From positions 67,432 through 116,443 of the forward strand of contig MGVE01000016.1 of assembly GCA_001800315.1 (NCBI GenBank): a stretch of 49,012 nt of DNA, written 5' to 3'. Position numbers and translations under genes: made by a program. Shown here one piece after another: positions 1 to 49,012 of this stretch. Source of the stretch: Elusimicrobia bacterium RIFOXYA2_FULL_47_53 (GTDB lineage: Bacteria > Elusimicrobiota > Endomicrobiia > Endomicrobiales > XYA2-FULL-47-53). The notes beneath the pieces were generated by a model. That model was given only the letters and a program-made list of their open reading frames with translations. It was not told where the DNA came from and did no database searches. Numbering within the stretch: position 1 is the first letter of the stretch; every line of letters begins with the position of its first letter.

Positions 1-173
1 CAATGGATTATCTAATATCTCAGGGCGTAACAGAAAATTCCATAGGATATAAGGGATTTGGTAAAAGCGCTCCAATTGCGTCAAACGATACGGCACAAGG
101 ACGGCAAAAAAACCGCAGGGTAGAAATAATTATGACCGGAGACGCTATTGGCACATGGATAGCTGGCAAATAA
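1..173 (+). CDS. OmpA/MotB-type peptidoglycan-binding domain protein (3' end only)
   Basis: The gene enters from the left edge with the reading frame starting at base 3, and stops at TAA 171-173, leaving about 56 C-terminal residues. They match the end of an OmpA C-terminal domain: a G-[FY]-G-x-x-x-P segment ([12 protein letters not shown]), then the signature [10 protein letters not shown], whose asparagine and arginines are typical of the meso-diaminopimelate-binding face. In this family the domain anchors outer-membrane proteins or lipoproteins non-covalently to peptidoglycan in the periplasm. The upstream part (barrel, linker or lipoprotein signal) lies outside the window, so the exact protein type cannot be told. 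A terminator hairpin follows 27 bases after the stop. Confidence 0.85.
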
Positions 174-199
174 TATAGCCGATTAATCCGTAAAACTAT

Positions 200-240
200 T
201 ATTGCCGTGTCTGTCCAGCACAGACACGGCAATATTTTTT
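200..240 (+). terminator. Rho-independent terminator after the OmpA-domain gene
   Basis: A 12-bp perfect stem (ATTGCCGTGTCT at 201-212, complement AGACACGGCAAT at 221-232) with an 8-base loop is followed by a T-rich run at 235-240. It sits between the OmpA-domain stop and the next start, so it most likely ends the upstream transcript and makes the barrel gene at 266 a separate unit. Confidence 0.85.
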
Positions 241-265
241 GAAATATCACTAAAAATATAACTTT

Positions 266-1348
266 ATGAATATCCTGCGAACAATATTTATCATCCTATT
301 TGCGGCTTGTGTGCTGAGTTGCTTCTTTATGCCCGTTCAGGCAAAACTGCCTGAAATAAAGGTCTCTCAGGCACAAATGGTGCAGATGCCGCAATTTACA
401 TTCATTCTGCCAAATAGTTCCATAGAGTTATCTCTCCATCAACAGGTTTCCAGTTCTACTTTTGACATTTTTTCCAAGTACGATATTTTGGAAAGCTTTT
501 TTAACATAGGTTTTGACTTGCGATACAATTTTGACCCGTTTTTCGCGGGAACGCATTTCGGCGACAGAATAAATTTTGAGCAAAATTACGGCGGTAAGAC
601 ATATTTCCAGCGAGTGCGCAACATCAACCCGTACTACGGATATAAACTCGGAGGGTACACCCGAATTAAAGTTTCAGCCGGTTTAGAAAACACATTAACC
701 GCTTCTGTAGATAAGAGCGTTGAATTGGACAGAGGCACAAACATAATTGAATCAGTTGGAATCCGGTATGACACTAAAGACCCGCTTGACCCCATCCCAA
801 ACGGAACATTGCTTGCGGCCACATTTTTCAGTTCATTCCCAAATCTTGTCAGCCTGTATGACTACACAAAATGCGAGGTTGAAATTAAGAACACCTATAT
901 GCCGTTTCTAATCAGCTATTTAGAGACCGAATTCAAATTCAATTTTCCTTTAACAACGGACAAGAGGCCGATCAGCGATGTCTATTTCGCCGGCGGCTAT
1001 GAACTTCTCAGGGGGTACGCGTACGATGAATTTTACGGTGATACCCTTATGTACGGCAAGTGGAACTACCATATACCGGTAGTAAAAAAACTCAAATCAA
1101 GCAAAATCAGAGGTTTGCTGGAAATAATGACCATAGATTTAACAGCGGAGGCGGCACAGATAGGCAATTACAGGGACTTCGGAAACGAATACAGTATCAG
1201 GGCCTCAGGAAGCTGCGGCCTGGGATGTGATGTGGTTTTATTTGATCATTACAACATAAAATTTGATATCTTTGCCGGAAAAGCTTTTGAACCAAGGCTT
1301 CCTGTGATGTATTTTATACTGACAGCCTATACATATTTTTCAATTTAA
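266..1348 (+). CDS. Omp85/BamA-like outer-membrane beta-barrel protein
   Basis: 360 residues. The N-terminus has a hydrophobic signal peptide (about residues 1-26, ending near PVQA). The rest is rich in alternating aromatic and polar stretches typical of a barrel. Around residue 240-260 the motif GGYELLRGY followed by G-D resembles the conserved (V/L)RG(F/Y) loop-6 motif of the Omp85 superfamily; the C-terminus ends in aromatic beta residues. No POTRA domains are present, so it is shorter than BamA or TamA (about 580-800 residues) and resembles the stand-alone bacterial surface antigen domain proteins. A role in the outer membrane is well supported; insertion of other barrels is not. No good Shine-Dalgarno is seen before the ATG. 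Confidence 0.6.
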   Translation: MNILRTIFIILFAACVLSCFFMPVQAKLPEIKVSQAQMVQMPQFTFILPNSSIELSLHQQVSSSTFDIFSKYDILESFFNIGFDLRYNFDPFFAGTHFGDRINFEQNYGGKTYFQRVRNINPYYGYKLGGYTRIKVSAGLENTLTASVDKSVELDRGTNIIESVGIRYDTKDPLDPIPNGTLLAATFFSSFPNLVSLYDYTKCEVEIKNTYMPFLISYLETEFKFNFPLTTDKRPISDVYFAGGYELLRGYAYDEFYGDTLMYGKWNYHIPVVKKLKSSKIRGLLEIMTIDLTAEAAQIGNYRDFGNEYSIRASGSCGLGCDVVLFDHYNIKFDIFAGKAFEPRLPVMYFILTAYTYFSI

Positions 1349-1452
1349 GAACTCTACGGAACGCGCGGCAAGCTGCGCAGCTACAAAACCATTTATTCCG
1401 GTTACCCGACAAAAACTCGGGCAATTTGGGCGGCCATGACAATAAATATATC

Positions 1453-2289
1453 ATGAAAATAATCATTTGGTTGTATTTGCTTATGTCACTTATTACTGCT
1501 TCGCTTTGGTGCGCGGTGACAGCGCCTCTAATAACCGAAATGGCGCCTGTCCCTGATGAACTGTTCGCTCCGCTCAGGGGAGACCCGCGGGAATTGCATT
1601 TCGCGCTTCGCTACATATTTTTACACAGTGACATAACAGCCGCGGAAGTGGCAATAGGACACTATTACGGGATATACCGCTGGGCGCTGCCAAACAAGAT
1701 GGGAGCGGTACAGCTGGATATCGGAGGCGGGATATTCCCGCATTTCAATTTCTCCAAAAACAAAGATTTGCAGGTTATTGATTTTTACGCTAATGTCCCT
1801 CTTGACATACGAATGAACAAATGGTCAGGCCGGCTTATGCTTTTTCATGTAAGTTCTCACCTGGGAGACGACTATATTCGTACCAGCGGCCAGATTGCTG
1901 ACAGTAATTCCTGGAACAGCATTAAAACACTGCTTTCTTATGATGTTAATCAGGCAATGCGATTATACAGCGGGTATATTTATCATCTCCAGGCACATCC
2001 ACCCGAACAGAAACTCAGGGCTTATCAGTCGGGTTTTGAGATAAATTTTAATATCTTCGGAAGTAATCAAGCCAAAGCTTACTGGGCAAATGACCTGCAG
2101 TGGTGGGAGAGAACCGATTTTAAACCGCAGATAAACTCGCAGTTTGGGATAAAGAGAAGTAAAACCTCAAAACAGATGAGGGCCATATACTATTTCTTAG
2201 AATATTCATCAGGCCCTGAATATTTCGGACAATTTTACAACAGGCTGGAATCGCGCATGACGATAGGGATAAATTTTGACATCAATTAG
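1453..2289 (+). CDS. DUF1207-like envelope protein
   Basis: 278 residues from ATG 1453, chosen over ATG 1426 because it starts directly on a signal peptide (MKIIIWLYLLMSL, about residues 1-25). The mature part begins with a PLRGDPRE segment and contains HVSSHLGDDYI, close to the H-x-S-x-H-L-G-D-E pattern of DUF1207 proteins, followed by further barrel-like strands. Family function is unknown; members are predicted secreted or outer-membrane proteins. The stop lies 10 bases before the DUF3108 gene, suggesting co-transcription and a shared envelope role. The family assignment rests on motif memory and is moderately sure. Confidence 0.55.
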   Translation: MKIIIWLYLLMSLITASLWCAVTAPLITEMAPVPDELFAPLRGDPRELHFALRYIFLHSDITAAEVAIGHYYGIYRWALPNKMGAVQLDIGGGIFPHFNFSKNKDLQVIDFYANVPLDIRMNKWSGRLMLFHVSSHLGDDYIRTSGQIADSNSWNSIKTLLSYDVNQAMRLYSGYIYHLQAHPPEQKLRAYQSGFEINFNIFGSNQAKAYWANDLQWWERTDFKPQINSQFGIKRSKTSKQMRAIYYFLEYSSGPEYFGQFYNRLESRMTIGINFDIN

Positions 2290-2299
2290 GAACATGACC

Positions 2300-3109
2300 A
2301 TGAATATCAAAATATTTTTAATACTTGCTATGTTTCCCGCATTTCAATTCGCCGACGAAATCTTGCCTGGCGAAAAAGAATTTCAGTGGCGGCAGGAAAC
2401 TAACAGCGCTTTTGGCGTCGGCGAATCTCTGACTTTCAACATCTCGTGGCACTTTATTTATATTGGCTTCGGAACTTTGGAAGTTGAGAGTCTTGTAGAT
2501 TATAACGGCCGAAAGGCTTATCATTTATTGAGCAGGGCCGAATCAGCCGCCTGGATTGACAATTTTTACAAAGTGCGCGATATTAATGAGTCGCTGATGG
2601 ATTTCCAAAGCCTCTGTACCCTGAACTATTCAAGCCATATCCGCGAGGGCCGCGATAAAAGAGATGAGACAGTAATATATGACCATGAAAACCAAACTTA
2701 CCGCGTAGTTGAAACATCTAAAACCGGCACCATACCGCTATGGGTGAATGATGTGCTTTCAGCGCTGTATTATGTTCGCACCAAAGATTTGTCGGTTGGC
2801 GCTTCCATTGTAATGGACGGACATACCGGCGATAAATCCTGGCCCTTAATTGTGCATGTTATCAAAACGGAAGAAATTGACACCTCCATAGGTAAAGTCA
2901 AATGCTGGGTGGTAGAACCAAAGATAAGGGAAGGGGCCGGAATATTTAAGGCCAAAGGCACTCTTAAGATATGGCTTACCGCCGATGAAAAGAAAATTCC
3001 GGTTTATATGACTTCAAAAGTTGCTCTCGGCTATGTGGAAGCAAAGCTGGCCAATATGAAGCTGGGAACATATACTGACAGTAAGGAGCCGGCAAATGTT
3101 TTGGAATAA
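2300..3109 (+). CDS. DUF3108 domain periplasmic protein
   Basis: 269 residues from ATG 2300, favoured over ATG 2294 because AGGA is better spaced (8 bases). The N-terminal 18-20 residues form a signal peptide. The body matches the DUF3108 pattern: a GESLTF..SW opening strand, an HLLSRAES-type strand, a D-N-F-Y-K-V-R-D turn, an R-E-G-x-D-K-R-D segment, and a final LTADEKKIPVYM strand typical of these beta-rich folds. The family is periplasmic and of unknown function, often annotated near envelope genes. The end overlaps the next gene (PAS-PAS kinase) by 14 bases, which couples an envelope protein to a signalling series and hints that it may be part of the stimulus side. Confidence 0.7.
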   Translation: MNIKIFLILAMFPAFQFADEILPGEKEFQWRQETNSAFGVGESLTFNISWHFIYIGFGTLEVESLVDYNGRKAYHLLSRAESAAWIDNFYKVRDINESLMDFQSLCTLNYSSHIREGRDKRDETVIYDHENQTYRVVETSKTGTIPLWVNDVLSALYYVRTKDLSVGASIVMDGHTGDKSWPLIVHVIKTEEIDTSIGKVKCWVVEPKIREGAGIFKAKGTLKIWLTADEKKIPVYMTSKVALGYVEAKLANMKLGTYTDSKEPANVLE

Positions 3110-4688
3110 AAAAGTTACTAAATCTCAGGAATACGCGGAAAGCATCATTAATACTGTCCGCGAACCGCTGATTGTGCTGGATCAGGAGCTGCGAGTAGCC
3201 TCGGTCAGCCGCTCATTTTATAGCGTTTTTAAAGTTAAACCGGAAGAAACCATAGGCCAGCTTATCTATGACCTGGGTAATAAACAGTGGGACATCCCTA
3301 AGCTGAGGGAGCTATTAGAGACCATACTGCCTCAAAAAGCAACCTTTGATAACTATGAGGTTGAACACGATTTTGCGTCCATCGGAAAGCGTATAATGCT
3401 TTTAAATGCCAGGCAGATTAACAGAGGATGGGGAAAAGAACAAATAATTTTGCTGGCTATAGAAGATATTACCGAGCGCCGCGAGATAGAAAACGGCCTT
3501 GAAATTTCCCGCAAAGAACTGGAGAAAACTAAAATAGCGGAAAATGCGGCCCGCGAGTACGCCGAGAGCATAATCAACACTGTGAGCGAGCCGTTAATTG
3601 CCTTGGATCAAGACCTGAGAGTCGTCTCTGTCAGCCGCTCCTTCTATGTGGTTTTCAAGGTAAACCCGACTGAAACAGTGGGCCAGCTTGTTTATGACCT
3701 GGGTAATAAGCAATGGGATATCCCAAAGCTGCGTGAGCTGTTAGAAACCATTCTGCCGCAAAAGGCAACTTTTGATAACTACGAGGTTGAGCACGATTTT
3801 GCTTCTATCGGCAAGCGCATAATGCGCCTGAACGCAAGGCAGATTCAGCGAGTCCTGGGTAAAGAAAGTATAATTCTGCTGGCAATAGAAGACATTACCG
3901 AACGAAGGGAAATTGAGAACGGCCTCAAAAAAGCGCATGAAGAGTTAAACGAGCTCGCCACCGAGCTGAAACGCACGGCCAAGGTAAAATCGGAATTCCT
4001 TGCCAATATGTCGCATGAACTGAGGACACCGCTTAACTCAATTATCGGTTTTTCCGAGGTATTATTTGATGAGACTTTTGGAACAATTAATGAGAAGCAA
4101 AAGAAATATGTCAATAATGTCTTGACAAGCGGGAAGCATCTGCTTCTACTTATAAATCAGATCCTTGATATGGCGAAGGTTGAATCCGGAAAGATGAAAC
4201 TGTCCTTATCCATATTGCCGTTAAAAAACCTGTTGATTGAGATTTCCCTTCTCGTGGCTGATTTAGTTGCCAGGAAAAAGCTGCAAATGGAGCTTGATAT
4301 AGCCGAAACCATGCCTGATATAGAAGCTGACGAGTTAAAGGTAAAAGAGATTCTATATAATCTGCTTTCCAATGCGGTTAAATTCTCTCCGGAGAACGGA
4401 AAAATCGGCATAAAGGCGAAAGTTGCCGGGCCAAATATTGAAATTACTGTCTGGGATACTGGTATAGGGATAGCGGAAGAAAACAAAGAAAAAATATTTG
4501 AAGGATTTTTCCGTGTAGACACGCCCTATTCACGATTAACGGAGGGTACTGGTTTGGGTTTACCGCTCTCTAAAAAGCTGGTTGAACTGCACGGCGGAAT
4601 GCTTTCCGTAGAATCAGAGGGGCTGAATAAAGGCACTTCAGTCAGGTTTACTCTTCCAATTTTGTCCGCTAAGGAGATTGCGGTATGA
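3096..4688 (+). CDS. PAS-PAS sensor histidine kinase
   Basis: 530 residues with no membrane segment, so a cytoplasmic kinase. Two PAS domains with PAC ends (about residues 8-130 and 152-280) are nearly identical, followed by a short coiled helix, a HisKA domain with the phospho-acceptor His307 in SHELRTP, and an HATPase domain with N box (NLLSNAVKFSP), G1 box (DTGIGI) and G2 box (GTGLGL). It should autophosphorylate and pass phosphate to a receiver; the adjacent lone receiver (4 bases overlap, ATGA) is the natural partner. The start has AAGGAG 7 bases upstream and overlaps DUF3108 by 14 bases. Ligand unknown. A third copy of the same PAS type is in the hybrid kinase at 5068. Confidence 0.93.
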   Translation: MFWNKKVTKSQEYAESIINTVREPLIVLDQELRVASVSRSFYSVFKVKPEETIGQLIYDLGNKQWDIPKLRELLETILPQKATFDNYEVEHDFASIGKRIMLLNARQINRGWGKEQIILLAIEDITERREIENGLEISRKELEKTKIAENAAREYAESIINTVSEPLIALDQDLRVVSVSRSFYVVFKVNPTETVGQLVYDLGNKQWDIPKLRELLETILPQKATFDNYEVEHDFASIGKRIMRLNARQIQRVLGKESIILLAIEDITERREIENGLKKAHEELNELATELKRTAKVKSEFLANMSHELRTPLNSIIGFSEVLFDETFGTINEKQKKYVNNVLTSGKHLLLLINQILDMAKVESGKMKLSLSILPLKNLLIEISLLVADLVARKKLQMELDIAETMPDIEADELKVKEILYNLLSNAVKFSPENGKIGIKAKVAGPNIEITVWDTGIGIAEENKEKIFEGFFRVDTPYSRLTEGTGLGLPLSKKLVELHGGMLSVESEGLNKGTSVRFTLPILSAKEIAV

Positions 4689-5050
4689 AAATGAGAGCTT
4701 TGGTAGTTGATGACAACGGGAACAATCTTCTGCTTGAAAAAGACCTTTTAGAAGTAGCCGGTTTTGAAGTATTTAAAGCCGAAAATGCGGCTGCCGGAAT
4801 TGTAATTGCAAGAAGGGAAAAACCGGACATCATAATTATGGATGTGCGCCTTCCGGATATGCGAGGCACCCTGGCCGCTCAAATACTCCGCAAAGACATC
4901 AACATGCGCGGCATACCCATTGTTTTTGTGACCGCTTCCGTGATGTCGGAAGGCCGAAAAGAGATAGATGCCATAACGAACAGCGGGTTTATAGGCAAAC
5001 CGATAAATACACGCACATTTGCAAAGGAAATAATGGCGTTTCTCAGATAA
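4685..5050 (+). CDS. Single-domain response regulator (CheY/DivK type)
   Basis: 121 residues, only a receiver domain. The acidic pair is at D9-D10, the phospho-acceptor is Asp53 (IIIMDVRLPDM), the switch Thr is T83 (FVTAS) and the conserved Lys is K105 (GKPI), so all catalytic residues are present. With no output domain it is expected to shuttle phosphate or bind a partner protein. Its start overlaps the kinase stop (ATGA), implying translational coupling and a fixed ratio to the PAS-PAS kinase. It lies 17 bases before the hybrid kinase gene, which makes it a candidate intermediate in a phosphorelay. Confidence 0.93.
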   Translation: MKMRALVVDDNGNNLLLEKDLLEVAGFEVFKAENAAAGIVIARREKPDIIIMDVRLPDMRGTLAAQILRKDINMRGIPIVFVTASVMSEGRKEIDAITNSGFIGKPINTRTFAKEIMAFLR

Positions 5051-5067
5051 GTATTGTGAGGCAAAGT

Positions 5068-7254
5068 ATGCATAATAACATTTTAGTAGTGGATGATGAG
5101 CCGCAAAACATTGAACTCCTTGAGGCCCTTCTGGAGCCGATGGGGCATAAAGTTGTTAAAGCTTCAAATGGAGCGGAGGCCATTGATAAACTTTCGGGTG
5201 GACAAATTGATCTGGTACTGCTTGACATAATTATGCCCGGAATGTCCGGATATGATGTGCTTGATAAAATTCGCGCCAATAACAGGACACGGCGAATTCC
5301 GGTAATTATGATCACCGCGATTAACGGAACCGACGAAAAGATAAAAGCCATTGAAGCGGGATGTGACGATTTCATAACCAAACCTTTTGATAAGCATGAA
5401 CTTATTGTCAGAATATCTTCTCTTTTGCGAATACAGGCTTTGCATGACGAAGTGGATGCGGCGCTGGAGTATGCCGAAAGTATCATCAATACTATAAGGG
5501 AGCCGTTAATTTCTCTTGATAAAGACTTAAGAGTTGTTAAAGTCAGCCGTTCATTTTACGAAATATTTAAAGTGAAACCCGAAGAAACAGTCGGGCAGCT
5601 TATTTATGACCTTGGAAATAAACAGTGGGATATTCCAAAGCTCAGGGAACTGTTAGAAGATATACTTCCCAGAAAATCGGATTTTGACAATTATGAGGTT
5701 GAACACGATTTTGATACTATCGGCCGGCGCACGATGCTGTTAAACGGCAGGCAAATTGAACGGGGGGCAGGCAAAGAACGGATCATTCTTCTGGCTATTG
5801 AGGACATTACAGAGCGCAAACGGTTTGAGATAGAACTGCGGAAGGCCAAAGAAGCGGCAGAGTCGGCCAGCCGGTCAAAAAGCGCGTTTCTCGCGAATAT
5901 GTCGCATGAGATACGCACTCCCATGAACGCCATCCTCGGTTTTTCCCAGTTATTGCTGCATGACAAAGATATCACGCTAAAACAGAAACAACATGTTGAA
6001 ACCATAAACCGGAGCGGCGAGTTTCTGCTTGCTATCATAAACGATATTCTTGAAATGGCAAAAGCAGAGTCCGGAAAGACAACGCTGAACCGTTCGTCTT
6101 TTGACCTATACGCAATGATTGACGATATTGAAAAAATGCTGCGCCAGCGAGCGGATGCCAAGGGGCTGAGCCTTATAGTTGAGCGGAACGCTGAATTGCC
6201 TCGTTTTGTAACGGCAGATGAAGCCAAACTCAGACAGATAGTTATTAATCTGCTAAGTAATGCCCTGAAGTTCACCCAGAAAGGTTCGGTAATATTTCGC
6301 CTCAATACTCGTGTTGCTGCTGACCAGGAATTGGAATTGATGGCTGAGGTTGAAGACACGGGGCCCGGGATTGCGCCTCAGGAAATGGAACGGCTTTTTC
6401 ATCCGTTTGAACAGGCGCAGGAGGGAAGATCTTACAGCGCCGGCACGGGATTGGGCCTGGCAATAAGCCGCGATTATGCCCTCTTGATGGGTGGAGATAT
6501 ATCGGTCAAAAGCGATCTTGGAAAAGGGAGCACTTTTAGCTTTCAAATAGTCCTTAAAAAAGCATTTCAAAGTATCGTGGATGAAAAGTCTCAGCCTCGT
6601 ATTGTGAAAGGGCTAAAAACCGGACAACCGCGTTACCGGGTGCTGGTCGCCGACGACAAAGAAGACAACCGTGACTACTTAATTCAATTGCTGAGCCCCG
6701 CGGGTTTTGATGTCCGTCTGGCCGTTGACGGCCAGGACGCTCTAAAACAATTTGAAGAATGGCTGCCGCAAATCATTCTCATGGACCTTCAAATGCCGAT
6801 TATGGACGGCTATGAGGCCATACGCCGCGTAAGGGCGCGCGCCGGCGGCAAAAATATAAAGATCCTCGCGGTGACCGCCAGCATTTTTGGAGATACGATC
6901 TATGGTTCCATATGGGCCGGAGCAGACGACTTTATTTTAAAACCGTTCAGGGAATCGGAGCTATTTAATAAGATCGGCAGGCTTCTCGGCGCTGAGTATA
7001 CCTTTGAAGAGGAAACTTTAACCGTGATAAACGAAATGGATGACATAGAAAAACTGACTCCGGAGGCATTTAAAGGATTGCCTATGGACCTTGTTAATAA
7101 ACTTCAGGAAGCCTCAATAAACGGAGATTTTGAACTCCTGAACGAACTTATTTACCGTGTGGAAAGTCAGGATAACCACCTTGGCAAGGTTTTACGGATT
7201 CTGTCAGGGAGGTTTGACACAAAGCGCATAATTGAATTACTGGGGAAAACATGA
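5068..7254 (+). CDS. Hybrid histidine kinase, REC-PAS-HisKA-HATPase-REC
   Basis: 728 residues from ATG 5068, preferred over GTG 5056 because GAGG lies 8 bases upstream. Order: receiver 1 (phospho-acceptor Asp in LLDIIMPGMSG, about residue 53), PAS with PAC (about 135-255) of the same type as the two in the upstream kinase, HisKA with His about 280 in SHEIRTP, HATPase (NLLSNALKF, DTGPGI, GTGLGLAIS), receiver 2 (Asp in ILMDLQMPIMDG, about residue 570), and a helical tail of about 70 residues that resembles the C-terminal segment of other hybrid kinases. It is cytoplasmic. The N-terminal receiver could accept phosphate from the upstream kinase, and receiver 2 could be the internal acceptor. The stop overlaps the receiver-cyclase start by 4 bases. 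Confidence 0.93.
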   Translation: MHNNILVVDDEPQNIELLEALLEPMGHKVVKASNGAEAIDKLSGGQIDLVLLDIIMPGMSGYDVLDKIRANNRTRRIPVIMITAINGTDEKIKAIEAGCDDFITKPFDKHELIVRISSLLRIQALHDEVDAALEYAESIINTIREPLISLDKDLRVVKVSRSFYEIFKVKPEETVGQLIYDLGNKQWDIPKLRELLEDILPRKSDFDNYEVEHDFDTIGRRTMLLNGRQIERGAGKERIILLAIEDITERKRFEIELRKAKEAAESASRSKSAFLANMSHEIRTPMNAILGFSQLLLHDKDITLKQKQHVETINRSGEFLLAIINDILEMAKAESGKTTLNRSSFDLYAMIDDIEKMLRQRADAKGLSLIVERNAELPRFVTADEAKLRQIVINLLSNALKFTQKGSVIFRLNTRVAADQELELMAEVEDTGPGIAPQEMERLFHPFEQAQEGRSYSAGTGLGLAISRDYALLMGGDISVKSDLGKGSTFSFQIVLKKAFQSIVDEKSQPRIVKGLKTGQPRYRVLVADDKEDNRDYLIQLLSPAGFDVRLAVDGQDALKQFEEWLPQIILMDLQMPIMDGYEAIRRVRARAGGKNIKILAVTASIFGDTIYGSIWAGADDFILKPFRESELFNKIGRLLGAEYTFEEETLTVINEMDDIEKLTPEAFKGLPMDLVNKLQEASINGDFELLNELIYRVESQDNHLGKVLRILSGRFDTKRIIELLGKT

Positions 7255-8357
7255 TTGACAAAATTATCGGAGAACAAAGAATCCCTAATATTCTTGTGGT
7301 AGACGACACACCCGCGAACCTTGAACTGCTCCTGGGCATGTTGAAAGAGCGCCATTACAAGGTCAGAGCCGCCATGAGCGGTGAACTTGCGCTGGAGGCA
7401 GCCCGTAATGATCAACCCGACCTCATACTTTTAGACATAAATATGCCTGAAATGAACGGCTACGAGGTCTGCAGGCGTTTGAAAGAAGATGAGAAGCTGA
7501 AAGATATCCCGGTTATTTTCTTAAGCGCCCTCAATGAACCCATGGATAAAATAAAAGCCTTCGGCGTAGGCGGAGTGGACTACATAACAAAACCATTTCA
7601 ATTTGAGGAAGTCCGGGTGCGAGTGGAAACACATCTGACGCTTAAGTCCGCGAAAGAGTACTTAAATGAGAAAAACCTTTTTCTGGAATATGCCTTCTCC
7701 CATTTTGTTTCATCTAAAGTCGTAGAAACTATGAAGCAAAAACCAATAAGTGAGTTTTTGAAAATGGAAAGGCGGGAAATAACTGTATTATTTGCCGATT
7801 TACGCGGTTTTACAACATTGGCAAACGATATAACACCTGAAGAGATACAGGAAACCCTGAACTCTTTTCTTGAAGTCATGGTGTCCTGCATTGAGCAGTC
7901 AAACGGAGTGATTGATAAATTTCTTGGTGATGGCTTTATGGCCTTGTTTGGAGCGCCATTGTTTCAAAGTGACCACGCGAGGATTGCTCTGGAGACGGCG
8001 ATATCTATTCAGCGGTCACATCAAAAATGGATGGATGAACGCTCTGCCGCGAATCTGCCTTTCAGGCCGCTTGGTATTGGTGTTGCCACCGGTGATACTG
8101 TTGTCGGGGCCTACGGATCGCGAAAACGGATGGAATATTCAGTGCTCGGCAGCGCGGTAAATCTGGCAAGCCGCCTATGCTCAGCGGCCAAAGCGGGGGA
8201 AATTCTTACAATTGAACACTCTTTGAAAATGGCGGATTTGGTATCTGCCGGCGCTGAAAATGGCCGGGCGGGAATGCTGCTCAAAACTGAGACAAAAGGG
8301 AAAGTAGCTTTCAAAAATATCCCTGTGCCGATTGAAGTGTTTTCAATACTATATTAA
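7251..8357 (+). CDS. Response regulator with class III adenylate/guanylate cyclase output
   Basis: 368 residues. An N-terminal receiver (about 12-130) has phospho-acceptor Asp62 (LLDINMPEMNG), T/S in FLSAL and Lys in ITKPF. A linker helix leads to a class III cyclase domain (about 170-365). Both metal-binding Asp are present, D183 in FADLRGFT and D227 in KFLGDG; the purine-contact Lys223 and the catalytic Asn304 and Arg308 (AVNLASR) are kept. The second purine-specifying position appears to be Ser in EYSVLG, where bacterial adenylate cyclases usually have Thr or Asp, so cAMP is likely but cGMP is not excluded. Translationally coupled to the hybrid kinase (ATGA), it is the apparent output of the pathway. 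Confidence 0.92.
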   Translation: MIDKIIGEQRIPNILVVDDTPANLELLLGMLKERHYKVRAAMSGELALEAARNDQPDLILLDINMPEMNGYEVCRRLKEDEKLKDIPVIFLSALNEPMDKIKAFGVGGVDYITKPFQFEEVRVRVETHLTLKSAKEYLNEKNLFLEYAFSHFVSSKVVETMKQKPISEFLKMERREITVLFADLRGFTTLANDITPEEIQETLNSFLEVMVSCIEQSNGVIDKFLGDGFMALFGAPLFQSDHARIALETAISIQRSHQKWMDERSAANLPFRPLGIGVATGDTVVGAYGSRKRMEYSVLGSAVNLASRLCSAAKAGEILTIEHSLKMADLVSAGAENGRAGMLLKTETKGKVAFKNIPVPIEVFSILY

Positions 8358-8407
8358 GCGGGCCTTCAAATCACCGGGTTATGCCCGGGATCAATAAGGA
8401 GTAAACC

Positions 8408-9754
8408 ATGAAACTAAATCCCTTTGCCGGAAAGCTGAACTACAAGTTATTGGCGGTATACCTGGCGCTTTTCCTTGGCGCCGCCGCTCTCGGCGTTGCT
8501 ATGCTTCTTCACATTTACGGCGACAAGCTTCTCAATGACTATATTAAGGGAAAAGTTGAACGAGCTTTAGCAGGCGCTCATGAGGGCTATTCGCTGGAGT
8601 TGGGCGGGCTGACTTATTCTTTTGGCGCCAACCGAATGGACGCCAGAACCATAATTCTAAACACATCCGAGCTGACACTTACAATTGACCGAATTTCTTT
8701 ATCAGGCGTTCGCTGGCTGCGGCTTATTTGGGGAAATATTGCGCTCTCAGACTTGATGAGTAATGCTAATATTGACGCAACCGGCCTGAATATTAAATTT
8801 CCTAAAACGCGATACAAAATCCTCTGCGATCACATCTACGCCTCGGCGCCTGACGCGGAACTATTCGCGAAAGGAATTGAGCTCTCGCCCTTTATCAAAG
8901 ATGAAGAAATATTCTCAAAACCCTTTCGTACGACACGGTTTAGCGTGCTTGTTCCTACAGTCACAGTAACCGGGCTTAATTATAAGGGATTGCTTAAGGG
9001 AAAATCATTCAAGGCAAAATCTGTTACTTTGACGACCCCCTCATTTGATGCCTTTGTTAATCGCGATAAACCCGTTGAACCGTTCGTAAAGAGCCCGCTT
9101 ATGGTGCACGAAGCCCTGTCAACGATTAACAGGCCGCTGCGGATTGACAGCCTGGGCGTTACGGATGGCAGTATAAAATATTCCGAGCGTGTGGCCGCCG
9201 GCGCTAAACCCGGCATAATAACATTCACTGCGGTGAATATGGATATCAAGGGCATAACAAATCGCGGCGCGCCAAAGGCCGCCATAAAGGTTAGCGCTCA
9301 GGGCAAACTTATGAACGCAGGGTTGCTCAAAGTTGTTATGGCGATACCCGTAAAACCTAAGGATTTCTCAATGAGCTATTATGGCTCTCTTGAAGCCATG
9401 GACCTGACCCGGTTGAACGCTTTCCTTGTGATAGCGGAACACACGAGGGTTAAGTCAGGAACCGTGCAGGAGTTGACCTATAAAATTGATGTGAACTCAG
9501 GGACCGCTTCCGGAAATGTAATAGCGGTGTATAAGGATTTCAGTATCGGAGTTCTTGATATAAAATCCGGTTCCGAGCACAGCATCTCCTCATTTCTTGC
9601 AAACGCGTTCAAAATATGGAGCACTAGCGACAGGCTCGCATCGGGAATCTTAAAACCCGGCGAAGTGAAATACACTAAACTACGGGATGAAGGCTTTATG
9701 CAGTTTGTCTGGTACGCCCTCCGGAGCGGAGTGCTGGATACCATCAACCGATAA
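8408..9754 (+). CDS. AsmA/DUF748-like membrane-anchored protein
   Basis: 448 residues with one N-terminal membrane segment (about 15-37) and a large extracytoplasmic part made of repeated beta strands with VDSL/IxSLxVTDGSIKYSE-type motifs, as seen in AsmA-like and DUF748 proteins. Such proteins bridge or act near the inner membrane-outer membrane space and are linked to lipid transport or barrel assembly, but the specific role here is not known. AAGGAG 7 bases upstream supports the ATG. It follows the cyclase gene by 50 bases containing a small CCGGG/CCCGG hairpin, so it may belong to the same operon. Family assignment is from overall architecture only. Confidence 0.5.
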   Translation: MKLNPFAGKLNYKLLAVYLALFLGAAALGVAMLLHIYGDKLLNDYIKGKVERALAGAHEGYSLELGGLTYSFGANRMDARTIILNTSELTLTIDRISLSGVRWLRLIWGNIALSDLMSNANIDATGLNIKFPKTRYKILCDHIYASAPDAELFAKGIELSPFIKDEEIFSKPFRTTRFSVLVPTVTVTGLNYKGLLKGKSFKAKSVTLTTPSFDAFVNRDKPVEPFVKSPLMVHEALSTINRPLRIDSLGVTDGSIKYSERVAAGAKPGIITFTAVNMDIKGITNRGAPKAAIKVSAQGKLMNAGLLKVVMAIPVKPKDFSMSYYGSLEAMDLTRLNAFLVIAEHTRVKSGTVQELTYKIDVNSGTASGNVIAVYKDFSIGVLDIKSGSEHSISSFLANAFKIWSTSDRLASGILKPGEVKYTKLRDEGFMQFVWYALRSGVLDTINR

Positions 9755-9903
9755 ACCTGATAATAGGCGACGAGAAATCTGTTTTTAATACTGATTTTAC
9801 AAGGTTTTTTATTTGCCTTCAGCGGTAGAAAGATAACAAGCCTTATTACCGCGGTCAGCTTATATTGAGTTATCAAAACAACAAGCTTTAAGGGGATGAA
9901 AAC

Positions 9904-11283
9904 ATGAAAATCTTATTAGTTGATGATGATGTAAGAAATATTGAGCTGCTTGAGGCCTTATTAGAACCGGAAAAATATCAAACTGTATCAGCTGCGTCCG
10001 GCGAGTCCGCATTGAATATCCTTGAGCAAACCAAAGTTGATATGATACTGCTTGATATAATGCTTCCCGGAATGTCGGGAATTGATGTGCTAAAAAGGAT
10101 CAGGGCCAATAAAGCGCTTCAAACTATGCCGATACTTCTGTTAACGGCGTTAACTCAAAAAGAAGATAAAATCGCAGGTCTCGCGGCCGGCGCGGATGAT
10201 TATATATCTAAACCATTTGATAAGGCCGAACTTCTCGCGAGAGTAAAGACTCTCGCCCAGCTGTCTTATCTGCGCAGCCAATTAGCTGAAAAAGAGAAGT
10301 TTGAAGGAATACTTGAAGCCACAAATGAAGGCATCGTGGTGACAGACCCTCAGTTCGTGCCGGTCACTATAAACAAGACGGGGTGGGAGCTGCTGGAAAT
10401 TGGCAAAGAGCTTCCGAAAAACATACTTAAGCATATCAACGAAACATTCCGCTATGGAATCACGATCGCCTCTCTTGAAAAGGAATTTAAAAATTTCGTG
10501 CTTAAGCGCCCGGAGACAAAAGATTACAACCCCTTGTATTTAGCAACGGTTATTCAAAGCATAAAAAATCCGGCAGGGGAAATAGTTCAGTATGTTTTCA
10601 TTTTCAAAAATATAACGAGCGAATATCTGGAGAAAAACCTGAAATACAATTTTCTATCCCTAATTTCTCACAAATTCCGGAGTCCGCTCACGGTAATGTC
10701 CGGCTCCGCCGATATTTTAATGACTCTTGAAAAAGACCCCGATCATCTTGAATATTTGAAAAAAATACTTAAAAGCCTGCAGGACCTGCAGAATATACTT
10801 AACCGCCTGTTCCGTTTCCTTGAAATGAATATCAGGGATTTCAATGAAACTATTTCACTTGATATTATTGACGAAATAGTCTCAAAACAGGGCGATAAAT
10901 ACGGCTTTTCTTATGTATTCAACAAGAACTTTAAGGTTAAAAAAGCAGGTTATTGGCAGATTATGGTAATAGAGGAACTTATTGATAATTCATTCAAATT
11001 CTTTACGGGCAGCCAGCTGCGGATTGATTTGGCGATAGACAATGACACTATGGAGATAACGGATAACGGGGTTGGAATTCCACCGGAAGAAACCACCAAT
11101 GTTTTTGAGCCGTTTTACCAGATAGATAAATATTTCACGGGCCAGGTTCCGGGCATGGGGCTTGGCCTTGCCCTGGTAAAAAGGCTGGTGAAACTTCATA
11201 ACGGAACCATTGAATTCAAAAGCACCATTAATTCCGGAACCAATATAATAATTAATTTGGAAAAAGGAGAAGGCGCTAATTAA
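9904..11283 (+). CDS. Receiver-linked histidine kinase (REC-PAS-like-HisKA-HATPase)
   Basis: 459 residues, no membrane segment. The receiver (about 1-120) has acidic residues D7-D9, phospho-acceptor Asp51 (LLDIMLPGMSG), Thr in LLTAL and Lys in SKPF. A PAS-like region (about 135-240) ends in an IFKNIT strand. The HisKA motif is SHKFRSPLT, a variant of SHELRTP with the His kept. The HATPase shows EELIDNSFKF, DNGVGIP and GMGLGLAL. The receiver resembles the first receiver of the hybrid kinase (shared NIELLEALLEP stretch), suggesting a common origin. It is separated from the AsmA-like gene by 149 bases in which no clear promoter is seen; AAGGGG precedes the ATG. It could feed or drain phosphate from the nearby relay. 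Confidence 0.9.
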   Translation: MKILLVDDDVRNIELLEALLEPEKYQTVSAASGESALNILEQTKVDMILLDIMLPGMSGIDVLKRIRANKALQTMPILLLTALTQKEDKIAGLAAGADDYISKPFDKAELLARVKTLAQLSYLRSQLAEKEKFEGILEATNEGIVVTDPQFVPVTINKTGWELLEIGKELPKNILKHINETFRYGITIASLEKEFKNFVLKRPETKDYNPLYLATVIQSIKNPAGEIVQYVFIFKNITSEYLEKNLKYNFLSLISHKFRSPLTVMSGSADILMTLEKDPDHLEYLKKILKSLQDLQNILNRLFRFLEMNIRDFNETISLDIIDEIVSKQGDKYGFSYVFNKNFKVKKAGYWQIMVIEELIDNSFKFFTGSQLRIDLAIDNDTMEITDNGVGIPPEETTNVFEPFYQIDKYFTGQVPGMGLGLALVKRLVKLHNGTIEFKSTINSGTNIIINLEKGEGAN

Positions 11284-11330
11284 CTCGTATTGGCAAGTGT
11301 CTCCATTATTGATCACAAAAGGAGGAAAAT

Positions 11331-11804
11331 ATGAAGATTGTATTGTATTGGTTCAAGTGGCTTACTGTTTTAGTGATTGCCTGTGTTAGTATTTCAACTA
11401 ATGCTTCAGCTGTTGAGGACAGAAAGTTCGGGTTAGGTTTTGCCGCGGGCGCGCCATCCGGCTTAAATGCTAAAATATGGCTCTCGCATAGGAATGCCTT
11501 AGACATTACCTTCGGCTGGGGCTACTGGAACTATTGGGTAAAAGCTGACTATATTTGGCACGATTGGTCAGTAATTGAGGAAACCGAAGATTTGCGGATT
11601 CCTGTATATTATGGAATCGGCGGTTTCGCTGGCGGTTTAAAGGAAGAAACCGGCTTCGGCCCGGAAGCAGTCATCGGACTGAATATAATTCTGAATAAAT
11701 CGCCGTTTGACTTTTTTGTTGAAGCCGGCCCGGCATTTCAGCTAGTGCGAGCCCCCGGCCTATACATACACGCTTCTTTCGGCGCCCGCTACTTTTTCCA
11801 ATAA
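11331..11804 (+). CDS. Small outer-membrane beta-barrel protein
   Basis: 157 residues. A signal peptide (about 1-28, ending NASA) is followed by short amphipathic strands rich in Gly, Trp and Tyr (for example FGLGFAAGAPSGLNAK and FGWGYWNYW), and the protein ends in ARYFFQ, all typical of an eight-strand barrel of the OmpA/OmpW or DUF3996 size. The mature length of about 130 residues fits such a barrel. No ligand or function can be inferred. A strong AAAGGAGG lies 6 bases before the ATG. It lies 47 bases after the receiver-kinase gene and may be co-transcribed with it. Confidence 0.55.
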   Translation: MKIVLYWFKWLTVLVIACVSISTNASAVEDRKFGLGFAAGAPSGLNAKIWLSHRNALDITFGWGYWNYWVKADYIWHDWSVIEETEDLRIPVYYGIGGFAGGLKEETGFGPEAVIGLNIILNKSPFDFFVEAGPAFQLVRAPGLYIHASFGARYFFQ

Positions 11805-12022
11805 ATAGCAGAAAAAATTACAGCAAACTGCACTTGTCTATCAGTTGCTGTTTGAAAAATATTCTCACGATGCTTTCATATATGAAAACATCAATATATC
11901 TTTCTGCCTAAAAATGACTTCTCGCTATCGTCTATATATTGACAATATTTGGTTTTTTATGTATATTTACAAGCCTCAATGGCTTTGTTCTTTGTTATGT
12001 TTTTGGCTTTATGTATCTTATA
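11805..12022. other. AT-rich gene-free stretch before the tandem repeats
   Basis: No coding gene is supported. The region is very T-rich. Between about 11970 and 12020 it carries phrases such as TTGGCTTTATGTATCTTATAG that look like a decayed beginning of the repeat next to it. The short + strand frames that run from here through the repeats have no recognisable signal, domain or ribosome site and I do not count them as genes. Confidence 0.5.
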
Positions 12023-12297
12023 GCAAACTCATTTTATTTCGTAAATGATATATGTTTCATCGTCTTGCCGTTTCATGTATTCTTTGACAAATGGGGATGT
12101 ATTCGTAGTCGGTTGCAGTTCTTTGAAGTGCTGTATCTTGTATCTTTTGGCAAACTCATTTTATTTCGTAAATGATATATGTTTCATCGTCTTGCCGTTA
12201 CATGTATTCTTTGGCAAATGGGGATGTATTCGTAGTCGGTTGCGGTTCTTTGAAGTGCTGTATCTTGTATCTTTTGGCAAACTCATTTTATTTCGTA
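12023..12297 (+). repeat. 127-bp tandem direct repeat, two full copies plus a partial third
   Basis: Copy 1 is 12023-12149 and copy 2 is 12150-12276, each beginning GCAAACTCATTTTATTTCG; a third copy starts at 12277 and matches for about 21 bases before diverging at 12298. Copies 1 and 2 differ at only three positions that I can see, so the duplication is recent or maintained by conversion. The start of each unit is the same sequence that forms the left end of the MITE-like element at 12271, so the array seems to be built from that element's end. Confidence 0.9.
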
Positions 12298-12430
12298 GTG
12301 AGGAAACAAAATTTCGAGCGAAGCGAGGGAATCTGATGTGATGTGTGGCATAGCCACATGAACGGAAGATTCTGAAGCTGCAGCCGAAATTTTGTTTCCG
12401 TAACAGAAATATAAACGAGTTTGCCAAAAG
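12271..12430. mobile_element. MITE-like palindromic element (about 160 bp)
   Basis: The ends are 14-bp inverted repeats, CTTTTGGCAAACTC at 12271-12284 and its complement at 12417-12430. Nested inside are a perfect 15-bp inverted pair (12302-12316 and 12385-12399), a 6-bp pair GAATCT/AGATTC (12329-12334 and 12367-12372) and a central TGTGGC-ATA-GCCACA hairpin (12344-12358). The two arms are alike along almost their whole length, so the sequence can fold into one long hairpin. It has no coding capacity. Such nested inverted structure suits a non-autonomous transposable element or a large palindromic repeat family. No target-site duplication is evident. It ends 2 bp before tRNA-Val. Confidence 0.65.
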
Positions 12431-12432
12431 AT

Positions 12433-12506
12433 GCCCGGTTAGCCCAGTTGGTTAGAGCGCTTCCTTGACATGGAAGAGGTCACAGGTTCGAGTCCTGTAT
12501 CGGGCA
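12433..12506 (+). tRNA. tRNA-Val (anticodon GAC)
   Basis: A complete 74-base cloverleaf: 7-bp acceptor stem (GCCCGGT with ATCGGGC, one G-U pair), a D arm with GCCC/GAGC, a 5-bp anticodon stem CTTCC/GGAAG around the loop TTGACAT (anticodon GAC), a 5-base variable loop, and a T arm ACAGG-TTCGAGT-CCTGT. The discriminator base is A; the CCA tail is not encoded. GAC reads the valine codon GUC. It directly follows the palindromic element. Confidence 0.97.
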
Positions 12507-12609
12507 TTATTTTATTACTCATATCGCCACTTCCGCAGCTTATTTTCCGCAATGGTCCAATCCTTCCGAAATACGCCTCGGATTATCATAATCCAGGGAA
12601 AAACCATAA

Positions 12610-14064
12610 ATGAAATTATCAGATAAAACCGTATCTTTTATAGACAAGATATTTTTTGAAGAACTCAGCACAAAAAACAAACGATTCAGAGTTTTGGAAC
12701 TCCTACTCGTAATTGTCATATTTTCTTTCGGAGTTCAGCAATGGTCAAACTTCTTCAATAAAGGGAATATATCCTTCACTTCGCTTGATTGGCGGCTTAA
12801 CCATCTTTACTATTCGGTTATTCACGACTCAGTCCAGGAAAATACAATACCTTACCATATTACAAAACTGCGCTATAACGAATGGAACACTGACAGATTC
12901 TTTTCAATCCCTGAAACCAATATCTCTCCGCAAGTATTACTGCTTAAATCAATGAATCTGGGCCGGTTCATTCATTTCAACGCGCTTTTGATGTATTTGA
13001 TAGGTTTTATAGGATTGTTTTTGCTGAAGAGAAAGTACAGCCTCACGATAATACCGTTTTCCATTCTTTTCTTATTGTTCAATTTTAACGGCCATATCGT
13101 ATCACATCTCGGGGCAGGGCATCTTTCCTGGTTCGGATACTTTTTTGTCCCATTGTTTTTCTACTATTTAACCGACCTTGTTGAACAAAAAAATATCCAA
13201 CTGGCTTGCTTGAAGCTTGCCCTTATATCATTTTTCATGATTTTGCAGGGTTCCTTTCATATCTTTGTATGGTCGCTGCTTTTCCTTACGCTCGTAGGGT
13301 TGTTTAACGCTAAATATTTAAAACATGTGGCGCTTGTACTCATTCTTGCTTTCCTTCTATCGCTTTTCAGGATAGTTCCTGCGCTTATGTCGCTGCCCGA
13401 AATGGAAAGAGTCATAGAAATGGGGTATCCGACGATAACGATATTGCTGGACTCTTTAATAAGAATAAAAGACTGCACTTACAATCTTATGAGTCCCGCG
13501 GTATTCACTTTTCACTGGTGGGAGTATAACAATTACATTGATATTCTCGGACTTTTTATTTTGCTATATTTCGGCATTTATGTAAGGATTACAAATAGCG
13601 ATCGTGGGTTCAAAGAGATGGACATACCAATGACAATTTTTTTCCTGGCTTCGCTGAGCTATTTTTATTCCGCGGTCGCGGGGATAAAGCTGCCTTTTGT
13701 AGGATTTGAAAGGGTTCCTTCAAGATTCCTCGTAATTCCCGTAATCGCACTCACAATAATATCAACTGTCAAAATGCAGGAACATATCCATATTTTCAAA
13801 ACCAATGTTCTCACGAGGTTTCTTGCGCTTATCGGAGTGGCCTACCTTCAATATACTCTTGTAGCTGTTCATCTAAAGTTATGGGGGGTTGAAAAGATGG
13901 AAACCCTATGGCCTCTTGGCCCGGGATATATCGCAAACATAATCTCAAAAACAGATCCCGCTTATTTCCTCGGGCTTCAGATATCAACGCTTGTTTCTTT
14001 AATAACTTTTGTTATAATATCACTGTTGATTATAAAATCAACCATCCGGAGAGAAAATAATTAA
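12610..14064 (+). CDS. Polytopic membrane protein, possible GT-C-type or YfhO-like protein
   Basis: 484 residues with about ten to twelve hydrophobic spans; the first is near residues 27-46, then a long hydrophilic loop (about 47-125) of extracytoplasmic type, then closely packed spans up to the C-terminus (FVIISLLIIKS). This layout, one span, a large loop, then many spans, is that of GT-C glycosyltransferases and YfhO-like proteins, but I see no decisive D/E-x-D motif. The base composition is visibly more AT-rich than in the housekeeping genes, and the stop abuts the glycosyltransferase start with no spacer, so the two probably act in the same cell-surface glycan or lipid-sugar step. Function is not established. 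Confidence 0.5.
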   Translation: MKLSDKTVSFIDKIFFEELSTKNKRFRVLELLLVIVIFSFGVQQWSNFFNKGNISFTSLDWRLNHLYYSVIHDSVQENTIPYHITKLRYNEWNTDRFFSIPETNISPQVLLLKSMNLGRFIHFNALLMYLIGFIGLFLLKRKYSLTIIPFSILFLLFNFNGHIVSHLGAGHLSWFGYFFVPLFFYYLTDLVEQKNIQLACLKLALISFFMILQGSFHIFVWSLLFLTLVGLFNAKYLKHVALVLILAFLLSLFRIVPALMSLPEMERVIEMGYPTITILLDSLIRIKDCTYNLMSPAVFTFHWWEYNNYIDILGLFILLYFGIYVRITNSDRGFKEMDIPMTIFFLASLSYFYSAVAGIKLPFVGFERVPSRFLVIPVIALTIISTVKMQEHIHIFKTNVLTRFLALIGVAYLQYTLVAVHLKLWGVEKMETLWPLGPGYIANIISKTDPAYFLGLQISTLVSLITFVIISLLIIKSTIRRENN

Positions 14065-14796
14065 ATGAACTATATTCTTTTAGCGGCTTATAACGAGGCC
14101 CAGAACCTGCCGGAATTATTCAAAGATTTCAGAAACCAAAACTGGAATTTTGAGTACAAAGTGATTTTGGTGAACGACGGTTCTACCGACGACACAAAGA
14201 AAATAATAGAGGGGTTTCAATCTTCCCTGCCTGTCATTCTCATCAACCACGAAAAGAACAAGGGCCTCGGCCAGGCGCTTCTGACGGGATTTTCGTATTT
14301 AAACGGTAAACTGCGGGACAACGATACCGTAACTGCGCTTGATGCCGACAATACGCATCCGGCCGACAGAATAACGCAAATGCTTGAAAAAAATGCCGCC
14401 GGAGCCGATATTATAATAGCTTCCAGATACTGCGGCAATACCGAGCAGCTCGGGCTTGCCCTGCACAGAAAAATGCTTAGCTTTTGCGCCAGCACGCTGC
14501 TTCGCCTGGTTTGGGGAATAAAAGGCGTTCGGGACTATTCATGCGGCTATAGGATGTATTCAGGCAGGATATTGAACAAATTATTCAGGAAGTACGGTAA
14601 TCGGCTTATAGAGGAAAAGGGGTTTGCCTCAACGCTTGAGCTGCTGCTTAAAGCAAGCACGGTTGGCGATAAATTCGCGGAGATACCGTTCACGCTGAGG
14701 TACGATAAAAAACTCGGAAAAAGTAAAATGAGGATATTCAGAACCATTTTCAGATATTTCGCCTTAATGTGGAACATCAAGAGAGCCGGTTCCTGA
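14065..14796 (+). CDS. Family 2 glycosyltransferase, polyprenyl-phosphate sugar transferase-like
   Basis: 243 residues with a GT-A fold. The nucleotide-sugar motif LLAAYNEAQNLP is at the N-terminus, VNDGSTDDT near residue 36, NKGLGQALLTGF near 70, and the metal-binding D-x-D-like ALDADNTH near 93. It resembles dolichol-/undecaprenyl-phosphate mannosyl- or glucosyltransferases (DPM1 type) but lacks C-terminal membrane spans. These enzymes move a sugar from a nucleotide onto a polyprenyl phosphate on the cytoplasmic face. The gene begins on the base after the stop of the polytopic protein, so a pair in which this enzyme makes a lipid-linked sugar donor used by that protein is plausible, but inferred. 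Confidence 0.8.
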   Translation: MNYILLAAYNEAQNLPELFKDFRNQNWNFEYKVILVNDGSTDDTKKIIEGFQSSLPVILINHEKNKGLGQALLTGFSYLNGKLRDNDTVTALDADNTHPADRITQMLEKNAAGADIIIASRYCGNTEQLGLALHRKMLSFCASTLLRLVWGIKGVRDYSCGYRMYSGRILNKLFRKYGNRLIEEKGFASTLELLLKASTVGDKFAEIPFTLRYDKKLGKSKMRIFRTIFRYFALMWNIKRAGS

Positions 14797-14809
14797 CCGC
14801 AGCAAATAT

Positions 14810-14838
14810 TTGCAAGAATATATAAAAAATGCTATTTT
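14810..14838 (+). promoter_or_regulatory. Putative sigma70 promoter for thrS
   Basis: TTGCAA at 14810-14815 and TATTTT at 14833-14838 are 17 bases apart. The start site would fall near 14845, only a few bases ahead of the thrS ATG at 14851. No Shine-Dalgarno is seen, so the message would have a very short leader. Confidence 0.4.
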
Positions 14839-14850
14839 AAGCAGACTAAT

Positions 14851-16602
14851 ATGGAAAACAAACCTGAAACCGAACTTGACACTCTGCGCCACTCCACGGC
14901 CCATTTAATGGCCGCCGCGGTTATGCAGTTATTCCCGGAAACGAAAGTTGCCATAGGCCCGTCCATTGAAGACGGATTTTACTACGACTTTGACCGGCCC
15001 ACCCCGTTTACACCGGAAGACCTTGAAAAGATAGAGCAGAAAATGAAGGAAATCGCAAAGGGCAACCACCCGTTTGTCTGCACCACGAAATACAAACACG
15101 AGGCGGTTGAATATTTCAAATCAATAAACGAAAAATACAAACTGGAAATTCTTCAGGAGATACCCGACGACAAGGTGACCTTTTACCAGAGCGGGGATTT
15201 TCTTGACCTCTGCCGGGGGCCTCATGTCGGCTACACCAGCAAAATAAAACATTTCAAGCTCCTTTCCGTGGCCGGCGCCTACTGGCGCGGGGATGAAAAG
15301 CGCGAACAGCTTCAGCGTATATACGGCACGGCGTTCAGCACAAAGGAAGAACTCGCGGAATACCTGAACAAGCTTGAGGAAGCAAAAAAGCGCGACCATA
15401 GAAAACTCGGCAAAGAGCTCAATCTTTTCTCAGTAAACGAGGAAGTGGGCCCCGGGCTTGTGCTCTGGCACCCGAAAGGCGCCAGAATCCGCATGATAAT
15501 AGAGGATTTCTGGAGAAACCAGCACCTCGCCAACGGCTATGACTTAACCTACACGCCTCATATAGGAAGAAGCAATCTCTGGGAAACCAGCGGCCATCTC
15601 GGATTCTATAAAGAAAACATGTACGCGCCGATGCAGATTGACGGACAGGACTACTTTGTCAAGCCGATGAACTGCCCGTTCCATATAATGATATACAATA
15701 ACGCGCTTTACTCCTACCGCGACCTACCGCTGAGGTGGGCTGAACTCGGAACGGTTTACCGTTATGAAAAGAGCGGAGTCCTGCACGGATTGATGAGAGT
15801 AAGGGGATTTACTCAGGATGACGCGCATCTTATTTGCGCACCGGAGCAGATGCCCTCTGAAATCAGGCGCGTCCTCAGATTCTGCCTGGACATGCTTAAA
15901 GCGTTTGGTTTCAGCCAATACAATATTTATGTGGCGACCAAGCCCAAAAAAGATTCCGTCGGCGACGACAAGAGCTGGGCGGACGCTACGGTCGCCCTGC
16001 AGGAAGCGGTAAAAGCCGAGGGGCTGGACTGCGTTATTGACGAAGGCGGCGGCGCTTTCTACGGGCCGAAGATAGACATTAAGATAAAAGACGCCATAGG
16101 CCGTGAATGGCAGTGTTCAACCATACAGTTTGACTTTAACGAACCGGAACGCTTTGACATGACCTATGTGGACAAAGAGGGGAAGAAAGTCCGCCCCTAC
16201 ATGATTCACCGCGCGCTCATGGGTTCGCTGGAACGCTTTTTCGGAGTGCTTGTTGAGCACTACGCAGGCGCTTTTCCGGCCTGGCTTGCCCCCGAACAGG
16301 CAGTGATAATGAATATTACCGAAGGCCAGATAGAGTACGCGAAATCCATAGCGGCGAAGATGAAAGCCCTGGGCTTAAGGCCGCGCGTTGACGACAGAAA
16401 CGAAAAGATCGGGCTTAAAATACGCGAGGCGAGCATGGCCAAAGTGCCCTATATACTTGTCGTAGGCGACAAAGAAAAAGAAGCCAATACCGTAAGCGTA
16501 AGAGCCAGAGGCAACCTGGATCTCGGCGCCAGGCCGGTGGAGGCGTTTATTCAGGAGCTTGCAAAAGAAGCCGCTTACCCTTTGATTAACGCTGAAATTT
16601 AG
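14851..16602 (+). CDS. thrS: Threonyl-tRNA synthetase lacking the TGS domain
   Basis: 583 residues; charges tRNA-Thr with threonine in the cytoplasm. The protein starts straight in the editing domain: His14 and His18 (HSTAHL) with Cys121 and His125 (CRGPH). The class II catalytic core has the zinc ligands Cys275 (MNCPFH), His326 (DDAH) and His453 (MIHRA), motif 2 with [11 protein letters not shown], and a C-terminal anticodon-binding domain (from about 480). Typical bacterial enzymes are about 640 residues with a roughly 60-residue N-terminal TGS domain, which is absent here; upstream sequence gives no in-frame extension. It heads the thrS-infC-rpmI-rplT-pheST set, though infC has its own promoter. 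Confidence 0.97.
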
Positions 16603-16631
16603 TTGACATAACATAAAAATACTTATATAAT
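16603..16631 (+). promoter_or_regulatory. Consensus sigma70 promoter for infC
   Basis: TTGACA at 16603-16608 and TATAAT at 16626-16631 are exact consensus hexamers 17 bases apart. The -35 begins at the base immediately after the thrS stop codon. The start site would be near 16638, giving an untranslated leader of about 154 bases before infC. Confidence 0.9.
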
Positions 16632-16637
16632 CTCAAT

Positions 16638-16791
16638 ATCTTAAAGAAGCCGTCCCGGCTCACCTCCACCTTAAGGGAAGAGGTCATTAAATAAACTATA
16701 TTATTATTTTATTTTTTCGGGATGGCATTGCGCGCCAATCCCTTTTTTTATTTCATTTGGCCGAAAGCAGCCGGCCAGGAGGAGGACTACC
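16638..16791 (+). promoter_or_regulatory. infC operon leader with competing terminator and antiterminator
   Basis: The leader can fold two ways. CGGGATGGC (16718-16726) pairs either with the downstream GCC-A-ATCCC (16734-16742), making a terminator, or with the upstream GCCGTCCCG (16649-16657), nine pairs with one G-U, which would stop the terminator forming. Between them lies an ACCTC/GAGGT hairpin, and CACCTCC (16661-16667) can also pair with the infC Shine-Dalgarno GGAGG. This is the layout of a transcription attenuator, like the L20-controlled leaders known upstream of infC in Firmicutes, though the sequence is not recognisable as that family. The effector (L20, IF3 or another) is inferred only. 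Confidence 0.65.
16718..16749 (+). terminator. Leader terminator ahead of infC
   Basis: GGGAT-GGC (16719-16726) pairs with GCC-A-ATCCC (16734-16742) around a 7-base loop, with one bulged A, and is followed by seven T residues (16743-16749). It lies 43 bases before the infC start and inside its leader, so it acts within the transcript rather than at a gene end. Confidence 0.8.
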
Positions 16792-17304
16792 GTAGATAAG
16801 AGAGTTCGTATCAACAATTACATCAGAGTTGGACAGGTAAGGCTCATTGACGAAGACGGCACGCAGGTTGGCATTAAGTCCATTCAGGAAGCGCTGAAAC
16901 TGGCTCAGGAGAGGGGAAAAGACTTAGTTGAAATCGCCCCGCTGGCCAACCCGCCGGTCTGCAAGGTACTGGATTTTTCAAAGTACCGCTACGAGGAAGA
17001 CAAAAAAGCCAGGGACGCCCGCAAAAAGCAGAAGGGCGGCCATTTAAAGGAAGTCCGCGTAAGGCCGAGAATCTCAGAGCACGACCTTGAGATCAAACTG
17101 CGCCACGCCAAGGATTTCCTGGCTGAATTCAATAAAGTTCAGGTAACCATTGTATTCATGGGCAGAGAGAACCAGCACAAGGACCTCGGATACGCCCTCG
17201 GAGAGAAAATCAAAGGGTTACTTATTGAATACGGCGACCTTGAGGGAAGGCCTTCCTCTTTCGGAAACCGTATTATAATGACTTTCATACCGAAAAAGAA
17301 ATAG
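16792..17304 (+). CDS. infC: Translation initiation factor IF-3, apparently with a GTA start codon
   Basis: 170 residues; IF3 binds the 30S subunit, keeps subunits apart and checks the start codon. The conserved N-terminal RINNYIRVGQVRLIDEDG, linker and C-terminal domain (GHLKEVRVRPRISEHDLEIKL ... FMGRE) are complete, ending in FIPKKK. No ATG, GTG or TTG exists in frame near the proper start; the first in-frame ATG is at about 17158, inside the C-terminal domain. AGGAGGAGG at 16777-16785 sits 6 bases before GTA at 16792, and the protein from there has the usual length. E. coli infC starts with AUU for autoregulation by IF3, so a poor start codon here is consistent with the same control. Confidence 0.9.
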   Translation, partial: VDKRVRINNYIRVGQVRLIDEDGTQVGIKSIQEALKLAQERGKDLVEIAPLANPPVCKVLDFSKYRYEEDKKARDARKKQKGGHLKEVRVRPRISEHDLEIKLRHAKDFLAEFNKVQVTIVFMGRENQHKDLGYALGEKIKGLLIEYGDLEGRPSSFGNRIIMTFIPKKK

Positions 17305-17334
17305 TCCGTTAACACGGAAAATAATAACACAACC

Positions 17335-17359
17335 GGCTCCGGCTATACCTTAGCCAGCC
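17335..17359 (+). promoter_or_regulatory. Hairpin just upstream of the rpmI ribosome site
   Basis: GGCT-CC-GGCT (17335-17344) pairs with AGCC-AGCC (17352-17359) around the 7-base loop ATACCTT, with a 2-base bulge. It ends 3 bases before the AGGAGG (17363-17368) of rpmI. Control of rpmI-rplT translation by L20 at such structures is known in E. coli; a link here is inferred. Confidence 0.5.
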
Positions 17360-17373
17360 GACAGGAGGCATTG

Positions 17374-17571
17374 ATGCCTAAAATGAAAAGCCACAGCGGA
17401 GCAAAAAAGAGATTCTCTTTCACAAAAAACGGGAAGATTAAACACAAAAAAGCGGGGTTAAGGCACCTTATGTCGGGAATGAAACCGGCCCGCGGCAGAA
17501 AACTCCGCCACCAGGCGGTTCTTTCGCCCATAGAGACCAACGCTATAAAGAAATTTCTTCCTTACGGTTGA
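17374..17571 (+). CDS. rpmI: Large ribosomal subunit protein bL35
   Basis: 65 residues, very basic, opening MPKMKSHSGAKKRF and containing KNGKIKHKKAG and the ending KKFLPYG, all family hallmarks. Start ATG 17374 was chosen because bL35 proteins begin MPKMK; a TTG just before it adds one residue without support. AGGAGG (17363-17368) is well placed. It lies between infC and rplT, the standard order, and bL35 and bL20 are usually made from one message. Confidence 0.97.
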   Translation: MPKMKSHSGAKKRFSFTKNGKIKHKKAGLRHLMSGMKPARGRKLRHQAVLSPIETNAIKKFLPYG

Positions 17572-17640
17572 AACAGAAGCGGTTCACGGCAGTCGGCATA
17601 AAACAAATACAAACCTTATTGGATTTAAAGGAGCGATTCA

Positions 17641-18006
17641 ATGCGCGCAAAGAGTGTAGTCCACACAAGACAGAAAAAGAAAAAATATTTTAGATTGGCA
17701 AAGGGTTATTACGCCACAAAGAAAAACAGATGGCGCATGACTATTCAGCAGCTTGAAAAATCCCTCCGCTACGCTTACGAGGGAAGAAAGGACAAGAAAG
17801 GCGACTACAGGCAGATGTGGATCATGCGCCTGAACGCCGCCGCCAGGGAAGAGGGCCTTTCATACAGCCGCTTTATTGCCGGGCTTAAGAAAGCCAATGT
17901 TTCCATAGACCGCAAAATACTCGCCGACATAGCTGTCCGCGACGCGGCCGCTTTTAAACAGCTCGCTGAGCTCGCGAAGTCTCAACTCACCGCGGCGCAG
18001 AAATAA
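17641..18006 (+). CDS. rplT: Large ribosomal subunit protein bL20
   Basis: 121 residues, normal length. The N-terminal basic tail (MRAKSVVHTRQKKKKYFRLAKGYY) that reaches into 23S rRNA and the globular part with WIMRLNAAAREEGLSYSRFIAGLKKANV are both intact. bL20 is needed early in 50S assembly and, in E. coli and B. subtilis, represses its own operon. AAAGGAG lies 8 bases before the ATG. It is 69 bases after rpmI and 9 bases before pheS. Confidence 0.98.
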   Translation: MRAKSVVHTRQKKKKYFRLAKGYYATKKNRWRMTIQQLEKSLRYAYEGRKDKKGDYRQMWIMRLNAAAREEGLSYSRFIAGLKKANVSIDRKILADIAVRDAAAFKQLAELAKSQLTAAQK

Positions 18007-18015
18007 GAGAGTTTA

Positions 18016-19038
18016 ATGTTAGATAAACTGCAGAATATTCTGGCTGAAGCTGAAAAAACAGCAGGCCTCATAACGGACGCGCAGGAGCTTGAGAAACTCA
18101 AGCTCGCTATTCTCGGAAGAAAGGGAACCTTAACCGAGATACTGCGCGGCCTTTCTGTTTTGCCTATTGAGGAAAGAAAGAAGGCCGGCGAGAGGGCCAA
18201 TGCCGTAAGAGAACAGCTTGAATCCCTTATTGATTCCAGGCTCTCGGAATTAAAGCGCAAAGCCCTTGCCGAGAAACTTCTTAAAGAGAAGATTGACATA
18301 ACCCTTCCCGGGCTGCCGCTTCCCAACGGACACTTTCACCCGATACGCCAGACCTTAGACGAGATGACTGGGATTTTTGAATCTCTGGGCTTTAAAACAG
18401 CCGAGGGACCGGAAATTGAGACCGACTGGTATAATTTTGAAGCGTTAAATATTCCCAGAGACCATCCGGCCCGGGATTCACAGGATACTTTTTACCTTCA
18501 GGATGACGACAGGCTTCTGAGAACGCACACTTCTCCCGTGCAGGCTCGGGTTATGGAAAAAACACAGCCTCCCGTAAGAATAATCGCTCCCGGGCGGGTT
18601 TTCCGGAACGAAGCCACCGACGCGACCCATTCTGCCATTTTCCATCAGGTTGAAGGGCTTTATGTGGACAAAAATGTGACCTTTGCCGACCTAAAAGGTA
18701 CTTTGACGCTTTTTGTGCACAGGTATTTCAGCCCCGAGATTGGCATTCGCTTCAGGCCTTCTCATTTTCAGTTCACCGAACCTTCTGCGGAAGTTGATAT
18801 ACAGTGCATTATCTGCGGCGGCAAAGGCTGCCGGGTATGCAAAAATACCGGCTGGCTTGAGATGCTCGGCTGCGGAATGGTGCATCCCAATGTATTCAGG
18901 TCGGTTAAATACGACCCGAAGCTTTACACGGGATTTGCCTTCGGCATCGGCGTTGAACGCTTCGCCATGCTTAAATACGGCATTGACGACATGAGGCTGT
19001 TCTACGAGAACAACCTCCAATTTTTAAGGCAGTTCTGA
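18016..19038 (+). CDS. pheS: Phenylalanyl-tRNA synthetase alpha subunit
   Basis: 340 residues. An N-terminal coiled-coil (about 1-85) that contacts tRNA is followed by the class II catalytic core, with HPIRQTLDEM near 110, FEALNIPRDHPARDSQDTFY near 145, the motif 2 arginine in GRVFRNEATDATH, and motif 3 near the end (FGIGVERFAMLKYG). A Cys-rich insert CIICGGKGCRVCKNTGW near residue 260 is typical of many bacterial PheS proteins. It forms an alpha2-beta2 enzyme with PheT encoded 7 bases downstream. Start and length are normal. Confidence 0.98.
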   Translation: MLDKLQNILAEAEKTAGLITDAQELEKLKLAILGRKGTLTEILRGLSVLPIEERKKAGERANAVREQLESLIDSRLSELKRKALAEKLLKEKIDITLPGLPLPNGHFHPIRQTLDEMTGIFESLGFKTAEGPEIETDWYNFEALNIPRDHPARDSQDTFYLQDDDRLLRTHTSPVQARVMEKTQPPVRIIAPGRVFRNEATDATHSAIFHQVEGLYVDKNVTFADLKGTLTLFVHRYFSPEIGIRFRPSHFQFTEPSAEVDIQCIICGGKGCRVCKNTGWLEMLGCGMVHPNVFRSVKYDPKLYTGFAFGIGVERFAMLKYGIDDMRLFYENNLQFLRQF

Positions 19039-19045
19039 CCCGCTT

Positions 19046-21409
19046 ATGATACTATCCTATAATTGGCTGAAAGAATTCGTAAAATTTAAACAGCAGCCCG
19101 CTGAACTGTGCGAACTGCTTATTTCGCTTGGCTTTGAAGCTACGGCGCTGGGCCTGCGCAAAGGCCTGTGGAAAAATGTTATTACCGCCAAAGTCCTTGA
19201 GAAGAACAAGCATCCCAACGCCGATAAACTGTCCCTGTGTTCGGTTTCCGACGGTACCAAAACCTATGCTGTTGTGTGCGGCGCTTCCAATGTGGAAGCC
19301 GGCCAGGTCATCGCGCTCGCGGTAATAGGGGCCGAGCTTCCCGGAAATTTTAAAATAACCAGGGCAAAAATACGCGGCATTGAATCCGAAGGAATGATCT
19401 GCTCCGCCAAAGAGCTTGGCCTCGCGGAAGAATCCGAGGGGATAATGGTTCTGCCTGCCTCCGCCCCCTTAGGCATACCTCTGGAGGAAGCATTTAAAGA
19501 CGATGACATAGCCATAGACATTGAAATTACCACAAACAGGCCGGACTGCCTTAGCCATATCGGCATAGCCAGAGAGATCGGCGCCAGGCTCAAGCTTCCC
19601 GTTTCAATGCCTGAAATAACCGTCCGGCAGTTGGCGGACAAACCCGATATTACCGTAAATGAAAGCAATCTCTGCCGGAGATATATCGGCTGTGAAATTA
19701 CCGGGCTTAAAGTAGGGCCGTCACCGGAGTGGCTTGTTAAGAAAATAGAGAAGTGCGGCCTTCGGCCTATAAATAATGTGGTTGACATAACAAATTTTGT
19801 GCTTCTTGAACTCGGGCATCCCATGCACGCCTTTGACAAAGATAAACTTGAAGGCGGGAAACTTATCGTGCGAAACGCCGATAAGGGTGAAACTATCCAG
19901 GCGCTGGACGGCAAAAAATACGCGCTTGAAAGTTCCATGCTTGTGATTGCCGACGAGAAACGGCCGGCTGCCATAGCCGGCGTTATAGGCGGAGAAGAAT
20001 CGGGCGTAACTGAAAATACTAAAACAATAATCCTGGAAAGCGCGCATTTCGCTCCGGTCTCGGTGCGCCGCGCTTCCAAGGCGTTAAATATTTCCACGGA
20101 CTCCTCTTACAGGTTTGAAAGAGGAACCTCGTGGGAGATGTGCGAAACCGCTTCCTGGCGGGCCGTTTCACTTATCCTTGAACTTGCCGGCGGCAAGTTG
20201 GAGCGCAGAACGGATATTAAAGCCGCCGACTTTCACAGGACAGAGATAACTCTTAATTCGGAAAATGTGCCGAAAGTCCTGGGAATCCCCGTTTCAATAA
20301 ACGAGATCGCTGATATTTTTGGGTTCATAGGCCTTCCCTGTAAGGTAAACGGCGGCGAGATAACCGCTGAAATACCCTCCTGGCGTCCGGACCTCAAGGA
20401 AGAAGTTGACCTTATTGAAGAGATAGCCAGAATGCGCGGTTACGATACGATTCCGGTTCATATAAATACGATTACACCGGACATGAAAGAGGGAAAGAAA
20501 CCGTTAAATACAGAGAAATTTTTAAGAGAACGGCTTTTCGCCCTCGGTTTTAACGAGTGTCTCAATTACAGCTTTGTGCAGGAAAAAGACCTTACTTCGC
20601 TTAACCTGCCGAACTCCGTCAGGATTAAGAATCCTCTTTCAAAAGAAAACGAATGCCTCCGCACGACGCTTCTGCCCTGGCTTCTGAAAAATATTTTACT
20701 TAATCTGTCCCAGGGATTCGCGCCTGTTAAGCTCTTTGAGACCGGCAATATTTTTGCAAAAGACGGCGAAACAAAATCGCTTGGAATTATTGCCTCAGGG
20801 CCGGCCTCTCAGAACTGGTGGGGTAACGGCGGCAAAACCGCGCCGGCGATAGACTTCGCGTACCTGACCGGCGTAATCAACAATATTTTCCACGGAAATA
20901 ATGTAAGAGTATTAACTAACGACAGGATCCCGCCGTATTTTCACCCCGGCAAATCCGCTTCCGTTGAGATAAACGGAAAGCACGCGGGAGCCTACGGCGT
21001 TATCAGCCCCGAGTTTTCAAACGAAACGCAGGGCGAGCTGCTTTACGCCGAGTTCAGCATTCCTGTTTTGTCCGCGGCATGGAAACAGTCCTCTCCTTCC
21101 TACCGCCAGCTGCGCCGCCAGCCGCCGGTTAAAAGAGACCTTTCCATAGTTGCATCCAAAGACACGCCGTTTGATAAAATAAACCAGCTCATAGCAAAAG
21201 CCTCCTCCAGCGACGCCGTTTCTTCCGAATATTACCTTTCCGATATTTTTGACGACCCGTCAAAACTCGGAGAAGGCAAAATAAGCTATACTTTCCACCT
21301 GACCTTCAGGCACAAAGAAAAAACTCTGACCGACACCGAAATTACCGCTGTTGTAAACGGCATCATTAACACGCTTCACGACAAGCTCGGCATTTCTCTT
21401 CGCTCCTGA
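19046..21409 (+). CDS. pheT: Phenylalanyl-tRNA synthetase beta subunit
   Basis: 787 residues, full length. Order: N-terminal B1 domain, a tRNA-binding OB fold (about 40-150, with KHPNADKLSLC and EGMICSAKELGL), the B3/B4 editing region (about 200-395, with GHPMHAFDKDKL), B5 (about 400-475), a catalytic-like class II module (about 480-690), and a C-terminal ferredoxin-like anticodon domain from about 695 (RRQPPVKRDLSIV). It completes the alpha2-beta2 enzyme and hydrolyses Tyr-tRNA-Phe. It is 7 bases after pheS, so one operon. Confidence 0.98.
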   Translation: MILSYNWLKEFVKFKQQPAELCELLISLGFEATALGLRKGLWKNVITAKVLEKNKHPNADKLSLCSVSDGTKTYAVVCGASNVEAGQVIALAVIGAELPGNFKITRAKIRGIESEGMICSAKELGLAEESEGIMVLPASAPLGIPLEEAFKDDDIAIDIEITTNRPDCLSHIGIAREIGARLKLPVSMPEITVRQLADKPDITVNESNLCRRYIGCEITGLKVGPSPEWLVKKIEKCGLRPINNVVDITNFVLLELGHPMHAFDKDKLEGGKLIVRNADKGETIQALDGKKYALESSMLVIADEKRPAAIAGVIGGEESGVTENTKTIILESAHFAPVSVRRASKALNISTDSSYRFERGTSWEMCETASWRAVSLILELAGGKLERRTDIKAADFHRTEITLNSENVPKVLGIPVSINEIADIFGFIGLPCKVNGGEITAEIPSWRPDLKEEVDLIEEIARMRGYDTIPVHINTITPDMKEGKKPLNTEKFLRERLFALGFNECLNYSFVQEKDLTSLNLPNSVRIKNPLSKENECLRTTLLPWLLKNILLNLSQGFAPVKLFETGNIFAKDGETKSLGIIASGPASQNWWGNGGKTAPAIDFAYLTGVINNIFHGNNVRVLTNDRIPPYFHPGKSASVEINGKHAGAYGVISPEFSNETQGELLYAEFSIPVLSAAWKQSSPSYRQLRRQPPVKRDLSIVASKDTPFDKINQLIAKASSSDAVSSEYYLSDIFDDPSKLGEGKISYTFHLTFRHKEKTLTDTEITAVVNGIINTLHDKLGISLRS

Positions 21410-21422
21410 TTGTGTTTCGCCA

Positions 21423-22886
21423 ATGATTACTAAAACAGATCCCGACATAATCATTTCCTACCTTGAAGATTACTCCGGCCTTAAGGGCGGATTTGCCGAC
21501 AGAGTTTATCTGCCTTCCAGCTCCCAGGAAATAGCCGAATTATTAAAAGATTGTTCCGCAAGCAGAACCCCTGTTACGGTTTCAGGCGCGGGCACCGGCG
21601 TGACCGGCGGAAGGATTCCTTACGGCGGAGCGGTTGTATCGCTTGAAAATCTCAACAAGATAATGGCCATGCGCAAAATAAAAGAATTGGCCACCCTTAT
21701 AGTCCAGCCGGCAGCGAGAGTAAGCCAGGTAAAGAATTTCGCTCTTATAAACGGGCTTATATACCCGCCGGATCCGACCGAAACAAGCTCTTTTATTGGC
21801 GGCAATGTTTCTACCAACGCGTCCGGAAGCAGGGGCCTCAAATACGGCTCCACAAGAAAATATGTAACGCGGCTTAAAATAGTTTTAACAACCGGCGAAA
21901 TACTAAATCTTAAGCGGGGAGAGATTTTTGCCTCCTCTGAGGGATTTTTTAAAGTCCCTCTTGAAAAGCGCCTGCTTGAATTCAAGCTCCCTTCCTACAA
22001 ACTTCCCAATATAAAATCCGCGGCCGGATACTACAACTACCCGGGAATGGACTTAATTGACCTTTTCATCGGCCATGAAGGGACTCTGGGCGTTTTTACT
22101 GAAATTGAGCTTAAGCTTTTGCCGTCGCCTGAGAAACTGCTGGCGGGAATAGCATTTTTTTCTTCAGAGCAGAGCTCCTGGGAATTTGTCAGAGAAACCC
22201 GCGATACCTTAAAACCGGCCTCCCTTGAATACTTTGACCATAACGCCCTCGCGCTTCTCATGACAGACTATCCGCAGGTTCCTCCAAACGCGCGCGCCGC
22301 GATATTCTTTGAACATGAAACCACCGAAGCTTCAGAGTCTTTGGTGCTCGGCAAATATTCCGGCCTCTTCGTAAAATACGGAGTGAATCCGGAACGCGTC
22401 TGGCTCTCTTCCGGCGCCAGAGACCTGGAGGCTTTCAGGGAGTTCCGCCACAGGCTGCCGGAAAAAGTCAACGAAATCGTCAAGAAAAACGGCTTTGCTA
22501 AAACAGGAACCGATATAGCGGTGCCCGACGCCGGATTCTCTGAGATGATGGCCTATTATTATGAACTGCTTGAAGCTTCCGGCATACAGCATCTGATTTT
22601 CGGACACATAGGAGAGAACCATATGCACGCCAACCTGCTCCCGTCATCGGAAACCGACTACAATAAAAGCAGAGAAATCTATAAGAAACTCGCGGCTAAA
22701 GCCATAGCGCTCGGCGGAACAGTTTCGGCTGAACACGGCATAGGCAAAGTAAAACACAGTTTCCTTGAACAGCTTGTCGGCAGAGAGGGGATGCTGGAAA
22801 TGGCGGGAATTAAAAAGGCCTTTGACCCGGCCTGCATACTCGGCCTTGATAATATCTTCCCTAAAGAACTCCTTCAATCGCGGTAA
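21423..22886 (+). CDS. FAD-linked oxidase of the GlcD / D-lactate dehydrogenase family
   Basis: 487 residues. The N-terminal half is a PCMH-type FAD domain: VYLPSSSQEIAELLK, the diphosphate loop TVSGAGTGVTGG, and PPDPTETSSFIGGNVSTNASG. The C-terminal half is the FAD-oxidase C domain, with GHIGENHMHANLLP (metal/substrate His residues) and the final SAEHGIGKVK. These enzymes oxidise D-2-hydroxy acids such as lactate or glycolate. There are no Fe-S or electron-transfer partners (glcE/glcF) beside it, so the substrate and acceptor are unclear. It lies 13 bases after pheT and is probably read through from that operon. Confidence 0.88.
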   Translation: MITKTDPDIIISYLEDYSGLKGGFADRVYLPSSSQEIAELLKDCSASRTPVTVSGAGTGVTGGRIPYGGAVVSLENLNKIMAMRKIKELATLIVQPAARVSQVKNFALINGLIYPPDPTETSSFIGGNVSTNASGSRGLKYGSTRKYVTRLKIVLTTGEILNLKRGEIFASSEGFFKVPLEKRLLEFKLPSYKLPNIKSAAGYYNYPGMDLIDLFIGHEGTLGVFTEIELKLLPSPEKLLAGIAFFSSEQSSWEFVRETRDTLKPASLEYFDHNALALLMTDYPQVPPNARAAIFFEHETTEASESLVLGKYSGLFVKYGVNPERVWLSSGARDLEAFREFRHRLPEKVNEIVKKNGFAKTGTDIAVPDAGFSEMMAYYYELLEASGIQHLIFGHIGENHMHANLLPSSETDYNKSREIYKKLAAKAIALGGTVSAEHGIGKVKHSFLEQLVGREGMLEMAGIKKAFDPACILGLDNIFPKELLQSR

Positions 22887-23053
22887 AACCTGTTTTATTA
22901 TCCTTCAATTTATTTTCTATCGCCTTATTTTACCGCGAGGAATATTTTCGCGCGCTAACCCTGACGAAGCGATTTTTATGGCTATGAACGGCATCGCGAA
23001 GGCGTTGGGATGCAGGCAACGCCGACTTGTCAGAAAACTCTTCGCGGGCGTGC

Positions 23054-23082
23054 TTGACATATAACAGTATTTGTTATAAAAT
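23054..23082 (+). promoter_or_regulatory. Promoter for the ZapB-like/zapA pair, possibly leaderless
   Basis: TTGACA at 23054-23059 is a consensus -35. A TATAAAAT stretch at 23075-23082 provides the -10, either TAAAAT with 17-base spacing or TATAAA with 15. The start site would be about 23087-23090, which coincides with the GTG at 23089. Confidence 0.6.
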
Positions 23083-23088
23083 TTACCC

Positions 23089-23316
23089 GTGAACAGGTTA
23101 GAAATTTTAGAAAAGAAAGTTAAACAGGCCGCGCAGCAGTTGGCTGATTTGCGCGACGATAAAGCCAAGCTTGAAGCTGAGCTTGAATTTCTGCGAGAGG
23201 AAAATAAAGCGATCAGCGGTTTTGGGCAGGAAAGCTCAAAATGGAAAGCTGAGAAAAAAGCGGTTTTTCACAGAATAGAAAAAGTATTAAAGAAACTTAA
23301 TTCCATAAAGGTTTAA
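23089..23316 (+). CDS. Small coiled-coil protein, ZapB-like
   Basis: 75 residues with GTG start. Heptad patterning runs from residue 4 to about 48 (LEILEKKVKQAAQQLADL ... AELEFLREENKAI), followed by a basic segment and a second short helix. Its size, coiled coil and position 9 bases before zapA suggest a ZapB/DUF904-like cell-division factor that would work with ZapA at the FtsZ ring. The sequence alone is too simple to be certain. The promoter places transcription start at or within two bases of the start codon. Confidence 0.6.
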   Translation: MNRLEILEKKVKQAAQQLADLRDDKAKLEAELEFLREENKAISGFGQESSKWKAEKKAVFHRIEKVLKKLNSIKV

Positions 23317-23325
23317 AGCGGGCAA

Positions 23326-23607
23326 ATGAGCAAATTATCTGTTGAGATCTGCAAAAGAATTTATGATGTAGAGGTAACTCCCGGCGAGGAACTCTTCATC
23401 TGCTCAGTTGCCAAATATGTAGAACAGGAACTTAACGAAGTGCAGAACGCCGGCATCGTAGACACGCAAAAAATGGCGATTTTAGCAGCTCTTAATATTG
23501 CCGCCGAACTATTCCGTTTAAAAGATTCCAGAGAAGATAATTCAAGCGTTGTTGATAAAAAAGCAGACGAGATGATCAGGGTTTTGGAACAGGCTCTCTC
23601 CGTCTGA
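23326..23607 (+). CDS. zapA: Cell division protein ZapA
   Basis: 93 residues. It has the ZapA pattern: an N-terminal strand pair (SVEICKRIYDVEVTPGEE) and a long C-terminal helix with KMAILAALNIAAELF. ZapA binds and bundles FtsZ filaments at the division site. It lies after the coiled-coil protein and just before 6S RNA, matching the zapA-6S RNA-5-formyl-THF cyclo-ligase neighbourhood of many bacteria, here with rarA inserted. Confidence 0.88.
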   Translation: MSKLSVEICKRIYDVEVTPGEELFICSVAKYVEQELNEVQNAGIVDTQKMAILAALNIAAELFRLKDSREDNSSVVDKKADEMIRVLEQALSV

Positions 23608-23639
23608 TTCTCTAATTTTCTGTACAACGGATATTTTTT

Positions 23640-23793
23640 GTCCCTGCGATGTTGGTGTGGTATTATCTGATTTGAACCGACAAGTTCCTTTCAGGGAGTT
23701 GCAGGTGAGCTATACGCCTTAGGGCTATAGACCCGGACACCCACTTAATGAAAAGGGCTCAATCAGATGAAACTCACGGCAGAGTGGGGATTT
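23640..23793 (+). ncRNA. ssrS: 6S RNA
   Basis: About 150 bases between zapA and rarA. The ends can pair (TCCCTGC from 23641 with GCA...GGGGA at 23780-23790). A strong stem joins ATCTGATTTGA (23665-23675) to TCAATCAGAT (23759-23768) with one bulged T. The middle keeps unpaired purine/pyrimidine stretches that form the open central bubble, and an apical hairpin is closed by CTATA/TATAG (about 23710-23730). This shape mimics an open promoter and in the known family traps RNA polymerase-sigma70. Wording such as GAACCGACAAGTTCC...CAGGGAG resembles deltaproteobacterial 6S RNAs. The neighbourhood strongly supports the call; exact ends are estimates. A weak TATTTT -10 precedes it. Confidence 0.75.
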
Positions 23794-23801
23794 TCTATTG
23801 T

Positions 23802-25151
23802 ATGGAACAAATTGAACTTTTAAATTTAAATAAAAACAAAGCCTCCTTAAAAAACGCCCCTCTGGCCGCCAGAATGAGCCCTAAAACGCTTGAGGATTTT
23901 TTCGGGCAGGAAAATATCCTGGGCGGGCCAAAGCTCCTGAGAAGGCTCATAGAGTCCGACAGGATTACCTCGGTTATCTTTTACGGTCCTCCGGGCACCG
24001 GCAAAAGCGCGCTCTCCAGGATTATCGCCAACAGAAGCAGCGCTTACTTTGAGGAAACAAATGCCGTAACAATAGGCATAGCGGATATAAGAAAAATTAT
24101 TGAACAGGCAAAGCAGCGCCTTGAGATTAACTCCCAGAAAACCATTCTTCTCCTTGACGAAATACACCACTTTAACAAAACCCAGCAGGACGCGCTTCTT
24201 CCTTCGGTTGAGAAGGGAATAATCACCCTCATAGGCATCACTACCGAGAATCCTTTTTTCTATGTAAACCAGGCGCTCATTTCTCGTTCCACCCTGTTTG
24301 AGTTCAAACCCCTTGAAGACCCCGCGCTGGAAAAAATTATGGACAACGCTCTGCGCGACAAAGAGCGCGGTTTCGGAAGTTACAGCGTTGAGCTGACAGA
24401 TGATGCAAAAACTCATATTTTAAAGCAGTCAAACGGAGACGCGAGAAGGCTTTTAAACGCCCTTGAAACCGGCGTGCTTTCAACCAAACCCGACGCTGGC
24501 GGCAAGATTGTATTTGACATAAATGTCGCCCAGGAGTCACTCCAGAAAAAGATGATCTCCTATGACAAAGCGGGCGATGAGCACTACGACCACATTTCGG
24601 CTTTCATAAAGTCCATGCGCGGCTCGGATCCGGACGCGGCGCTTTACTGGATGGCCAAGATGCTCCATGCAGGAGAAGACCCGAGGTTTGTGGCAAGGCG
24701 CATAATTATCTGCGCCTCCGAAGATGTGGGAAACGCCGACCCGCACGCTCTTATGCTGGCGGCCGCCGCGCTTCAGGCGGTGGAATTCGTCGGCATGCCG
24801 GAGGCAAGGATTCCTCTGGCTCAGGCCGCTGCCTATGTGGCCTGCGCGCCTAAATCCAACGCCGCTTATCTTGCCATAGACAAAGCCCTGTATTCCGTCG
24901 CAAACGACAAATCCAGATCTGTTCCGAACCATCTTAAAGACGCGAACCTTGACTCAAAGGAAAGAGGCCACGGACAGGGATACAAATACCCGCATGATTT
25001 TCCCGGCCACTGGGTTGAGCAGGAATACTGGCCCAATCCCGTAAAACTTTACGAGCCCACAAACGAGGGGTATGAAGCAAAAATCAAAGAACGGATCAGC
25101 AACCTGCGAAAAGGAAAAGATTCGCAGAAGAATACTGCTCAAAAGAAATAA
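23802..25151 (+). CDS. rarA: Replication-associated recombination protein A (RarA/MgsA AAA+ ATPase)
   Basis: 449 residues from ATG 23802. An upstream ATG at 23748 adds 18 residues but lies inside 6S RNA and is rejected. The AAA+ module has Walker [12 protein letters not shown] (about residue 65), Walker [10 protein letters not shown], sensor 1 TTENPFF and an arginine finger region RSTLFEF. The C-terminal tetramerisation part has [22 protein letters not shown] and the ending [10 protein letters not shown]. RarA acts at stalled forks with SSB and recombination proteins. The 3' end overlaps the cyclo-ligase gene by 80 bases in another frame. Confidence 0.96.
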
Positions 25152-25683
25152 CCTCAGCGAGAAGTCGCGCGAACGCAAAAGCTCCGCGATAGCGGCCAGG
25201 CTTTTCGCTCTCGGCGCGTTCAAAAAGGCAAAGACTGTTATGTTTTTTGTCACACACGGTTCCGAAGTGCGCACCAGGGAAATGATTGATACCGCGATCA
25301 ACGAAGGGAAAAAAGTGGCGGCGCCTGTTTCAAGAAAAGCATCCGGCGCTATTCTTGCCGCGAAAATCAGATCCTGCGAGAAAGATTTAAGAAAAGGCGC
25401 GTACGGGATTTCCGAGCCGGACCTTAAAACCTGCCCGTTGGCAAAGCCGGAAGAAATTGACCTGGTAATTGTTCCGGGAATAGCTTTTGACAAGCTTGGC
25501 AACAGGATAGGATTCGGGAAAGGCTACTACGACAAATGGCTGGGCAATTTTAAGCCAAAGCAGAGAATAGCCCTGGCCTACTCAATGCAAATAGTAAAAA
25601 AACTCCCCGCTGAAGCGCACGACCTGGCGGTGGGGACAATTGTAACCGAAAATGAGGTCATTAAGCCAGCAGCTGAAAGTTGA
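25072..25683 (+). CDS. 5-formyltetrahydrofolate cyclo-ligase
   Basis: 203 residues. This enzyme uses ATP to turn 5-formyl-THF into 5,10-methenyl-THF. It has the N-terminal K-x-x-x-R-x-x-x-L-x-x-R pattern ([16 protein letters not shown]), VIVPGIAFDKLGNRIGFGKGYYDKWL with the nucleotide-binding GFGKGYYD, and a C-terminal HDLAVGTIVTE. Start ATG 25072, preceded by GAGG, lies 80 bases inside rarA. A later start would remove the conserved N-terminal helix, so the overlap appears genuine. Its place after zapA and 6S RNA matches the ygfA locus of other bacteria. Confidence 0.92.
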   Translation: MKQKSKNGSATCEKEKIRRRILLKRNNLSEKSRERKSSAIAARLFALGAFKKAKTVMFFVTHGSEVRTREMIDTAINEGKKVAAPVSRKASGAILAAKIRSCEKDLRKGAYGISEPDLKTCPLAKPEEIDLVIVPGIAFDKLGNRIGFGKGYYDKWLGNFKPKQRIALAYSMQIVKKLPAEAHDLAVGTIVTENEVIKPAAES

Positions 25684-25745
25684 ATTTAACCGTTAAAGTG
25701 AGTTCCGCCGAACCAAAAGCGGAATAATTACGAAAGGAGAAGTGG

Positions 25746-27302
25746 ATGGACATTTATTTAATTGCAATTGCAATGCTGTTATGCGGCGTGATACTGGGAT
25801 ATGTCATCCGCGTTGTTTACGCGAGAACACAGATGAAGTCCGCGGAACATATGGCCAAGCAGATTTTAAGCGAGGCCCAGATAGTGGCGGACGCCAAGAA
25901 GAAAGAAGGGCTTCTTGAAGTAAAAGAGATAATGGAACGCGAGCGCAGGGAATTTGACAGGGAAACGCGCGAGCGCAAACAGGAAATTCAGAATATTGAA
26001 AGAAGAGTCAATCAGCGCGAAGAAACCGCGGAACGCAAATTTGAGATAATGGACAAGAAGGAAAGAGAACTTCAGCAGCGTGAAAAGAACATAACGCTCA
26101 AAGAAAAGAACATTGAAGACGAGTCCAGAGAAATTTCCAGAGTCCGAGAGGAACAGAAAAAGATCCTGGAACGCATAGCCGGAATGTCGGCTGAGGAAGC
26201 AAAGAAGATACTTATGCAGTCCCTTGAAGAAGAAGCCAGAAAGGAAGGGGCGCTGCTTGCCAAGAGAATAGAACAGGAAACAAGAGAAACCGCCGACAAA
26301 AAATCAAAAGAAATACTTTCGGTCGCCATTCAGCGGGTCGCCGCTGAGCACACGGCTGATATCACAACAACCACCGTGCCGATCACCAACGACGAGATGA
26401 AGGGCCGCGTAATCGGCCGCGAGGGAAGAAATATCAGGGCCTTTGAGCAGGCTACCGGCGTGGATCTTATTATTGACGACACCCCTGAAGCTATAACCAT
26501 ATCAGCGTTTGACGGAGTGCGCCGCCAGATAGCAAGGATCGCCCTTGAGCGCCTTATATCGGACGGACGCATTCATCCCGCCAGAATAGAAGAAGTCGTA
26601 AATAAAGTTAAAAACGAGATGGAGAATACTCTCAAAGAAACCGGCGAACAGGCCGCGCTTGAGGCCGGAGTGCCAGGACTGCACCCGGAAATCCTTAAAC
26701 TGCTCGGGAAACTTAAATACCGCACTTCCTACGGACAGAACCAGCTGCAGCATACGCTGGAAGTTACCTGGCTCTCGGGAGCCCTGGCCGGCGAGCTGGG
26801 CGTGGATATAGCGTTCTGCAAACGAGCCGGACTTATGCATGACCTGGGCAAAGCCGTTGACCACGAAGTTGAGGGAACTCATCACCAGATATCGGCCGAT
26901 GTGGCCAAGAAATACGGCGAAGGCCCAAAAATGATCAATGCCATTATTTCTCATCATGAAGGCATAGCGGAGCCGCAGAGCGCGGAAGCTTTTATCGTGG
27001 CGGCAGCTGACGCCATTTCGGCAGCCAGGCCCGGCGCGAGGCGCGAATCCATAGAGTTATATTTAAAGCGCCTTGAAAAACTTGAGAAGCTCGCCACCTC
27101 TTTCCGCGGAGTCGCCTCGGCCTACGCCATACAGGCCGGCAGAGAGGTCAGAATACTCGTTGAGCCGGAGGATGTAAACGACCAGGGCGCGCAGATTTTA
27201 GCGCACGACATAGCCAAGAAAGTTGAACAGGAGCTTGAATATCCCGGACAGATTAAAATTACCGTTATCCGCGAGGTCAGGGCTCAGGAAGTCGCTAAAT
27301 AA
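25746..27302 (+). CDS. rny: Ribonuclease Y
   Basis: 518 residues, normal length. An N-terminal membrane anchor (about 3-22), a long charged coiled coil (about 30-200), a KH RNA-binding domain (about 210-275, [21 protein letters not shown]), and an HD phosphodiesterase domain with His365-Asp366 (MHDLGKA) and a later HH pair (ISHHEG). It is the membrane-bound endoribonuclease that starts mRNA decay. AAAGGAG precedes the start. It lies 5 bases before ymdB, the pairing seen in B. subtilis. Confidence 0.98.
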
Positions 27303-27307
27303 TTCAG

Positions 27308-28090
27308 ATGAAAATTGTATTCATATCCGATATTGTCGGTGAAGCCGGGCGGGAGATCCTCTCGGATAAGCTTCCCGGGCTTATAGCCGCCGAAAAACCG
27401 GATTTTGTAGTTGCCAATGCCGAAAACGCCGCCGGCGGGAAGGGACTGACATCCCCTGTCGCGAGGGAGCTGTTTTCGCTCGGAATCGGATGCCTGACCC
27501 TGGGCAACCATTCCTTTGACAGAAAAGAGATTGAAAACATCATTGATGACCCGAGAATATTAAGGCCGGCCAATTATCCGGATATCGTGCCGGGGCAGGG
27601 CCACGGCATTTATGAGGCCAAAAACGGCAAAATGGTCGGAGTCATAAACTTAATGGGCAGAGTGTATCTGCCCGCGACCGACTGCCCGTTCCGGAAAGCC
27701 GCCGCGCTCGCCGAAAAAATCAGGGAGCAGGCAAAGGTTATTCTTGTGGATATCCACGCGGAAGTGACCTCGGAGAAACAGGCTATGGGCTGGTATTTAG
27801 ACGGAAGCGTTTCAGCCGTCATAGGCACGCACACGCATATACCAACAGCCGACGAGAGGATTATGCCTCAGGGCACGGCCTACATCACGGATGCCGGCAT
27901 GACCGGGCCTTACGAGGGCGTAATCGGAATGGACAGGGAAGTAGTGTTAAAGAAGTTTTTAACGGGCATTCCCCAGCATTTTGTTATCGCCAAAGGAGCC
28001 TCAGTCATGCAGGGCTGCGTTATTGAAGCCGACGATGCCGGCGGAAAAGCCTCCTCAATAAAACGATTTTCTCTGGCATCCAATAACTGA
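27308..28090 (+). CDS. ymdB: YmdB-type metallophosphoesterase (TIGR00282)
   Basis: 260 residues. The calcineurin-like metal ligands are visible: D8 in FISDIVGEAGR, N in VVANAENAAGGKG, GNHSFD, and H in VDIHAEVTSEKQAMGWYLDG and GTHTHIPTADERI. B. subtilis YmdB hydrolyses 2',3'-cyclic nucleotides and affects biofilm and motility choices. It is 5 bases after rny and 8 bases before xseA. Confidence 0.95.
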   Translation: MKIVFISDIVGEAGREILSDKLPGLIAAEKPDFVVANAENAAGGKGLTSPVARELFSLGIGCLTLGNHSFDRKEIENIIDDPRILRPANYPDIVPGQGHGIYEAKNGKMVGVINLMGRVYLPATDCPFRKAAALAEKIREQAKVILVDIHAEVTSEKQAMGWYLDGSVSAVIGTHTHIPTADERIMPQGTAYITDAGMTGPYEGVIGMDREVVLKKFLTGIPQHFVIAKGASVMQGCVIEADDAGGKASSIKRFSLASNN

Positions 28091-28098
28091 AAAGAATT

Positions 28099-29313
28099 AT
28101 GCTTGAAGACGGACGCAAAATATATTCTGTCAGCGAATTAAACCGCGAGATAAAAGCCGTGCTTGAGGATACGCACCCCGACATATGGCTGGAGGGAGAG
28201 GTATCCAATTTCAAGGTTTATTCGTCGGGACATATGTATTTTTCGCTCAAGGATGCCGAGGCCCAGATCAGCGCCGTTATATTCCAGGGCGTTAACCGCT
28301 TTTTTAAATTCAAGCTGGAGGACGGCCTCAAGATTTTAGCCAGGGGCAAGGTCTCGGCCTATCCAAAGCGCGGGGAATATCAGTTAATTATTTCTTCGGC
28401 GGAGCCCGCCGGCAAGGGGGCTCTTCAGCTGGCTTTTGAACAGCTTAAGGCAAAACTTGAAAAAGAAGGGCTTTTTGATAAGGCAAGAAAAAGGCCCATC
28501 CCGGCTCTACCCGGCAAGATCGGGATTGTCACATCCTCCACCGGCGCGGCCATACGCGACATTCTGACAATAATAAACAGGCGCTTCGCCAATGTTGAAA
28601 TACTTCTCTATCCCGTCAGAGTGCAGGGCGACGAGGCAAAATTTGACATTGTTGAGGCTATTGAATACTTAAACGCCAGGCACCCCGAGCTGGATGTGCT
28701 CTTAGTCGGGCGGGGCGGCGGATCCTACGAAGATCTTTGGGCTTTTAATGAAGAGATGGTCGCGCGCGCCATCGCCGCCTCAAAAATACCCATAATCTCC
28801 TGCGTGGGCCACGAGATAGATTTCACCATTGCTGATTTCGTAGCGGATTTAAGGGCTCCCACTCCCTCGGCGGCGGCAGAGCTCGTGGTTAAAAATAAAA
28901 CCGAACTTGCCGACAGGATAAATAAGCTCGGCCAGATGATAACCAATATTATCACTCACAGGCTTTCAAGCCTGGAAGAAAAAATAAAATATTTGTCCCA
29001 GAGCAGGGCCTTGACGCGGCCGCAGGAGATTTTTGAAGAGCGCATACAGGAAGTAGATGACCTTTTTAACAGGCTCAACAACGCTTCAAAACTTAAAGTT
29101 GAAAATCTTGAGAGAGATTTAAAGCTCGCGGGCGAGAAACTTGAGCTTCTCTCTCCGCTCGGGGTGCTGGCCCGCGGATACGCTATAGCGTGGACTCAAC
29201 CGGCAAACACGATAATTAAAAATACCAGCCAGATAAACTTAAAAGATAAAATTCGCTTACGGCTCGGCCACGGAGAACTCACGGCATCCGTGGAGAGCAA
29301 AACGGAGAAATGA
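28099..29313 (+). CDS. xseA: Exodeoxyribonuclease VII large subunit
   Basis: 404 residues. An N-terminal OB fold (about 1-105, IWLEGEVSNFKVYSSGHMYFSLKDAEAQI) is followed by the catalytic domain with KIGIVTSSTGAAIRDI, LYPVRVQGDEA, LVGRGGGSYEDLWAFNEE and VGHEIDFTIADFVADLRAPTPSAAAE. The C-terminal coiled coil is relatively short. With XseB it degrades single-stranded DNA to oligonucleotides. It is 1 base from xseB, so the subunits are co-expressed. Confidence 0.97.
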   Translation: MLEDGRKIYSVSELNREIKAVLEDTHPDIWLEGEVSNFKVYSSGHMYFSLKDAEAQISAVIFQGVNRFFKFKLEDGLKILARGKVSAYPKRGEYQLIISSAEPAGKGALQLAFEQLKAKLEKEGLFDKARKRPIPALPGKIGIVTSSTGAAIRDILTIINRRFANVEILLYPVRVQGDEAKFDIVEAIEYLNARHPELDVLLVGRGGGSYEDLWAFNEEMVARAIAASKIPIISCVGHEIDFTIADFVADLRAPTPSAAAELVVKNKTELADRINKLGQMITNIITHRLSSLEEKIKYLSQSRALTRPQEIFEERIQEVDDLFNRLNNASKLKVENLERDLKLAGEKLELLSPLGVLARGYAIAWTQPANTIIKNTSQINLKDKIRLRLGHGELTASVESKTEK

Positions 29314-29314
29314 A

Positions 29315-29572
29315 ATGGCCAAAACAATGAAATTTGAAGAAGCCCTGAAAAGACTGGAAGAGATCGTCACTCAGATGGAGAACTCTCAGTCGGACCTGGA
29401 CAAATCGCTTGAGCTGTTTGAGGAGGGAGTAAAACTTGTCCGCTTCTGCTCCGGAAAACTTGAGGAATCAAAAAAGAAAATAGAAATTCTCGTTAAAAAA
29501 GGGCCGTCCATGGCGGCCGAACCGTTCTCGGTTGAGGATGAGGACAAAAACACCGGGGAACTTTTCAAATGA
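29315..29572 (+). CDS. xseB: Exodeoxyribonuclease VII small subunit
   Basis: 85 residues; two-helix protein with the family signature FEEALKRLEEIVTQMENSQSDLDKSLELFEEGVKLVRFCSGKL. Several copies bind the coiled coil of XseA. The start is 1 base after the xseA stop and the end overlaps ispA by 4 bases (ATGA). The C-terminal 20 residues are acidic and not conserved. Confidence 0.96.
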   Translation: MAKTMKFEEALKRLEEIVTQMENSQSDLDKSLELFEEGVKLVRFCSGKLEESKKKIEILVKKGPSMAAEPFSVEDEDKNTGELFK

Positions 29573-30456
29573 CGGATTTTAAAGCTTATCTTTCAAAACG
29601 CTCTAAACTTGTTGAGAAAAATCTAAAGAAGTTTCTGCCCAGAGAGGACAGCCTGCTTATCAGGGCCATGGAATATTCCCTTATGGCCGGCGGCAAACGG
29701 CTCAGGCCCGTGCTTGCCCTTGAGGCCGCCAGGCTCTGCGGGGGAAGTGATTCTGACATAATGCCGGCCGCCTGCGCCCTTGAATATATTCACACTTATT
29801 CGCTTATCCACGATGATTTGCCGGCTATGGACAACGACGATTTGCGCCGCGGAAAACCTACAAGCCACAGGAAATTCGGGGAGGCGGCCGCGATACTTGC
29901 CGGAGACGCTCTTCTCACGGAAGCTTTTGCTCTGCTTATCACAAGCAGGGCTGACTCATCCGCGAAAACCAGGGCGGTGGGCATACTCGCGTCTAAGGCA
30001 GGGGCTCGCGGCATGGTTAAAGGCCAGTCGCTTGACACTTTAGAAGGCGGAAAGTGGAACAATAAAAACAAAAAAGTTCTGGCGAAAAGACTTAACCTTA
30101 TTCATCTGAATAAAACCGCGGCACTTATAGAGGCAAGCCTGTGTGTCGGCGCTGTGTTGGCCGGAGCCTCCGATAATCAAATGAAGGCTCTTGAAACCTA
30201 CGGCAGAAATATCGGCCTTGCGTTTCAGATTACCGATGACATCCTTGACATTGTGGGAAACAAGAAACTCCTTGGGAAAAAGGGCAGCGACAGGGAAAAC
30301 GGCAAACTGACTTATCCGGCGCTTTACGGCCTTGACAAGTCTTATGTCATGGCCCGGAACAATATTTTTAAAGCGAAATCAAGCCTGAAGATTTTCGGCA
30401 GGCGAACAGCGTTTCTGGAATCACTGGCCGATTATATTCTTAGAAGAGAACACTGA
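29569..30456 (+). CDS. ispA: Polyprenyl (farnesyl/geranylgeranyl) diphosphate synthase
   Basis: 295 residues. Trans-prenyltransferase with the first Asp-rich motif in HDDLPAMDNDDLRRGKPTSH (DDxxxxD form typical of bacterial FPP synthases), GKRLRPVLALEA near residue 40 for IPP binding, and the second motif in FQITDDILDI. It condenses IPP with allylic diphosphates; product length (C15 or C20) cannot be settled by eye. The xseB-ispA-dxs order is the usual isoprenoid cluster. ATGA overlap with xseB. Confidence 0.93.
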   Translation: MTDFKAYLSKRSKLVEKNLKKFLPREDSLLIRAMEYSLMAGGKRLRPVLALEAARLCGGSDSDIMPAACALEYIHTYSLIHDDLPAMDNDDLRRGKPTSHRKFGEAAAILAGDALLTEAFALLITSRADSSAKTRAVGILASKAGARGMVKGQSLDTLEGGKWNNKNKKVLAKRLNLIHLNKTAALIEASLCVGAVLAGASDNQMKALETYGRNIGLAFQITDDILDIVGNKKLLGKKGSDRENGKLTYPALYGLDKSYVMARNNIFKAKSSLKIFGRRTAFLESLADYILRREH

Positions 30457-30497
30457 TAATAAGTTTAAGCCGAAATTATTTTGATTGGAGCAATTAA

Positions 30498-32363
30498 ATG
30501 ACTGTACTGGACATGATTAACAAACCTAACGACCTGAGAAATATTAAAAGAAGCCTTCTGCCGGATCTCGCCGCTGAAATCCGGGAGAAAATTATCAGTA
30601 CGGTTTCTAAAAACGGAGGCCATCTGGCTCCAAGCCTTGGAACCGTAGAACTGACGATCGCCCTGCATTATGTGTTTGACGCTCCCAAGGACAAGCTGTT
30701 ATGGGATGTGGGACACCAGGCCTATGCCCACAAGATATTAACCGGAAGGAAAGATACATTTGACACCTTAAGAACCTTCGGCGGATTAAGCGGATTCCCT
30801 AAAATCTCGGAATCGGAATACGACGCTTTCGGCGTCGGGCATTCTTCCACTTCAATTTCCGCTGCCTTGGGCATGGCGGTGGCACGCGACCTCAAACATG
30901 AAGACAACAAAGTGGTCGCTATCATCGGGGACGGTTCTATGACGGGAGGCCTGGCCTTTGAAGGCCTTCAAAACGCGGGGCATCTGGGGTCCGACCTGCT
31001 GGTTATATTAAACGACAATCAGATGTTCATATCCCACCGCGTCGGAGCTCTTGCCGGGTACCTGACAAAACTCCTGACCGCCGGAACTTTCAAAAAACTT
31101 GAAAAAAGAGTGGAACAGTTTTTCCAGCGCATGCATTTCTGGGGGTCGTCAATTCTGCGCGTTGCCAAAAGGTTTAAGGTTCTGCTTTTTCCCGGCATGC
31201 TTTTTGAGGAAATGGGGTTTGCCTATGTCGGCCCTGTTGACGGCCATGACATTGAAAGGCTCATTGAAATCTTCAGCAACATTAAAAAACTTAAAGGGCC
31301 CGTGCTGCTGCATGTAATCACAAAAAAAGGAAAAGGTTATTCACACGCCGAAAAGGAAGCGCCCAAGTTCCACGGTATCGGCAAATTTGATGTGGAAACC
31401 GGAGAACCGCTTTCCACCTCTTCGGTTCCGAGCTACACCGAGGTCTTCAGCGACACTCTTACAAAAATCGCGGAATCCGACGAAAAAATAACAGCCATAA
31501 CGGCCGCTATGCCTGAGGGAACCGGCCTTGACACTTTCGCCTCAAAATTTAAAGACAGGTTTTTTGATGTGGGCATCGCGGAAGGCCACGCCATGACATT
31601 TGCCGCGGGCCTTGCCGCTAACGGAATGAAACCGGTCTGCGCCATATACTCCACTTTCGCGCAAAGAGCCCTGGATCAGATGATACACGATGTCGCTTTG
31701 CAGAAACTCCCGGTTGTGCTCGCGCTGGACCGGGCCGGGCTTGTTGGCGAGGACGGCGCCACCCACCACGGAGCCTTTGACCTTTCTTTCACGAGGCTGA
31801 TACCAAACTACATCATAATGGCCCCTTCTGACGAGAACGAGCTAAAGGACATGCTTTACACAGCGGTGAACCTGAACTCTCCGGTAATGCTGCGCTACCC
31901 GCGCGGCATCGGAACCGGCGCAAAGATTGAAAGCGCCATGGTAAAGCTTCCCGTGGGCAAGGCGCGCGTTTTAAGCGAAGGCAGGGATTTTACCATATTT
32001 GCCCTCGGCAATATGGTGGGCCCTTCGCTGGAAGCGGCCAAACTGCTGAAACCTCTCGGAATCTCGTGCGGCGTGATAGACATGCGCTTTTTGAAACCTC
32101 TTGACGAAAAGATCGTACTTGAAACGGCAAAGAAAACAAAAGCGGTGGCCGCGGCCGAGGAAAATTCCCTGCTTGGCGGGCTTAACAGCGCTGTCTGCGA
32201 AATTCTGCAGGGAAGCGGCGTGAGAATGCTTAAGATCGGCCTTCCTGATTCGTTTGTGGAGCATGGCAGCCCCAAAATCTTAAGGGAAAAATACGGCCTT
32301 ACCGCTGAGAAAATAGCCGATAGAATAAAATCATTTATCAATGAATCATCTCCCGCCCACTGA
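30498..32363 (+). CDS. dxs: 1-deoxy-D-xylulose-5-phosphate synthase
   Basis: 621 residues, full length. Thiamine diphosphate enzyme that joins pyruvate and glyceraldehyde 3-phosphate at the head of the MEP isoprenoid pathway. It has SLGTVELTIALHYVFDAPKDKLLWDVGHQAY, the TPP motif GDGSMTGGLAFEGL followed by N (ILNDNQM), a pyrimidine-binding domain (about 315-480, GIAEGHAMTFAAGLA, DRAGLVGEDGATHHGAFD) and a transketolase C domain. AATTGGAGC precedes the ATG. The stop TGA overlaps the tlyA start by one base. Confidence 0.97.
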   Translation: MTVLDMINKPNDLRNIKRSLLPDLAAEIREKIISTVSKNGGHLAPSLGTVELTIALHYVFDAPKDKLLWDVGHQAYAHKILTGRKDTFDTLRTFGGLSGFPKISESEYDAFGVGHSSTSISAALGMAVARDLKHEDNKVVAIIGDGSMTGGLAFEGLQNAGHLGSDLLVILNDNQMFISHRVGALAGYLTKLLTAGTFKKLEKRVEQFFQRMHFWGSSILRVAKRFKVLLFPGMLFEEMGFAYVGPVDGHDIERLIEIFSNIKKLKGPVLLHVITKKGKGYSHAEKEAPKFHGIGKFDVETGEPLSTSSVPSYTEVFSDTLTKIAESDEKITAITAAMPEGTGLDTFASKFKDRFFDVGIAEGHAMTFAAGLAANGMKPVCAIYSTFAQRALDQMIHDVALQKLPVVLALDRAGLVGEDGATHHGAFDLSFTRLIPNYIIMAPSDENELKDMLYTAVNLNSPVMLRYPRGIGTGAKIESAMVKLPVGKARVLSEGRDFTIFALGNMVGPSLEAAKLLKPLGISCGVIDMRFLKPLDEKIVLETAKKTKAVAAAEENSLLGGLNSAVCEILQGSGVRMLKIGLPDSFVEHGSPKILREKYGLTAEKIADRIKSFINESSPAH

Positions 32364-33097
32364 TGAAGAACAAATTGAGGCTTGACGAGCTTGTGCTAAG
32401 AGCGGGTTTTGCAAAAGACCTGAAGAAGGCGCAGGCTGTTATTATGGCGGGCCTCATATCCTCCGACAAGGGAATACTCAGCAAACCAGGTACAATTATT
32501 GACGCGGCTACTGCGCTAAAACTTAAGGAAATTAACCCCTTTGTTTCAAGGGGAGGCCTTAAGCTCGTTGGCGCGCTTGAGGACCTCTTCATTAACCCCG
32601 AGGGCAGGGTCTGTATGGATATAGGAGCTTCAACGGGCGGATTCACCGATTGCCTGCTGCAAAAAGGCGCCTTAAAGGTTTACGCGGTGGATGTGGGGAA
32701 AAACCTGCTGGATGAGAAGCTAAAAAACAACCTGAAAGTGCAAAATATTGAAAATGTAAATTTCCGCTATTTTTCTGCTAATTGCTTGAAAGAAAAAGTT
32801 GAATTTGTTACAATTGACCTGTCTTTTATATCGCTGGAAAAAGTGCTTCCGGCCGTCGTTGACTGCCTGACAGATTACGGAGAGGTCCTGGCTCTGGTAA
32901 AACCGCAGTTTGAAGCCCTTGCCGGAGAAACTGTCCGCGGCGTGGTCAAAGACGATAATATTAGACAAAAGTATATAAATAAAATAAAATCCTTCTCGCT
33001 AAAACTCGGTTTTACTATTTTAGGTGAAACAGCCAGCCGTATAAAGGGCCCTAAGGGCAATGTGGAACATTTTATCTACCTTAAGAAAACAAATTAA
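32363..33097 (+). CDS. tlyA: TlyA-type rRNA 2'-O-methyltransferase (hemolysin A family)
   Basis: 244 residues. An S4 RNA-binding domain (about 3-65, LRLDELVLRAGFAKDLKKAQAVIMAGLI) is followed by an FtsJ/RrmJ-like Rossmann methyltransferase with the SAM loop DIGASTGGFTDCLLQKGA, then DVG, IDLSFISLEKVLP and LVKPQFEA, giving the K-D-K-E-type catalytic layout. TlyA proteins methylate 2'-OH groups of rRNA (C1409 of 16S and C1920 of 23S in mycobacteria); the older hemolysin name is not informative. It shares a stop/start base with both neighbours. Confidence 0.94.
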   Translation: MKNKLRLDELVLRAGFAKDLKKAQAVIMAGLISSDKGILSKPGTIIDAATALKLKEINPFVSRGGLKLVGALEDLFINPEGRVCMDIGASTGGFTDCLLQKGALKVYAVDVGKNLLDEKLKNNLKVQNIENVNFRYFSANCLKEKVEFVTIDLSFISLEKVLPAVVDCLTDYGEVLALVKPQFEALAGETVRGVVKDDNIRQKYINKIKSFSLKLGFTILGETASRIKGPKGNVEHFIYLKKTN

Positions 33098-34212
33098 TGA
33101 ATAAAATTCTGCTCTCAATTTCAGATGAAGAAAACAGGAAAAGGCTTTCCAAGCTTATCTTAAAGTCCGGATACGCTCTTGTTGAGCTCAAATCCAGCGA
33201 GGCCTTTTTAGAAAGCGTCAAAACCAGCGACCCCGACCTTATTGTGGTTGACGGGCGCCTGGTTGAGCAGTTCGGCGAAAAAGTCCGGCAGGACTTTCCG
33301 CAAAAACATCTTATCGCCTGGATGAACGAGAAGAATTCCCGTCTTGCCGTGCAAATGATCCTTAACGGGGCCTTTGACTGCCTCTCGGCGCCGGTTCAGG
33401 AGGAAGAAGTCATCGGAGTTCTGGACAGGGCTCTAAACCACATAAATTCCTGCACCGAACCGCTGGTGGAGAAAAAAAAGGTGTTTTCGTTCCTGCCGGT
33501 TATCGCGGGTACTCTGGCCCTTGCCGCCGCCGTCGCGCTCTATTTCTTTATTTCGTCTTTTCAGGGCGACAAAAGCAAATCATATTCCTTATCTCACCAG
33601 AACCCCACAGGTATTTTCCGCAGTGAATCGTTTCTGTGGACCGCCGACTGGTATACCCAGAGCGTTTACAACTACAAAATAGGCAAAGAACTAAAATCCA
33701 ACAGGACATATTATTTCCAAAACCTCAACCCAAGCTCCATTGCCTACGCCTCCGGCATGCTCTGGATCGGCGGCACGGACGGGCTCTTAAGAAATTACGA
33801 GCTTACAAACGACGAACCTATTCTAAAAAATGCCTTTAAACTGCCTTCAAACTCGCCGTCGGCAATTTGTCCGCAGGACGAATACCTGTGGATAGCCGAC
33901 ACGGACGGCGCGATTTATCAGCTGTTATTGAAAAAGCCGGAGCAGGTCATAGCCAAATACCAGTATCCCGGTATTATGCCTGTAGGGCTCTTCTGGGACG
34001 GAAGAAATTTCTGGTCGGCTGACGGCAAGGCAGGCAAGATATATAAACACTCCGGCCCGACCGAGTCCTTTAAGATCCTTTCCACATTTTCTCTTTCTGT
34101 TGAAGGAGGAGGAAACCTGGCCGGCATAAGCGGCGACAAACATTTTCTCTGGCTGATTTACAGCGGAGCTCCTTCTAAAATACTGAAATATCCCGTTAAG
34201 AACCTTAGATAA
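33097..34212 (+). CDS. Degenerate receiver - transmembrane - beta-propeller-like protein
   Basis: 371 residues in three parts. Residues 1-115 look like a receiver domain: Asp10 and the central Asp52 (LIVVDGRL) remain, but the switch Thr and the active Lys seem lost (LSAPV where TKPF is expected). Residues about 128-152 form one membrane span. Residues 170-371 contain repeated W-x-AD / W-IGGTDG / LWIADTDGAIYQL / FWSADGKAGKIYKH strands of a beta propeller, facing outside the cytoplasm. I know no named family with this order. It lies in a chain with tlyA (1 base shared) and PilZ (33 bases apart). A signal read outside and reported through a non-phosphorylated receiver is possible but speculative. 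Confidence 0.7.
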   Translation: MNKILLSISDEENRKRLSKLILKSGYALVELKSSEAFLESVKTSDPDLIVVDGRLVEQFGEKVRQDFPQKHLIAWMNEKNSRLAVQMILNGAFDCLSAPVQEEEVIGVLDRALNHINSCTEPLVEKKKVFSFLPVIAGTLALAAAVALYFFISSFQGDKSKSYSLSHQNPTGIFRSESFLWTADWYTQSVYNYKIGKELKSNRTYYFQNLNPSSIAYASGMLWIGGTDGLLRNYELTNDEPILKNAFKLPSNSPSAICPQDEYLWIADTDGAIYQLLLKKPEQVIAKYQYPGIMPVGLFWDGRNFWSADGKAGKIYKHSGPTESFKILSTFSLSVEGGGNLAGISGDKHFLWLIYSGAPSKILKYPVKNLR

Positions 34213-34245
34213 CTGAAGTATACGGACAAATTAAAGAGGTCAAAA

Positions 34246-34611
34246 ATGTCATCTGAATGGCGGCGTAAATACGCGAGAATCTCCTGTTTTCTGCCAACAC
34301 TGATACGGTTTCCTCTTGTCTTTGAATATCATTCGGAGAAAGGGCTTTCTGACGGCTGGGGTGTTATTCATGACATCAGCCTCGGCGGAATTAAATTTGA
34401 GAGCAGAGAACTGCTTAATAAGGGACAGAAGGTTTTCATCAGCTTTACGATATCCAATAATTTTATTTTCACGAACGCTCCCGGCATTATAACGAGGATA
34501 ATAAAAAACGGCATATATTACACTTATGGAATCCAATTTGAGTCCCTTGTGGACCAGCAGCATCTGAAAGACGCGCTTGAGGACTATTTCATTACGAACA
34601 AGGAAAAATAA
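34246..34611 (+). CDS. PilZ domain protein (probable cyclic-di-GMP receptor)
   Basis: 121 residues, single PilZ domain. The c-di-GMP motifs are present: R-x-x-x-R as R7 and R11 (RRKYARISC) and D-x-S-x-x-G as D43, S45 and G48 (DISLGGI). The rest gives the expected beta barrel and C-terminal helix. It has no fused output domain, so it would act by binding a partner, perhaps one of the adjacent proteins. It is 2 bases before the first HEAT protein. An HD-GYP phosphodiesterase at 44146 could lower its ligand. Confidence 0.88.
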   Translation: MSSEWRRKYARISCFLPTLIRFPLVFEYHSEKGLSDGWGVIHDISLGGIKFESRELLNKGQKVFISFTISNNFIFTNAPGIITRIIKNGIYYTYGIQFESLVDQQHLKDALEDYFITNKEK

Positions 34612-34613
34612 CG

Positions 34614-35291
34614 ATGCAGATAAAAATTCCGAAATTTATGATGAAGAAGGGAGTGGTAATTCGGGTAAACCCTAAACCGCTTGACTCGGCCGCGCCTCAG
34701 CAGCCCGAGAAACCAAAAACTTCCCAGGAAGATGACCTGCGAAAAAAATCCACCCCTGCCTTAATTGATTCTTTAAACGACAACGATCCATTCATCCGTT
34801 CCGTAGCCGCGGAGGTATTAGGCAGGCTCAAAGAAAAGGTTGCCGTTGATGAGTTGATAGCGGCGCTTAAGGACCATTCCAAGCATGTAAGGGAAAAGGC
34901 CGCGATAGCGTTGGGGCATATCGGAGATAAATCGGCCGTGCCGGCGCTCATAGAATCTTTAAATGACGAATCCGAAGAAGTGCGGGTGACAGTGGCGGGC
35001 GTTTTGGGCCATTTGCACGATAAAATGGCGGTGCCGGCTCTTATCCAGGCGCTTTCCGATCCGAGCCCTCTTGCCAGGATGAAGGCGGCTATTTCGCTGG
35101 GCATAATAAAAGATCCGGCAGCCGTAACGCCCCTTTTCAATACTTTGAAAGACGAGAACGAACTGGTCAGAAAATATGCCTGCGAAGCTCTCGGAAATAT
35201 CGGCAGGCCCGCCGTTCCGGCTCTTCTGCTGGCCCTCAGGGATGACAGGGTTCGCGCGCATGCCGCCCAGTCACTGATAAAAATAAAATAA
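34614..35291 (+). CDS. HEAT-repeat protein A
   Basis: 225 residues. After a charged, Pro-rich N-terminus (1-45) come about five or six 31-residue HEAT/PBS-lyase repeats with the pattern AVPALIESLNDESEEVRVTVAGVLGHLHDK. Such alpha solenoids are protein-binding scaffolds; no catalytic residue is visible. It lies 2 bases after the PilZ gene and 5 bases before a sister gene, and shares most of its sequence with that sister from about residue 50 on. Cytoplasmic; no signal peptide. Confidence 0.88.
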   Translation: MQIKIPKFMMKKGVVIRVNPKPLDSAAPQQPEKPKTSQEDDLRKKSTPALIDSLNDNDPFIRSVAAEVLGRLKEKVAVDELIAALKDHSKHVREKAAIALGHIGDKSAVPALIESLNDESEEVRVTVAGVLGHLHDKMAVPALIQALSDPSPLARMKAAISLGIIKDPAAVTPLFNTLKDENELVRKYACEALGNIGRPAVPALLLALRDDRVRAHAAQSLIKIK

Positions 35292-35296
35292 TTATT

Positions 35297-35911
35297 ATGC
35301 CGATTTCTGGATTCTTTTCAAAGTTATTCAACAGCGTGCCATCCGGAGACCTCGCGTCGCCCGGACGGCTTAACGCCTCTTTAGCCGAGGGGATAAAGGA
35401 TCAGGATGTCCTTGTCAGAGCCATAAGCATTGAGCTTGCCGGAAAAGTAAAAGACACCTCCCTGGTGCCTTTATTGATTGAGGCGCTTAAGGATCCTTTT
35501 CATGTCATCCGCCAGAAAGCCGCGCAGACGCTCGGCCACATAGGCAGCAGGAAGGCGCTTCCGGCCCTAATTGAAGCCATAGAAGACCCTTCCGACGAAG
35601 TTCGCGTGACTGTCGCCGGTGTACTGGGATATATTAAGGATAAGACCGCGGTTCCGGCGCTTATAGCCGCTCTTTCGGACAAAAACCCTCACGCGCGCAT
35701 GAAAGCCGCGATATCTTTAGGTTATCTCTGCGACCCAAAAGCCATTGAGCCGCTCGCGAAAACAATGAAGGACGAAAACGAGCTGGTCAGAAAATATGCC
35801 TGCGCCGCGCTCGGGAATTTCGGGCGCAAGGCCGTGCCGGCCCTGCTTGAAGCCATGAAAGAAGAAAAAATGAGAGAGTATGTCAGCGAATCTCTAATGA
35901 AAATAAAATGA
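35297..35911 (+). CDS. HEAT-repeat protein B (paralogue of A)
   Basis: 204 residues, about five or six HEAT repeats covering residues 25-204, for example KALPALIEAIEDPSDEVRVTVAGVLGYIKDK. Long stretches match protein A (DENELVRKYAC-ALGN-GR-AVPALL), so the two come from a tandem gene duplication. The N-termini differ (a short hydrophobic MPISGFFSKLFNSV here), which may send them to different partners. It lies 15 bases before leuS. Confidence 0.88.
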   Translation: MPISGFFSKLFNSVPSGDLASPGRLNASLAEGIKDQDVLVRAISIELAGKVKDTSLVPLLIEALKDPFHVIRQKAAQTLGHIGSRKALPALIEAIEDPSDEVRVTVAGVLGYIKDKTAVPALIAALSDKNPHARMKAAISLGYLCDPKAIEPLAKTMKDENELVRKYACAALGNFGRKAVPALLEAMKEEKMREYVSESLMKIK

Positions 35912-35926
35912 AAGGCGAGTAAAAAA

Positions 35927-38401
35927 ATGGTCAGTTATAATTTTGCTGAAATTGAGAAAAAGTGGCAGAAACATTGGAATGATAAGGGCCTCTTTAAGGC
36001 CGACGACAAAGGCGTAAAACCAAAGTATTACTGCCTTGTCATGTTCCCGTATCCTTCGGGTAAACTGCACATGGGCCATGTCAGGAATTATGTGTTAGGG
36101 GATGTTTTCGCCAGGTACTACAGAATGAAGGGCTTCAATGTTCTTCAGCCCATAGGCTGGGATGCTTTCGGCCTCCCCGCGGAAAACGCGGCGATCAAAA
36201 ATAAAATTCACCCCGAGAAGTGGACCAGGGAAAACATCAAGCACATGGCCTCTCAGCTTAAAGATATAGGCATTTCGTACGACTGGAACCGCGAGCTTGC
36301 CACCTGTGACGAGCAGTACTACAGGTGGAACCAGTGGTTTTTCATTAAGATGTGGGAGAAAGGCCTCGCCTACCGCAAGAAAGCCAGAGTGAACTGGTGC
36401 CCTTCCTGCGGGACCGTGTTGGCGAACGAACAGGTCAACCAGGGAAAATGCTGGCGCTGCGACTCCGCGGTGGAAGACAGAGACCTGGAGCAGTGGTTTT
36501 TTAAAATTACGCAGTATTCCGACGAGCTTCTCTCGGGGCACGATGAACTCAAAGACGGCTGGCCCGAAGAAGTCCTTTTAATGCAGAAAAACTGGATAGG
36601 CAAATCCACCGGAGCTGAAATTGATTTTAAAGTTGTCTCCGATTCAGGCCGCGAATCATTTATAAAAGTATTTACCACCAGGCCCGACACGCTTTTCGGT
36701 GCCACCTTCATGGTTATTGCCCCGGAGCACGCTATAATAAAACAGTTTCATGAGGATATAAAAAATCACGGCGAACTGGACGATTACGCGGCGCAGGCTA
36801 AAAAGAAGTCCACTATTGAGCGCCTTTCCGACGAGAAAGATAAAACCGGCATAAGAGTCGCCGGCCTCTCGGCTGTTAACCCCGTGAACAATTCCAAACT
36901 GCCCATATTCGTGTCGGATTATGTGCTGACCGATTACGGCACCGGCGCTATAATGTCCGTCCCGGCCCATGACCAGCGGGACTGGGACTTCGCGAAGAAA
37001 TACAACCTGCCTGTTGTTGAAGTTATCCATTCAAAGGATTCTGACATTTCAAAGAAGGCCTACGAGGGCGAAGGCAAAATGGTTAACTCTGGGCAGTTCA
37101 ACGGCATAAGCTCGGTTGAAGCGCTTGAAAAAGTAACCGCCTGGGTTGACGGCCAAAAACTCGGCAAAAAGACCGTGAATTTCAGGCTGAAAGACTGGCT
37201 GCTCTCGCGGCAACGCTACTGGGGAACGCCAATACCAATGATTCACTGTGAAAAGTGCGGCACTCTGCCGGTTCCGGAAAAGGAGCTTCCTGTGGTGCTG
37301 CCTCAGGATATTCAGATAACAGGAAAAGGCGGGTCTCCGCTTGCCGAGTCGGCTTCTTTTGTAAAAGCCAAATGCCCGAAATGCGGAGGCAAGGCAAAGC
37401 GGGAAACCGACACCATGGACACCTTTGTGGATTCTTCCTGGTACTTCGCCCGTTATTGCGACTCAAAAAACGACAAACTCCCGTTTTCGCCAGAGCTTGC
37501 CGATAAATGGATGCCGGTTGACCAGTATGTCGGTGGAATTGAACATGCCTGCATGCACCTTATATATTCCAGGTTCTGGTTTAAGGTTATGAGAGACCTG
37601 GGTCTTGTCAAAGCCAATGAACCCTTTAAGAGGCTTCTTACCCAGGGCATGGTAACCCTCGGCGGCAGCGCCATGTCAAAATCCAAAGGCAACATAGTCA
37701 CGCAGGACGAGATAATATCAAAATACGGAGCCGATACCGCCAGGCTCTTCATAATGTTCGCGGCTCCTCCCGAAAAACAGCTTGAATGGTCCTCGGAAGG
37801 CGTTGAGGGTTCCTGGCGTTTCATTAACAGGGTTATTCGCCTTGTGGAGCGCATAAAGGAACCGTCGCCCAACAATCAGCAGAGTTCCGTGGAACAGACC
37901 GAGGCAAAGAAAGCCGCCAACGCTTCACTGCGCACTCTCATACACAGGACGATCAAAAAAGTTACGACCGATATAGAAAAAGAACAGCAGCTTAACACCG
38001 CTATAGCGGCGGTAATGGAACTGGTAAACGCCCTTTACTCTTATTCCTACTTCGGCGACGATATTTCAAAACAGGCCGTTGAAACAGTGGTTCTTCTGCT
38101 GGCGCCGTTCACTCCTCATGTGGCCGAAGAGCTTTGGGCTGAACTCGGGCACAAAGAAAGCCTGCTTCTGACGAAGTGGCCCGAAACGATGGACGAGTTC
38201 CTCAAAGAGGAAAATGTTGAACTGCCGGTTCAGATAAACGGAAAGCTCAGGGGCCTTGTGCAGGTAAAATCAGGAATATCCGAGGCCGAACTCAGGTCTA
38301 TAATAGAGAATGAGCCGCGCTTCAGGCCCTACATAAACAGCAGAGGCATAAAGAAATTCATTTATGTGCCCGGCAAAATAGTAAACCTTGTCGCCAATTG
38401 A
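35927..38401 (+). CDS. leuS: Leucyl-tRNA synthetase
   Basis: 824 residues, full length. Class I signature PYPSGKLHMGHVRNY (HIGH form), zinc-type Cys pairs CPSCGTVL...CWRC, the CP1 editing domain (about 220-415, with TTRPDTLFGATFMVIAPEH and the T-rich/GTGAIMSVPAHDQRDWDFA segment), a second Cys cluster CEKCG...CPKCG, DTMDTFVDSSWYFARYCD, and the KMSKS loop AMSKSKGN. An anticodon domain and C-terminal tail end in KFIYVPGKIVNLVAN. It is followed by lptE and holA, as in E. coli. Confidence 0.98.
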   Translation: MVSYNFAEIEKKWQKHWNDKGLFKADDKGVKPKYYCLVMFPYPSGKLHMGHVRNYVLGDVFARYYRMKGFNVLQPIGWDAFGLPAENAAIKNKIHPEKWTRENIKHMASQLKDIGISYDWNRELATCDEQYYRWNQWFFIKMWEKGLAYRKKARVNWCPSCGTVLANEQVNQGKCWRCDSAVEDRDLEQWFFKITQYSDELLSGHDELKDGWPEEVLLMQKNWIGKSTGAEIDFKVVSDSGRESFIKVFTTRPDTLFGATFMVIAPEHAIIKQFHEDIKNHGELDDYAAQAKKKSTIERLSDEKDKTGIRVAGLSAVNPVNNSKLPIFVSDYVLTDYGTGAIMSVPAHDQRDWDFAKKYNLPVVEVIHSKDSDISKKAYEGEGKMVNSGQFNGISSVEALEKVTAWVDGQKLGKKTVNFRLKDWLLSRQRYWGTPIPMIHCEKCGTLPVPEKELPVVLPQDIQITGKGGSPLAESASFVKAKCPKCGGKAKRETDTMDTFVDSSWYFARYCDSKNDKLPFSPELADKWMPVDQYVGGIEHACMHLIYSRFWFKVMRDLGLVKANEPFKRLLTQGMVTLGGSAMSKSKGNIVTQDEIISKYGADTARLFIMFAAPPEKQLEWSSEGVEGSWRFINRVIRLVERIKEPSPNNQQSSVEQTEAKKAANASLRTLIHRTIKKVTTDIEKEQQLNTAIAAVMELVNALYSYSYFGDDISKQAVETVVLLLAPFTPHVAEELWAELGHKESLLLTKWPETMDEFLKEENVELPVQINGKLRGLVQVKSGISEAELRSIIENEPRFRPYINSRGIKKFIYVPGKIVNLVAN

Positions 38402-38434
38402 AATTTTACCGCTAAACGCGGCCTTGGAGGGAAT

Positions 38435-38998
38435 ATGTACAGAAAGTTTTTACTGGCAGTCCCGGCGATTCTTTTCACCGGCGTTATATTTTTTACGGGC
38501 TGTTCTTCGCCGTACACACCCGCGCCTCAAATTCTTCCGGCCCACATCAAAAGGGTAGCCATACGGCCGGTTATTAACAACACCTCTCAGTACGGGCTTG
38601 AGGAAAAAATGACCCTTGCCATTACCGACGAGTTTGTCAGAGACGGCAGGCTTGCCGTGGTAAACAGCGAAAGCGAAGCCGACGGCATTGTCGTAACCGA
38701 GATAAACCGATATATTCTTCAGCCTCTTACCTACGACTCCAATATGGTAACCGAGCAGTACAAGCTGTGGGTGCTGTTAAATGTCTACTTTATTGACAGA
38801 GTTAACAATGTTACCCTGTGGTCTGAGGCAAACCTTGAAGGCGTGCAGATATTTTACGACGCCACCAGGCCCGGCGGGCGTTCCGAAGAAGAAGTCCGCG
38901 AAACTCTCTGGAGCAACTTTGCCAGAGATATTACAAAAAGAACTGTAGAGGGCTTTGGCTCGGTCAGCGGCGCCTCGGACAAAAAAATACCAAAGTAA
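38435..38998 (+). CDS. lptE: LptE-like lipopolysaccharide assembly lipoprotein
   Basis: 187 residues. The signal sequence ends in a lipobox-like FTGC with the Cys at about residue 23, so it is a lipoprotein. The body follows the LptE pattern: IKRVAIRPVINNTSQYGLEEKMTLAITDEFVRDGRLAVV, a strand pair with YDSNMVTEQYKLWVLLNVYFID, and a C-terminal helix with ARDITKR. LptE plugs LptD and helps export LPS to the outer leaflet. The leuS-lptE-holA order matches proteobacteria, which supports the call. Stop TAA shares its last base with the holA start. Confidence 0.82.
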   Translation: MYRKFLLAVPAILFTGVIFFTGCSSPYTPAPQILPAHIKRVAIRPVINNTSQYGLEEKMTLAITDEFVRDGRLAVVNSESEADGIVVTEINRYILQPLTYDSNMVTEQYKLWVLLNVYFIDRVNNVTLWSEANLEGVQIFYDATRPGGRSEEEVRETLWSNFARDITKRTVEGFGSVSGASDKKIPK

Positions 38999-40026
38999 TG
39001 CCAAATATAAAACCCCAGGATTTTTACGGCCAGCTTAAGAAAAAACAATTCCAGCCGGTGTACCTCATAGCCGGCGAGGAAACCTATCTGGTTGACGAGG
39101 CCGTAAACGCCGTTGAAAAAGCGGTGAATACGGACGACTTAAACAAAGAAGTTTTCTTCGCTCCGGACTTTTCCGTTGACACACTTCTGATGGCCGCCCA
39201 GACGCTTCCTTTTTTATCCGACCGGCGACTGCTTATAGTCAAGAATGCCGAGAGGCTCAAGGCGGCGGATTCTTCAAAGCTGGCCGACTTCCTAAAAATG
39301 CCCTCCACGGCCTGTTGCATGGTTTTGATATGGAACGAAAGGCCGGCCAAGGGAGATAAGTCTTCAAAACTTTTTGAGGCGGCGGGCGCCGCTGGGGCGA
39401 TTGTTGAATTCAGGGCTCTTTACGACAGAGAACTGCCGGTCTGGGTGGCGCAGAAAGTTAAATCGCATTCAAAAACTATTTCCGCGCATGCCATAGATTA
39501 TCTGATAGCAGAATCCGGGAACAATCTGCTGGAACTTGAAAATGAAATTGAGAAACTGGTTCTTTTTTCCGGAAAGTCAAAAGAGATTTCGCTTGAAGCC
39601 GTTGAAAAAATAAGCGGCCACACAAAACAAAAAAACCTCAACCAGCTTTCAGAAGCGGTTGAGTCCAAATCAACAGCCGCGGCCTTAAAGATAGTGGACG
39701 GACTGCTTGAAGAGGGGGAGATACCCCTTCGCATGCTCGCGACGCTGAACAGGGTTTTCAGGCGCCTGCTTACGGCAAAAAGCCTCATGCTGGAAAATGG
39801 GAAAGATGATGCCGACATTCGGGCCGAATTGCGCCTGCATCAGTATTTTGACCGGTTTTTTTTCTCCAACCTGTCCAAGTATTCTCTGGCGGAGTTAAAT
39901 CAAAGCATTGAAACCATTTTGCGGGCCGACCTGGAGCTTAAAACATCCAGCAGGCCGGAGCAGTTTGTTTTTGAAGAGTTGATTCTTTCCCTGACCGGGA
40001 AAAATAAAAAAGCAGCCGTTATTTAA
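38998..40026 (+). CDS. holA: DNA polymerase III delta subunit
   Basis: 342 residues. Clamp-loader delta subunit that opens the beta clamp. It has YLIAGEETYLVDEAVNAVE at the N-terminus, TLPFLSDRRLLIVKNAERL, a domain II around LLELENEIEKLVLF and a C-terminal domain with LRMLATLNRVFRRLL. Delta lacks a working ATPase site, as here. It overlaps the lptE stop by one base and ends inside the two-way terminator. Confidence 0.93.
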   Translation: MPNIKPQDFYGQLKKKQFQPVYLIAGEETYLVDEAVNAVEKAVNTDDLNKEVFFAPDFSVDTLLMAAQTLPFLSDRRLLIVKNAERLKAADSSKLADFLKMPSTACCMVLIWNERPAKGDKSSKLFEAAGAAGAIVEFRALYDRELPVWVAQKVKSHSKTISAHAIDYLIAESGNNLLELENEIEKLVLFSGKSKEISLEAVEKISGHTKQKNLNQLSEAVESKSTAAALKIVDGLLEEGEIPLRMLATLNRVFRRLLTAKSLMLENGKDDADIRAELRLHQYFDRFFFSNLSKYSLAELNQSIETILRADLELKTSSRPEQFVFEELILSLTGKNKKAAVI

Positions 40027-40045
40027 TAATACCGGCTGCCTTTTA
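40006..40045. terminator. Bidirectional terminator between holA and rpsT
   Basis: GCAGCCG (40012-40018) pairs with CGGCTGC (40033-40039). An A-rich run precedes it (AAAAAA, 40006-40011) and a TTTT follows (40041-40044), so both strands have a U tract. It lies across the holA stop and serves holA on + and rpsT on -. Confidence 0.8.
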
Positions 40046-40060
40046 ACAATATACTAAAAG

Positions 40061-40342
40061 CTATTTGCTGATTGAATGAACAAGTTTTGAAAGCCTGGCT
40101 CTCTGGTTGGATGCCGCGTTCTTATGGATAACATTGCGGCGGGCAGCCTTGTCCCATTCCGAAAAGGCCGTGCGGAGAAGCTCCTGAGCGGATTTCAAAT
40201 CTTTTTTCGCCACGGCTTCCTCAACTTTTTTTACAAGAGTTTTAATCTTGCTTTTCACGGAAAGATTCTGCGCGGCGCGGCGTTTTGATTTACGATGTTC
40301 TTTAAGCGCCGAAGTGTGCCGGCCGGTCTTTAATTTTGCCAT
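40061..40342 (-). CDS. rpsT: Small ribosomal subunit protein bS20
   Basis: 93 residues, basic, the only clear - strand gene in the window. It begins MAKLKTGRHTSALKEHRKSKRRAAQNLSVKSKIKT and has the three-helix bS20 layout, ending near NQRARLSKLVHSISK. The start has GGAGG 7 bases upstream on the - strand. It has its own promoter (40381-40409) and shares the terminator with holA. The N-terminus has a few more residues than the E. coli protein. Confidence 0.96.
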   Translation of the reverse strand: MAKLKTGRHTSALKEHRKSKRRAAQNLSVKSKIKTLVKKVEEAVAKKDLKSAQELLRTAFSEWDKAARRNVIHKNAASNQRARLSKLVHSISK

Positions 40343-40380
40343 TTGATTCCTCCAGTATGTTTGTTTCTTTCAGTTAACGG

Positions 40381-40409
40381 ATTTTATCATTTTTTAATAC
40401 AGTAGTCAA
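40381..40409 (-). promoter_or_regulatory. Promoter for rpsT
   Basis: On the - strand TTGACT (complement of 40404-40409) and TAAAAT (complement of 40381-40386) are 17 bases apart. Transcription would start near 40374, about 30 bases ahead of the rpsT ATG. The region is divergent with murJ, whose ATG is at 40427. Confidence 0.75.
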
Positions 40410-40426
40410 ATTACGCCCGCGGACTA

Positions 40427-41989
40427 ATGAAAACACAAAAAAAACTAACTCATCACGCCGGTAAAGTAGCCGCCGGTACCATGGTTTCAAGAATTCTCGG
40501 CTATCTGAGGGATATGCTTGTGGCGCATACTTTCGGAGCCGGTTTTGCCGCCGACGCTTTCTACGCGGCCTACAGAATCCCGAATTTATTCCGCAGGCTT
40601 CTCGGAGAGGGAGCTCTGTCGGCTTCCTTTATACCAGTTTTAAGCGATTACCTGCATAACAAAAGCAGGGAGGAGACACAGAAATTCATTAACTCGCTCT
40701 TTACCGTGCTAACCCTGATCCTGCTCGCGCTTACGGCTCTCGGAATAATCTTCGCCCCTCAGCTTGTTAACATAATAGCCTATGGCTTCACCTCAGACCC
40801 CGACAAACTCGCGTTGACTATAGACCTGACGCGCCTTATGTTTCCGTTCCTGTTCTTTATCTGCCTCGCGGCCCTTGTGCTCGGCGTGCTCAACACTCTG
40901 AGCTCTTTTTTTGTGCCAGCGGTGGCGCCGGCTTCGCTGAGCGTCGCCGAAATAGGTTTTATCCTCGCCTTAGCCCCGCTTCTCTCTCCGGACAACCAGA
41001 TCAAAGGGCTGGCTATAAGCGTTATTATAGGAGGACTGGGCCAGCTCGTCATACAACTTCCCAAAATGGCGAAGTTGGGCTGGAAATTCGGATGGAACCC
41101 CGACTTTTCCCATCCGGGATTAAAAAGGGTCGGGACCCTGATGATCCCGTCAATGATCGGCCTTTCGGTTGACCAGATAAATTCTTTTGTTGACACCGTC
41201 TGCGCTTCATTCCTTATTCAGGGTTCTATTACGGCGCTGTATTACTCAAACCGCGTCATGCAGCTGCCGCTTGCCATTTTCGGCCTGGCGCTGGCAAGCG
41301 CCGCGCTCCCGGCGATGTCCAAATATGTCGCGCAGAACAATATCGCTTCCGTAAAAGAAACCATTAATTATTCCCTGAGGCTGATAATTTTCATTCTACT
41401 GCCTGCCACCGCCGGCCTTGTTGTGATAGGCCTCCCGATAATTGAGGTTCTGTTTCAGAGAGGGGAATTCAGCCATCAGGCATCATTGATGACTTACAGC
41501 GCTTTAGCATATTATTCTCTCGGCCTGCCCGCTTACGCTGCCGTAAAAATCCTCGCCAGCTCATTTTACGCGTTTCAGGATACAAAAGTGCCTGTCAAAA
41601 TAGCCGCGGCCGCCATGCTGTTAAATGCCGTCCTTAATATCCTTTTGATGAGGCCCATGGGCGTAGGCGGCCTCGCGCTTGCTTCTGCCATTTCCTCATG
41701 GGTTAACGCTGGAGCGCTCGCGTTTCTTTTAAGGAAAAAAATCGGCCCCCTGGGAATAAATAAGATAATCTCATCCACTTTAAAGACCATTATCGCCTCG
41801 GCGATAATGTCGGTTGTATCCTACATGATAGCCTACAGGTGGCTCCCGGCCTACCCGGGCATTGCCATGTTTGCCGCTCTCGCGGGAGGCGTGGCATCAT
41901 TTTTTGCCGCCGCCTACCTGCTGCGCGCTGAAGAAATTAAATCCATAATAAGCGTTCTCAAAAAAGAGAAACCGACTGGCAGCGATTAA
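40427..41989 (+). CDS. murJ: Lipid II flippase MurJ
   Basis: 520 residues with about 14 membrane spans. Near the N-terminus are GTMVSRILGYLRDMLVAHTFGAGFAADAFYAAYRIPNLFRRLLGEGALSASFIPV-type residues with the conserved Arg positions of the MurJ/MviN family, and PLAIFGLALASAALP near residue 280. It moves lipid II across the inner membrane for peptidoglycan growth. There is no clear Shine-Dalgarno. It is divergent from rpsT and 29 bases upstream of uvrC. Confidence 0.96.
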   Translation: MKTQKKLTHHAGKVAAGTMVSRILGYLRDMLVAHTFGAGFAADAFYAAYRIPNLFRRLLGEGALSASFIPVLSDYLHNKSREETQKFINSLFTVLTLILLALTALGIIFAPQLVNIIAYGFTSDPDKLALTIDLTRLMFPFLFFICLAALVLGVLNTLSSFFVPAVAPASLSVAEIGFILALAPLLSPDNQIKGLAISVIIGGLGQLVIQLPKMAKLGWKFGWNPDFSHPGLKRVGTLMIPSMIGLSVDQINSFVDTVCASFLIQGSITALYYSNRVMQLPLAIFGLALASAALPAMSKYVAQNNIASVKETINYSLRLIIFILLPATAGLVVIGLPIIEVLFQRGEFSHQASLMTYSALAYYSLGLPAYAAVKILASSFYAFQDTKVPVKIAAAAMLLNAVLNILLMRPMGVGGLALASAISSWVNAGALAFLLRKKIGPLGINKIISSTLKTIIASAIMSVVSYMIAYRWLPAYPGIAMFAALAGGVASFFAAAYLLRAEEIKSIISVLKKEKPTGSD

Positions 41990-42018
41990 TACAGGCTCAA
42001 GGTGCCTGCCGCCCGCAA

Positions 42019-43323
42019 ATGACTGAATTCATTGATTTTAAGAAATTTAAGAATTTGCCTGAATCTCCCGGCGTCTATATAATGAGAGACAACGCCGGAA
42101 GAATAATATATATAGGCAAAGCCAAGAATTTAAGAAAACGCGTTTCATCCTACTTCCGAAGCGATGTTGAAATAAAAGTCCGGTCAATCATTAATTCTTT
42201 GCGCCACCTGGATTATTTTCTGGCAGCTTCCGAGAGTGAAGCCCTGGTAGTTGAGCGCCAGCTTATCAACAGTTACAAACCGTTCTACAACGCCCTGTGG
42301 CGCGACGATAAATCCTACCCGTACCTCAAACTTTCCCTCAAAGAGGACTTTCCAAGGCTTTTTATCACAAGAAAACACCTGAATGACGGCAGCGCATACT
42401 TTGGGCCCTACCCTCAGGCTTTCCAGGTAAAAAACCTGCTTTCCTGGCTGCATAAGGCTTTCAGGTGGCGTTACTGCAGGATGGAAATATCGTCAGACAG
42501 GCTCCCTGAATGGAAAAAAGTTGCTTCCTGCCTCTATCTGCAAAGCGGGCGCTGCCCTGCCCCGTGCGCCGGAAAGATAAGCAAAAAAGATTACGGAAAA
42601 ATAGTTTCTGATTTAAAGTCATTTCTTAAGGGGAAATACGGCAGCCTGGTTGGAGAATGGCGCAATGAGATGAAGGCGCTGAGCCGGAACCGTGAATTTG
42701 AAAAAGCCGCCGAGATAAGAGACAGGATAGCCACGCTTGAAAAAATGTCCGAAAAAGTCACTCTCCGCGAGATAAAACCGCAGGATCTCGGCGCCGCGCT
42801 TGAATCCAGCAGGTCTCTTGAGGAAATCAAGAACGCGCTAAACCTCGCGAAATGGCCTGTTACGATTGAGGGTTTTGACATTTCAAACACATCCGGAACT
42901 CTGCCGGTCGGCTCCATGGTCAGATTTTACAACGGGAACCCCGACAAGGACAACTACCGGAGATTTAAAATAAAAACCGTGTCCGGCATAGACGACACAG
43001 CCATGCTAGGTGAAACCGTGTACAGAAGGTATTATTCTCTGAAAAACAACAAAGCCGGGCTTCCGGATCTTATTTTAATTGACGGCGGCAAGGGGCAGCT
43101 TTCCGCGGCTTTAGAAAGCCTTGAAAAGTTATCTCTAAAAATACCCCTGGTATCAATAGCCAAGAAAAATGAGGATCTTTTCGTCCCGGGTTCCGGCGCT
43201 CCCATAAAACTTTCAAAAGAAAGCGCAGGGCTTCATCTGCTGCAGGCTGTCAGAGACGAGGCTCACCGGTTCGCGGTCTCATACCACAGACAGAGGCGTT
43301 CAAAGCTGATGGGTCTGGACTGA
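42019..43323 (+). CDS. uvrC: UvrC excinuclease subunit, lacking the C-terminal HhH domain
   Basis: 434 residues, against about 590-620 usual. The GIY-YIG nuclease (about 13-95, SPGVYIMRD...IIYIGKAKNLRKR), the four Cys of the iron-sulphur site (C153, C171, C179, C183), a UVR helix pair (about 213-245) and the RNase H-like nuclease are present, with D287 (GFDISNTSG), D325/D326, D355 (LILIDGGKGQ) and H416 (AHRFAVSYHR). The protein then stops in RSKLMGLD, just where the two HhH motifs normally begin; I see no continuation in another frame. The GFDISH motif has N in place of H. Both incision sites look intact, but DNA binding may differ. Confidence 0.92.
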   Translation: MTEFIDFKKFKNLPESPGVYIMRDNAGRIIYIGKAKNLRKRVSSYFRSDVEIKVRSIINSLRHLDYFLAASESEALVVERQLINSYKPFYNALWRDDKSYPYLKLSLKEDFPRLFITRKHLNDGSAYFGPYPQAFQVKNLLSWLHKAFRWRYCRMEISSDRLPEWKKVASCLYLQSGRCPAPCAGKISKKDYGKIVSDLKSFLKGKYGSLVGEWRNEMKALSRNREFEKAAEIRDRIATLEKMSEKVTLREIKPQDLGAALESSRSLEEIKNALNLAKWPVTIEGFDISNTSGTLPVGSMVRFYNGNPDKDNYRRFKIKTVSGIDDTAMLGETVYRRYYSLKNNKAGLPDLILIDGGKGQLSAALESLEKLSLKIPLVSIAKKNEDLFVPGSGAPIKLSKESAGLHLLQAVRDEAHRFAVSYHRQRRSKLMGLD

Positions 43324-43345
43324 TTCAGCCTAAACAGGAGGATTC

Positions 43346-43669
43346 ATGGAGAATTTAACCGCAAAAGCCATTGAACTGTCGCAGCTCGTGTCGTATTCAG
43401 AAGGCGCCGTCGTCAGCCGAGAAATTTTACGCAAGGAACACGGCACGGTAACCGTTTTCGCGTTTGACGCGGGCCAGGGATTAAGCGAACACACCGCGCC
43501 TTTTGACGCCATGGTAACTATTCTTGACGGCGAGGCAGTCATAAACATATCGCGTAAACCGCATGAACTGAAAAAAGGGGAAACAATAATTATGCCCGCC
43601 GGAGAACCGCATTCGCTGATGGCTAAGAATAAATTTAAAATGCTGCTTACCATGATTAAATCAAATTAG
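43346..43669 (+). CDS. Small cupin domain protein
   Basis: 107 residues, one cupin fold. Motif 1 appears as GLSEHTAPFDAMVTILDGEA and motif 2 as MPAGEPHSLMA; the metal-type ligands include H near residue 52 and H near residue 93, fewer than the full 3-His/Glu set. Substrate is unknown; such stand-alone cupins can be enzymes or sensors. AGGAGG precedes the start by 6 bases. Confidence 0.82.
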   Translation: MENLTAKAIELSQLVSYSEGAVVSREILRKEHGTVTVFAFDAGQGLSEHTAPFDAMVTILDGEAVINISRKPHELKKGETIIMPAGEPHSLMAKNKFKMLLTMIKSN

Positions 43670-43786
43670 GTTCGCATGCCATTCAGATTCATGATCATTG
43701 ATTTTTTTTGAAAAAGCCTTGATTTTTACAAAATATTGAACAATAATATACGCGTAGTTCAATTTATTGAGACCGTGAGGCTTACC

Positions 43787-44149
43787 ATGTGCAAGAGCAT
43801 AATGTTGGTTGACGATGAACACGAGGTCGTGACTTTTCTTGGGAACTTCCTGAAGAGATTAAATATTTCCAGCATTCAGGTGACTTCCGGAGAAGATGCC
43901 CTTCTTGCTTATGATAAGGATAAAATTGATTTTGTTTTTCTTGATGTCCAGCTCAAAGGGATAGACGGCATAGATGTGTTAAAGGGGCTGAAAAAGATCA
44001 ACCCGGACGCAAGGGTTGTGATGATAACCGGAAAAGCCGAGAAGAGTTACCAGGACATGGCTAGAGAATTGGGGGCTATAGATTATATCACTAAACCGCT
44101 GGATTTAGGCGAGTTGCGTGAAAAGATAAACAAATACCTAATTCAATGA
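43787..44149 (+). CDS. Response regulator receiver partnering the HD-GYP protein
   Basis: 120 residues from ATG 43787, chosen because the receiver strand begins at once (MCKSIMLVDDEHE) and GAGG is well placed; an ATG at 43736 adds 17 residues that fit no domain. It has D9-D10, phospho-acceptor Asp53 (FLDVQLKGIDG), Thr in MITGKA and Lys in ITKPL. It overlaps the HD-GYP gene by 4 bases (ATGA), so receiver and phosphodiesterase are made together as separate chains instead of the usual fusion. The kinase that feeds it is not adjacent. Confidence 0.93.
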   Translation: MCKSIMLVDDEHEVVTFLGNFLKRLNISSIQVTSGEDALLAYDKDKIDFVFLDVQLKGIDGIDVLKGLKKINPDARVVMITGKAEKSYQDMARELGAIDYITKPLDLGELREKINKYLIQ

Positions 44150-45300
44150 AAAAAGACTACCGAAAAGAGCTTGAAATAGCGGCACGGCAGATGATTTTGG
44201 TACATAATGCCGATGTCCTTATTAAGCTTATCCTCAAAACAATCCTCCGAAGCATCAATGTAAACCACGCCGGTATATTCCTATACGACAAAGAAAAAAA
44301 AGAATATGTAGTGAAAGTTTCCAAGGGGGAAGAAGGCCTTAAAGTGCCCCAGGGATTCGCGAAAGTAAAAGCGGACAATCCTCTTATTAGTTTTTTTTCG
44401 GACCCTGCCTTTAAATCATTCAACCGCGGATATTTTCTTTCAACCCTCACCAAATCCTACGCAGCGCAGGCAAAATCCTCCGGCAATAAAAAACTTATTA
44501 CCATTTTTGAAAAGATGAAAGATGAGATGTCCTTATTCAGCGCAGATGCGCTGATACCCGGCTATTTCAGGGATGACCTGATAGGAGTGCTGTTTCTCGG
44601 CGAAAAAGCCGACGGAAAACCGCTGACCGACGAGGAACTGGGGTTTCTTTCCGTACTTGCCTCGGATGTGGTCATGGCAATACAAAATGCCTGGCTTTTT
44701 GAAGATTTAAATAAACAGCTGGCGGCTAACAAGAGGTTATTTGACGGCACAATCTCGGCGCTTTCGGGAGCCATTGAAGCAAAAGACATTTATACCGTAG
44801 GCCATACCGAGCGGGTAGCCAGGCTTGCCTTGCAGATAGCCGAGAATATGCAGAATAACGCTATCTCGCAGTCTAAGGCTTTCAGGGAAAACCTGCATAT
44901 TGCGGCGCTTCTGCATGATATCGGTAAAATTGCCGTTCCGGAAATCGTATTAAACAAAAAAGAACCGTTGAATGAGGAAGAATACAAACATATTGTCAAA
45001 CACCCCATTGTAGGAATTGAAATTCTGGTCTCCATAAAGGAATTTGAAGATGTTATTTTAGGCGTTAAATATCACCACGAAAGATACGACGGCAAAGGCT
45101 ATCCTTTCGCTCTTAAAGGCGACGAGATACCGCTGGTCGCCTCAATTATTTCCGTCGCTGACACTTTTGACGCCATGACTTCCGACCGCGCGTACCGAAA
45201 AGCCATGCCGCGCGATGCGGCAATAGAAGAAATAAAGAAAAACAGCGGCAAGCAGTTCCATCCCGAAGTTGTTGATGCTTTCCTTAAAACCTGCCAATAA
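44146..45300 (+). CDS. GAF-like/HD-GYP cyclic-di-GMP phosphodiesterase
   Basis: 384 residues. Residues 10-185 form a GAF-like sensory domain (HAGIFLYDKEKKEYVV, IGVLFLGEKADG). Residues 200-384 are an HD-GYP domain: H220-T-E near the start, His257-Asp258 (LLHDIGK), KHP near 285, YHHERYDGKGYP with GYP 318-320, and SVADTFDAMTSDRAYR. All HD-GYP metal ligands seem present, so hydrolysis of c-di-GMP (or of a related dinucleotide) is expected. It is cytoplasmic. It is translationally coupled to the receiver at 43787. Confidence 0.93.
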   Translation: MKKDYRKELEIAARQMILVHNADVLIKLILKTILRSINVNHAGIFLYDKEKKEYVVKVSKGEEGLKVPQGFAKVKADNPLISFFSDPAFKSFNRGYFLSTLTKSYAAQAKSSGNKKLITIFEKMKDEMSLFSADALIPGYFRDDLIGVLFLGEKADGKPLTDEELGFLSVLASDVVMAIQNAWLFEDLNKQLAANKRLFDGTISALSGAIEAKDIYTVGHTERVARLALQIAENMQNNAISQSKAFRENLHIAALLHDIGKIAVPEIVLNKKEPLNEEEYKHIVKHPIVGIEILVSIKEFEDVILGVKYHHERYDGKGYPFALKGDEIPLVASIISVADTFDAMTSDRAYRKAMPRDAAIEEIKKNSGKQFHPEVVDAFLKTCQ

Positions 45301-45321
45301 AATTGGTATAATCATCTTGCA

Positions 45322-45999
45322 ATGAACTACTCCCAGGCGCTTAAGGCGCTTAAAGCCCAAAGAAACCCAAAGGCAGCCGCCGGCATGGCGCGCTACGGCA
45401 TTAACCCTGCAAATGTACTCGGGTTATCAATTCCTTTTCTCAGGGAAATGTCGGCCTCAATAGGCACAGACCGGAAGCTTGCGTTTCAACTGTGGGGTTC
45501 CGGCATTCACGAAGCCAGGATTCTCGCTTCCATGATAGCCGACCCGTCAAAGTTTACTTCAGGCTCTATGGACGCATGGGCTAAGGAGTTTGACTCCTGG
45601 GATGTCACGGACCAGTGCTGTATGAATCTTTTTGAAAAGACCTCTTACGCCTACTCTAAAGCATTCAAATGGTCCGCGGCGAAAAGTGAATTTGTGAAAA
45701 GAGCGGGCTTTGTAATGATGGCAAGGCTCGCGGTCAGCGACAAGACAGCTCCGGACTCAAGATTTATCGCGTTTTTTCCGTCAATCCGCAAGGGCGCCCG
45801 CGACAACAGAAATTTCGTAAAAAAAGCCGTCAACTGGGCTGTACGACAGATCGGCAAAAGAAACAGCGCGCTCAATAAAAAAGCTATGCTGCTTTCCGAG
45901 GGCCTGCTTGAGTCGGATATCCCTTCCGCCAGATGGGTAGCCGCGGATGCCCTCAGGGAACTGAAGTCGGCGGCCGTGCAAAAGAGGCTTTTACGATGA
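45322..45999 (+). CDS. AlkD-like DNA alkylation repair protein
   Basis: 225 residues of HEAT-like helical repeats. The family pattern is seen in LGLSIPFLREMSASIG, HEARILASMIADPSKF, WAKEFDSWDVTDQCC, and NFVKKAVNWAVRQIGKRN. AlkD glycosylases remove bulky or charged alkylated bases (3mA, 7mG) without flipping them; Trp and Asp of the WDV-D segment fit the known catalytic face. The stop overlaps the transglycosylase start (ATGA). Confidence 0.9.
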   Translation: MNYSQALKALKAQRNPKAAAGMARYGINPANVLGLSIPFLREMSASIGTDRKLAFQLWGSGIHEARILASMIADPSKFTSGSMDAWAKEFDSWDVTDQCCMNLFEKTSYAYSKAFKWSAAKSEFVKRAGFVMMARLAVSDKTAPDSRFIAFFPSIRKGARDNRNFVKKAVNWAVRQIGKRNSALNKKAMLLSEGLLESDIPSARWVAADALRELKSAAVQKRLLR

Positions 46000-46727
46000 A
46001 AATATTATTTTTAGCCCTTCTAAGCCTGACAATGGCTTCATCAGCGGCATTCGCGCTTCAGGGCAAACTGATCTTAAAAAGCGGGCACAGCTTTAAGGGC
46101 GATATAACGAAATATTCCGACGGGAGTTATCTGGTCTGCGGCAGGAGCGGTGCGGTCAAGTTTGAAAAGAGCGAAATATCCAGAGTTATAGTTTACTCAA
46201 GCAAAGACCCGCTTTCCGAAAGCTTTGCTTCCTCGCTGAAAGTGACACCCGGAGCCAGGCCGGCGGCGAGTTCGTCGGCTACGCCTTACGACAATACAAT
46301 ACATAAAGCCGCCAAAAAGAACAACATTGACCCGGCTTTGGTGAAGGCGATAATAAAGGCAGAATCCAATTTCAATCCGCTGGACCGCTCAGCGAAAGGC
46401 GCCTGCGGGCTTATGCAGCTTATGCCGCAGACAGCCAGGCTCCTGGGTGTTAAAAACATATATTCACCCGAGGAAAACATTTTGGCGGGAACGCGTTTTT
46501 TTAAAGATATGCTCTTTAGGTTTAACGGCAATGTGGACAAGGCTCTTGCGGCTTATAACGCGGGGCCCGGCGCGGTTGACAGGTATAATTCCATACCGCC
46601 CTACAAAGAAACAAAAAACTATATCAAAACCGTAAACAAAAACTTCATAAAGTACAAAAATCGCGACGGGAGGATATGCAGTTATACCGACGCTAACGGC
46701 TGCACCACTATATACAATGTCAAATAA
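45996..46727 (+). CDS. SLT-family lytic transglycosylase
   Basis: 243 residues from ATG 45996, chosen because it begins a signal peptide (MKILFLALLSLTMASSAAFA) and overlaps the AlkD stop as ATGA. Residues 22-90 contain a small beta segment (KLILKSGHSFKGDITKYSDGSYLV). Residues 105-225 are the SLT domain: the catalytic Glu in IIKAESNFNP, then AKGACGLMQLMPQTARLLGV and AYNAGPGAVDRY. It cleaves peptidoglycan in the periplasm to anhydromuropeptides. The ogt-like gene starts 11 bases before its stop. Confidence 0.93.
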   Translation: MKILFLALLSLTMASSAAFALQGKLILKSGHSFKGDITKYSDGSYLVCGRSGAVKFEKSEISRVIVYSSKDPLSESFASSLKVTPGARPAASSSATPYDNTIHKAAKKNNIDPALVKAIIKAESNFNPLDRSAKGACGLMQLMPQTARLLGVKNIYSPEENILAGTRFFKDMLFRFNGNVDKALAAYNAGPGAVDRYNSIPPYKETKNYIKTVNKNFIKYKNRDGRICSYTDANGCTTIYNVK

Positions 46728-47022
46728 AATTCCGCCGGCTATTCTCTCCAAGATTAAAAGGTATCCTCTGTTCTACCAAAAGGTCTGGCTTGAGTGCGCC
46801 AAAATAAGCAGGGGAGAAACCCTGTCGTATGGTGAACTTGCCAAAAAGGCGGGAAGCCCCGGGGCGGCGCGCGCCGTAGGAACCGCTCTGTCAAAAAACC
46901 CTTTCGCGCCGGTTATACCCTGCCACCGGGTCATCGCGGCCAACGGAAAACCGGGCGGTTATTCCGGACGGGGCGGGATAAAAAAGAAAATTTCTCTGTT
47001 AAAGCGGGAGGGGGCTATTTAA
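46717..47022 (+). CDS. Short O6-alkylguanine-DNA methyltransferase (Ogt/MGMT C-terminal domain)
   Basis: 101 residues. Only the DNA-binding methyltransferase domain is present: YQKVWLECAKISRGETLSYGELAKKAGSPGAARAVGTALSKNP and the active-site loop with Cys69 in IPCHRVI, then GGYSGRGG. Because Cys is retained it should be an active suicide repair enzyme, not an alkyltransferase-like protein (which has Trp). The N-terminal RNase H-like domain of Ada/Ogt is missing. It lies between a transglycosylase and a ligase and two genes from AlkD, which makes an alkylation-repair pair. Confidence 0.9.
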   Translation: MSNKIPPAILSKIKRYPLFYQKVWLECAKISRGETLSYGELAKKAGSPGAARAVGTALSKNPFAPVIPCHRVIAANGKPGGYSGRGGIKKKISLLKREGAI

Positions 47023-47702
47023 TGCAGAACAAATGGAGATTTATCAATTCCGGGCCTATGGATGGCGCGGATAACATGGCATTAGACGAGGCCGAATTTC
47101 TATACAAAGCGTCAAAAGATACGGAGGTCTCATCGTTCAGGGTTTACTGGTGGAGTGAACCGTGCGTCACCATAGGATATTTTCAGAAACACAATGATTT
47201 TCTGGACTACAAACTGCCTATTTTCCGCAGGATGACCGGCGGGCTCGCGGTAAGGCACTGGCCTGACATATCCTACTCTCTTGTCACAGGCGAGGATGAG
47301 TGGCCCGCAATTTACGACCAGAACCAGACCTATAAATTGATACATTCGGGAATAAAAAAAGCCATGAACGCGCTTGGCATTAAATCCGAGTTCAGCCCGG
47401 CCCGGAATGACAAGTCACTGCTTTGCGTTAAAACCATATTTGAGTACGACCTTATTTCTTCGGGTAAAAAACTCGTGGGTTCAAGCCAGCGGAGGCGGGG
47501 AAAAACTCTGCTTGTCCAGGGTTCTATACATATACCCGAGGGCACCGGCAAGCAGGCCGCGGCCGCGGCGCTCCTTGAGGGCTGGCAGGACGAACTACAA
47601 ACGAGATTTTCAGTAGGCGCTCCGGAAAGCTTTGAGCTTCAAACCATGAAAGAGCTTGCCGCCACAAAATATAACTCTCCCGAGTGGAACCTGAAATATT
47701 GA
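47022..47702 (+). CDS. Lipoate-protein ligase A-like protein
   Basis: 226 residues. BPL/LplA/LipB fold: GADNMALDEAEF, the lipoate loop RRMTGGLAVRHWPDISYSL, and the Lys150 region (SSGKKLVGSSQRRRGKTLLVQGSIHI). It would attach lipoyl or octanoyl groups to E2 or GcvH lysines; whether it is an LplA, an octanoyltransferase (LipM-like) or an amidotransferase (LipL-like) cannot be told here, and no target or lipA is in the window. The start shares one base with the ogt-like stop. Confidence 0.82.
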   Translation: MQNKWRFINSGPMDGADNMALDEAEFLYKASKDTEVSSFRVYWWSEPCVTIGYFQKHNDFLDYKLPIFRRMTGGLAVRHWPDISYSLVTGEDEWPAIYDQNQTYKLIHSGIKKAMNALGIKSEFSPARNDKSLLCVKTIFEYDLISSGKKLVGSSQRRRGKTLLVQGSIHIPEGTGKQAAAAALLEGWQDELQTRFSVGAPESFELQTMKELAATKYNSPEWNLKY

Positions 47703-47762
47703 CTTTTGAGCGGTATTTTAGCTTAATATATCCGTGGCTGTCGCAGGCCATCGGACGGATTT

Positions 47763-48767
47763 ATGAAAAAAGAAGCTAAATTATACGATAAACTACCCGA
47801 CAACCGCGTTGCCTGCGGGCTTTGCGCTCACCACTGCGTCATTTCTGACAGCGCTTTTGGCGTCTGCGGCGTCAGAAAAAACGAGAACGGAACACTCTTT
47901 ACGCTCGGTTTCGGAGAACTCATAGCGGCGCACATTGACCCCGTTGAAAAAAAACCTCTCTATCATTTCCTCCCGGGAAGCCAAACCTATTCCATAGCCG
48001 CGGCCGGCTGCAACTTCAAATGCTCCTTCTGCCAGAACTGGCAGATATCCCAGCTTAATTACAGGCATGGCGATATCCCGACGGAATTCACGAGCCCCGA
48101 ATCCGTGGTAAAATCCGCCCTGGAATCCGGATGCAAGTCAATTTCCTACACCTACACCGAACCCACGATATTCTTTGAGTACGCGATGGAAACCGCCGAG
48201 CTCGCGAAAGAATCGGGGCTGGAAAATATTTTTGTGACTAACGGCTATATGACGGAGGCCGCCATAAAGGAAATAAAACCGTTTCTCGGCGCGGCAAACA
48301 TTGACCTTAAAAGTTTCAGCGACGATTTCTACCGTAAAATATGCAAAGGCACGCTTAAGCCGGTGCTTGACTCCATAACTGCCATGGTAAAACACGGGAT
48401 TTGGGTTGAGATAACAACCCTAATTATTCCAGGACTAAACGACTCTCCGGAAGAACTCGCTCAAATCGCGCGGTTTATCGCTCAAACGGGCAAAGAAATA
48501 CCATGGCACATAAGCCGTTTCCACCCGGACTTTCAAATGTCAGATACACCGCAGACTCCGCATAAAACGCTGGAATCGGCCGTGGAGGCAGGCAAGAAAG
48601 CGGGCTTAAAATATATTTATATGGGCAATGTCGCAGACGGAAGCGATACGCTTTGCCCGAAATGCGGCATAACGCTCATAAAAAGAGACTGTTTCGCCGT
48701 TATTTCCAATAAACTTAAAGGTTCAAACTGCCCCGCCTGCGGAACGAAGATTGACGGAATATTGTAA
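47763..48767 (+). CDS. amrS: AmmeMemoRadiSam system radical SAM enzyme
   Basis: 334 residues. N-terminal Cys cluster CGLCAHHC and CGVR, then the SAM-binding CNFKCSFCQNW (Cys83, Cys87, Cys90) followed by GHIDPVEKKPLYHFLPG just upstream, a radical SAM barrel (YTYTEPTIFFEYAMETAE, GLNDSPEEL, WHISRFHPDF), and a C-terminal zinc ribbon (CPKCG...CPACG). These proteins act with AMMECR1 and Memo homologues in a conserved but poorly understood system; neither partner is visible in the window. Function is inferred from the family only. Confidence 0.92.
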   Translation: MKKEAKLYDKLPDNRVACGLCAHHCVISDSAFGVCGVRKNENGTLFTLGFGELIAAHIDPVEKKPLYHFLPGSQTYSIAAAGCNFKCSFCQNWQISQLNYRHGDIPTEFTSPESVVKSALESGCKSISYTYTEPTIFFEYAMETAELAKESGLENIFVTNGYMTEAAIKEIKPFLGAANIDLKSFSDDFYRKICKGTLKPVLDSITAMVKHGIWVEITTLIIPGLNDSPEELAQIARFIAQTGKEIPWHISRFHPDFQMSDTPQTPHKTLESAVEAGKKAGLKYIYMGNVADGSDTLCPKCGITLIKRDCFAVISNKLKGSNCPACGTKIDGIL

Positions 48768-48778
48768 TCCCCTGCTGA

Positions 48779-48850
48779 CATCCCACTCGTTTTGTGAATA
48801 CTGAGTGAGTTATCTGAGATTCCTTTTTGTGGCACAAAAAGTTGGGATAT
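48779..48850. repeat. Nested palindrome downstream of amrS
   Basis: ATCCCA (48780-48785) and TGGGAT (48843-48848) enclose an ACTC/GAGT pair (48785-48788 and 48803-48806 or 48807-48810) and a hairpin CTTTTTG-TGGCA-CAAAAAG (48823-48841). No long T run follows on +, so a normal terminator is doubtful; it may be a decayed palindromic element or mRNA 3' structure. Confidence 0.55.
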
Positions 48851-48862
48851 GTAAAATTTTAT

Positions 48863-48892
48863 TTGACATTGGGGTGTAATTTGTTATATAAA
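48863..48892 (+). promoter_or_regulatory. Promoter of the downstream small RNA or leader
   Basis: TTGACA at 48863-48868 is a consensus -35. TATATAAA at 48885-48892 provides a -10, TATATA with 16-base spacing or TATAAA with 18. The start would be near G48895. Confidence 0.7.
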
Positions 48893-48894
48893 TA

Positions 48895-49012
48895 GGGCAC
48901 TGCAAATGGGGTATAAGAGCGTGGGGTGCAAGGCGTTGGCAAGTTCCCTTAAGAAACTCAAAGCAATGGTTTATCCTGTAAAGCGCGCGAAAAAGCTTTA
49001 CGGGTTTTTTTT
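48895..49012 (+). ncRNA. Unassigned small RNA or 5' leader
   Basis: About 110 bases between a good promoter and a strong terminator, with no open reading frame of note. A GCAC/GTGC pair (48897-48900 and 48926-48929), an AGTT/AACT hairpin (about 48942-48958) and the terminator stem are visible. The early wording GGGCACTGCAAA and GGGGTGCAAGGC loosely recalls GEMM-I riboswitches, but the defining 3' helix is missing. Without the sequence beyond the window, it is either an independent RNA or a transcription-terminating leader of the next gene. Confidence 0.5.
48975..49012 (+). terminator. Strong Rho-independent terminator at the right edge
   Basis: CCTGTAAAGC (48975-48984) pairs with GCTTTACGGG (48995-49004), one U-G pair, around a 10-base loop GCGCGAAAAA, followed by eight T residues to the end of the window. 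It ends the RNA starting near 48895. Confidence 0.92.

Follow-up and report, generated by a model that had tools for sequence, protein, structure and literature searches.

A terminator-like hairpin among the signal-peptide codons of a multicopy secreted-protein gene at a contig edge of an Elusimicrobia genome

The 3' end of the stretch of DNA analyzed here (the window: 49,012 nucleotides of Elusimicrobia bacterium RIFOXYA2_FULL_47_53, referred to below as G000, contig C16:67432-116443) carries a promoter and, close downstream, a terminator-like structure, which raises the question as to whether this locus specifies an RNA in its own right or the beginning of a gene. The initial annotation took it to be a transcript of about 110 bases devoid of any ORF, which was thought to be either a new small RNA or a riboswitch-like leader. 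The consensus promoter on which this proposal was based was confirmed: the sequence TTGACA-N16-TATATA occurs only once in the window, 0.16 occurrences being expected by chance when up to one mismatch is allowed. A generic scanner overlooked this promoter because its rule for the -10 box demands a T at position 6. Based on the promoter spacing, transcription is expected to start near 48897, about 9 nt before an ATG codon located at 48906. A match to the same promoter detected in the related genome G001 (contig C37) turned out to be a site preceding aspS and was read as a shared promoter consensus. Since the last base of the window is also the final base of contig C16 (116,443 bp), the sequence past position 49012 cannot be read.

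When open ends were allowed in the ORF search, the supposedly ORF-free stretch was found to contain a frame starting at ATG 48906 (MGYKSVGCKALASSLKKLKAMVYPVKRAKKLYGFF), which runs for 35 codons without any stop and off the contig edge. In this frame, the codons are 80% identical to the N-terminus of P0002, a protein of 1036 aa encoded elsewhere in the same genome, and 94% identical to another copy present on contig C11; they also match a copy on contig C17. They specify the long n-region of a signal peptide and the first part of its Phe-rich hydrophobic core. The end of the window is almost certainly the 5' end of a gene whose product is a large glycine-rich protein, secreted and of a surface or matrix-like kind, and the false call of a non-coding RNA is explained by the contig edge. 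The continuation of this gene beyond the edge is carried by no other contig of the genome. The coordinates of the features discussed are given in Table 1.

Table 1. Features at the window edge and elements used for comparison (window positions unless a contig or locus is named).
Feature	Location	Strand	Remarks
Sigma-70-type promoter	48863-48890	+	TTGACA-N16-TATATA, 0 mismatches
5' end of secreted glycine-rich protein gene (almost certain)	48906-49012	+	35 codons to 49010, open at contig edge
Second possible start codon, same frame	48966-48968	+	ATG here, TTG in the C9 copy (four-copy comparison)
Terminator-like element in signal-peptide codons	48975-49012	+	stem 48975-48984/48995-49004, loop 10, T8 at 49005-49012
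c-di-GMP-I riboswitches of G000	C6:87912-88008, C6:88201-88288, C6:182104-182193, C6:143855-143987, C16:14501-14590		two in tandem
c-di-GMP-I riboswitch upstream of a distant ortholog of the 1036-aa protein	L075:1151-1270, minus strand (G334:C1)		44.7 bits, cut-off 35
FMN riboswitch before ribD	L093:6478-6631 (G000:C8)	+	terminator ends just before start codon; comparison case

The 5' end of this gene is present in four copies in G000, which are located on contigs C16 (the window), C11, C17, and C9 and show 92-98% DNA identity. In C9, the frame stays open and gives an ORF of 1036 aa, which comprises a signal peptide, repeats rich in glycine, and, toward the C-terminus, a DUF11-type stretch, while the C11 copy departs from the family sequence, or is truncated, after about 73-80 codons. 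The C16 and C17 copies break off at contig edges at most 1 base apart, at TTTACGGGTTTTTTTT(A), as is to be expected of an assembler meeting a repeat. The promoter of the C11 copy is identical to that of the window. The C9 and C17 copies resemble the others only from the start codon onward, and the DNA upstream differs: C9 has a different promoter of its own at a similar distance, and no obvious promoter was found before the gene start in C17. Over 70 codons, C11 and C9 can be compared without any indel and show a dS value (0.16) exceeding dN (0.057); in the first 20 codons alone, the silent and amino-acid values (0.086 and 0.066, respectively) show hardly any excess. Incomplete family members are found on contig C11, namely a remnant consisting only of the 5' part (L006:8040-8345) and another consisting only of the C-terminal part (L010:1444-2079, corresponding to C11:59728-60288), which suggests that the family has undergone repeated duplication and decay. 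Two contigs of another genome (L077 and L082, on G308:C43 and C84) end at family 5' ends where their sequences are nearly identical, and repeated 5' ends seem to break assemblies.

Homologues of the protein were identified in 46 of the 341 genomes of the phylum, the full-length ones showing up to 44% identity; a search of viral contigs yielded nothing. In the orthologs of G002, G334, G209, G206, G235, and G339, the signal peptides start at the aligned place. Since the starts of these orthologs correspond to about codons 27-41 of the window-type gene, the first 20-27 residues of the latter form an N-terminal extension confined to this bacterial family, in which it occurs in G000 and perhaps in G001.

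The idea that the locus encodes an independent small RNA, some 110-115 nt long and equipped with a promoter and a terminator of its own, the open frame being incidental, draws on the perfect promoter match and the strong terminator-like hairpin. It is nevertheless very improbable, since the frame is homologous to the 1036-aa protein and the gene start recurs in four copies. Nor did the folding analyses point to a separate folded RNA: the transcript 48895-49012 folds no better than shuffled sequences (z +0.64), the leader segment upstream of the hairpin is less stably folded than 85% of the shuffles, and a structured leader was ruled out on these grounds. Furthermore, no similarity between G000 and G002 was detected by DNA alignment in the leaders upstream of the hairpin, only the hairpin and the T-run being shared. 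The Rfam search suggested in the initial annotation covered the window as a whole and its edge, as well as the other copies and the starts of the orthologs. It returned no family at the edge or in the other copies; the best match at the edge, SpF22 (E 0.44; 17 bits as against a cut-off of 55), was taken to be due to chance. Elsewhere in the window, the same database identified a 6S RNA at 23638-23794 on the plus strand (50.3 bits, cut-off 46.4). The edge is not a new RNA family.

The initial annotation also noted a loose resemblance to GEMM-I, which brings up the possibility that the gene might be controlled by a degenerate or new c-di-GMP riboswitch of this type. The two motifs put forward, CACTGCAAA and GGGTGCAAGGC, fall on the start codon and within the codons, and the resemblance was attributed to chance. 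Most of the similar letters belong to codons, and the leader is unstructured. At the edge, no match to c-di-GMP-I (GEMM-I, RF01051) was obtained in the Rfam search at E values up to 10, and the edge does not reach the gathering score of 35 bits which defines membership. A local covariance model built from four of the c-di-GMP-I riboswitches of G000 and one from G334 gave a best score of 2.5 bits here, versus 42.5 bits for the fifth G000 riboswitch, which had been left out of the model. The class is detectable in this genome, because five true members were found, none of them at the window edge; one is on the same contig as the window but outside it, and the genes following all five appear to begin with signal peptides. 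The c-di-GMP proteins mentioned in the initial annotation may include an HD_5 domain protein encoded at 44146-45300 on the plus strand, which is possibly the phosphodiesterase-like protein meant. A riboswitch of this kind at the edge has hardly any probability left. The suggestion that c-di-GMP can control such genes gains indirect support from the genuine c-di-GMP-I riboswitch that precedes the distant ortholog of G334, although the leader in the window is not one. Taken together, the arrangements in the window, G002, and G334 suggest, without proving it, that control of this gene by elements in its 5' leader recurs with different elements.

As regards the terminator, the structure itself was borne out. 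The hairpin consists of 10 pairs, including one G-U, and has an energy of -14.1 kcal/mol (z -2.4 in comparison with shuffles); a T8 run follows directly, which gives the stable stem-loop and adjoining U-rich tract typical of intrinsic terminators. A generic scanner failed to report it because its loop limit is 8. The frame from 48906 spans the hairpin, and the terminator-like element overlaps promoter-near codons, as required of a ribosome-mediated attenuator. The idea of a leader belonging to a gene beyond the edge was half right: the edge is indeed crossed by a gene, the start of which, however, falls within the proposed RNA and the signal-peptide codons of which contain the hairpin. The hairpin energy is the same (-14.1 kcal/mol) in the C11 and C17 copies and amounts to -11.2 in C9 and -10.6 in G002, which belongs to another family, while in G001, a relative from the same family as G000, the hairpin is weak (-6.3). 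No such hairpin was found in the more distant orthologs of G206, G209, G235, and G339. The length of the T8 run does not differ among the four copies, two of which end at or just after it. In G002, the hairpin sits directly before the ATG of the signal peptide, preceding ATGAAGAAACTA, a natural signal-peptide start, and looks like a classical 5'-leader terminator. The DNA of G002 and G000 aligns across the hairpin and the T-run, and this alignment suggests that the stretch holding the start codon of G002 is absent from the G000 lineage.

Could the hairpin be simply a by-product of the protein sequence? Under this explanation, the gene start would be an ordinary one, and the hairpin and T-run would result from Lys codons (AAA/AAG) being followed by Phe codons (TTT), without any regulatory role. 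Since A-rich Lys codons in front of T-rich Phe codons readily give rise to T-runs, and of themselves favor hairpins ending in such runs, codons were resampled for the same peptide according to the codon usage of the genome in 6000 draws, and the terminator-like elements at least as strong as that observed were counted. In a first run, stretches of at least six Ts were indeed obtained in 36-79% of the resamplings of the G000 copies, and both the weak hairpin of G001, which was equalled in 431 of 6000 resamplings and is not significant, and the hairpin-free distant orthologs are in line with this explanation. The strength observed, however, was reached in only 3 of 6000 draws with the window and C11 type, 43 of 6000 with C9, and 38 of 6000 with G002, where the hairpin stands before the signal-peptide start codon. 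These counts come from a repeat of the resampling in which the codon table had been enlarged and the T-run rule slightly altered; the first run was more favorable (1/3000 instead of 38/6000 in the case of G002, and 0.02 instead of 431/6000 in that of G001). Among the other gene starts, none of 222, 53 of which were signal-peptide-like, had a hairpin at -10 kcal/mol or better; these were the ATG ORFs of at least 200 aa in 449 kb of G000, the first 159 bases of which were scanned in a test prompted by the hairpin having been seen first. A looser scan in which other start codons were allowed (286 ORFs) gave four cases of -10 or better close to the start, and one of these corresponds to the terminator in the FMN riboswitch leader preceding ribD. 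As the four copies in G000 count as roughly one event, G002 provides the only nearly independent confirmation. The hairpin in the window exceeds what its codons require. The by-product explanation is plausible, but falls short of an even chance.

Given the gene start, it is slightly more probable than not that the start-proximal intrinsic terminator serves as an attenuator relieved by translation, and a surface-protein gene start equipped with an attenuator of this kind is the best reading of the locus as a whole, which we hold with modest confidence. Computation shows that a gene starts here, that it belongs to a family with several copies, and that the hairpin is present and stronger than its codons would lead one to expect; we infer where transcription starts, that it terminates in the cell, and that translation relieves this termination. 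The mechanism might operate as follows. Transcription would proceed from about 48897, and early translation from the ATG at 48906 or that at 48966. If no ribosome followed closely behind the RNA polymerase, a transcript of about 115 nt would end at the U tract, whereas a ribosome translating from either start codon would cover the hairpin and transcription would go on. A hairpin located in the signal-peptide codons may in this way throttle the gene. No anti-terminator pairing that would compete with the terminator was present in the minimum-energy fold of the window. As to how this attenuator might have arisen, one speculative and rather unlikely scenario is that a former 5'-leader terminator, such as that still apparently present in G002, was absorbed into the gene after the original start codon had been lost, so that the signal-peptide codons would now double as an attenuator coupling transcription to translation, while a distant relative has an upstream c-di-GMP-I riboswitch instead.

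The c-di-GMP-I riboswitch (RF01051) can precede a homologous gene, as in G334, while the leader in the window has neither its sequence nor its structure; if the attenuator reading is true, the comparison between G000, G002, and G334 would show the evolutionary turnover of such leaders. The pil1 pilus operon of Streptococcus gallolyticus is subject to attenuation-like control, and in the published model (PMC3894217), the ribosome destabilizes the stem-loop. Like pil1, the window involves a gene for a surface structure with a premature stem-loop terminator near its start. In contrast to the window, pil1 has a separate leader peptide with GCAGA repeats varying in length (PMC3894217); the window has no repeat tract, and its T8 run is constant in length among the four copies. 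In bmrB-bmrCD of Bacillus subtilis, ribosome-mediated attenuation makes use of a terminator that falls within coding sequence (PMC4191407), and the window resembles this system in that an intrinsic terminator lies within a promoter-near ORF, where translation could decide on read-through. There, bmrB forms a small leader ORF of its own, for which three alternative stem-loops are described (PMC4191407); in the window, unlike bmrB, no alternative stem was found and the gene carries the terminator within its own signal-peptide codons. If it works, this would be an attenuator that does without a separate leader peptide, and a putative intrinsic terminator lying among the codons for the signal peptide of a surface protein, the gene of which is present in several copies, constitutes a testable control point.
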